Shown piece after piece: positions 1 to 35,818 of a DNA stretch of 35,818 nucleotides. Numbering within the stretch: position 1 is the first letter of the stretch; the number at the start of each line of letters is the position of its first letter. Source of the stretch: Frankiaceae bacterium (GTDB lineage: Bacteria > Actinomycetota > Actinomycetes > BP-191); contig DATMES010000011.1 of NCBI GenBank assembly GCA_035556555.1, positions 1-35,818 on the forward strand. Direction: 5' to 3'. The notes under the pieces were generated by a model. The model did not search any database. It was not told where the DNA came from and saw only the letters and a list, made by a program, of their open reading frames with translations. The position numbers and the translations under genes were made by a program.

Positions 1-165
1 GGGGGGGGGGGTAACACAGATGAGGTCTTGTCCCCCGTCACGCTCCGTGCGTGCGGACAGTAGTGGAACTAGGACAAGTCGGGCAAGAGTCGGGGCGCGC
101 CTCAAGGCGCCGCGCCAGTACGTGCGGCATGATCGCGCCAACCGACAAGCGGAGGGTCACGCGGC

Positions 166-504
166 ATGGCTCAGAAGACGCAAGTGCTCCTAACTTGCGA
201 TCTAGAGGACGGCGAGAAGCCCGCCAGCCAGACCATCGGTTTCAGCGTTGAGGGCAGTACGTACGAGATTGACCTCTGCGACAAGCACGCCAAGCAGTTC
301 CGCGAGGCTATGGCCTCGTTCATCGCCTCGGGGCGTCGGGGTAGCCAGGCCGGTGCTCGCCGTCGCCGGTCGAGTGGTGGCGGCGACCGTCAGCGGACCC
401 AGGAGATCAGGGCCTGGGCACGCAAGAAGGGCATCAAGGTCAGCGAGCGCGGGCGGCTGTCCTCCGATGTGGTGGCGAAGTACGAAGCGAGCGGCGGTCG
501 GTAG
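166..504 (+). CDS. lsr2: Lsr2-family nucleoid-associated protein
   Basis: This 112-residue protein has the two-part Lsr2 layout. The N-terminal dimerisation domain (about residues 1-60) carries the hallmark YEIDL strand and the KHAKQFREAM helix. A basic, Gly/Arg/Ser-rich linker follows (about 62-80). The C-terminal DNA-binding domain (about 82-110) has the core RAWARKKGIKVSERGRL and ends SSDVVAKYEAS. Lsr2 proteins bind AT-rich minor grooves through an RGR-type motif, bridge DNA and silence foreign genes in actinobacteria; here the motif reads ERGRL. The ATG is preceded by GGAGGG at 151-156 with 9-nt spacing, which fixes the start. The next gene begins within 10 nt and is richer in A/T at third positions, so this looks like an accessory-region Lsr2 copy rather than necessarily the housekeeping one. 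The family call is firm; the silencing role is inferred from the family. Confidence 0.93.
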   Translation: MAQKTQVLLTCDLEDGEKPASQTIGFSVEGSTYEIDLCDKHAKQFREAMASFIASGRRGSQAGARRRRSSGGGDRQRTQEIRAWARKKGIKVSERGRLSSDVVAKYEASGGR

Positions 505-512
505 CGAGTGTG

Positions 513-1394
513 ATGCCAGGCTTCTTTGATTGGGCGGGCTGGCCAGCGGTGGAAGCGGCGGCCACCGCCCTCGCATTCATCTACACTGCACGCACGTTCC
601 ACCTCAATGTCCAATACAAGAGGCGTGAGCAAGCGTCTCGGGTTTCGGCCGTGCTCGACAGTGTTACCCCGCAGGATGATGGGCTTCTTACGATCGACGT
701 CCGCGTCGTTAATCACGACTCTAGTCCGATCTTCGATGTGTACCCCCTGTTGGAGGGTATCGACGGAGCGAATCCGAAGCCAAGTCAACCCAGCCGAGTC
801 TTAGCGGGTGGTGCTCACGTAATTTTGAGCACTGGCGACTGTTCACCGACCGCACCGCGAGTTGGCGTGCAGTTTCGGGACTCCGTTGGTCGTCGTTGGA
901 CGCGACGTGTTGACGGAGCGCTGATCGACGGAACGTTTGCCGCCCGGATCGTGCCACGCACCCGGGGGCAACAAGAGGTAACGAGCCGCCTGCGCCGCAT
1001 CGTGAATCGGGCGGCATGGAAGGTCTATTACTTGTTCAGGCCGGATTTCGAAGTTCCGGCATCTCGTGAACCTGTTCGCTGGAGTGTGCTGTCTGCGGCG
1101 ATCGGCGTCGTTGCTCTTGTTGCGGGCGTCATCGCTCTAATTCTTGGAGCACCCTGGCTGAACTCCCTGGGACGCACGCTTGCCACGCGGGGCGGCGTTG
1201 CAGCGGTCGCCATCCTTCTCGCAGCTGTATCAGCGGTACTTCTACGGCGTTCAAGGCGCGAGGATCGCGCAAGGAACGCACACGAAGAGCGCTTTGCCGC
1301 CGAGATGATGGCGTCGTTCGCCCCGATCGTGGACGGGTTGGGGAAGTTCATTGCGGAGACGGAGGAAGACGAAGAACGCAAGAACGATGACTGA
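513..1394 (+). CDS. Membrane protein of unknown function
   Basis: This protein of about 293 residues has one possible hydrophobic segment near the N-terminus (about residues 8-24, AVEAAATALAFIYTA) and two clear transmembrane helices near the C-terminus (about 190-213 and 224-244). A charged tail rich in Glu, Asp and Arg follows, ending EEDEERKNDD. Between them is a soluble domain of about 150 residues that looks beta-rich (VLDSVTPQDDGLLTIDVRVVNHDSSPIFDV) and resembles the stretch seen in many unnamed actinobacterial membrane proteins. I do not recognise a named family. The start may be ATG 513 or the GTG at 510 directly before it. The gene follows lsr2 by a few bases and may be co-transcribed with it. 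Third codon positions are less G/C-rich than in the core genes, a hint of recent acquisition. Confidence 0.75.
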   Translation: MPGFFDWAGWPAVEAAATALAFIYTARTFHLNVQYKRREQASRVSAVLDSVTPQDDGLLTIDVRVVNHDSSPIFDVYPLLEGIDGANPKPSQPSRVLAGGAHVILSTGDCSPTAPRVGVQFRDSVGRRWTRRVDGALIDGTFAARIVPRTRGQQEVTSRLRRIVNRAAWKVYYLFRPDFEVPASREPVRWSVLSAAIGVVALVAGVIALILGAPWLNSLGRTLATRGGVAAVAILLAAVSAVLLRRSRREDRARNAHEERFAAEMMASFAPIVDGLGKFIAETEEDEERKNDD

Positions 1395-1429
1395 GACGAC
1401 AAGTGTGGCGTGACAACTGGAGCGCGGGC

Positions 1430-1831
1430 CTACTGACCCGGACCACGCACGACTTCGAACAACTTGCCTTCGGCCACGGGCTCGTCGTCGTAACGCCAGA
1501 CCGGCAACGGAAAGTCGGTGCTCGGGCCGTACTCCATCTTGTAGCCGCCGTCCACGCGCGACCATGCGCCCGACGCCACCAGTTCCTCGACCGCTTCCTC
1601 AGAGCCGCCGATCTCAGCCACGGCAGCCTCCGGCACGAAGCCGGGGCTCTGGTTGCGCGACGTCCAGGTTCCGGGGAGCGCCCACAGCCCGAATGCTTTA
1701 AGACTGAGTGAGCCGAAGACCGGGTGGTCGTTGGCGTCACTGTGGAAGGCGAAGGTCACCCATGATTTCCGACGGTATCGCCCGTGAGCGCGGGCTAGCT
1801 CGTGCACGGCGGTCTCTGAGGACGCACGCAT
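1430..1831 (-). CDS. Small protein resembling the N-terminal domain of phage replication proteins
   Basis: This 133-residue protein starts at the ATG at 1831; the reading frame stays open upstream, but that extension has no recognisable content. The core reads HPVFGSLSLKAFGLWALPG, then a Trp/Ser stretch, then GFVPEAAVAEIGG, then VEELVASGAWSRVDGGY. This matches the pattern (WFKVDD...HPKV...A.GLWV.AGSW...L..GFVP...L..LGG....LV.AGLW....GY) of the winged-helix-like N-terminal domain found in replication or primosomal proteins of actinobacterial phages and integrative elements. In those proteins a longer C-terminal part follows; here the protein ends soon after the domain. It is therefore either a single-domain regulator or a shortened relic. 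Function is inferred from pattern memory only. It is transcribed divergently from the STAS-sigma gene, with about 150 bp between them. Confidence 0.6.
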   Translation of the reverse strand: MRASSETAVHELARAHGRYRRKSWVTFAFHSDANDHPVFGSLSLKAFGLWALPGTWTSRNQSPGFVPEAAVAEIGGSEEAVEELVASGAWSRVDGGYKMEYGPSTDFPLPVWRYDDEPVAEGKLFEVVRGPGQ

Positions 1832-1981
1832 AGTGGGGCGCGGACTTACGGCAGGGGTGGCGCGTTTCGTGGCGTCACAGGGCGGGGATGCCAGGATCGC
1901 ACGACGAGTCGTCGAACAGCCGGGGACTCCGTAGCGCTGCGCGGCATCAGACTGCGCACGACGCGACTGGGAGCGGCTGTC

Positions 1982-3058
1982 ATGCGGTTGCGGGCGACGA
2001 TCCGGACCTCCGACCACGCCACGGTCATCCGTGTCGAGCTCTCCGGTGAGCTCGATGTCGGGACGAGTGCGCTGGTGAGCGGGTGCGTCGCGACGGCGTG
2101 CCAGGTCACCGCGAGGTCGGTCGTGCTCGACCTCGGTGCTGTCACCGTGCTCGGCCGCTCTGGTGTCGACGCGCTGCTGGAAGCCCGCGAGGTCGTGGAG
2201 GGGGCGGGCTGCCAGTTCATGCTCTGCAACGTCCCGGCGTCGCTTGCGGACGCGTTGCCACCTCGGCTCGCCGGGTGCGGCGCGCCCGCCGCGTTGGCCG
2301 CAGAGGCGCTTCCCGAGCGGGTCCCTGGCGGGTCACGCCACCTGCGTTCGGTGCCGGACGTGCCGCCCGGGGCCGCCGAGGAACTGGTCCGCGCGCACGC
2401 GAAGCTGGCCGAGCGGCTCGCGACACGCTTCGCCGGACGAGGCCAGCCTACGGAGGACCTGCGCCAGGTCGCTTACGTCGGTCTGGTCATGGCGGCGCAG
2501 CGCTTCGATCCCGACCGCGGTGTCAGGTTCGCGGCGTTCGCGCAGGCGACGATCGTCGGAGAGCTGAAGAAGTACTTCCGTGATCACGCGTGGCAGGTCC
2601 GCGTGGCTCGCCCGGTGCAGGAGATGTACCTCGCCGTACGGGGGGCGAGTGAGGACATGACGCACGACCTCGGCCGCACGCCCACTCCCGCCGAGCTGGC
2701 CGCACACCTCGGCATCACGGAGGAGCAGGTCGTCGAGTCCCTGGAGGTGCGGTCGGCGCTGCACGTCGATTCGCTGGATCGGCCGCGCGACGACGACGAC
2801 GGCAGGGCGTCCTGGTACGAGGCGCCGACTGAGGAGGACGGCTACCGGCTTGTCGAGGAGCGGGCGTGGTTGGTGCCGGCGCTGCGGCTGCTGCCGGAGC
2901 GGGAACGGCGCATCGTGAAGTTGCGGTTCTTCGACGACCTGCCGCAGTCGGCGATCGCGGCCAAGGTCGGCATCTCGCAGATGCACGTCTCGCGGCTCCT
3001 CGCCCGCTCGCTGGAGACGTTGCGCGCCGCCGCCGGCGAAGCCGCCGAGGCGGGCTAG
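1982..3058 (+). CDS. STAS domain - SigB/SigF-type sigma factor fusion
   Basis: This 358-residue protein joins two partners that are normally separate. Residues 1-115 form a STAS domain (anti-sigma factor antagonist fold: VIRVELSGELDVGTSALV, SVVLDLGAVTVLGRSGVDAL). Residues about 130-350 form a sigma factor of the SigB/F/G group. Region 2 is AEELVRAHAKLAERLATRF to VRFAAFAQATIVGELKKYF, region 3 is GRTPTPAELAAHLGITEEQV, and region 4 is LRLLPERERRIVKLRFFDDL followed by the helix-turn-helix QSAIAAKVGISQMHVSRLL. The usual DS[ST]G phosphorylation motif of antagonists reads GRSG here (residues 58-61), so one Ser remains but the Asp is lost. By family logic, HATPase anti-sigma kinases bind STAS antagonists and sigma factors, so the fusion could regulate itself. 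The ATG start has GGGAG at 1969-1973 with 8-nt spacing. Domain calls are firm; the regulatory mechanism is inference. Confidence 0.9.
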   Translation: MRLRATIRTSDHATVIRVELSGELDVGTSALVSGCVATACQVTARSVVLDLGAVTVLGRSGVDALLEAREVVEGAGCQFMLCNVPASLADALPPRLAGCGAPAALAAEALPERVPGGSRHLRSVPDVPPGAAEELVRAHAKLAERLATRFAGRGQPTEDLRQVAYVGLVMAAQRFDPDRGVRFAAFAQATIVGELKKYFRDHAWQVRVARPVQEMYLAVRGASEDMTHDLGRTPTPAELAAHLGITEEQVVESLEVRSALHVDSLDRPRDDDDGRASWYEAPTEEDGYRLVEERAWLVPALRLLPERERRIVKLRFFDDLPQSAIAAKVGISQMHVSRLLARSLETLRAAAGEAAEAG

Positions 3059-3265
3059 ACCCACCGCGGGACACCGCCGCTCGGCGGCGCAATGGCGCCA
3101 GGTCGACGTGTCCTCTCGGAAGGGGCGTACGGTGGGGGTGCAGGACGCCCCCGGTTTAACGACAAGCCTCGGACGGCACAGCCGCTGACCGCCGGCGTCG
3201 CGAGGATGACGGGCACGAATGCCTGTCGGAGTCCGCCCTGGTCATGTGCGACCGAGGGCACCCCG
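3059..3265. other. Intergenic region between sigma and ANTAR genes
   Basis: About 207 bp. It stays open in the frame of the downstream GAF-ANTAR gene, with ATG codons at 3092 and 3206. The codons there (AAT, TGT, AGT, TCA) do not show the G/C-ending bias seen from 3266 onward, so I read it as leader DNA. I see no strong terminator or promoter box. Confidence 0.4.
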
Positions 3266-4003
3266 TTGGACGACCTGGCCGAGAACGTCAACGACGCACT
3301 GACCGGACTCGTCCGGATCTTGCTCACCCGCGACGACCTCCAGCACACCATGCGCAACCTCGCCTCGATCGCGTGCAGGACGCTCCCGGCCTGTTCGGAG
3401 GCGAGCGTCACGCTGCTCCGTGACGGCAAGCCGACGACCCCCGCCGCAACCGGTGACGGCGCGCTGCGATGCGACGAGGCGCAGTACGCCGAGCTGGACG
3501 GTCCTTGCGTCGAAGCGAGCCGCGACATGCAGACGACGATGTCCGCCTCGATTTCGGACGAGCAGCGGTGGGAGGCGTTCCGCGAGGCGTGCGCGCGTGA
3601 AGGCTTCCACTCGATCCTCAGCGTCGCGCTCACCCACGACGACCGCCCGCTGGGCGGGATCAACCTCTACAGCCGTCGGCCCCATGCCTACGACGGGCCC
3701 GCCATCGACGCCGCCCGCCACCTCGCCGACTTCGCCTCCGTCGTCGCCGCCAACGCCGCCGCGTACAACGACGCCGTCGCGACCGCCAGGAACCTGGAGG
3801 CCGCGCTCGCCACCCGCGGGGTCATCGAACAGGCGAAGGGGATCATCATGGGGCGCAACGGCTGCACCGCCGACCTCGCGTTCGGCATCCTCGCTATGCA
3901 ATCGCAGGCCGAAAACCGCAAGCTGCGGGAAGTCGCCGCCGAAGTCGTCTTCCGCACCACCGGAACCTCTCCCGGCCAGCGCCCGGCTTCGCCCCCGTCG
4001 TAG
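3266..4003 (+). CDS. GAF-ANTAR domain RNA-binding regulator
   Basis: An N-terminal GAF sensory domain (about residues 10-165 from the chosen start; QHTMRNLASIACRTLPACSEASVTLL, then DGPCVEA, then GFHSILSVALTHDDRPLGGINLY) is followed by a C-terminal ANTAR domain (about 175-235; NLEAALATRGVIEQAKGIIM, then LAFGILAMQSQAENRKLREV). ANTAR proteins bind paired stem-loops in nascent RNA and prevent transcription termination; GAF-ANTAR proteins are abundant in actinobacteria and respond to unknown small signals. I prefer the TTG at 3266. It has GAGGG eight bases upstream, the GAF-family N-terminus (DDLAENVNDAL) begins there, and codon bias changes at that point. The ATG at 3206 is an alternative adding 20 residues. 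The gene follows the STAS-sigma gene in the same direction and may belong to the same stress-sensing group. Confidence 0.88.
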   Translation: MDDLAENVNDALTGLVRILLTRDDLQHTMRNLASIACRTLPACSEASVTLLRDGKPTTPAATGDGALRCDEAQYAELDGPCVEASRDMQTTMSASISDEQRWEAFREACAREGFHSILSVALTHDDRPLGGINLYSRRPHAYDGPAIDAARHLADFASVVAANAAAYNDAVATARNLEAALATRGVIEQAKGIIMGRNGCTADLAFGILAMQSQAENRKLREVAAEVVFRTTGTSPGQRPASPPS

Positions 4004-4272
4004 TTCGACAACCGGAACCTGTGGGCTAGAGGCCGAGCGCCCCCGCGTCCCCGAGTGCGATGCGCGGCCGATTCCGACGGCATGGAAAACACGGCGTGCT
4101 GAGCGTCGGGCGGATGGGGGTGGGTCGGAGGACTACTACCTGAGCCAGGTCGCGCGCAGCGCCGCCCGACTACTACCTCGGCGCGGGGGAGGCGCCCGGG
4201 GTACTGGCTCGGCGGGGGGAGCGGCACGCCTCGGCCTGGGTGGCGAGGTGACCGAGGAGCAGCCGCACAACG
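4004..4272. other. Non-coding stretch before IS fragment
   Basis: About 270 bp with no convincing gene. It contains an exact 11-bp direct repeat GACTACTACCT at 4131-4141 and 4168-4178. It then merges into the truncated 3' side of the IS3-type transposase fragment on the minus strand. I see no terminal inverted repeat. Confidence 0.4.
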
Positions 4273-4653
4273 TCATCCTCGGACGCCGAGAAGCCCGGCC
4301 TCGCGCAGCCGGTGCCCGAACGCCCAGCTGGTGTAGGTCGACCCGTGGTCGCTGTGGTGGATCGCGCCGGGGGCGGGGCGGCGGTTCCACACGGCCACCT
4401 GCAGCGCGTCGACGACGAGCTTGGAGCGGATGTGGTCGGCCATTGCCCAGCCGACGACGCGGCGGCTGAAGCAGTCCAGCACGACGGCGAGGTAGAACCA
4501 GCCCTCGCTGGTGCGGTGCTGGGTGATGTCGGCGACGTAGAGCCGGTCCGGCGCTGCGGGACGGAAGTTGCGCTCGACCAGGTCCTCGGACGGGGTGGCT
4601 GCCTGGTCGCGTCGGGTGCAGCCGCGCAGCCGTCTGCGATGCACGCCTTGCAG
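4273..4653 (-). pseudogene. IS3-family transposase OrfB, central fragment
   Basis: The minus strand encodes the middle of an IS3-type DDE transposase (OrfB, rve integrase core). It begins GLQGVHRRRLRGCTRRDQAA, runs through DRLYVADITQHRTSEGWFYL (first catalytic Asp), then AVVLDCFSRRVVGWAMADH, then GAIHHSDHGSTYTSWAFGH (second catalytic Asp), and stops after LREAGLLGVRG. The N-terminal region upstream is unrecognisable, with an in-frame TAG at 4708-4710. The C-terminal third with the catalytic Glu and the YNPRRRHTSLG tail is absent. It is therefore not functional. A separate C-terminal OrfB piece lies at about 6435-6528 on the same strand, in the wrong order to be the missing part. The family call is firm; the fragment borders are approximate. 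Confidence 0.85.
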
Positions 4654-5256
4654 GCCGGCGCAGTCGTGATCGGCATTGACGGTGCGGAGGTGCGGACACC
4701 CGACGATCTAATCGTCGGGGTCGGAGATGCGGTGCGCGAGGGAAGGGGTGACCGGCTCGCGGAAGGCGTGGACGCGAGCGAAGCTTTGCCCGCCTGTGCG
4801 GGCGTGGCGACGGAACTTCCACATCAGCCAACCGGATGTCGAAAGTGAACTTCGGCCTCGCGCCGTCGTGTCCATTCGCGACCCTGGAACGCAGACCCAT
4901 GACCCGCGCGCAGCACAGCGCCCACGACGAACTAGCCCCGGTCGGAGCGGCCTGCGGGCACCGACCTTCGGCGCCACCAGCGACAAGCAGATCGAGGCGC
5001 TCGTCGCGGCGGGGGCGCGAGTCGAACGGAATCACCCCTCGACGCCGCAGCCGGCTCACCGCCGTCAAGAACGAACGCGAGTGGCTCACCCGCCGGATCG
5101 AGCAGGGCCGCACGAAGCTCTCGCGGCGCTACAGCGCCAACTCGAGGTGGTCGATCGCCCACCGCTCGACGCGTCCTGCCCGCGCTCGGGCAGGAACGGC
5201 AGAAGCGGACGCGAAACGAGGTATCTGTCGTCGGGAGTCGAGCGGGGGAGTTTGTC
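4654..5256. other. Gap with no supported gene
   Basis: About 600 bp between the transposase fragment and the secreted-protein gene. Short open frames exist on both strands but switch frame and show no family I recognise. A stretch in the plus strand reads RLTAVKNEREWLTRRIEQG (about 5060-5110), helical and charged, and may be a scrap of a decayed gene. I treat the region as relic DNA associated with the IS fragment. Confidence 0.4.
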
Positions 5257-6291
5257 GTGTGGAGGATCCGCAGCGCGGGGTTGTTGCTGGTCGTTGTCGC
5301 GCTTGTCGCGGAACCTGCTGGAGCAGCGAACACGGGGCCTGACATCCCGCGCGAGCCCAGCTCCGCCACGGCACGTTCGGACCACACGTGGTGTCAAAAG
5401 GATGACGGTCCGCGGGAGTACCCGAAGAAGCTGACTTCGCTGACGGTGCGCACTTCGGGCGGCTCCCGGTCGGCCGAGGTCGTGTTGTCGCGCCCGCTGA
5501 CGGTGCAGGAGGATGACGGCGGCATCGACTGGTGCGGCAGTCCGCCGGTGTTCACCTGGCGCGGCTGCGGTCGCTACCGCGGCTTCCTGTTCCAGCCCGT
5601 CGGGGTGGATCCGAAGCGCGCCGACGTCACGGCGTTCGGACTGCTCGACGTAGCGAGCTTCCGGCCCGCGGAAAGCCCGAAGCGCAGGATGCCGATCCCG
5701 TTGGCGGCGCGGGCGATCCCCGATCCGTTGCGGCTGCCGGCCGGCCACTACCGGCTGCACCTCTTGTGCGACGGCGCGGGCGAGATCCGCATCCCGACGC
5801 TGAAGTCCGACCTGCCGCGCAGCCGCGTGGTCACTGCCACGCGCCCGACGCAGTTCAACTTCCGCGAGGCTCCGATCCTGCTCGACAGCGCGGCCGCCGT
5901 GCGCGCACCGGTCGGGACGACGGCGTTGCCGCTGCCGGTTGACGGCGGGCCGTCCTACGTTGGCGCGCTCACCCATGTCTACGAATCGAGCTACCCGATG
6001 CCGGTTACCGGCGGATACCCGCCGCTGGCCGCATTGACTGACGCGTGTATCGACGGCGTGGGAAGTCTCGATCTTGCGAACGCCTGCGACGCCGTGTCGC
6101 GGTACGGACGACGGAACTGGGGGCGTCAGGGTCGGTTCTCGCCGCAGGACGGCGGCGCCTCGCAGGAGTTCTATCTCGTGTTCCAGCCGGGCGGCATGCC
6201 GGAGGGCGACCACGTGAGTTATCACACGGCCGCTGCTGCCGGAACCAGTAGCACGCACAGCGTCGCCGCCAACTTCATCCTGCGCCCGTGA
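5257..6291 (+). CDS. Secreted protein of unknown function
   Basis: This 344-residue protein has a Sec-type signal peptide (MWRIRSAGLLLVVVALVAEPAGAA, cleavage probably after the last Ala-Gly-Ala). The mature part has paired cysteines (WCQKDD, DWCGSP, GCGRYR, LLCDGAGE, DACIDG, NACDAV), consistent with disulfide bonds outside the cell. A stretch LPAGHYRLHLLCDGAGEIRI (about residues 165-185) looks like a beta-sandwich segment that recurs in actinobacterial exported proteins of unknown role. The GTG start is supported by GGGGGAG at 5244-5250 with 6-nt spacing. It stands alone between IS fragments, in normal high-GC codon usage, so the gene itself looks native or well adapted. No enzymatic motif is visible. 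Confidence 0.8.
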   Translation: MWRIRSAGLLLVVVALVAEPAGAANTGPDIPREPSSATARSDHTWCQKDDGPREYPKKLTSLTVRTSGGSRSAEVVLSRPLTVQEDDGGIDWCGSPPVFTWRGCGRYRGFLFQPVGVDPKRADVTAFGLLDVASFRPAESPKRRMPIPLAARAIPDPLRLPAGHYRLHLLCDGAGEIRIPTLKSDLPRSRVVTATRPTQFNFREAPILLDSAAAVRAPVGTTALPLPVDGGPSYVGALTHVYESSYPMPVTGGYPPLAALTDACIDGVGSLDLANACDAVSRYGRRNWGRQGRFSPQDGGASQEFYLVFQPGGMPEGDHVSYHTAAAAGTSSTHSVAANFILRP

Positions 6292-6547
6292 CGTTCACTC
6301 CACCCAGGACACTGCTCGACTCGCGCGCGATGAGTTCCTCTGGCGTTCGGGTGGACCGCGACGACTCTCGGCGCGGTCGCGATCGGGAGTTCTGACACGC
6401 CGGGAGCCTGACCCGGTTCCCCGGACATTGGGTGTGGTGATCATGCTGCCGGTTCGGCGGTGTGCTTCGAACGCGGCGGGGGCGATCATGCCAAGGCTGG
6501 TGTGCCGACGGCGCGGGTTGTACCGGGCTCGTCGATGCCCGACTGGC
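6292..6547 (-). pseudogene. IS3-family transposase OrfB, C-terminal fragment
   Basis: On the minus strand, about 6528 down to 6435, the frame reads ARYNPRRRHTSLGMIAPAAF followed by EAHRRTGSMITTPN. This is the signature C-terminal tail of IS3-family OrfB proteins (WYNPRRRHTSLG...P..YE). Upstream the homology stops abruptly. Downstream the frame continues into unrelated codons ending near 6295. The catalytic core is missing, so this is a dead fragment. The rest of the 256-bp interval holds no gene. Borders of the IS-derived DNA inside the interval are not resolved. Confidence 0.75.
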
Positions 6548-6763
6548 CTACGGGCCGAGTTCGATCTTGCCGACCGGGCACATCTCGACGAGCAGAACGG
6601 CTGCGTAGAAGCCACACCAGCCCGGGCCGTCGGCGTAGCAGTTCACGCCGACGTGGACGTGGGGGCGCGACGGCGAGTCGCACTCGGGGCCGGCGATGCC
6701 GGCAGCCGACGCTGGTGACGCCAGAGCGAGGGCCGCGAGGGGTACGAGAAGCAGACGGCGCAT
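6548..6763 (-). CDS. Small secreted cysteine-containing protein
   Basis: This 71-residue protein begins with a signal peptide (MRRLLLVPLAALALASPASA, AxA-type cleavage site). The predicted mature peptide is about 50 residues with four cysteines (PECDS, VNCYADG, WCGFY, EMCPVG), enough for two disulfide bonds. The start is supported by a GGAGG ribosome binding site 7-8 nt upstream on the minus strand (6771-6775 region). No family is recognised. Small disulfide-bonded exported peptides in actinobacteria include protease inhibitors, morphogenetic peptides and antimicrobial peptides; nothing here chooses among them. It sits between an IS fragment and another minus-strand secreted-protein gene. Confidence 0.7.
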   Translation of the reverse strand: MRRLLLVPLAALALASPASAAGIAGPECDSPSRPHVHVGVNCYADGPGWCGFYAAVLLVEMCPVGKIELGP

Positions 6764-7043
6764 GGTGAGACCTCCGGTGATCTCTTGTCAGAGTGCTGAG
6801 AAGGTGACGGCGCCGCGGAGCCCAGGAGGTCGTCCCCCTGCTCTGAGCGATCGCCGTTCGTGCATGGTCAATCCCTCGCGATAAACGAAGCGGGACAGTG
6901 CTCGTCCCGTCGCCGCGACCGCTCGCCAGGCGTGGGTCCCGGCAGTGGGGAGGTACGCCTGCTCGCCGGTCCAGCGCCCGGGCGGAGGGCAGGGACAGCC
7001 CCGCTGCGAGGCTGCCCCTGCCCGTGCCTGGCCGGTGCCGGGC
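6764..7043. other. Intergenic region with hairpin
   Basis: About 280 bp between two minus-strand genes. It contains the stem-loop at 6987-7023, annotated separately, which would end transcription of the 7044-7697 gene, and the ribosome binding site of the 6548-6763 gene. I see no additional gene. Confidence 0.45.
6987..7023 (-). terminator. Stem-loop terminator candidate
   Basis: GGGCAGGGACAGCC (6987-7000) pairs with GGCTGCCCCTGCCC (7010-7023), 14 positions with one G-U-type wobble and a 9-nt loop. It begins 21 bp downstream of the stop of the minus-strand gene at 7044. No T-run follows, as is common in high-GC actinobacteria. Confidence 0.55.
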
Positions 7044-7697
7044 TCAGAGGGTGAGCTTGGCCTCGCAGCTCGACACGTCCGGGCGGTCGACGAACGCGAG
7101 CTCGACGACGGCCGCCGTCGGCGTCATGCCGCGGGAGTCGACGGGCGCGAGCGCGTCGAGGCTGGTGCCGTCGAACGGCGCCGCGAGGTCGACCAGCGAA
7201 AGGCCCCGGCCGGTGGCGCTGTCGACGAGGGCGAGACCGCCGTCCGCGCGGACGTGGAGGCGCCCGGCGAAGCTCTCGGTGGCCGTGATCCGGTCGTCCG
7301 AGACGCACCCGATGGACACGGGGACGGGCGGGTCCTCGAGGATGTCGAGGATGTCGGTCCCGATCTGCCCCGACGCGTTGACGGAGCACTTCGCGGTGTC
7401 CTCCGCGAGGCTCCAGTTCTTCTTGGCCTTGGCGTCCGCCTCCGTCGGCAGACCGCCGTTGGCCTCCGCGGTAGCCGACCCGCCGCCGTGCTTGACGGCC
7501 TGCGCCGTGAGCCCGCCGGCGGAGGCGATCGCGTGGGCGTACTCGCTGCCGTTGGCGGCGGCGGACGCGTGGGTCCTGGTGCATGACACCGCGGCGCAGG
7601 GGTCGCCGGAGCAGGAGGCAGCGGCGTTCGCGGGGGCGGGCAGCGCGACGGTCGTGAGGATCAGCAGTGCGCCGGTGCGGGCGAGTGTCTTGCGCAT
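7044..7697 (-). CDS. Secreted protein of unknown function
   Basis: The protein has 217 residues from the chosen ATG at 7697. The N-terminus MRKTLARTGALLILTTVALP followed by APANAAA is a signal peptide; a longer frame opens 13 codons upstream but lacks signal-peptide character. The mature protein has an early Cys-rich stretch (ASCSGDPCAAVSCTRTH), an Ala/Gly-rich low-complexity segment and later cysteines (AKCSVN, IGCVSD, SSCEAK). I recognise no domain. It is divergently transcribed from the LVIVD protein genes, sharing an upstream region of about 165 bp, and like them is predicted to be exported. Confidence 0.7.
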   Translation of the reverse strand: MRKTLARTGALLILTTVALPAPANAAASCSGDPCAAVSCTRTHASAAANGSEYAHAIASAGGLTAQAVKHGGGSATAEANGGLPTEADAKAKKNWSLAEDTAKCSVNASGQIGTDILDILEDPPVPVSIGCVSDDRITATESFAGRLHVRADGGLALVDSATGRGLSLVDLAAPFDGTSLDALAPVDSRGMTPTAAVVELAFVDRPDVSSCEAKLTL

Positions 7698-7861
7698 AGG
7701 GGGTACCTGCCTGTGATCGGGTGGCCTGGATGCCACCGGGTACCGGATCTACGCCCTCCGCACCGCGATCCTTCGGTCGTTTCCGCGGAATCCAGGCCAC
7801 TCTCGCCAAACCCGGTGCCAGCCCCCACAATTCGGGCACCCCAGTGAACGGATGCCCAGCC

Positions 7862-9142
7862 ATGCCCCTGCGCCGCCGTACCCTCGTCGCGCTCGCCGCC
7901 GTCGCGCTCGCCACCCCCACGGCGAACGCCGCCGTCGTCCCCGGGATCGGCGCGTTCTCCTCGGCCAACGTCACCTGGCACGGCACGCTCCCCGTCGACG
8001 TCCCCGGCATCGGCGCCGACGTCGTGACGGTCGGCGGCCAGCGCCGCTTCTACGTCACGGGCGCCCGCGGCCTGTCGATCTACGACGTGACCGACCCGGC
8101 GCTCCCGATCCCGCTCGGCCACCTCGAGCTGCCGCACTTCGAGAACGAAGCCGTCGCCGTCGCGCGCGACGGCTCGGTCGCGATCATCGCGTCGGAGGCC
8201 GGCCTGACGACGTACGTCGTCGACACCACCAACCCCGCGGTCCCGACGCTGGCGAGTGTCATCGCCGAGGGCACGCACACCGCCGCCTGCTCGGACGCGG
8301 AGTGCAGCTACCTGTACGCGTCGTTCGGCTGGGCGTACGACCTCCGCGACCGCGCCAACCCCAAGAAGGTCGCGGACTGGGGCGGTGAGGGCTACGGCTT
8401 CACGCACGCCGCCAACCTCGACGACGCCGGCTACGTCATCGCCGACTGGTCGCTGAAGATGTACGACCCGAGGACCGACCCCGCGAGCCCGACGCTGGTC
8501 GCGGAGATGGGTGACATCTCCGGGCAGCAGGTCAGCCTCGGTCACAACAACCAACGCCCCGACGCCGACCTCTGGCAGCCGCGCGCGGCCGGCGACACGA
8601 GCCCCGGGCTGCGCCCCGGCGAGTTGCTGCTCACCGGCGGCGAGACGCTGTCGACAGGCAGCTGCCCGGGCGGCTCCGGCATCACGTCGTGGAGCATCGC
8701 CAACTTCGACCGCGGCGCGACGTTCACGCCGCTCGACACGTTCTACCCGAGCGCCGGCAACTACGTGGACGGCAATCCGGCGGTCAACGCGCTGGGCTGC
8801 AGCAGTCACTGGTTCGACTACCGCGACGGCGTCGTCGCGGCGGGCTGGTACGAGAACGGCGTCCGCTTCTTCGACGTGCACCGCACGACCGGCGACATCA
8901 CCGAGGTCGGCTGGTACCAGCCCGTCGCGACGGAGGCGTGGGCGGCGTACTGGATCGACGACGAGTACGTCTACTCGGTCGACGCGGTCCGCGGCATCGA
9001 CATCCTCCGCTTCGACAGGGACGCCGCGCCGCCGGCGCAGAGCCAGAGCGACGCCTCCTGGCGTCTCGACCCGAACCGTCCCCTCAGCTTCGTCAGCCGG
9101 CGCGAGCGGCTCCTGTGCAGCCAGGCCCAGAGGCGCGCGTGA
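7862..9142 (+). CDS. LVIVD-repeat secreted beta-propeller protein, copy 1
   Basis: This protein of about 426 residues has a signal peptide (MPLRRRTLVALAAVALATPT, then ANAA) and LVIVD-type repeats. Visible repeats include GLSIYDVTDPALPIPLGHLE, TYVVDTTNPAVPTLASVI, YDLRDRANPKKVADW, MYDPRTDPASPTLVAEM, VRFFDVHRTTGDITEVGWY and GIDILRFDRDAAPP. Each has the D-[VTR]-[ST]-[DN]-P turn typical of the LVIVD family, which folds as a beta-propeller on the cell surface or outside the cell. Start: ATG 7862, because the frame upstream lacks a signal peptide. The next gene is a close paralogue whose ATG overlaps this stop codon (TGATG), so the two are translationally coupled. Their substrate or partner is unknown. 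Confidence 0.88.
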   Translation: MPLRRRTLVALAAVALATPTANAAVVPGIGAFSSANVTWHGTLPVDVPGIGADVVTVGGQRRFYVTGARGLSIYDVTDPALPIPLGHLELPHFENEAVAVARDGSVAIIASEAGLTTYVVDTTNPAVPTLASVIAEGTHTAACSDAECSYLYASFGWAYDLRDRANPKKVADWGGEGYGFTHAANLDDAGYVIADWSLKMYDPRTDPASPTLVAEMGDISGQQVSLGHNNQRPDADLWQPRAAGDTSPGLRPGELLLTGGETLSTGSCPGGSGITSWSIANFDRGATFTPLDTFYPSAGNYVDGNPAVNALGCSSHWFDYRDGVVAAGWYENGVRFFDVHRTTGDITEVGWYQPVATEAWAAYWIDDEYVYSVDAVRGIDILRFDRDAAPPAQSQSDASWRLDPNRPLSFVSRRERLLCSQAQRRA

Positions 9143-10413
9143 TGGCCGTACGACGGCGCACGCTCGCCGCGGTCGTCTCCCTCGCGTTCAGCGTCCCTGT
9201 GAGCGGCCCCGCCACGGGCGACCCCGGCGTCGGCGGCTTCATGTCCACGAACGTCACGTGGCAGGGCACGATCCCCGTCGACGTCCCCGGCATCGGCGCG
9301 AAGGTCGTCACGGTCGGCACGCAGCGCCGCTTCTACGTCACCGGCCTGCGCGGGCTGACCATCTACGACGTCACGAACCCGATGGTCCCCGTGCCGCTCG
9401 GCCACCTCGAGCTGCCGCACTTCGAGAACGAAGCGGTCTCCGTCGCGCGCGACGGCTCGGTGGCGATCATCGCGTCGGAGATCCCCTCGGCGACGTACGT
9501 CGTCGACACCACGAACCCGCTCGTACCGAGGCTGGCCAGCACGATCGAGGAGGGCTCGCACACGGTCGCCTGCTCCGACGCGAGGTGCAGCTACCTGTAC
9601 GCGTCGTTCGGCTGGGCGTACGACATCCGCGACCGCGCCAACCCGAAGCCCGCCGGGCGGTGGGGCGGCAGCGGACACGCCGCCAACCTCGACGCCGCCG
9701 GCTTCCTCGTCTCCGACGGCGGGCTGCAGATGTTCGACCCGCGCCGCGACCCCGCGAACCCGCGCAAGGTCGCGACGCGGCCGAAGTTCGCCGGCAGGCC
9801 GACCAGCGCCGGGCACAACAACATCCGCCCCGACGCGGACCAGTGGCGGCCGCGCCGCAAGGGCGACACCAGCCCGGCGCTGCGACCGGGCGAGTTGCTG
9901 CTCTCCGGCGGCGAGACGATGAACACCGTCTCCTGCCCCGGCGGCTCCGGGATCACGTCATGGAGCATCGCGAACTTCGACCGCGGCGAGCGGTACAAGG
10001 CGCTCGACACGTTCTTCCCGAAGGCCGGCAACTACGCCGACGGCAACCCCGCCGTCAACGCCGTCGGCTGCTCGAGCCACTGGTTCGACTACCGCAAGGG
10101 CGTCGTCGCGGCCGGCTGGTACGAGAACGGCATCCGCTTCTTCGACGTCCATCGCACGACCGGCAGGATCACCGAGGTGGGCTGGTTCCAGCCGGTCGCG
10201 ACGGAGGCCTGGGCGGCGTACTGGATCGACGACGAGTACGTCTACTCGGTCGACGCGGCGCGCGGCATCGACATCCTGCGCTTCGACCGCACGGCGAAGC
10301 GGCCCACGCAGAGCCAGAGTGACGGGTCGTGGCGCGTCGGCCCGAACCGCCCGATCAGCTTCGTCACGCAGCGCGAGCGCTACCTCTGCTCGCTCGCGCA
10401 GCGCGGCCGCTGA
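9142..10413 (+). CDS. LVIVD-repeat secreted beta-propeller protein, copy 2
   Basis: A tandem paralogue of the preceding gene, about 423 residues. It begins MAVRRRTLAAVVSLAFSVPV, a weaker signal peptide with cleavage probably near GPATG. Long blocks are identical or nearly so to copy 1, for example VTWQGTIPVDVPGIGAKVVT against VTWHGTLPVDVPGIGADVVT, SCPGGSGITSWSIANFDRG, and AYWIDDEYVYSVDA in both. The LVIVD-type motifs recur at equivalent places (GLTIYDVTNPMVPVPLGHLE, TYVVDTTNPLVPRLAST). Differences include a shorter loop after the DIRDRANPKPAGRWGG segment. The start codon overlaps the stop of copy 1 by one base. The high identity points to a fairly recent duplication or ongoing gene conversion. 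Confidence 0.88.
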   Translation: MAVRRRTLAAVVSLAFSVPVSGPATGDPGVGGFMSTNVTWQGTIPVDVPGIGAKVVTVGTQRRFYVTGLRGLTIYDVTNPMVPVPLGHLELPHFENEAVSVARDGSVAIIASEIPSATYVVDTTNPLVPRLASTIEEGSHTVACSDARCSYLYASFGWAYDIRDRANPKPAGRWGGSGHAANLDAAGFLVSDGGLQMFDPRRDPANPRKVATRPKFAGRPTSAGHNNIRPDADQWRPRRKGDTSPALRPGELLLSGGETMNTVSCPGGSGITSWSIANFDRGERYKALDTFFPKAGNYADGNPAVNAVGCSSHWFDYRKGVVAAGWYENGIRFFDVHRTTGRITEVGWFQPVATEAWAAYWIDDEYVYSVDAARGIDILRFDRTAKRPTQSQSDGSWRVGPNRPISFVTQRERYLCSLAQRGR

Positions 10414-10516
10414 CCCGCGCGGCAGGTCCCGCTCCACCGCCGTCGAACTGCGCTGGCGCACACCCGTCCGGCGCCGCCCGTGGCTCCGGGCGGTCCCTAC
10501 GTGTCCAGGAGATCCC

Positions 10517-11062
10517 ATGCGCATCCGTACCCTCGTCGCGGCGTTCGGCGCCGCGACCCTCCTCGTCGGTCTCGGCGCCGCGCCGGCGTCCGCCGGCGAC
10601 GGCCCGTCCGAGTACTGCGGCGACGGCATCCCGTCGAGCGGCCACGTCGAGGTCCCGCTCGTCAACACGCCCGTCACGCTCGGCCTCGAGGTCGTGTATT
10701 CGCCCGCCGGCCAGGTGCACATCTGCTACAGCACGACGCCGTACGGCCAGCCGGGCGGCATCGGCGGCGAGATCGCCATCCTCGCCGGCACCGACTCCGC
10801 CAACCCGTCCGTGACCGCGTACGTGGTCTGCGTCCAGGACGCCCCCGTGATCGTCGGTACGCAGGTGCTCTGCTGGGAGGGCGCGTCCGTCGACCTCGGC
10901 GACGTCACGATCGGCACCCCCGGCAGCGGCCTCTGCCTGAGCTACCAGGGCGTCTGCCTCGTCGAGGTGCCGCTCGTGTCGGTCGCCGGGCACCCCGACC
11001 CCAACCGTCACCTCATCTCGCTCTACGTCCTGGGGCAGTGGCACCACATCGACCTCGCGTAG
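10517..11062 (+). CDS. Small secreted protein of unknown function
   Basis: This 181-residue protein has a signal peptide (MRIRTLVAAFGAATLLVGLG, then AAPASA). The mature part is Gly-, Val- and Ser-rich with cysteines in YCGDG, HICYST, VVCVQD, VLCWEG, GLCLSY and GVCLVE, giving up to three disulfide bonds. The pattern of short hydrophobic strands suggests a beta-sandwich. AGGAG at 10507-10511, five bases before the ATG, supports the start. The gene follows the LVIVD pair by about 100 bp in the same direction and could share their export setting. No family recognised. Confidence 0.75.
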   Translation: MRIRTLVAAFGAATLLVGLGAAPASAGDGPSEYCGDGIPSSGHVEVPLVNTPVTLGLEVVYSPAGQVHICYSTTPYGQPGGIGGEIAILAGTDSANPSVTAYVVCVQDAPVIVGTQVLCWEGASVDLGDVTIGTPGSGLCLSYQGVCLVEVPLVSVAGHPDPNRHLISLYVLGQWHHIDLA

Positions 11063-11079
11063 CCCGCGGTCCACGACGC

Positions 11080-11113
11080 GCCGCCGATTGGGGCATTCGC
11101 CCGAATCGGCGGC
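11080..11113 (+). terminator. Strong GC-rich terminator hairpin
   Basis: GCCGCCGATT (11080-11089) pairs perfectly with AATCGGCGGC (11104-11113); an inner GGGC/GCCC pairing extends the stem. It lies 17 bp after the stop of the secreted-protein gene and just before the promoter of the next operon, so it insulates the two. Confidence 0.7.
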
Positions 11114-11124
11114 CGTCGCCGCGT

Positions 11125-11130
11125 TAGCCT
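11125..11130 (+). promoter_or_regulatory. -10 box for leaderless transcript
   Basis: TAGCCT (11125-11130) fits the actinobacterial TANNNT -10 element. The GTG start lies 7 bases after its end, exactly where transcription should begin, and there is no ribosome binding site in between. The mRNA is therefore predicted to be leaderless. Confidence 0.55.
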
Positions 11131-11136
11131 GGACGC

Positions 11137-12069
11137 GTGGCAGCGGCCGGGACGGCGCCTGACCGGAGCTCTTTCCGGCACGAGGCGCTCTTCTACGCGG
11201 GGGACGCCGACTTCGTCGCGCGCACCGTGCCGTTCATCCTCGACGGCGTCGCCCACGGCGAGCCGGTACTCGTCGTCGTCCCCGGGTCCAAGCTGGCGCT
11301 GCTCCGCGACGCGCTCGGGCGCGAAGCCGACGGGGTGACGTTCGGCGACATGGACGCCGTCGGCAGGAACCCGTCGCGCATCATCCCGGTCTGGCGCCGC
11401 TTCGAGGCCGACCGCCCGCCGGGCCGCCCCGCGCGCGGCATCGGCGAGCCTGTGCACCCGGCGCGGAGCGCCGACGAGCTCGTCGAGTGCCGCCGGCACG
11501 AGACGCTGCTCAACGTCGCCTTCGCCGGGACGTACGACTGGTCGCTGGTCTGCCCGTACGACGTCGCCGCGCTCCCGCCCGACGTCGTCGCCGAGGCGAT
11601 GACGACGCATCCGTACGTGCGCGACGAGGGCACCAGCGCGGTGTACCAGATCGACCTCCCCGACGACCCGCTGCCGCCGCGGCCGGCGAACGCCGTCGAG
11701 CTGACCTTCGGCGGCCGTGACCCGCTCGACGTGGTGCACACGTTCGTCCGCGGCAACGCCGCCGCGGCGGGTCTCTCGCTGGCACGCATCGACGACCTCG
11801 CCATGGCCGTGCACGAGCTGGCCATCAACTCGCTGACGCATGCGGGCGGCCGCGGCGTGGTGGCGTTCTGGCACGACGAGGGCGACGTGTTCTGCGAGGT
11901 CCGCGACGCCGGCATCATCCGCGACCCGCTGGTGGGGCGTACGGACCCGGAGCTGGAGCAGGAGGGTGGCCGCGGCGTGTGGATCGTCAACCGGCTCTGC
12001 GACCTCGTGCAGGTCCGTTCGTCGGCGGCGGGCACGTCGATCCGCGTCCGGATGTCGCTCGCGCGGTGA
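11137..12069 (+). CDS. MEDS domain - HATPase anti-sigma-type regulator
   Basis: This 310-residue protein has two domains. The N-terminal MEDS (DcmR-type sensory) domain covers about residues 12-175: FRHEALFYAGDADFVARTVP, HGEPVLVVVPGSKLALLRDA, then a long helical stretch ending WSLVCPYDVAALPPDVVAEA. The C-terminal HATPase_c_2 domain of the RsbW type covers about 190-308, with N-box HELAINSLTHAG, G1 box EVRDAG and G2 box GGRGVWIVNRLCDLV. Proteins of this build act as serine kinases or anti-sigma factors controlling SigB/F-type sigma factors. The STAS-sigma fusion at 1982 is a natural candidate partner, though not linked directly. It opens an operon with the Nif3-like gene, whose GTG overlaps this stop (GTGA). 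Start GTG 11137 is supported by the -10 box immediately upstream. Confidence 0.9.
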   Translation: MAAAGTAPDRSSFRHEALFYAGDADFVARTVPFILDGVAHGEPVLVVVPGSKLALLRDALGREADGVTFGDMDAVGRNPSRIIPVWRRFEADRPPGRPARGIGEPVHPARSADELVECRRHETLLNVAFAGTYDWSLVCPYDVAALPPDVVAEAMTTHPYVRDEGTSAVYQIDLPDDPLPPRPANAVELTFGGRDPLDVVHTFVRGNAAAAGLSLARIDDLAMAVHELAINSLTHAGGRGVVAFWHDEGDVFCEVRDAGIIRDPLVGRTDPELEQEGGRGVWIVNRLCDLVQVRSSAAGTSIRVRMSLAR

Positions 12070-13178
12070 CCGCGCGCATCGGCGACTGGGTCGCCGCACT
12101 CGAGTCGCTCTACGACCCGTCGTGGGCCGAGGACTGGGACGCCGTCGGCCTGGTCACCGGCGACCCCGACGCCGAGGCGGCCGAGGCGCTGTTCGCCGTC
12201 GACCCGGTCGCGGCGACGGTCGACGAGGCCGTGCGCCGCGGCGCGACGCTGCTCGTCACGCACCACCCGCTGCTGCTGCGCGGCGTCCACGGCGTGCCCG
12301 TCACCGACTACAAGGGCGCCCTCGTCGACCGGCTCGTCCGCGAGGGGATCGCGCTGTACGTCGCACACACCAACGCCGACGTCGCCTCTCCGGGCGTCAG
12401 CGACGTGCTCGCGCGGACGCTCGGCGTCCGCGACCTCGCGCCGCTCGCGCCAGGCCCGCCGGACGACGCCGTGAAGATCGCCGTCTACGTCCCGCCCGAC
12501 GCCACCGACAAGGTGGTCGACGCGCTCGCCGCCGCGGGCGCGGGGACCATCGGGGCGTACGAGCGCTGCGCCTGGTGGGCCGAGGGGACGGGGACGTACG
12601 AGGCCACCAAGGACGCCAACCCGGCGATCGGGGAGCCGGGGGAGCGCACGCACACGACCGAGCGCCGCGTCGAGATGCTGGTGCCGCAACGCGTTCTGCC
12701 CCAGGCGATCCGGGCGCTCCTGGGCGCGCATCCGTACGAGGAGCCGGCGTACGACGTCATCCCCGTCCTGCTCCCGCACGACCGCGGCGTCGGCCGCGTG
12801 GGGACGCTCGCCGAGGCGACGACGCTGGGGGAGTTCGCGGCGTCGGTGCGGGCGGCGCTGCCGTTCTGCGGCAACCCGATCCGCGTTGCGGGCGACGCGT
12901 CCATGCCGGTCCAGACGGTCGCGGTCTGCGGCGGCTCCGGCGACGACCTGATCGACACCGCGCGCAGGGCGGGCGCCGACGTCTACGTCACCGCCGACCT
13001 GCGCCACCATCCCGTCAGCGAGGCCCGCGAACGCGGTCTGGCGCTCATCGACGCGGGGCACTGGGCGACCGAGCAGCCCTGGCTGGCCGACGCGGCGGAA
13101 CGCGTCGCGGATAAGGTCGGCGGCGTCCGTACGCACGTCTCGACGACCGTCACCGACCCCTGGAGCACGCTCGCGTGA
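12066..13178 (+). CDS. Nif3-like dinuclear metal centre protein
   Basis: This 370-residue protein belongs to the Nif3/YbgI family (sometimes named GTP cyclohydrolase 1 type 2 homologue). Family members form hexameric toroids with two metal ions per active site. Visible metal-site motifs are LLVTHHPLLLRG (His66, His67), VAHTNAD (His101, Asp105), and near the C-terminus IDAGHWATEQPW with the last His and Glu ligands. The central part (about residues 140-250) is the PII-like insertion common in the longer bacterial forms, including MLVPQRVLPQAIRALLGAHP and YEEPAYDVIPV. The true biochemical role of the family is unsettled. The GTG start overlaps the upstream stop by four bases. The order Nif3 - zinc ribbon protein - RNase H/phosphatase is the same as in Mycobacterium (Rv2230c-Rv2229c-Rv2228c). 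Confidence 0.95.
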   Translation: MTARIGDWVAALESLYDPSWAEDWDAVGLVTGDPDAEAAEALFAVDPVAATVDEAVRRGATLLVTHHPLLLRGVHGVPVTDYKGALVDRLVREGIALYVAHTNADVASPGVSDVLARTLGVRDLAPLAPGPPDDAVKIAVYVPPDATDKVVDALAAAGAGTIGAYERCAWWAEGTGTYEATKDANPAIGEPGERTHTTERRVEMLVPQRVLPQAIRALLGAHPYEEPAYDVIPVLLPHDRGVGRVGTLAEATTLGEFAASVRAALPFCGNPIRVAGDASMPVQTVAVCGGSGDDLIDTARRAGADVYVTADLRHHPVSEARERGLALIDAGHWATEQPWLADAAERVADKVGGVRTHVSTTVTDPWSTLA

Positions 13179-13915
13179 AAGCCGCCCCGGAAGCCCAGCT
13201 GCGACTCCTGGAGCTGCAGGGGATCGACGCCGCGCTGGACCGCCTCGCGCACCGGCGCCGCACGCTCCCCGAGCTCGCCGAGATCGAGAAGGCCGAGACC
13301 CGCCTCGACGAGCTGCGCGACCTCGTCGTCGGCGCCGAGACCGAGCTGTCCGACGCCGACCGCGAGCAGCGCAAGGTCGAGAACGACGTCGACGTCGTCC
13401 GCACCCGCATGGCCCGCGACCAGCAGCGGCTCGACACCGGCGCGGTGTCGCACGCCAAGGAGCTGGAGAGCCTGCGGCACGAGCTCGACTCGCTCGCCAA
13501 GCGGCAGGGCGACCTCGAGGAGGTCGTCCTCGAGCACATGGAACGCCGCGAGGAGATCGAGGGTCGCCTGTCCGCGCTGACCGCCGAGCGCGACACGGTG
13601 ACGGCGGCGATGGAGGAGGCGGCGGCGCGCCGCGACGAGGCGTTCGCGTCGATCGACTCCGAGGCGGCGATGCGCACGGAGGAACGTTCCTCGGTGGCGG
13701 CGGGGCTGCCGGAGGACCTGCTGGCGCTGTACGAGAAGATCCGCGCCGACGCGGGCACCGGCGCGGCCGCGCTGCACCGCGCGCAGTGCCAGGGGTGCCA
13801 TCTCACGATGCCGCCGACGGAGATGTCGCGGTTCCGCACGGCGCCCGAGGACGAGGTGCTGCGCTGTGAGGAGTGCCGGCGCATCCTCGTCCGTACGGCC
13901 GACAGCGGCCTCTAG
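13175..13915 (+). CDS. Coiled-coil C4 zinc ribbon protein
   Basis: This 246-residue protein starts with a long antiparallel coiled coil (about residues 5-175, rich in Glu, Arg and Leu heptads such as LLELQGIDAALDRLAHRRRT and ELDSLAKRQGDLEEVVLEHM). It ends in a zinc ribbon (about 195-240) with CQGCHLTMPP and CEECRRILV, giving a C-x2-C pair followed by another C-x2-C pair. This is the CT398-like / zf-RING_7 family, found next to Nif3-like genes across actinobacteria. The family is thought to act as an adaptor or nucleic-acid-binding factor; no catalytic residues are visible. The GTG start overlaps the Nif3 stop by four bases and the stop overlaps the next GTG by one base (TAGTG). Confidence 0.92.
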   Translation: MKAAPEAQLRLLELQGIDAALDRLAHRRRTLPELAEIEKAETRLDELRDLVVGAETELSDADREQRKVENDVDVVRTRMARDQQRLDTGAVSHAKELESLRHELDSLAKRQGDLEEVVLEHMERREEIEGRLSALTAERDTVTAAMEEAAARRDEAFASIDSEAAMRTEERSSVAAGLPEDLLALYEKIRADAGTGAAALHRAQCQGCHLTMPPTEMSRFRTAPEDEVLRCEECRRILVRTADSGL

Positions 13916-15015
13916 TGCCGCGGCGCGTCGTCGTCGAGGCCGACGGCGGGTCGCGGGGCAACCCGGGACCCGCCGGCTACGGCGCCGTCGTCAAGGACGC
14001 CGCGTCCGGCGAGGTCCTCGCCGAGGTCGCCGAGGGCATCGGCACCGCGAGCAACAACGTCGCCGAGTACCGCGGCCTCATCGCGGGCCTGCGGGCCGCG
14101 GCCGCGCTCGGTGACGTGGACCGCGTGGACGTACGGATGGACTCCAAGCTCGTCGTCGAGCAGATGGCCGGGCGCTGGCAGGTCAAGCACCCGGACATGC
14201 GCATCCTGCGGCGCGAGGCGGCGGCGGTCGTCGCGGAGCTGCCCGAGGTGACGTTCACGCATATCCGCCGCGAGCTGAACTCCCACGCCGACCGTCTCGC
14301 CAACGAGGCCATGGACGCCGCCGCGCGCGGCGAGCAGTGGGTCCGCGCGACGGGCGCGGTGGCCGAGGCGCCCGCGCATCGCGGGTGGCGGCCGCCGACG
14401 GGGACGCCGACGTCGCTGCTGCTCGTCCGGCACGGCCAGACCGACCTGTCGGTGGCCGGTCGCTTCAGTGGCATCGGCGACCCGCCGCTGACCGACGTGG
14501 GTGTCGCGCAGGCGAAGGCACTGGCCGAGCGGGCCGCGTCGCTCGGCGGGGTGACCGCCGTGTGGACGTCGCCGCTGAAGCGCGCGTACGACACCGCCGT
14601 CGCGATGGCAGACGCGCTCGGGCTGGAGGTCCGCGTCGAGGAACGCCTGCGGGAGTGCGACTTCGGGGCGTGGGAGGGGCTCACGTTCGCGGAGATCCAG
14701 GACCGCGACCCCGGCCTTCTCAGTGAGTGGATGGGCGACGCCGACGTGGCCGCGCCGGAGGGGGAGTCGTTCGCGGCGGTGACCCGGCGGGTGCGTCAGG
14801 CGCGCGACGCGGTCCTCGCCGCGCACCCCGGCGAACGCGTCGTCGTCGTCAGCCACGTCACGCCGATCAAGGTGCTGCTGCGGCTCGCGCTCGACGCGCC
14901 GCCGAGCGTCCTCTACCGGCTCTACCTCGACCTCGCGTCGATCTCGCAGGCCGACTGGTTCCCCGACGGCGGGGCGCAGGTACGCCGCGTCAACGACGTC
15001 GCGCACCTCGGCTGA
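13915..15015 (+). CDS. Bifunctional RNase HI / CobC-type phosphatase
   Basis: This 366-residue fusion matches M. tuberculosis Rv2228c in layout. The N-terminal RNase HI domain (residues 1-135) shows the catalytic set in order: Asp10 in VEADGGSRGNPGPAG, Glu51 in SNNVAEYRGL, Asp76 in VRMDSKLVVEQM, and Asp126 in NSHADRLANEAMD. It would cut RNA in RNA-DNA hybrids. The C-terminal histidine phosphatase domain (about 165-366) has LLLVRHGQTDLSVAGRFSG with the RHG motif, the acid-region ECDFGAWEG, and the second His in VVVSHVTPIKVLL. The Rv2228c relative is known for both RNase HI and alpha-ribazole phosphatase activity. It ends the operon. An inter-domain linker (about 135-163) is Ala/Arg/Pro-rich. 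Confidence 0.95.
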   Translation: MPRRVVVEADGGSRGNPGPAGYGAVVKDAASGEVLAEVAEGIGTASNNVAEYRGLIAGLRAAAALGDVDRVDVRMDSKLVVEQMAGRWQVKHPDMRILRREAAAVVAELPEVTFTHIRRELNSHADRLANEAMDAAARGEQWVRATGAVAEAPAHRGWRPPTGTPTSLLLVRHGQTDLSVAGRFSGIGDPPLTDVGVAQAKALAERAASLGGVTAVWTSPLKRAYDTAVAMADALGLEVRVEERLRECDFGAWEGLTFAEIQDRDPGLLSEWMGDADVAAPEGESFAAVTRRVRQARDAVLAAHPGERVVVVSHVTPIKVLLRLALDAPPSVLYRLYLDLASISQADWFPDGGAQVRRVNDVAHLG

Positions 15016-15060
15016 AAGCCGCTGACGCCGCGCCCTCGCGCGACTAGCATCGAAGACCGG

Positions 15061-15129
15061 CGGGGACGGCTCCCCGTGGCGCTTCCTTCTCCACTCTCAG
15101 GGGACCGGGGCTCCTTCGGGAGCGCCCGG
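15061..15129 (+). terminator. Two tandem hairpins after the operon
   Basis: The first stem is CGGGGA (15061-15066) with TCCCCG (15071-15076). The second is a 10-bp stem at 15105-15114 / 15119-15129 with one bulged base and a TTCG tetraloop, a very stable hairpin type. They lie after the RNase H/phosphatase gene and likely end that operon. A second role as leader structure for the next gene is possible because a -10-like TAGCAT (15045-15050) lies upstream. Confidence 0.6.
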
Positions 15130-15134
15130 CACAC

Positions 15135-15140
15135 TAGCGT
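15135..15140 (+). promoter_or_regulatory. -10 box candidate for RING protein gene
   Basis: TAGCGT (15135-15140) matches TANNNT and lies downstream of the hairpins; transcription would start near 15147, giving a leader of about 40 nt before the ATG at 15188. No clear -35 element is seen. Confidence 0.35.
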
Positions 15141-15187
15141 CGCGACCTTCCGTCCCCGCCTTTCGCCTGCTCCCCGGACGGACGCCG

Positions 15188-17911
15188 ATGGACACCCTCG
15201 CCACCCTGCTGCTGAGCCGTCGCCGCCGGCTGCACCTTCCGCCCGGCGATGCCACCGGGGACGACGGCTTCGTCGACTCCCTCGAGGTCGACCTCGCCGA
15301 GCGCGGCTGGGTCCTCGACGCCGCTGCACGCGAGGCGTTCGCGTCGCTGCGCGGCCCGCTGCGTACGGCGTGGGCCGACTGGCTGCTCGCCACCCTCGAC
15401 GCGGAGACCGGCGCGGACCGGCCGCACGTGCCGCTGTTCCGGCGCTTCCCGGACACGACGCCGGAGAACACCGCCGCGCTGTACGTCGAGCGGGTCCTCG
15501 CGTTCCTCGCGCAGGAGCCGGGCCAGCCGTGCGTGCTCTGCGCCGCCGAGGACCGCGTCGCGCCGGTGTCGCCGTGCGGGCACCTCGTCTGCCGTACGTG
15601 CTTCGACGGGTCGGACTACTCGGCGTGCCCCATCTGCCACCGGCGCATCGACCCCGACGACCCGTTCCTCGCGGTCACGGCGCCGGGCTGGCGGCCGCCG
15701 CCCTCGGCGCCGCTGCGCTTCCGTCGCGTCGTCGGGCGCACCCACCGCGACGCCGACGCCGCCGAGCTGCGCGACGCGCTCGTCACGCGCGCGGCGCCGC
15801 TGAGCGAGGGCGACCGCGCCGACCTCGCGCTGCTCGTCGCCGCGACGACGGCCCCGGGCGACCTCGGCTGGCTGCCCGGCGACGTGCCCGTGCGGGAGAC
15901 GCTGGCGTACGTCCTCTCCCTCGCGCTGCGCGGCGACCCCGCCGTCGCGCTCGACGCCGTCGCCGCGCGGTGGACCAACGCGACCGACGTCGCGCGGACG
16001 CTCTGGTCGCTCGCCGGCGGCGATCCGGGCCTCGTGCTGCCCGCGAAGCCGGTCGAGGGTCACGCCAGCGAGCGGTGGCGGCCGGCGATCGAGCCCGCTG
16101 TCTTCACACCCGTCGCGCGGGTCGGCCCGCTGTCGCGGCCGCTGCGGCGCGCGGCGCTGGCGGCGTACGAGACGTTCGACCTCCGCAACGCCGTCGAGGA
16201 CGTGCTGCGCCACCCCGCTGTCTGGAAGCGGCTCGGGGAGCGGCTGCACCCGTTCGAGCGCGCGGACCGATACCCCGCGGCCGCGGTCTGCTTCGCGGTG
16301 CTGCGCGGCACGCCGTACGCCGCCGGGTCCGCCGTCGGCCGCGCGATCCTCGCCGCCGGCGAGAAGGGCACGGTGCGCGCCGTCGTCACCGGGGACGGCG
16401 TGGTGGCGAGGGCGCGGACGTTCGCGTCGCGCGTCGAGGCGTACCTCGCCGACGGCGACACCGGCTCCGCCACGCGGCTGCTCTCGACGCGCCCCGGTGA
16501 GCTACTTCGGCGGCTCGACCACCTCGCGCGCCTGACGCCGCCCGAGGGTCACGCCGCGCTCGCCGCGCTGGCGGGCAAGGCGGCGGAGGACGCGGCGGCA
16601 GCGGTCGCGCTGGCGGCGTACGCCGCGCTGTCCGCCCGCGACGAGCCGCCGCCCGCGGCGGCGATGCCCTCAGCGGTGGCCGAGGGGCAGGCCGCCGTCG
16701 AGGCGGCCGCTGAGAGCAGGCTCGACGGGCTGCGCGCGCGTCGCGACCCCGCGGAAGGGCCGGAGAAGGGACGCGACGCGGGCCGCGAGGCGGGAACACC
16801 GCGGCGGGTGTTCTTCCCGCGCGGCAGCGTCATGCGCTCCTGGTCCGCGCCGGACCGGCGGCCGCTGCTGCCGCCCGGCACGCCCGACGCGTTCCGCGCC
16901 GCGCTCGCGGACGCGCTCGTACGCCGTGCCGCCGGCCTGCCCCGCTTCGACGTCGCGGTGGTCGACGCGGCGCTCGCCGAGTACCCCGCGCCGAGCCGCA
17001 GCCGTACCGTCGCGCCCGCCAGCACGACGCTGCCGCGCGGCGCGCGCGTCGCGATCCCGCCGGGGGAGACGGTGCGGCTGTTCCTGCACTGGACCGACCC
17101 CGAGGGGACGCGCGTCGACCTCGACCTGTCTGTGCTGCTCCTCGATGACGCGTGGCGGTACGTCGCCCACTGCGACTACACCCAGCTGCGCTTTGGCCAC
17201 TCCGCGGTGCACTCCGGCGACCTCACGTCGGCGCCCGCGCCGCTCGGCGCGACGGAGTTCCTCGACCTGAGGCTGCCTACGCTCGTCGCGGCCGGGGTGA
17301 CGTACGCCGTGCCTGTCGTGTTCTCGTACAACGACGTGCCGTTCGGCGACCTCGACGACGCGTTCGCCGGGTTCTCGCTGCCGGTGGCGGGCGGGGCGCA
17401 GTTCGACCCCGCGCGGGTGGCGCTGCGCTTCGACCTGACGACCGAGGCCAAGGTGCTCGTGCCGATGGTCGTGCACCTCGTGGACCGCACGCTGCGCTGG
17501 ACCGACCTCAACGTCACCGCGTTCGGCTACGGCCACGGCATCCGGCGCTACGCCGACACCCTGCGCCGGGTGGGGGAGGACATGGAGCTGGCGTTCGGGA
17601 CGTCGCGGCGCGCGACGCTGCTCGACGTCGCGGCGGCGCACGCCGCGGGGCGCGCCGCGCGAGTCTGGGTGCGCTACGCCGACGGGTCCGCGCGCGAGGT
17701 CCCGGCGTCGTTCGCGTCGGTGGTGTCGGCGTCCGGCCTGGGGTCGGGTGACGAGGCGCTGCCGCCGCTCGACGGTGCCGTGCTGTTCGTGGCGGCCGAC
17801 CGGCTGCCCGCCGATGTCGAGTCCGCCGGCGAGGGGTCGGTGCTCGTGACCGCGACGTCGGGCGACCCCGCCGCCAACGCCGACCCGTTCGACCTCGTCA
17901 CCGCGCTCTGA
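15188..17911 (+). CDS. RING-finger protein with TerD-like C-terminal domain
   Basis: This 907-residue protein is close to the bacterial MXAN_6230/SCO0854 family. A C3HC4 RING-type finger occupies residues 115-150: Cys115, Cys118, Cys130, His132, Cys135, Cys138, Cys147 and Cys150, read from CVLCAAED, SPCGHLVCRTC and ACPICHRR. A long Ala/Arg-rich helical region follows (about 180-560) with an Ala-rich stretch near 440-520. The C-terminal part (about 620-800) looks TerD-like: RVDLDLSVLLLDD, then SAVHSGDLTSAPAPLGATEF, then a DDAFAGFSL segment. In bacteria RING fingers are rare and their target is unknown; TerD domains bind calcium in tellurite and stress systems. Whether it acts as a ubiquitin-like ligase is not supported by anything here. 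The protein is predicted cytoplasmic. Confidence 0.85.
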   Translation: MDTLATLLLSRRRRLHLPPGDATGDDGFVDSLEVDLAERGWVLDAAAREAFASLRGPLRTAWADWLLATLDAETGADRPHVPLFRRFPDTTPENTAALYVERVLAFLAQEPGQPCVLCAAEDRVAPVSPCGHLVCRTCFDGSDYSACPICHRRIDPDDPFLAVTAPGWRPPPSAPLRFRRVVGRTHRDADAAELRDALVTRAAPLSEGDRADLALLVAATTAPGDLGWLPGDVPVRETLAYVLSLALRGDPAVALDAVAARWTNATDVARTLWSLAGGDPGLVLPAKPVEGHASERWRPAIEPAVFTPVARVGPLSRPLRRAALAAYETFDLRNAVEDVLRHPAVWKRLGERLHPFERADRYPAAAVCFAVLRGTPYAAGSAVGRAILAAGEKGTVRAVVTGDGVVARARTFASRVEAYLADGDTGSATRLLSTRPGELLRRLDHLARLTPPEGHAALAALAGKAAEDAAAAVALAAYAALSARDEPPPAAAMPSAVAEGQAAVEAAAESRLDGLRARRDPAEGPEKGRDAGREAGTPRRVFFPRGSVMRSWSAPDRRPLLPPGTPDAFRAALADALVRRAAGLPRFDVAVVDAALAEYPAPSRSRTVAPASTTLPRGARVAIPPGETVRLFLHWTDPEGTRVDLDLSVLLLDDAWRYVAHCDYTQLRFGHSAVHSGDLTSAPAPLGATEFLDLRLPTLVAAGVTYAVPVVFSYNDVPFGDLDDAFAGFSLPVAGGAQFDPARVALRFDLTTEAKVLVPMVVHLVDRTLRWTDLNVTAFGYGHGIRRYADTLRRVGEDMELAFGTSRRATLLDVAAAHAAGRAARVWVRYADGSAREVPASFASVVSASGLGSGDEALPPLDGAVLFVAADRLPADVESAGEGSVLVTATSGDPAANADPFDLVTAL

Positions 17912-17915
17912 CGCG

Positions 17916-17955
17916 TGCGTTCCGCAGTCGTGCGGTGACGCATCGCCATTCTTTT
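17916..17955 (+). terminator. Intrinsic terminator
   Basis: TGCGT/ACGCA and CCGCA/TGCGG form one interrupted stem at 17916-17942 with a 4-nt loop, followed by a T-rich stretch ATTCTTTTT (17948-17956). This is one of the few terminators in the window with a T-run. It begins 5 bp after the RING protein stop. Confidence 0.75.
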
Positions 17956-17986
17956 TCGTTTCCCGGAATTCGCGGGCCGGCGCGAT

Positions 17987-17992
17987 TAGCGT
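17987..17992 (+). promoter_or_regulatory. -10 box for the Pro-rich protein gene
   Basis: TAGCGT (17987-17992) fits TANNNT. Transcription would start near 17999, leaving a leader of about 28 nt that contains GGGGGA (18017-18022), four bases before the ATG at 18027. Confidence 0.45.
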
Positions 17993-18026
17993 TCGTCGCC
18001 ACAGCTGCCGGCTCGCGGGGGACGCG

Positions 18027-19043
18027 ATGGTAGGGACAAGGCTCCGGATCGTCGTGCTGGTGTGCGCGCTGGCGGGCTCGTCGGTGGCGCTCGGCCTGGC
18101 GGGCAGCGCCGCGGCGCGCGGCAAGCCGCCCGGCAGGCCCCCCGGCACCCCGCCGGCATCGGCGCGGCCGCACCCCAGCCACCCCGCCCACCCTCCGCAC
18201 CCGCATGCCTCGCCATCGACGGCGGGCCCCACCGGCACGCCGACACCGACTCCCACGATCACGCTGACCCCCGACCCTGTCGTCTGGGCCGGGGCCCGCA
18301 CCTTGGAGATAAAGCGGGACGACAGGTGCGGCGTTCTCCTCACGCTCGGCTACAGCAACGGTGTCCACGTCCCCCTGTGCTGGGAGCCAGGCTGCTGGGC
18401 GACGATCCGCGAGTCGTCCGAGCCGACGTCCAACTGCGGTCCGGCGGCGTACCGCGGCGCGGTCGCGCCGACGGGCGACGCCGAGCTGCGGATCCGGTAC
18501 GACGCCGGGGCCGCGTTCTGCGTAGACGGGATCACCTTCGGCGACCGAATGCTCGGGACCGGCGGCGAGCACGACTGCGCGAACTGGGGTTGTTGGCACT
18601 TCGTCGTGTGGGCGTTCACTCACGATCCGTTCGGCGTCCGGTTCGAGGACATTGGCCCGTGCGGCGTGGTGCTCACCAAGGGCCCGTACGCCAAGCCGCT
18701 GGTCGACAACCCGCTCGGCGGCGAGGTGCGGGACCCGCAGGTGCTGGGCGGGAAGACCGTCCGCCCGCCCGGACGGACGATCGTCCCGAAGGTCGGTGCG
18801 GTCATCGGGTCCCGTGGCATCCCAGGCCTCGGCGGCTGGCGGTACCGCGACCTGCTCGCCGACGACACCTCGCCCAGCGCGACCGGCCTCAGCTCGATCG
18901 ACCTGGCGCCGCCGGCTCGTCACCACGACGCCGGCCGCGGCGGCCTGCTGCGGGTGCTGCTCGCGGCGGCCGTCGTGCTGGCGGCCGTCGCGGTCGCGCT
19001 GCGCGTCCGCGTGCCCCAGCCCCACGGTGCGCACGCGCTCTAG
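18027..19043 (+). CDS. Secreted Pro-rich protein with C-terminal membrane anchor
   Basis: This 338-residue protein has a signal peptide (MVGTRLRIVVLVCALAGSSV to about SAAA), then a Pro/His/Ser/Thr-rich linker (about residues 32-85) that probably spans the cell wall. A soluble domain with many cysteines follows (about 90-215; RCGVLL, LCWEPGCW, SNCGPAA, AFCVDG, HDCANWGCWH, GPCGVV). The C-terminus has a single transmembrane helix (about 307-328, LLRVLLAAAVVLAAVAVALR) and a short basic tail. No LPxTG sorting motif is seen before it. The domain is not one I recognise. The gene follows the RING protein but has its own promoter-like box and is separated from it by a terminator. It converges with the minus-strand TPR gene. 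Confidence 0.75.
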   Translation: MVGTRLRIVVLVCALAGSSVALGLAGSAAARGKPPGRPPGTPPASARPHPSHPAHPPHPHASPSTAGPTGTPTPTPTITLTPDPVVWAGARTLEIKRDDRCGVLLTLGYSNGVHVPLCWEPGCWATIRESSEPTSNCGPAAYRGAVAPTGDAELRIRYDAGAAFCVDGITFGDRMLGTGGEHDCANWGCWHFVVWAFTHDPFGVRFEDIGPCGVVLTKGPYAKPLVDNPLGGEVRDPQVLGGKTVRPPGRTIVPKVGAVIGSRGIPGLGGWRYRDLLADDTSPSATGLSSIDLAPPARHHDAGRGGLLRVLLAAAVVLAAVAVALRVRVPQPHGAHAL

Positions 19044-19149
19044 TAGCGCTGGCGAAACGGCCTCATGGTGGCCGAGCGTGTCCCGCCGCGCCGCAGGTGA
19101 GCGCCTTCGCGCGGATCGGGGTGCGATCTGCGCTTTTTCCCCGCACGGC

Positions 19150-19166
19150 CCGCAACCCGGTTGCGG
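19150..19166. terminator. Short hairpin between convergent genes
   Basis: CCGCAAC (19150-19156) pairs perfectly with GTTGCGG (19160-19166) around a 3-nt loop. It lies between the plus-strand gene ending at 19043 and the minus-strand gene ending at 19223, so it may serve either side. No T-run. Confidence 0.4.
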
Positions 19167-19222
19167 AGCGACCCCGACGCCGTCACCGCACGTGATCATG
19201 CGCGGCGATTCGCCAAGCCCTA

Positions 19223-20746
19223 CTAGAAGCGGAACGCCTCCTGCATGCTGCCTGCCCGGTTGCCGTTGACGTAGACCTCGATCGTGTACGTGCCGGGGTC
19301 CACCGGCAGCGCGTCGCGGATGGGGCACGGGCGCTTGGTCACGCGGTACGCGGCGGAGGCGACCAGCTCCGTGCGGGCGTACACGCGGATGCCGATCCGG
19401 TCCTCGGGCCGGACGCCGTCGCAGGTGAGCGCGTACGTCATGCGCAGGGAGTTCCTGTCGTACGCCGTCTCGACCGCGACCGTCGCATCGCCCGCGTCGC
19501 GGGGAGCCGGCGAGCCGAACGCCTCCAGTGTCGCCGCCGCCCGCCGGAACCGCGCGAAGAACTCGTCCCGCAGCGCGGGCTGCACACCCGCCGCCGTGAG
19601 GTCGAGCTCGTCGCGGCGCAGCGCCGAGAACAGCTCCTCCCGCAGCGAGGCCGACTCCTCGGCCACGCGCGCGATGAGCCGGTCGGCGGCCGTCAGCGCG
19701 GCGCGGCGTTCGCCGCGGGCGACGAGCACCTCGGCGACGGTGGCGGCGACGCGCAGGTCGCCGGGTAGCAGCTCCTGCGCGGCGGCGGCGTGCTCCGCGG
19801 CGGCGTCGGTCCTGCCGGAGAGCAGACCGGCGTACGCGAGGTTGTTGAGCACGGTGCCGGTCGGATGCTCCAGCTCGAGGACGCGCTCGTACGCCTCGGT
19901 GGCCCACCCCGCGGTGCGCGCGTCGACGTCCGCGAGGTAGCTGTCGCCGAGCGACTGCCACGCGGCGGCGTACTCGGAGTCGATCTCGACCGCCTTGACG
20001 AACGACTCCACGGCCGACGCCGGGTCGCCGAGCTGCTGGGCGACGGTGCCCTCGACGTACGCGGCCAGGGCCTCGGCGGGCAGGCCGTGCGGGTCGTCGG
20101 CGTTGACGTACACGAGCCGCGTCGCGCCGAACGCCACCACCAGACCCGCGATGACGAGGAACCGCGCGGGCCCCCTGGCGGCGGGCATGGACAGCGCGGT
20201 GCCGACGAGCAGGCCGGCGACGGCGGCGAGGCCGGCGATGCCGAGGTTGGCGTTCTCGCGCGCCGTCCACTCCTCGGCGAGGTGCGCGTGCGCCGCCGCC
20301 TCCTGCTGCGCCGCGACGACCGGGCCGTAGCCGCGGGCCAGGCTCTCGGGGGAGAGGGTGCCCTGGCTCGTCCGGTCCGCGACCGTCCGCCAGTGGCCCA
20401 TCCTGCGCCGCAGCCCCGTCCGCTCCGCAGGGCCGGCGGCGGCCAGGCGGTCCTCGACGGCGCCGATGCGGACCAGCGCCTCGGTGGAGAGCGTGTTCGA
20501 CTCGGTGAGCTCGGCGGCCTCCAGCGACAGGTGGTGCAGTTCGCGCTGCGCCGCGGCGGTCGACAGGGCGCGGCTGCGTTCCTCGACGGCGACCTCCCAG
20601 TTGGCGCGGGCGGCGAGGTATCCGGCTCCTGCCGCGAGCAGCGCGGCGACGGCGATGAGCACGGACGCGGCGCGGCGTACCGCCATCGGCGCCGCTGCCT
20701 CGCGGGCGCCCTCGAGGCCGTGCGCCGCGTCCTCGATCGCGTCCAT
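19223..20746 (-). CDS. TPR-containing membrane protein
   Basis: This 507-residue protein has an N-terminal transmembrane helix (about residues 26-46, ASVLIAVAALLAAGAGYLAA), a helical segment (about 50-165) and two more transmembrane helices (about 168-188 and 194-213). A TPR-like region follows (about 225-345: LAAYVEGTVAQQLGDPASAV, then KAVEIDSEYAAAWQSLGDSY, then YERVLELEHPTGTVLNNLAY). The C-terminal part is probably a beta domain ending in PGTYTIEVYVNGNRAG, which suggests an extracytoplasmic side. TPRs mediate protein contacts; the partner is likely the neighbouring membrane protein, because the ATG here overlaps that gene's stop codon (TGATG on the minus strand). An alternative start is ATG 20686. 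No enzyme motif is visible. Confidence 0.8.
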   Translation of the reverse strand: MDAIEDAAHGLEGAREAAAPMAVRRAASVLIAVAALLAAGAGYLAARANWEVAVEERSRALSTAAAQRELHHLSLEAAELTESNTLSTEALVRIGAVEDRLAAAGPAERTGLRRRMGHWRTVADRTSQGTLSPESLARGYGPVVAAQQEAAAHAHLAEEWTARENANLGIAGLAAVAGLLVGTALSMPAARGPARFLVIAGLVVAFGATRLVYVNADDPHGLPAEALAAYVEGTVAQQLGDPASAVESFVKAVEIDSEYAAAWQSLGDSYLADVDARTAGWATEAYERVLELEHPTGTVLNNLAYAGLLSGRTDAAAEHAAAAQELLPGDLRVAATVAEVLVARGERRAALTAADRLIARVAEESASLREELFSALRRDELDLTAAGVQPALRDEFFARFRRAAATLEAFGSPAPRDAGDATVAVETAYDRNSLRMTYALTCDGVRPEDRIGIRVYARTELVASAAYRVTKRPCPIRDALPVDPGTYTIEVYVNGNRAGSMQEAFRF

Positions 20747-21423
20747 CAGGCACCCGCCGTGGCGAGGACGGCGGCGGCGTACCCGAGGGTCAGGCAGCCG
20801 CCGGCGACGCCCGCCAGTGTGTACCTGCGGTCGGTGCTGAGCTGGCCGAGCGCGGTCGCCGCGAGGCCGAGGATCAGGACGAGGGCGGCGGCGCGCAGCG
20901 CCTGGCGGCGGTCCTTCTCCTCCGTGGCCAGCGCGAACAGCCGCGGGCTGTCGTCCCTGACCTCGCGCTCGCGCAGCAGCTCCGCGGCGCGGCTCGTCGT
21001 GTCGAACGTCGCGTCCGCGTACCGCTCCTCCGTGCCCCAGCGGACGAAGTCGGCGGGGAAGCCGCGCTCGAGCCGGTCGGCGAGCCGGCGCTGCGCGACC
21101 GCCTCGACCGCCGCGGCGGCGTCGCTGCTGCCCATGGCCTCGTTGGCGCTCTGCTCGATGCGCGCCACCGCGTACGCCGCGAACGTGCGCTGCTCCGTGC
21201 GCGCGTCGGTCTCGGCGCGTTCGGCCTCGCCCTGGAACTTCACCGCCTCGACGATGCCCTGCCTGTCGTACGCCGCCGCGTTGCCCCCGGCCAGGTCGGC
21301 TCGCCAGGCGAGGATGCCGCCCGCGAACGACAGGACCGCGCTGAGCACCGCGACCAGCGCGCTCTCGACCGGCCGGTGTGGCGTGCTTCCCCGTTGCGCG
21401 CTGCGACCGCGCCGACGACCCAT
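20746..21423 (-). CDS. Membrane protein with coiled-coil ectodomain, unknown function
   Basis: The protein has 225 residues from ATG 21423; the frame extends upstream but without coding character. A basic N-terminus (MGRRRGRSAQRG) precedes one transmembrane helix (about residues 20-42, ALVAVLSAVLSFAGGILAWR). A charged Ala/Glu/Arg helical domain follows (about 45-160), then two closely spaced transmembrane helices near the end (about 172-190 and 198-220). It resembles its coupled downstream partner in design: helical soluble domain plus paired helices. The two probably form one membrane complex. GTGAGGG just before the ATG (minus strand) serves as ribosome binding site. It is divergent from the ArsR-SRPBCC gene with about 130 bp between the starts. 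Confidence 0.75.
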   Translation of the reverse strand: MGRRRGRSAQRGSTPHRPVESALVAVLSAVLSFAGGILAWRADLAGGNAAAYDRQGIVEAVKFQGEAERAETDARTEQRTFAAYAVARIEQSANEAMGSSDAAAAVEAVAQRRLADRLERGFPADFVRWGTEERYADATFDTTSRAAELLREREVRDDSPRLFALATEEKDRRQALRAAALVLILGLAATALGQLSTDRRYTLAGVAGGCLTLGYAAAVLATAGA

Positions 21424-21535
21424 GTCCCTCACCCCGTTGTGCCGGCTGCGACCCGGCGCGGCCATCGTTGCTCGCCCGCGCGGGGGTCGCAACCGGTTCG
21501 GCGATATCCGCCGGCTTGACGTGACGGCGTACAAC

Positions 21536-21555
21536 ATGTGACCATCAAGTCACAT
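21536..21555 (+). promoter_or_regulatory. Palindromic operator overlapping the start codon
   Basis: ATGTGAC-N6-GTCACAT is a perfect 7-bp inverted repeat spanning 21536-21555; the second half overlaps the first two bases of the ATG (21554-21556) of the ArsR-type regulator gene. A -10-like TACAAC (21530-21535) lies immediately upstream. A homodimeric winged-helix repressor bound here would block its own transcription, the usual ArsR autoregulation. Confidence 0.6.
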
Positions 21556-22285
21556 GAACGACGGCATCTGGCGGGCGCTCGCCGACCCGACGCGCAGGGC
21601 GTTGCTCGACCTGCTGCGCGACGGGCCGGCGACGACGGGGACGTTGGCGGCGGCGTTTCCCGACGTCACGAGGTTCGCCGTCATGAAGCATCTCGGCGTC
21701 CTCACGGGCGCCGGGCTCGTAGTCGTCCGCCGGCGCGGCCGCGAGCGCTGGAACCACCTCAATGCGGTGCCGCTGCGGCAGGCGTACGAGCGCTGGATGG
21801 CGCCGTACGCCGAGAAGGCGGCGGTCACGTCGTTGCGGCTCAAGGACTTCGTCGAAGGGGGCACCATGAACGGCACGCTCGACGTCGCGAACGACGTCAC
21901 GATCGAGGCCCCGCGCGAGCGGGTGTGGGACGCGGTGACGCGGATGGGGGACTGGTGGCCGCACCGTTTCCGCGACGGGTCCACCGTCGTGCTCGAGCCG
22001 GTCGTGGGGGGCCGGTTCTACGAGGAGTGGGGTGAGGGAACGGGGGCGCTGTACGGCACCGTCGTGCGTCTCGAGGCGCCTGTGCACCTCTCGGTCAGCG
22101 GGCCCATGGGGATGCGTGGCGCGGTCGTGGGGATATGGTCGTTCGACCTCGCCGAGGCCGACGGGCGGACGGTGCTGTCGTACACGCACCGGGCGTTCGG
22201 GGACGTCAGCGAGGAGACGGCGCAGGGGTACACGTCCGGCTGGGGCGAGGTGCTCGAGGCGCTCCGGGCGGCCGTGGGGGTGTAG
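21554..22285 (+). CDS. ArsR-type HTH - SRPBCC fusion protein
   Basis: This 243-residue protein has two domains. The N-terminal ArsR-type winged helix covers about residues 1-95: MNDGIWRALADPTRRALLDL, then TTGTLAAAFPDVTRFAVMKH with the recognition helix, then LGVLTGAGLVVVRRRGRERW. The C-terminal SRPBCC/AHSA1 domain covers about 108-243: ANDVTIEAPRERVWDAVTRM, GGRFYEEWGEGTGALYGTV, and the final helix GYTSGWGEVLEALRAAV. In most genomes these are two adjacent genes; an internal ATG (MNGTLDVAND) marks where the second would start. SRPBCC domains bind hydrophobic ligands, so the fusion may be a ligand-sensing repressor. No metal-binding Cys motif is visible in the HTH part. The next gene starts directly after its stop. 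Confidence 0.9.
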   Translation: MNDGIWRALADPTRRALLDLLRDGPATTGTLAAAFPDVTRFAVMKHLGVLTGAGLVVVRRRGRERWNHLNAVPLRQAYERWMAPYAEKAAVTSLRLKDFVEGGTMNGTLDVANDVTIEAPRERVWDAVTRMGDWWPHRFRDGSTVVLEPVVGGRFYEEWGEGTGALYGTVVRLEAPVHLSVSGPMGMRGAVVGIWSFDLAEADGRTVLSYTHRAFGDVSEETAQGYTSGWGEVLEALRAAVGV

Positions 22286-23074
22286 ATGGCGACGAGCCTC
22301 GCGACGTACGTCGACGCGCTGGCGGAGACGTGGTCCTCGCTGGCTTCGGTGTGCAGTGGGCTCTCGCCGGCGGAGTGGGAGACGCCGACCGAGCTGCCAG
22401 GGTGGTCCGTCAAGGACAACGTGTCGCACGTCGTGGGGGTCGAGCTGTTCCTCCTCGGCGAGCCGTACCCCCCGCACGTCGTCCCCGACCTGCCGCACAT
22501 CCGTAACGACGCCGGGCGCTGGGTCGAGGTGCCCGTGGACCTGCGCCGGCCGGTGCCGGGGGCGTCGGTGCTGGCGGAGCTTTCCGACGTGACGGCGCGG
22601 CGGCTCGCGGAGCTCCGGGCGCTCGACGAGCCGGCGCTGGAGGAGACCGTCCGCGGCGTCATGGACTTCCCGATGAAGCTCAAGCACCTGCTGGGGATGC
22701 GGGTGTTCGACTCGTGGGCGCACGAGCAGGACGTACGGCGGGCTCTCGGCAGGCCCGGCGGGCTGACGTCGGCGGCGGCGATCCTGTCGCGGCGGCGGCT
22801 GCTGCTGGCGATGTCGGGCCTCGTCCCGTCGGCTGCCGGCCGGGTCGTGGTTCTCGAGACGACGGGCGCGCTGCCGTCGGTGGCGACGTTGACGCTGGGG
22901 GCGTCGTACGTGGACGGCGCCGCCGACGCACCGGACGTACGGCTCGTCATGGACTTCGAGACGTTCGTGCGGCTGGGGACGGGGCGGGTGGCGTACGCGC
23001 CGGGACTCGTCTCGATCGCGGGTGACGAGGGGCTGGCGGAGGCGTTCCTGGGCGCGATGGCGATCACGCCGTAG
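22286..23074 (+). CDS. Maleylpyruvate isomerase family mycothiol-dependent enzyme
   Basis: This 262-residue protein has a DinB-like four-helix MDMPI N-terminal domain (about residues 5-155). Motifs include LSPAEWETPTELPGWSVKDN, then VSHVVGVELFLLGEP (first metal His) and MRVFDSWAHEQDVRRALG (later His and Glu/Asp ligands), the pattern of the mycothiol-dependent maleylpyruvate isomerase superfamily. The C-terminal part (about 165-262) is the SCP2-like helper domain ending FVRLGTGRVAYAPG...VSIAGDEGLAEAF. Such proteins use mycothiol as cofactor for isomerisation or S-transfer; the true substrate is unknown. It starts at the base after the upstream stop, so it is in an operon with the HTH-SRPBCC gene. 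Its stop codon overlaps the -10 box of rnpB. Confidence 0.9.
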   Translation: MATSLATYVDALAETWSSLASVCSGLSPAEWETPTELPGWSVKDNVSHVVGVELFLLGEPYPPHVVPDLPHIRNDAGRWVEVPVDLRRPVPGASVLAELSDVTARRLAELRALDEPALEETVRGVMDFPMKLKHLLGMRVFDSWAHEQDVRRALGRPGGLTSAAAILSRRRLLLAMSGLVPSAAGRVVVLETTGALPSVATLTLGASYVDGAADAPDVRLVMDFETFVRLGTGRVAYAPGLVSIAGDEGLAEAFLGAMAITP

Positions 23075-23077
23075 ACT
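23072..23077 (+). promoter_or_regulatory. -10 box of rnpB
   Basis: TAGACT (23072-23077) fits TANNNT and sits 8 nt before the first paired base of the RNase P RNA (23085). Its first three bases are the TAG stop codon of the upstream gene, so the rnpB promoter lies within that coding sequence. Confidence 0.55.
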
Positions 23078-23084
23078 GGATCTT

Positions 23085-23488
23085 GAACGAGTCGGCCGGA
23101 CGGTCGCGTCGTCGCGCGAGCGGCGCCGAGGAAAGTCCGGGCTCCACAGGGCAGGGTGGTCGGTAACACCGACCCGGGGTGACCCGCGGGACAGTGCCAC
23201 AGAGAACAAACCGCCTCCGCGCTTCGGCGCGGCGGTAAGGGTGAAACGGTGGTGTAAGAGACCACCAGCGCCCCGGGTGACCGGGGCGGCTCGGCAAACC
23301 CCACCTGGAGCAAGGTCGAAAGGGCTCTGCTGGTTTCGTGCCGGCGGGGCCTGCGCAGGCGTTCGAGGGTGGCCCGCCCGAGCCTGCGGGTGGACCGCTA
23401 GAGGTCGCCGGCAACGGCGACCCGAGATGGATGACCGTCACGTCGGCTCGCCGGCGTAACAGGACCCGGCTTACAGGCCGGCTCGTTC
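23085..23488 (+). ncRNA. rnpB: RNase P RNA, bacterial class A
   Basis: This is the catalytic RNA of RNase P, which removes 5' leaders from pre-tRNAs. Conserved blocks in the right order are GAGGAAAGTCCGGGCTCC (23130s), CACAGGGCAGG, ACAGTGCCACAGAGAACAAA, the GGTAAGGGTGAAACGGTGG region, GTAAGAGACCACCAGC, GGCAAACCCCACCTGGAGCA, AGATGGATGACC, and the 3' block ACAGGACCCGGCTTACAGG. The ends pair to form P1: GAACGAG near 23085 with CTCGTTC ending at 23488. Length is about 404 nt, normal for actinobacteria. Exact ends are inferred from P1 pairing. Confidence 0.95.
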
Positions 23489-23494
23489 GCCCCA

Positions 23495-23519
23495 CCTCTC
23501 CGGACCGTGCTCGGAGAGG
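23495..23519 (+). terminator. Terminator hairpin after rnpB
   Basis: CCTCTCCG (23495-23502) pairs with CGGAGAGG (23512-23519). It begins 7 bases after the last base of the RNase P RNA. No T-run follows. Confidence 0.6.
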
Positions 23520-23743
23520 CCGTTTCCGCAGGTCAGAGGCCCTTTCGCGGGTCCGACGTCATGCCGGCCCGTTGCCTCCTGTAGGGCTGAGTATCACAGA
23601 TTCTGTGACATCGGTGTGACATCGACGTTCGCCGATCACTTACAGGCCGGGCCGGCAACCGATCACACTCAGTGACGGTGACGCTCTGTAGTCGAGCGCC
23701 GCGTCGCCCCTGCGCGGTCGTCGGCGAGGCGTTGAGCGACCGA

Positions 23744-23759
23744 CGCATCGGCCGATGCG
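23744..23759. promoter_or_regulatory. 16-bp palindromic operator of toxin-antitoxin operon
   Basis: CGCATCGGCCGATGCG is a perfect palindrome ending 8 bp before a -10-like TAACCT (23768-23773) and about 30 bp before the antitoxin ATG, in the -35 region. This is where an antitoxin would bind to repress its own operon. Confidence 0.5.
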
Positions 23760-23789
23760 AAGCGGGCTAACCTACGTGCAGGAGGAGCG

Positions 23790-24020
23790 ATGTCGTACGA
23801 GCGGATCAGCATCGACCACGCGAAGATGGGCGGGCTGCCCTGCATTCGCGATCTGCGGATTCCGGTGAGCACGGTGATCGGGCAGCTTGCCGCGGGGCGC
23901 ACGCACGCTGACATCCTGGCCGACTTCCCCGATCTCGAAGAGGCCGACATCGTGGCGGCGCTGGAGTACGCGGCTGCGGCGGTGCAGGAGCGTGAGCTGC
24001 CGCTGGCGGCGCACGGGTGA
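23790..24020 (+). CDS. DUF433 family antitoxin
   Basis: This 76-residue protein matches the DUF433 (VapB45-like) family. The family core is visible: RISIDHAKMGGLPCIRDLRI, then PVSTVIGQLAAGRTHADILA (helix-turn-helix), then DFPDLEEADIVAALEYAA. Members bind DNA through this domain and neutralise a PIN-like DUF5615 toxin encoded next to them. The ATG has AGGAGGAG directly upstream. The stop overlaps the downstream GTG by four bases (GTGA), giving the coupled expression usual for such pairs. The palindrome at 23744-23759 is the likely operator. Confidence 0.9.
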   Translation: MSYERISIDHAKMGGLPCIRDLRIPVSTVIGQLAAGRTHADILADFPDLEEADIVAALEYAAAAVQERELPLAAHG

Positions 24021-24394
24021 GGTTGCTTCTCGACGCGAACCTGTCGCACCGAATCGCTGACCTTTTGCGCGCGCGTGGGTTCGACGTGAGTCACGTGCGC
24101 GACCACGGGTTGCAGCACGCGGACGACGAGGCGATCTTCGACTTCGCCGCCGCGGAAGGCTGTGTGCTGGTGTCGGAGGACACCGACTTCGGGGAGATCC
24201 TGGCTACCCGGGGCGCGAAGGTTCCCTCGCTGGTCCTGCTGCGCTCCGCCGAGCCCATCAGCCCCGACGACTGCGTGGACCTGCTCGCCGACAACCTTCC
24301 GTTGGTCGCGACCGCTCTCGCCTCCGGATCGCTGGTCGTCATCGCTCGGGGCCGGATGCGGATCCGCGTGTTGCCCTTCGGGCGAGCCGAGTAG
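24017..24394 (+). CDS. DUF5615 PIN-like toxin
   Basis: This 125-residue protein belongs to the DUF5615 PIN-like family, the usual partner of DUF433. The acidic residues expected for a metal-dependent RNase are present: Asp in MRLLLDANLSHRIADLL, Asp/Glu in QHADDEAIFDFA, and Glu-Asp-x-Asp in VLVSEDTDFGEILATRGA. The family architecture LDANLS - HVRDHGL - DDEAI - SEDTDF - VLLR is complete, so the toxin should be active. By family analogy it cleaves RNA to stop growth until neutralised by the antitoxin. The GTG start overlaps the antitoxin stop. Confidence 0.9.
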   Translation: MRLLLDANLSHRIADLLRARGFDVSHVRDHGLQHADDEAIFDFAAAEGCVLVSEDTDFGEILATRGAKVPSLVLLRSAEPISPDDCVDLLADNLPLVATALASGSLVVIARGRMRIRVLPFGRAE

Positions 24395-24410
24395 ACGGCG
24401 CCCCTCCATC

Positions 24411-25601
24411 GTGGACGGACGTGTGATCGTTCTGGCCGTCCTGTCGGCGATGGTTGCCGTCGTCGTGCTGTTACTGGCACGCCGTGCCCGCCGTGCGCCC
24501 GTACCCGAGCCCGGTGAGACTGCCGCTCTCGACGAGCCCTCGGTCGATCTCGACACGGTGATGGCGGATGTCGGCGCCACGTTGTACATCCCGATCGAAG
24601 CTGGACGGACGTACCTGGCGGTCGCCCACCCCGATGCGCCGGTCGAGGGGCGTACGTCGCCCGTCCCCTCCCAACTTGTAGCGGCTGCCGTGGCCGGGCA
24701 GGCCGGACTGGAGGCTCTGGTCAGCGCCGGGAGACTGACCGGGCGCCTGGTCCTCGTAGACCCCGCCACGGCGAAGGCGATCAAGGCCGGCGTGATGGTC
24801 AAGGACAGAGCGGGCGACATGCTCGCAGTGATCAGGGGGAGCGGCGGTACGTTTTCCCAACCCGCCAGGATCACACCGCTTTCGGGGGGATTGGTGAGGA
24901 GCGCTGTCGCTGGTCCCGCCATGTTGAGTGCGATCGCGCTGCAGGCGCAGCTCGCTCGGGTCGAGAAGTCGATCGGCGAGGTACGGGACGCCGTCGATGC
25001 GGTCAAGGGATACCTGGAGGCGGCTGAACGGGCTTCCGTCGAAGGCCGTCGGGACACCCTGGCAACGGTCTACCGGACAGCGCAGGAGACGGGCCGGATG
25101 ACTCAGTCCCTGTGGGACCAGATCCAGGATCTCGAGGCCTTCCTTCGTCGCGACGTCAAGCTCGCTGACCGTGCTCTCGCGCAGGCGGTCAGCGAGCTGG
25201 AGCAAGCCGCACCCGGCCTTGTCGGTTCCCGTCTCAAGTGGCTAGACGATGCGTGCAGCCCCGTGGCCGCTGCGGTTGCCGGCGTGGCCGACGCCCGCCG
25301 GAGCCTGGTCCAGTTCGCCATGTTGCGACTGTGGTGGCTCGCGGTGGACGACGACCCGACGCTGCCCAGCAGGCAGTCGCAGCTCCGTGAGCTCCTCGCC
25401 GAGCTTCCCGACCACGCCGTCGAGCAGGCCCGCGCCGAGAAGGCGCTCGCGGCGGTGGGAGCGCTCACGACGCATCACCGGATCCTTGCGCCCCGCAAGC
25501 ACAAGCAGGTCGCCTCCGGAGTCCAGCGCGCGCAACTCGTGATGCAAGGGCTCCCGTGGAAGATCGTGGATGTTCGACGTACGGCGGAACTGGAGCCTTA
25601 G
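24411..25601 (+). CDS. Membrane-anchored helical protein of unknown function
   Basis: The protein has about 396 residues; the start is GTG 24411 or GTG 24423. An N-terminal transmembrane helix (VIVLAVLSAMVAVVVLLLAR, about residues 5-24) is followed by a basic stop-transfer stretch. A region of about 150 residues with mixed strands and helices comes next (VGATLYIPIEAGRTYLAVAH, then GLEALVSAGRLTGRLVLVDP, then GGTFSQPARITPLSGG). A helical and coiled-coil domain (about 185-380) ends the protein (QAQLARVEKSIGEVRDAVDA, then RAEKALAAVGALTTHHRILA). The soluble part should face the cytoplasm. I do not recognise the family. The gene begins 16 bp after the toxin stop in the same direction and may be carried with the TA pair. 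Confidence 0.7.
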   Translation: MDGRVIVLAVLSAMVAVVVLLLARRARRAPVPEPGETAALDEPSVDLDTVMADVGATLYIPIEAGRTYLAVAHPDAPVEGRTSPVPSQLVAAAVAGQAGLEALVSAGRLTGRLVLVDPATAKAIKAGVMVKDRAGDMLAVIRGSGGTFSQPARITPLSGGLVRSAVAGPAMLSAIALQAQLARVEKSIGEVRDAVDAVKGYLEAAERASVEGRRDTLATVYRTAQETGRMTQSLWDQIQDLEAFLRRDVKLADRALAQAVSELEQAAPGLVGSRLKWLDDACSPVAAAVAGVADARRSLVQFAMLRLWWLAVDDDPTLPSRQSQLRELLAELPDHAVEQARAEKALAAVGALTTHHRILAPRKHKQVASGVQRAQLVMQGLPWKIVDVRRTAELEP

Positions 25602-25976
25602 CGGCGCCGCTGGCGCACAACGGTCGCGCTGGGCATGTCGGACGAGGGGATCGACGCCGCAGCCCAGGCGAACGAGGTCATCGGGGACTGCGCCACCAGG
25701 TGTTTCGCGTACGTGGTCGCGGAGCGACCGGACCGCTACATCGAGGTCGTCACGGCGCTCGTCCCGGCGAAGGAGCGGCCCGGCTGCATCTCCGCCCGGC
25801 GGACGTCGCCGGCCAGGGGGCACCAGGTCACGCTTGAGCTCCGGGGTATTTCTTCGGCATGGCGACATCCTTCCGGCGAGGCGAACCTCACATGGGTTGT
25901 CAACCGGACGTGCAGCAGACCCACCGCGAGGCCCTCCCGCATGCGAGGTCCGTCATATGGCGCATTGGTGCGCCGC
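25602..25976. other. Gap with possible IS3 OrfA relic
   Basis: About 375 bp between two convergent genes. On the minus strand from 25860 the sequence reads MPKKYPG before a stop, and the +1 frame continues PELKRDLVPPGRRRP. Joined, this resembles the conserved start of IS3-type OrfA (MPKKYPPELKRDLV). After about 16 residues the likeness ends. Short plus-strand frames (for example from 25635) match nothing I know. Confidence 0.35.
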
Positions 25977-28900
25977 TCAAATATCGTCATGTCTCAGATA
26001 GTGAGCCGCCCGTCCCGCCAGCTCGCGAAGCCGCATGTCCACCGCCTCACTAGCGAGGTAATCGATGAGGCGGCGTCCGTGAGCGGCGCGACTCCTCGAG
26101 AAGGCGACACTGCCCGACGAGCCGTACGTTGGGTCGCTGAACTTGTCTACCAGGAACAAGGCGCGCAGCATCGAGAAGGCCTGGTACCCGCTCCAAGCCA
26201 CGTCGAGGTCGACGGCTGCCATGTCGTCGACGAGCCCCTGGGGAGCCTGGGCCCGCACGGCGTCAAGATGCGCGCGGAGGAAGTTCCGCCGCGTCGCCAT
26301 GCCAGCCTCTGAGACTTCGAGCGCCGGCGTGTCCTCGAACAGCTGCGCCACCTCTGCCGTTAGAGGTAACCAGCCGGTGGCTTGTAGGTCGAGGGCGACT
26401 ATGAACCCCCGGTCCGTAACGATCCAGTTGTCGGCGTGGGCATCGCGCTTCCCAACCAAAGGAAGTTCTGCGGGTACAGCGTCGAGCCAGGACGCCAGCC
26501 ACTCCTCGGGCTCTTTGAACCCGAGGCGTCTGCAGCGAGCGGACATGTCGCGTTTGGTCGTGGTGCGCCACTTGCTGCGCGCCTTTGTCGGCGCCTTACC
26601 TCTCATGGCGAGGATTAGGGCCAAGTATTCGACTACCCGATTCAGGTGGTTTTTTGCCTTGGCACCTGAACGGTCGAACTCGGTCCCTGCCTCCGCCAGC
26701 ACCGAGCGAAATATTCTGCCGCCCGCGTGTCGCGTGACTAGGAGGCTGCTTCTTTGATCACGGGGGTTAGCGATTACCGCCAGCGGCTCGGATAAGGCCA
26801 TCCAGTCTGGCGCCTCGTGCTGCCGCAACCAGTCTTGCAGGCGGAGCAGGCTCTGGCGTTCCTTCTCGGCTGTCCCCGAATCAAGCGGCTTTAGGACGAG
26901 GGTGGCGCTGAGCAGTCCGTGCGGGTCGGCGACGATGAAGGTGCGACTTATGCCGCCCAGGATCTGGCGCCCGAACTCCTCTGATTCGGCGGCTAGAGTG
27001 CAGGCGCGCTCTAGTAGTGATTGCGCCCGCCCGTCGCGCACGGCTTCCCAGAGCGCCGCCGGCCTCAGGGCCGGCGCAGGGGGATTTACAGGAACTTGGG
27101 CGCGCAGTCTGTCGTCGGCCTCTGCCAATTGGGCGAGCTGGATTAAGGGCCATGGCCACGCCGGGTCGACAGCAGCGGCGCCGACAGCCTGGTCGACTGC
27201 GTTGATGTAGTCCGAAGGAGCGCCGGTCAGCATCCATAAGCGAGTGGCGGCGGCCGCGCTGACGCTAAGGTTCTCGCGGTTTGCGTCCTGTCTGGTACGC
27301 GCCTCTGACTTGAGAGCGAGAACCTGCCTGAGGTCCGCCTCCAGTTCCGATCTCGACGATCGCCAGGGTCGCGCGCGCTTGTAAAGCGCGTCGGCCAGGA
27401 GCCCAAGCAGTTCGGGGGAGTCGTTGCCCCATGAGCGCGATGCCTCCAACCACGTCGCCGCGATGGATGCCCGTTGCGCGTCCCGCCGCAGCGCGGCCAG
27501 CCGTAGGTGTGCCTCGCCGAGCAGGCTAGCGAGCCGCCCCGGGTCCGGGCTTCCCGCCGGATGTCCCGAGAAACCCTCCGGTGGTTCTCCGGGCTCACCG
27601 AGATCCACGTCGCCCGCCAATTCAGCAGGGACGGCCGACACGCTCGCGTTGGACCCCACACCGATGTGCGGCCCCTCAGCCCCGCCCCGCCACCGCCGCG
27701 GTCGCGCCTCCTTCACCGGGCTGCCGTCGGCCTCGGCGAGGCCAGCGAGGCCCACGGCGCTTTCGACGGCGGCGATAGCCTCCCCGTAAAGAAGCGCGAC
27801 TCGCTCAGGGTCGTCCTGCACGCACCTAGCCAGCCGCATGGATGCGCGCCCGACCTGTATAAGCACCACCGGATGGCTGTGTCCCGCGACCGCCAGGTGG
27901 GCGGACTTTGCCAGCGCGTACACCCTCTCAACAACAGCGCTGTCGCACGTCGACACAGGTCCGTTGGTGTCGGCCAGGGCTAGCAGAGCGGCACCGTGGC
28001 TGGCAGCGAACTGGCGGTGCTCAGGTGTCCCGCGCTCTGCCAACGTCGCCAGGTGGTCGACCGCGGCTCGGATCACACCGCGCTCGGGCTGTTCCGGTTC
28101 GCCGGAGGAAGGTAGAGCCAGCGGCCCATACGGGGGCCAAGGCTGCGGAGGTAGAAGGGCCCTGCCGGCATACGCGACCGCCGCAGCGCCGAGCTTTTCC
28201 CGCGCGCCCGCCGGCAGGGAAAGGGCATCCCTCAGCGCGTGCAGCACGGCGTATCGTTCACCATGGGCGGTCGCGAGTTGCAGCCTCGCCTGGGCAGCGA
28301 CCCGGCGCAGATCGACTATGACTGGGTCGTCTGACTCGCGCCGATCCGACCAGATCTCTACGCCTTCGCGTGCAAGGCGACCAGCCTCGTCGTGGTCCCC
28401 CCCGGGCCGCAGGCCCAGCCTCGCCAGCTGCAGCCGGATGGTCGCGGCGTACGGGGCGACGAATTTCGCGTCGTGACTTTCACCGAGCCGCAAGTCTTGG
28501 AGCGCACGGCGCAGCAGGGCCTCGGCGTCAATGCCCATCAACCGACGTGCGTGGGCGCGGCGTCCTAGTGCGGTACCCCGTGCAATACGGGTCACAGTCG
28601 AATCCCCGCGACCGGCGCGACCTTTGCGTAGCGCCTGGTCGAACACGGCTACCGCACCCGCAAGGGCCGAGTCCGCTGCCCGAAGCCGGGCGGAAACTGA
28701 GGTGGTCGGCTCCTCGTCGCCCGGATCTTCGTCGTCGTCAAACCCAGCGCGCTGCGCTGCGCTGGGTTTGAGGGCCAGCATGCCTCGGAGGAACAGGTGT
28801 TGCCCGAGGGCCTCTAGCAACTCGGCGGAGTCGCCACCGGGCATACGGGACACCTCACGAAGCAGGTCAAAGGCGCGGTGCAGAAGAGCAACGTCGCGAT

Positions 28901-29675
28901 TCAGTTCCCAAAGCCGGTGAAGCGCCTCCACCAAGAGGGCGTAGTGCTGCGGGCTCCGGTCACCTGCCTCGTGCGCGACTTCGAGGTCGATGCGCGCCTG
29001 TCGTAGAAGCTGGAGGGGATCCTCGGCCCTTCGGGCTAGGAACAGCCCGGCGGAGCCGCGCTTCCCGCGCCAGTCCTTGCGTCGCCTTTGATCGAAGCTG
29101 TAGTCGGCGGCCTCGACCACCTTCCAAGAGTCGAACGCAAGGCCGAGAGCGACCTTCGCCCTCGCATCCTCTATCTCGTTCCGCCTCCTGCTCAGGAGCA
29201 GTGCTAGGCGGTAAAGCTGGCCTCCGAGCCGGAGATTCACCTCCCGCCACGTACCCCAGGTGTTCAGCCCTGCCTCGGCTAGCGCCTTCTGCACTCGTTC
29301 CGGGTCGAGTCGGAACGCGTACTGGACCTTGAGCGCGACCAAGAGCCACCCCGGCTCGTCACTGCGCTTGCCAGCGTCGAGCGCGGCCTTCCAGGCACTC
29401 CCGATGCTCAAGACGGGATGGTCCCCACAGAGTTCGAGCCAAAGCACGTCGGAGCCGAGGATGCTCTGGGCTTGCGCCACGACCGTTGGTTCGCCGAGAC
29501 CTAGGGCCTCGATCGTTTGCTCAAGCGGGTGTGTGAGCACTTCCGTCGGTCGAGGCAGCGCGCCGGCGAGGGCAGCCCGTGGGGATGCTGCACCGCCGCG
29601 AGTTCGAGCCCCGTTCCCAGCACCGGGATCTAACGGCCGTCGCGTAGGCATCTGCGACGGCGATGGTCTTTGCAT
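25977..29675 (-). CDS. Helical-repeat protein with C-terminal phosphotransferase-like kinase domain
   Basis: The protein has 1232 residues from ATG 29675, chosen because AGGGGG lies six bases upstream. Residues about 50-860 are a helical solenoid with TPR-like pairs, for example YALLVEALHRLWELNRDVAL, then LLRRALQDLRLGESHDAKFV, then LLGLLADALYKRARPWRSSR. An acidic loop (GFDDDEDPGDEEP) lies inside. Residues about 905-1190 resemble the aminoglycoside/choline phosphotransferase kinase fold. N-lobe lysine is Lys929 in ATLVLKPL with a following Glu-rich helix (EKERQSLLRL). The hinge is LLVTRHAGG. The catalytic loop GKRDAHADNWIV gives Asp1078 and Asn1083, and the metal-binding Asp1096 is in IVALDLQ. 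The standard HGD reads KRD. Third-codon G/C is lower than in core genes. It lies between an OrfA-like relic and an integrase relic, so it is probably island cargo. Substrate unknown. Confidence 0.8.
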   Translation of the reverse strand: MQRPSPSQMPTRRPLDPGAGNGARTRGGAASPRAALAGALPRPTEVLTHPLEQTIEALGLGEPTVVAQAQSILGSDVLWLELCGDHPVLSIGSAWKAALDAGKRSDEPGWLLVALKVQYAFRLDPERVQKALAEAGLNTWGTWREVNLRLGGQLYRLALLLSRRRNEIEDARAKVALGLAFDSWKVVEAADYSFDQRRRKDWRGKRGSAGLFLARRAEDPLQLLRQARIDLEVAHEAGDRSPQHYALLVEALHRLWELNRDVALLHRAFDLLREVSRMPGGDSAELLEALGQHLFLRGMLALKPSAAQRAGFDDDEDPGDEEPTTSVSARLRAADSALAGAVAVFDQALRKGRAGRGDSTVTRIARGTALGRRAHARRLMGIDAEALLRRALQDLRLGESHDAKFVAPYAATIRLQLARLGLRPGGDHDEAGRLAREGVEIWSDRRESDDPVIVDLRRVAAQARLQLATAHGERYAVLHALRDALSLPAGAREKLGAAAVAYAGRALLPPQPWPPYGPLALPSSGEPEQPERGVIRAAVDHLATLAERGTPEHRQFAASHGAALLALADTNGPVSTCDSAVVERVYALAKSAHLAVAGHSHPVVLIQVGRASMRLARCVQDDPERVALLYGEAIAAVESAVGLAGLAEADGSPVKEARPRRWRGGAEGPHIGVGSNASVSAVPAELAGDVDLGEPGEPPEGFSGHPAGSPDPGRLASLLGEAHLRLAALRRDAQRASIAATWLEASRSWGNDSPELLGLLADALYKRARPWRSSRSELEADLRQVLALKSEARTRQDANRENLSVSAAAATRLWMLTGAPSDYINAVDQAVGAAAVDPAWPWPLIQLAQLAEADDRLRAQVPVNPPAPALRPAALWEAVRDGRAQSLLERACTLAAESEEFGRQILGGISRTFIVADPHGLLSATLVLKPLDSGTAEKERQSLLRLQDWLRQHEAPDWMALSEPLAVIANPRDQRSSLLVTRHAGGRIFRSVLAEAGTEFDRSGAKAKNHLNRVVEYLALILAMRGKAPTKARSKWRTTTKRDMSARCRRLGFKEPEEWLASWLDAVPAELPLVGKRDAHADNWIVTDRGFIVALDLQATGWLPLTAEVAQLFEDTPALEVSEAGMATRRNFLRAHLDAVRAQAPQGLVDDMAAVDLDVAWSGYQAFSMLRALFLVDKFSDPTYGSSGSVAFSRSRAAHGRRLIDYLASEAVDMRLRELAGRAAHYLRHDDI

Positions 29676-29923
29676 CGTGGACCCCCTGGCGTTTAACGTA
29701 CGACACCCGTCGGCCTGATGCGGCCGCAACTGCGGTTTCGCGAAGGATGGTCCGACGGCAGCTCGCGCCTGCGGCGCTCGTGGACATCCGCAGCTCTCCG
29801 GCGTAGGGCTCCCCGTCAGACACGTAAGCCGGCAGACGTCCTGTAGAGGCTGTCCGCCATCGACGATCCTTCGCGCCGAAGCACGCTCGGCGTGTCGGAC
29901 TGTTCCTGCGGCGGCTCGCCAGG
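29676..29923. other. Upstream region of the TPR-kinase gene
   Basis: About 250 bp. The TPR-kinase frame stays open to a TTG at 29729, but there is no ribosome binding site there. The rest up to the integrase relic carries no recognisable gene. No clear promoter box found. Confidence 0.4.
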
Positions 29924-30150
29924 TTATAGCGCCACTGCGCCGCCGTAGAGGTTGTCGAGGACCGCGGCTGTCTCGTGAAGCTGTTCGGGAACAGGTGGCC
30001 GTAGGTGTCTCCTGCGATTGTCTGCGTCGGTGAGCAGCAGCAAACCGCTGGGACGGTCGCCGGCGGCGAGGTCAACGGCCCGGCTGACCGCTGGCGGGAG
30101 CGGGAGCGGGCCACGACCTTGCCGCCCTTGCCGCGGGGGCAGGTCGGTGG
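29924..30150 (-). pseudogene. Tyrosine integrase relic
   Basis: The minus strand carries the C-terminal part of a phage-type integrase in pieces. GKGGKVV (about 30115-30135) corresponds to the beta-hairpin motif. After a frameshift LPPAVSRAVDLAAGDRPSGL follows. After a deletion that removes the HxxR box comes TIAGDTYGHLFP with the catalytic Tyr, then another frameshift and EQLHETAAVLDNLYGGAVAL before the TAA at 29924. The catalytic Arg and His are missing and two frame changes are present, so it is dead. It marks a former integrated element between the TPR-kinase and beta-trefoil genes. Confidence 0.8.
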
Positions 30151-30237
30151 GGCGAGATGCGGGATGAGGGGGCGCTCCTGTGACCGTCCCCATCCCGGGC
30201 GTCTGGGGATGCCATCTCGGCCATCTCGAGGATTGCG

Positions 30238-30243
30238 TAGATT
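30238..30243 (+). promoter_or_regulatory. -10 box for leaderless beta-trefoil gene
   Basis: TAGATT (30238-30243) fits TANNNT; the GTG start (30250) lies at the expected transcription start with no ribosome binding site between, predicting a leaderless mRNA. Confidence 0.5.
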
Positions 30244-30249
30244 CAGACG

Positions 30250-30834
30250 GTGGGCTTGTCAGATAAGGCGCTCGACGAAGCGTCGGCGCTCGTCCGCGGA
30301 GCTGCGCGGCTGGTCACGACTCGGCGAGCCTCAAGGCTCCGGTTCGGCTCTCGTGTGTGCATTCGGGTCGACGATGGTTCCCTGCTGCGTACGGACGACG
30401 CCGGGTCGCTGATCGGAGGCACCCGCCAGTTCACGGAAGAAAGCTCCTTCGTGCTCGTGGCGCCGGGTGAGGACTTCCGGACGATCTTGGGTCGGCGGCT
30501 TAGATTCGGCGACTACGTTGGATTCCGCGACGAGCGGCGGCAACTCTTCCTCGGAGTGGACTTCGACAACGACGCGGTCTGGACTTGCCACGGTCCTCAG
30601 CTTCGAGAGTGGGAGACCCTGCGAATCGAGCGAGGCAACGGTCCCCCTGCATCTCGAAGGGAGCGTTCGCACTTCGTCAACTTCGGCGACTATGTAACGT
30701 TGAGTGTGCATGCCAGGTGGCGGGGCGATAGTTGGCGGTACCTTCAGTATCGGCGTGATACATCGCGAGTCCATGGGTACGCGCCGTCGGTCGGTACGTG
30801 GGAGACCTTCGTGCTGCGTCCAGTCCCGGACTGA
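30250..30834 (+). CDS. Predicted beta-trefoil (fascin-like) protein
   Basis: This 194-residue protein has a short helical N-terminus (about residues 1-28) and three similar units. Unit one is FGSRVCIRVDDGSLLRTDD to SSFVLVAPG. Unit two is RFGDYVGFRDERRQLFL to REWETLRIERG. Unit three is NFGDYVTLSVHARWRGDSW to GTWETFVLRPV. Units two and three share FGDYV at the start and WET[LF] at the end. Each unit looks like [hydrophobic strand]-G-x-[YF]-L...W-E-x-F, the pattern of fascin-like or lectin-like beta-trefoils, which bind proteins or sugars. No signal peptide, so it is predicted cytoplasmic. Third-codon G/C is low for this genome. It stands between the integrase relic and the conjugative element; its partner may be the nearby TPR-kinase protein. 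The fold is inferred by eye. Confidence 0.65.
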   Translation: MGLSDKALDEASALVRGAARLVTTRRASRLRFGSRVCIRVDDGSLLRTDDAGSLIGGTRQFTEESSFVLVAPGEDFRTILGRRLRFGDYVGFRDERRQLFLGVDFDNDAVWTCHGPQLREWETLRIERGNGPPASRRERSHFVNFGDYVTLSVHARWRGDSWRYLQYRRDTSRVHGYAPSVGTWETFVLRPVPD

Positions 30835-30993
30835 GTGAAGGGTCGAATCCCGGATCCGTCGCGCAGGCGACCTCAAAGTGCCGATCAGGGACGGCCAGAA
30901 CGCCGGCCAGTCGACGTCCGCTCATCTGCATGAGCGGCGAGAGCTCACCCGGGCGGCGACTCCTGGGACCGCCTGGGTGAGCCTGGTGCGGGG
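30835..30993. other. Boundary region of conjugative element
   Basis: About 160 bp between convergent genes. It contains GGGTCGAATCCC (30840-30851), similar to a tRNA T-arm with one loop base missing and with no other tRNA arms around it. It may be part of an attachment site. No gene seen. Confidence 0.35.
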
Positions 30994-31173
30994 TCACGCT
31001 GTCTCGCCCCGTAGTTTCGCCACTAGGGCCGCAGTGGGTACGAGGATGCGGCGTCCGATCCGGATGGTCGGGATGTCTCCGCGTCGCGCGGCCTCGAAGG
31101 CGAGCCCGCGACTGATCCGCAGGAGACGCGCCGCCTCGTCGACCGTGAGGACATCGGGCAGGTCGGTACTCAT
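30994..31173 (-). CDS. Excisionase-family helix-turn-helix protein
   Basis: This 59-residue protein is of the excisionase / AlpA-like helix-turn-helix class. The winged-helix core reads LTVDEAARLLRISRGLAFEA, then ARRGDIPTIRIGRRILVPTA, then ALVAKL. These proteins bend DNA at attachment sites and steer the integrase toward excision, or act as regulators of mobile-element genes. The ATG overlaps the upstream gene's stop codon (ATGA), so it is translated with the HTH protein. No intact integrase is in the window; it could lie outside on the right side. Confidence 0.85.
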   Translation of the reverse strand: MSTDLPDVLTVDEAARLLRISRGLAFEAARRGDIPTIRIGRRILVPTAALVAKLRGETA

Positions 31174-31409
31174 GGCGTCTCCTCGATGTCGTCGAACCAT
31201 TCGGGCCAGAGCTGGCAGGGGTGGTAGCCGAGGGCTACGGCGATGTGGTCGGCGGCGTCCCACCGGATCCGGTCTCGGGTGAACAGCCGCTGGATCGTCG
31301 ACCGGTCGACGTCGAGGTTCTCGGCGAGCGCGCACACGGTGAGGTCCCGGTCGGTAGCGAGCCGGCGCAGTGCGCGCCGCGCCGGCTCGGCCGGGAAGTA
31401 GCTCCTCAT
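31170..31409 (-). CDS. Small helix-turn-helix regulator
   Basis: This 79-residue protein has an HTH core: RRALRRLATDRDLTVCALAE, then NLDVDRSTIQRLFTRDRIRW, then DAADHIAVALGYHPCQLWP. The layout (short first helix, ALAENLDVDRSTIQRLF recognition part, then a helix ending LG.HP..LWPEW) is typical for XRE-like HTH proteins in actinobacterial integrative elements, which often end in a Trp-rich tail. It probably controls the arms of the element and may bind the 21-bp repeats at 32067-32156. The ATG overlaps the stop of the lipoprotein-like gene and the stop overlaps the ATG of the excisionase gene. Confidence 0.8.
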   Translation of the reverse strand: MRSYFPAEPARRALRRLATDRDLTVCALAENLDVDRSTIQRLFTRDRIRWDAADHIAVALGYHPCQLWPEWFDDIEETP

Positions 31410-32008
31410 GACAGGAGCGCGGTGTAGGCGTGGGTGTGCGGGTGCCCCCAGTGGTCGGACGGGACGAAGATCTCGTCGACCTTGACGCCGCGGAAGCCTG
31501 GCCACGTCTCGACGTGGACCATGACGCGGGCGTCGCCGCAGCGGATGACGACGGCGTCGCGGCCGGCCATGACGCCGGAGGTGCAGCGCGGCAGGGTGCG
31601 GTGCCCGCCGGCGGCGTGGGTGAGGACGTCGCGGCCGACGGCGGCGGCGTTGTCCTTGATCCGGAGGTAGCCGCGCTCGACAGCGGCCATCTCGCGAACG
31701 GCGGAGGCCCACTGCCGGGCGCGTAGCGCGTTGAGGTACCGGATCGTGAACTGGACCGGCGTGCCCTTCGGGTCGCCGGTGTCACGGAACCGGCGCAGGA
31801 AGTCGTCCATGCCGTCGTCGGTCGCGACGGGCGTCGGCCGCGGCTCCGGCGTCGCGGTGACGCTCGGCGTCGCCGAGACGATCGCCACCGTTGCCGGGGC
31901 GGGCGCGATCGTGATGACCGTCGTCGGCGTTCGACCCGACGTGCAGGCCGTGCCCACGAGTCCGGCGGCGAGGGCCGCCGTGGCGGCGGTGCGGGTGGTG
32001 GTGTTCAT
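31406..32008 (-). CDS. Putative lipoprotein of conjugative element
   Basis: The protein has 200 residues from ATG 32008, with GAGGAG eight bases upstream. The N-terminus MNTTTRTAATAALAAGLVG then TACTSG is a signal peptide with a cysteine at the end of an imperfect lipobox (GTAC). A Thr/Pro/Ala-rich linker follows (about residues 26-65), then a compact domain (about 70-200). Its helix FTIRYLNALRARQWASAVRE and strands AVVIRCGDARVMVHVET resemble the NTF2-like fold of small T4SS lipoproteins, though I cannot confirm it. First gene of the minus-strand arm; the stop overlaps the next ATG (ATGA). It would act outside the membrane, perhaps as part of the transfer apparatus. Confidence 0.7.
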   Translation of the reverse strand: MNTTTRTAATAALAAGLVGTACTSGRTPTTVITIAPAPATVAIVSATPSVTATPEPRPTPVATDDGMDDFLRRFRDTGDPKGTPVQFTIRYLNALRARQWASAVREMAAVERGYLRIKDNAAAVGRDVLTHAAGGHRTLPRCTSGVMAGRDAVVIRCGDARVMVHVETWPGFRGVKVDEIFVPSDHWGHPHTHAYTALLS

Positions 32009-32266
32009 GTGGTGCTCCTCTCGGGAGCCGCCCCGGATGGGCGGCGAGAGGAGCACGGTGCGTTTCGGACTTCACGAGAACTTCACGGCGGAGTTACCGC
32101 GGCCGTGAGGTCGTCGTGAAGTTCTGGTAACCCGTCGTGAGGTTTTCGTGAAGTTCGGCTCTGAGGGGCCGGAGTTGCAACACCTGGGGCGCACCGTGCT
32201 CGGCACGCCGGCCCGGTCCTGGGGCCGCCGACCGACCCGGAGGCAGCCATCATCACCGACGCCCTT
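32009..32266. promoter_or_regulatory. Divergent control region of conjugative element
   Basis: About 258 bp between the minus-strand arm and the type IV secretion arm. It holds three 21-bp repeats, a GTTACC/GGTAAC inverted pair (32093-32098 and 32126-32131), and GGAGG (32239-32243) upstream of the TrbL-like gene. It is a good place for opposing promoters and for repressor, replication or transfer-origin binding. Confidence 0.6.
32067..32156. repeat. Three 21-bp repeats with 11-bp half-sites
   Basis: One inverted copy (32067-32087) and two direct copies (32104-32124 and 32136-32156, 32 bp apart). Each copy holds two half-sites, CGTGA[AG]GT and CGTGAAGT, whose starts are 11 bp apart, one helical turn. 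The two direct copies are identical at 19 of 21 positions; the inverted copy differs from them at about four positions. Confidence 0.8.
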
Positions 32267-33319
32267 GTGGCCTTCCTCCCGGCGGCGTCCCCGGCGACCG
32301 GGCCTGGCTCGCAGCTGCCAATCCCGAACCCGTTCGGCTTCGTCGGCGACGGCATCGGCTCGCTGATCCGCGGCCTGCTCCGCGACCTGGTCGACGACTT
32401 CCTCAAGAACCTCGCCGAGCCCGTCCTGCGCTACGTGCTACACACCCCGGACCTGCTCGCCGAACCGACGCTCCGTCGGCTCTGGGCGACGTCCTTCGCC
32501 GCGCTGTTCGTCCTCGCCGGGCTGCTCGTGGGGATCGCCGGCACCGCGATGATCACCGGATCCTCGACGCGGATGGGTGTCGCCGCCCGCGAGGCAGTCG
32601 GTGTCCGACTGGCCAGCGCGATGCTGACCGCCGCGGTCTCGTTGCCGGTCGTCGCGCTTGAGGTGCAGCTCGCCAACAAGCTCGTCGACGCGCTGACCAG
32701 CGCGGGTCTCAACGGCGTCGCCGACCCGATCTCCTCGGTGTTCATCCGGAACCTGCAAGGGGACCTCGGCAGCTCGCTCGCGCTGCTCGTGACGACGCTC
32801 GTGGCGGTCGTCTTCCTCGTCGTCCTCACCGTTCTCGGGCTGGCGCGGTGGGCCACCTTGTGGCTGCTCATCGTCCTCGCCCCCTTCGCCGCCGGGTTGA
32901 GCCTGCTCCCCTCGGGTGGCGCGGCGATGCGCGCGTGGTGGCGGCTGCAGGTCACCGCGGTGTTCCTACCGATCGCGCACGCCGTCCTCATCGCGACGTG
33001 GCTGGCGATGTTCTCCTCGGACAAGACCGGGTTCGTCGGCGCGCTCGCCGGCGTCGCCACGTTGGCGCTGATGGCGAAGCTGCCCGGCTGGGCCGCCGGA
33101 GCGGCGATGGGCCTCGACGGCGGCAACGTGATCAACAACGTCCGGCGCACCCACGGCTACGCGCGAATGGCGATCCGAACGGCTGCGGCGGCCAAGACCG
33201 GGGGTGCGAGCGAGGCGGCGCGGGCGGCTGTCGGGGTGGTCCCTCGGTTGGGCCACCGAGGGACCACCCGAGGAACCACCCCTGGCGGTTCCGTACGCGG
33301 GGCTGCTCCACCTGGCTGA
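32267..33319 (+). CDS. TrbL/VirB6-like type IV secretion membrane protein
   Basis: This protein of about 350 residues has several transmembrane helices: about residues 76-96 (SFAALFVLAGLLVGIAGTAM), 115-135 (ASAMLTAAVSLPVVALEV), 172-195 (LALLVTTLVAVVFLVVLTVL), 197-215 (WATLWLLIVLAPFAAGLSLL), 227-245 and 257-275. A basic C-terminal tail follows. The core FLKNLAEPVLRYVLHTPD and RLQVTAVFLPIAHAVLI resembles the actinobacterial VirB6/TrbL proteins that form the inner-membrane channel for DNA transfer. The only start-like codon near the ribosome binding site is GTG 32267, but the GGAGG at 32239-32243 is placed for ATC at 32249. The 3' end contains the first nested inverted repeats, and the stop codon sits in the 23-bp repeat arm. 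Confidence 0.85.
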   Translation: MAFLPAASPATGPGSQLPIPNPFGFVGDGIGSLIRGLLRDLVDDFLKNLAEPVLRYVLHTPDLLAEPTLRRLWATSFAALFVLAGLLVGIAGTAMITGSSTRMGVAAREAVGVRLASAMLTAAVSLPVVALEVQLANKLVDALTSAGLNGVADPISSVFIRNLQGDLGSSLALLVTTLVAVVFLVVLTVLGLARWATLWLLIVLAPFAAGLSLLPSGGAAMRAWWRLQVTAVFLPIAHAVLIATWLAMFSSDKTGFVGALAGVATLALMAKLPGWAAGAAMGLDGGNVINNVRRTHGYARMAIRTAAAAKTGGASEAARAAVGVVPRLGHRGTTRGTTPGGSVRGAAPPG

Positions 33320-33457
33320 CCTGCGGTTTCTCCTCGGCGTAGCCGGTCGTGGCACTTGGTCGGGGCTGCTCCGCGTAGCCGCTCCGCACCCCCGACCAAG
33401 TGCCACTCCCTCGACACGCACTTCGGAGAGGGAGGCAGGTCAGCCAGGTGGAGCAGC
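33234..33457. repeat. Nested inverted repeats between TrbL-like and pilin genes
   Basis: Perfect inverted repeats are: 15-bp arms 33234-33248 / 33255-33269; 6-bp arms GGAACC / GGTTCC (33272-33277 / 33287-33292); 17-bp arms 33349-33365 / 33390-33406 (left arm GTGGCACTTGGTCGGGG); and 23-bp arms 33302-33324 / 33435-33457, which enclose the 17-bp pair. Two tandem 12-bp units CCGAGG[GA]ACCAC (33256-33279) let the first left arm pair with either unit. GGGGCTGCTCC is repeated at 33299 and 33362. Confidence 0.92.
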
Positions 33458-33491
33458 AGACAGCAACAACAGCAGGAAGAGAGGTAGAGAA

Positions 33492-33866
33492 GTGAGAGAG
33501 AACAAGATCAAGAAGAACAAGGACAAGGACAAGAGCGGGGGGCGGGTCAAGCGGTGGCGGCGCGGGTTCGTCGCGGCGCAGGTGGTCGTGATGGTGGGGG
33601 CGTCGAACGCGTGGGCGGCGCCGGGTGACGACGGGATGGCTCAGGTCAAGTCGTTCGCGAACAACCTCGCCAACTACGTCACCGCCATCGCCGCCAGCGT
33701 CGCGGTGCTGTTCATCGCGATCAACGGCGTCAAGTACACGACCGCCGGTGGCAGCCCCAGCCGCCAGCTCGAAGCGAAGAACGGCCTCGTCGCCGCCGGC
33801 GCCGGCCTCGCCATCGCCCTGTCCGCCCGCGTCATCGTCGGGCTCGTCGTATCGGCCCTCCAGTGA
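33492..33866 (+). CDS. Type IV secretion pilin (VirB2/TrbC-like)
   Basis: This 124-residue protein starts at GTG 33492. A very basic N-terminus (MRENKIKKNKDKDKSGGRVK) is followed by a signal-like hydrophobic stretch GFVAAQVVVMVGASNAWAA. The mature region has two transmembrane helices: NYVTAIAASVAVLFIAINGV (about residues 60-79) and GLVAAGAGLAIALSARVIVG (about 96-115), joined by KYTTAGGSPSRQLEAKN. This is the VirB2/TrbC pilin pattern, processed and assembled into the conjugative pilus. The next gene's GTG overlaps the stop (GTGA). The first 18 codons are mostly AAG, GAC and AAC and follow a purine-rich leader, which should keep the start site unstructured next to the strong hairpins upstream. 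Confidence 0.85.
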   Translation: MRENKIKKNKDKDKSGGRVKRWRRGFVAAQVVVMVGASNAWAAPGDDGMAQVKSFANNLANYVTAIAASVAVLFIAINGVKYTTAGGSPSRQLEAKNGLVAAGAGLAIALSARVIVGLVVSALQ

Positions 33867-34456
33867 CCGGCCAGCGCGTCACCGTGCCGGTTCCCGCGGA
33901 GACGGGTGTCGAGGACCGGCTCGCCGGTGCGTTGACGTTCCGCCACGCCGCCTACCTCGCCGTCGCCGCCGCGGGAGTCGCGGTGATGCTGCTCGGCGAG
34001 CGTTCGGTCGCGCGGCTGCTCGTTGGCGCGCTCGTCGCGATCGTCGGTGTCGCGGGTGCGGCCGTCCGTCCGTACGGGGAGCCGCTCGACCGGCTCGTGC
34101 CCGCGGCGCTGCTGTATCTGCGGCGTCGCGGAGGCAAGCGGAATACGGCGGCATCGAGCGAGGCCGAGGTCGCCGCGCCGTCCGTGGAGCCCGAGATCGC
34201 AGTCGAGCTGCCGGTGCCGGAGAGCGATCCCGACGACGTCGCGACACCGCGGCGACGTGTCTCGCTCCGCCCGCTCGTACCGGTTCTCGCTGCCGTCGTG
34301 GTTGTGGCGGTGGTCGTTGCGCGGTGGCCGCACCCAGCGCCGCCACCGCCCACGCGGGTGGTCGTCGTGCCGGTGCCCGTCCAGGTGGTCGACCCGTGGG
34401 AGGAGGCGATCGACGATGCGGTGGACGCGTGGCTCGACGACGTCGCCAGTTCCTGA
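33863..34456 (+). CDS. PrgI/VirB3-like type IV secretion protein
   Basis: This 197-residue protein starts at GTG 33863, overlapping the pilin stop. The first part RVTVPVPAETGVEDRLAGAL, then FRHAAYLAVAAAGVAVMLLG and RLLVGALVAIVGVAGAAVRP, matches the PrgI family, which pairs with VirB4 ATPases as VirB3 does in Agrobacterium. It has two short transmembrane helices (about residues 28-46 and 50-69). A charged linker (about 90-130) and a third helix (LVPVLAAVVVVAVVVARW, about 137-155) lead to a Pro/Val-rich segment and an acidic end DPWEEAIDDAVDAWLDDVAS. The added third helix and acidic tail are longer than in minimal PrgI proteins. It would be an inner-membrane component. Confidence 0.8.
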   Translation: MTGQRVTVPVPAETGVEDRLAGALTFRHAAYLAVAAAGVAVMLLGERSVARLLVGALVAIVGVAGAAVRPYGEPLDRLVPAALLYLRRRGGKRNTAASSEAEVAAPSVEPEIAVELPVPESDPDDVATPRRRVSLRPLVPVLAAVVVVAVVVARWPHPAPPPPTRVVVVPVPVQVVDPWEEAIDDAVDAWLDDVASS

Positions 34457-34457
34457 T

Positions 34458-35818
34458 GTGCAGGTGCTGCTCGACGCGCCGGACCTGTCGTTGCTGGACG
34501 ACGAGGGGCAGCTCGACGTGCTCGCGCGAGTGGTCGCGCTGCTCGACGCCGGCCGGACGGTGCAGGTCCGGCACGAACGTCGCGAGGTCGGTGGCGACGT
34601 CACCGGCCGGTCGGCGGAGGCCGTGCTCACGAGGCAGCTCGTGGCCGAGGCCACCGTGTGGCCTACGCAGATCGTTGGCGGCGACGTGGGCGACGGCGTC
34701 GTCCCTGATGTTGACGCGGCATCGGCTGTCGGCGTCGTTCGTGAGCACCCGACGTGCGTCGAGCTCGACGACGGTGGGTGGGCGCGAACGTTCGTGCTAT
34801 CGCGGTGGCCAGCGCAGGTGCCCGTCGGGTGGACGGGCGCGCTGCGCGGCGTCGCCGATGTGATCGTGCTGCACCTGCGTCCGGTGCCGGTCGCGGTGGC
34901 GGCCGCGCACTTCCGCCGCCGGGTCGCGACGCTGATCTCGACCGCGGCGGTGGACGAGCAGGCCGGCCGGGTGGCCGACCCGGAGACGGCGCAGGCGATC
35001 GACGCGGCCGAGGCGCTGTGGGAGTCGGTGCAGGCCGGGGCGACGACGGCATGGTGGGCGCAGCTGCTCCTCACCGTCGTTGCCGACGACCGCGCGGCGC
35101 TGGACGAACGAGCGTCACGGCTCGCGGAAGCGCTTGCTCCGTGGCGGGCAACGGCGCGGGTGGTGGCGTTCCGGCAGCGCGCCGCGTATGACGCGACGAC
35201 GGTCGGCGGTGCGCCGCTTGGTAGCCCGTGGCGGATGCTCGACGCGACCGCGGCGGCCGCGACGATCCCGGCTCCGCTCGGCCCGACCACGCCGTCGACC
35301 GGTGTGCTCGCGGGTGCGGACGAGGCGAGCGGCGCGCCGCTGCGCGTGGATCGGTTCGCGTTGCACAACCCGGCCCGGCTCGTCGTCGGAACCAGCGGTG
35401 CGGGGAAGTCCTACGCCACGAAGCTGGAGGTCTGCCGCTGGCGTGTCCGCGGCGCCGAGGCCGTCGTCGTGGACCCGGAGGGGGAGTTCACGCGGCTCGG
35501 TGACGTGCTTCAAGGCCTGGTGCTCGCGGTCGGGGAGGAGCCGGCGGGGCTCGATCCGGTCGGTCTCGCCACCCGTCCGGGACTCGCCGCCGCGGAGGGT
35601 CTCGCGGTGCTGGCGAGCGTCGCCGCTGCGCTGCTCGGCGGCGCGTTGTCGGCGGTGGACCTCGCGCTGATCGACCGGGCGCTAATGGTGCTACGCGCCG
35701 ATATCGGGCACCGCGCGACGATGGGCGACCTGCTCGGGGTGCTGGCGGACATCGAGGCGCATCCGCCGTTCACGGGTGCGGACCTCGCGGCCCGCTTGTC
35801 GCCAGCGGCGTCAGGGAG
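34458..35818 (+). CDS. VirB4-like type IV secretion ATPase (partial)
   Basis: The frame runs from GTG 34458, two bases after the PrgI-like stop codon, to the window edge: 453 codons, 3' end missing. The N-terminal domain (about residues 1-290) has the VirB4 pattern TFVLSRWPAQVPVGWTGALR, then DVIVLHLRPVPVAVAAAHFR, then TVVADDRAALDERASRLAEA and VVAFRQRAAYDATTVGGAP. The ATPase core starts with Walker A GTSGAGKS (residues 311-318) followed by YATKLEVCRWR. Walker B is AVVVDPEGEF with Asp339. VirB4 ATPases energise pilus assembly and DNA export together with the VirB3/PrgI protein upstream. The reading frame is fully open and the codon pattern is high-GC throughout. Confidence 0.9.
   Translation, partial: MQVLLDAPDLSLLDDEGQLDVLARVVALLDAGRTVQVRHERREVGGDVTGRSAEAVLTRQLVAEATVWPTQIVGGDVGDGVVPDVDAASAVGVVREHPTCVELDDGGWARTFVLSRWPAQVPVGWTGALRGVADVIVLHLRPVPVAVAAAHFRRRVATLISTAAVDEQAGRVADPETAQAIDAAEALWESVQAGATTAWWAQLLLTVVADDRAALDERASRLAEALAPWRATARVVAFRQRAAYDATTVGGAPLGSPWRMLDATAAAATIPAPLGPTTPSTGVLAGADEASGAPLRVDRFALHNPARLVVGTSGAGKSYATKLEVCRWRVRGAEAVVVDPEGEFTRLGDVLQGLVLAVGEEPAGLDPVGLATRPGLAAAEGLAVLASVAAALLGGALSAVDLALIDRALMVLRADIGHRATMGDLLGVLADIEAHPPFTGADLAARLSPAASG

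Follow-up and report, generated by a model that had tools for sequence, protein, structure and literature searches.

What is the function of the nested inverted repeats that separate the gene of a TrbL-like membrane protein from a pilin gene in this Frankiaceae bacterium? The stretch of DNA analysed (the window) comprises 35,818 nt, positions 1-35,818 of the forward strand of contig DATMES010000011.1 (assembly GCA_035556555.1), and the repeats occupy positions 33234-33457 (Table 1). An earlier note on this DNA had offered two answers, preferentially a control of the amount of pilin mRNA relative to that of TrbL and alternatively a transfer origin. Of these, the second turned out to be the best-supported reading. 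The recurrence of the interval on mobile elements, compensatory change in its arms, the relaxase encoded by complete relatives and the identical architecture in MOBC plasmids make it very probable that an integrative and conjugative element starts its transfer here, the interval being an oriT (origin of transfer) of the type used by MOBC (Replic_Relax, PF13814) relaxases.

The anatomy given in the earlier note was reproduced exactly by a repeat search of the window. Perfect inverted repeats are formed by 15-bp arms (33234-33248/33255-33269) and by the 23-bp arms of an outer repeat spanning 156 bp, within which the inner repeat is nested (33349-33369/33386-33406, 21 bp at 95%, with a perfect 17-bp core). 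The 6-bp pair also listed there is present in the minimum free energy (MFE) fold at about 33408-33413/33429-33434, and the TGA stop codon of the TrbL-like reading frame does lie in the outer left arm. Likewise, the 12-bp units CCGAGG[GA]ACCAC, two in tandem at 33256-33279 and one inverted, provide the first left arm with two partners, the perfect 15-bp pair and an alternative pairing of 86% (33233-33254/33261-33282). Folded as RNA, as had been proposed, the interval reaches an MFE of -181.2 kcal/mol, which relative to 100 dinucleotide-shuffled sequences is a z of -8.1. When the 35.8-kb window was simulated 200 times with a first-order Markov model, neither arms of at least 17 bp within 230 bp nor nested pairs with arms of at least 14 bp arose even once. 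Real sequence of this and related genomes, 466 kb in all, contained no nested pairs other than the interval itself and its copies.

Table 1. Genes and repeat features at the trbL-pilin junction of the window
Feature	Position	Strand	Basis or remark
TrbL-like (VirB6-type) membrane protein gene	32267..33319	+	TrbL_4 E=1.3e-4, below cut-off
Inverted 12-bp iteron unit GTGGTCCCTCGG	33236..33247	-	- strand reads CCGAGGGACCAC; window sequence
12-bp iteron unit CCGAGGGACCAC	33256..33267	+	Proposed relaxase binding site, by analogy with the 11-12-bp repeats of MOBC plasmids and pAD1 TraX
12-bp iteron unit CCGAGGAACCAC	33268..33279	+	Window sequence; MOBC plasmid analogy
Outer inverted repeat, left arm	33302..33324	+	Contains TrbL stop codon 33317-33319
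Inner inverted repeat, left arm	33349..33365	+	Includes octamer TGGTCGGG 33357-33364
Inner inverted repeat, right arm	33390..33406	+	Repeat search, copy alignment
Conserved motif CACTCCCTCGACA	33404..33416	+	Inner stem foot and stretch preceding outer arm; copy alignment
Outer inverted repeat, right arm	33435..33457	+	Repeat search, copy alignment
T4SS pilin gene	33492..33866	+	PF18895 E=3.6e-12
PrgI-family gene	33863..34456	+	PF12666 E=4.5e-6
VirB4-type ATPase gene	34458..35818	+	Runs off contig; 86-92% identity to VirB4 of two conjugative elements of G002

BLAST with the interval revealed three further copies in the same genome (G000; one on contig C12 and two on C63) and several more in two other genomes of the genus, G001 and G002. 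A covariance model built from six copies and searched in a 297-genome sample of the class extended the distribution to two genomes of another family, G097 and G159 (E 4e-21 to 6e-19), which brings the total to five genomes, three from this genus and two from the other family; beyond these copies nothing in the sample exceeded the model's threshold. The copy on G097:C18 occupies the same position between trbL and the pilin gene, that on G159:C21 lies in a remnant of this arrangement, and that on G097:C129 sits on a small integrative element. A pattern scan of genome contigs returned 17 stretches, among which only those of metagenome genomes of Frankiales/Frankiaceae scored with the covariance model; those from Streptomyces and others did not and were discarded as chance occurrences. 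The same kind of scan gave no match in viral contigs, and BLAST of the interval against plasmids and phages gave none either, hence no sequence similarity to a known oriT. Nor is the interval a known structured RNA, since Rfam searches at gathering score and at a relaxed E-value returned only chance hairpin matches, mostly to microRNA families and none above any gathering score. Metagenome contigs often break within these palindromes (for instance G002 C28/C95 and C4/C38) and some of the elements are therefore known only in halves. An IS481-like insertion appears to interrupt the inner loop of one copy in G001 (C63 and C30; L050:1-314, L051:84-194), of a third type, as judged by an apparent transposase C-terminus and IS end beside the break.

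The stems of the copies vary in sequence while retaining their pairing. In an alignment of nine copies that was fitted to the covariance model and hence leans towards structure, standard pairs fill 95.9% of the pair cells and double changes affect 15 of 47 pairs, as compared to 8.5 +/- 1.8 in shuffles and 1-4 with slid partners; a MAFFT alignment of six copies still has 13 of 47 pairs doubly changed. The compensatory changes that the earlier note had suggested looking for are thus present. In the two long stems few G-U cells stand beside 40 doubly changed ones, a scarcity with which a DNA palindrome is at least as compatible as an RNA. Some parts do not vary at all: the core GCTGACCTGCGG of the outer left arm is invariant in the first seven copies aligned, and CACTCCCTCG, in the region of the conserved motif CACTCCCTCGACA, is the same in all six complete copies of the alignment.

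All copies lie on integrative elements that carry a tyrosine integrase and/or a conserved trio of an XRE regulator, a 110-aa protein and a WhiB-HTH protein, and several of these elements adjoin a tRNA gene (Arg, Thr, Ser). The gene order of the conjugative ones, compiled from G002 (C23; C28+C95) and G097 (C18+C102) with the joins C28-C95 and C18-C102 inferred from contig breaks, is integrase, small HTH protein, lipoprotein, TrbL, the palindromic element, pilin, PrgI, VirB4, lysozyme/M23, TrwB, Replic_Relax, XRE, 110-aa protein, WhiB, response regulator and histidine kinase. Of such an element the window contains the left part; as its contig stops in virB4, the relaxase gene was read from the relatives. 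Further upstream, at 29500-31200, inspection by eye revealed what appears to be the C-terminal remnant of an integrase and, on the - strand, an excisionase-like HTH reading frame, which probably mark the left end of the integrated element.

Is the interval then part of the pilin operon or of the mobile module? On G000:C12, a 10.4-kb element bounded by 44-bp direct repeats (39399-39442 and 49795-49838, the 3' end of tRNA-Arg) has lost TrbL and most secretion genes and has kept Replic_Relax and the palindromic element. On G159:C21 TrbL is gone together with everything between the N-terminal part of the pilin and XRE, and again the palindromic element stays. Conversely, a related operon in G012, whose proteins are 37-58% identical, has overlapping trbL and pilin genes with no such element between them, and is also devoid of the integrase and the XRE/110-aa/WhiB trio. 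This operon (G012:C18, L084:1803-10468) comprises T4SS, Replic_Relax and two-component genes with no integrase or palindromic element nearby, and is possibly a fixed chromosomal transfer system. Survival of the palindromic element where TrbL and secretion genes are lost, and its absence from the G012 operon, argue that it belongs to the mobile module and not to pilin expression.

These observations weigh heavily on the explanation preferred in the earlier note, according to which the trbL-pilin transcript folds and adjusts the two mRNAs relative to each other through processing, attenuation or stabilisation. The very stable predicted fold and the location within an operon, flanked by two genes read in the same direction, would suit such an RNA element, and compensatory changes would fit it as well. 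However, other copies have no pilin neighbour and lie at the 3' ends of integrase, WhiB or XRE genes, a terminator-like U-tract is missing, and the ratio of G-U to doubly changed cells in the long stems is more that of a DNA palindrome. Together with the retention and absence just described, this leaves control of pilin mRNA a very improbable function of the interval.

A transfer origin, in turn, is supported by the presence of a relaxase gene. Replic_Relax genes lie on the same elements (G002:C23 8757-9227, G002:C95, G097:C102 and the small G000:C12 element), with a profile match of E=1.7e-15. Replic_Relax (PF13814) corresponds to the MobC/MOBC relaxase superfamily (PMC5357655), whose members are related to PD-(D/E)XK nucleases (PMC5714925; PMC12857230), and residues E126, R128, D139 and E156 are invariant between Replic_Relax, the pAM373 protein and the Listeria protein. 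The genome of the window encodes PF13814 proteins and, among the families searched, neither a MOBP (PF03432) nor a TrwC relaxase. As no relaxase of a classical family had been noticed at first, one of the tyrosine-recombinase kind (TcpM/MpsA-like) was entertained, an idea abandoned when Replic_Relax was identified as MOBC. A tblastn search of plasmids with the actinobacterial relaxase found no match, the proteins being too distant, and a relaxase profile search of PDB sequences gave no meaningful one. At eight other actinobacterial Replic_Relax or Replic_Relax-T4SS loci no nested repeat was present within the stretches fetched, and thus PF13814 alone does not predict the architecture.

The earlier note knew of no described element with this layout, a statement that does not hold, since pAM373 and other MOBC plasmids have it. 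In pAM373 of Enterococcus faecalis, which is typed MOBC by PLSDB, the region beside the Replic_Relax gene (NC_002630 14392-14629) contains five 12-bp direct repeats adjoining a perfect outer inverted repeat (18-bp arms, span 142 bp) with a likewise perfect inner repeat of 25-bp arms nested in it, upstream of and co-directional with the relaxase gene. Francia and Clewell reportedly described, in 2002, the oriTs of pAD1 and pAM373 as a large inverted repeat with short direct ones next to it. Four more replicons (three of Enterococcus, one of Listeria seeligeri), with relaxases 39-88% identical, share the arrangement, so that all five have 11-12-bp repeats, outer arms of 17-22 bp (with one mismatch in one replicon), inner arms of 20-29 bp and the relaxase gene in this order and in the same direction. 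Order, orientation, spacing and span (139-183 bp against 147-162 bp) agree with the actinobacterial element, in which the 12-bp array lies on the same side of the nested repeat, and CTGACC/GGTCAG occurs in a paired arm of both pAM373 and the window. There are differences too: pAM373 has five direct units whereas the window has two direct and one inverted, its relaxase gene follows 0.6 kb downstream whereas the genes from pilin to TrwB intervene in the actinobacterial elements, there is no overall sequence similarity, and the host of the window is a GC-rich actinobacterium. CloDF13, which also has a MOBC relaxase, carries GGGTGGTCGGG, which we take to be its nic sequence, in an inverted-repeat arm; TGGTCGGG is common to it and the inner left arm, and GCTGACC to it and the outer arm of the window, although the CloDF13 palindrome is shorter and imperfect. 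The interval hence most likely represents a known kind of site, a MOBC oriT, and seems to belong to a new, sequence-unrelated family in uncultured actinobacteria; a non-exhaustive search of the open-access literature found no earlier report of a MOBC-type oriT in this bacterial group.

How might such a site work? By analogy with the plasmids, the presumed N-terminal winged-helix part of the relaxase would bind the 12-bp units at 33236-33279, and the nested palindrome (33302-33457), extruded or single-stranded, would present the nick site. This enzyme, presumably a nuclease of the PD-(D/E)XK type whose gene follows later in the same operon, would then nick one strand, and the TrwB-like coupling protein together with the T4SS (TrbL, pilin, PrgI, VirB4) may pass that strand to the recipient. 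In pAD1, a relative of pAM373 whose oriT2/TraX is by the literature also among the closest known systems, the relaxase TraX is reported to bind five direct repeats that lie 70-120 bp away from nic (PMC12857230). At about that distance from the 12-bp units the nick would most likely fall within the inner stem, 33349-33406. A candidate position is 33358/33359 in TGGTCGGG; as some copies carry TGTTCGGG in place of this octamer, we regard it as a lead only.

Other functions of a palindrome on mobile elements have to be weighed against a transfer origin. Single-strand origins and primer-start hairpins (sso/ssi) are typically large, strand-specific palindromes carried by mobile elements, and a hairpin of this kind, as a rule present once per element, might convert transferred single-stranded DNA to double strands or drive rolling-circle replication of the excised element. 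We consider this improbable, as the 12-bp array, the order of units, outer and inner repeat, and the pairing with Replic_Relax match MOBC oriTs specifically; an oriT may serve in replication as well, so that the two functions are not fully exclusive. A chance insertion of a mobile palindromic repeat (MITE/REP-like) between trbL and the pilin gene could account for multiple copies, long inverted repeats and a stop codon in an arm. It would not readily explain why the orthologous position is conserved across two bacterial families (G097:C18, G002:C23 and the window), why the copies are confined to integrative elements with no target duplications noticed, or why the copies are not near-identical but have arms and 12-bp units that vary in a paired manner, and is thus even less probable than control of pilin mRNA. 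Least credible of all, and rejected, is an attachment or recombination site of the integrase (attP/attC-like). VCR-like attC sites are palindromic too, and several copies do have a tyrosine integrase gene no more than 1 kb away. Where boundaries were found, however, att is the 44-bp repeat at tRNA-Arg, 2 kb from the palindromic element; the latter is internal to the C12 element and therefore not its attachment site. Moreover, the integrases sit at tRNA-Thr/Ser/Arg genes, and the copy in the window lies inside the T4SS operon.

The two conjugative elements of G002 allow relaxase and 12-bp units to be compared. Their relaxases are 58% identical, whereas pilin, VirB4, TrwB, WhiB and the two-component proteins are 83-95% and PrgI, lipoprotein, small HTH and 110-aa protein 72-78% identical, and their 12-bp units differ (GAGGGACCACCC versus GGAGGCGCCGGT). 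This correlation fits a relaxase and units that evolve together as a specificity pair. The XRE regulators (L045:9494-9763 and G002:C95 10190-10423) are, at 54% identity, as divergent as the relaxases, a divergence that might resemble that of immunity repressors.

The small integrative elements with copies of the site are probably mobilised by the conjugative element. Integrative mobilisable elements whose oriT resembles that of their helper are a known pattern, as in SGI1 and similar elements (PMC6414798), with the difference that SGI1 has a tyrosine-recombinase-like relaxase, MpsA, and short inverted repeats in its oriT. Two small elements hold two oriT-like sites each, of different 12-bp unit types: one on G000:C63 (29559-29707 and 31042-31189; L037:9559-9707, 11042-11189) and one on G002:C4/C38. 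No relaxase or secretion genes were seen on either, and a T4SS element with the second unit type was not found. It is conceivable, though we are rather doubtful, that these satellites carry two oriT mimics, one with resident-type and one with other units, and could ride two helpers.

To our knowledge, experiments have established MOBC oriTs in only a handful of plasmids. Another set, of the same architecture but unrelated in sequence, indicates which parts are likely to be essential, and suggests that oriTs can be found by architecture instead of sequence. It also shows how small integrative elements could hitch-hike in these bacteria, and makes natural pairs of relaxase and 12-bp unit type available for studying specificity.

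Elsewhere in the window, a class A RNase P RNA lies at 23088-23489 (Rfam, 289.8 bits), and 7862-9142 and 9115-10413 encode tandem paralogous secreted proteins that are closely alike.
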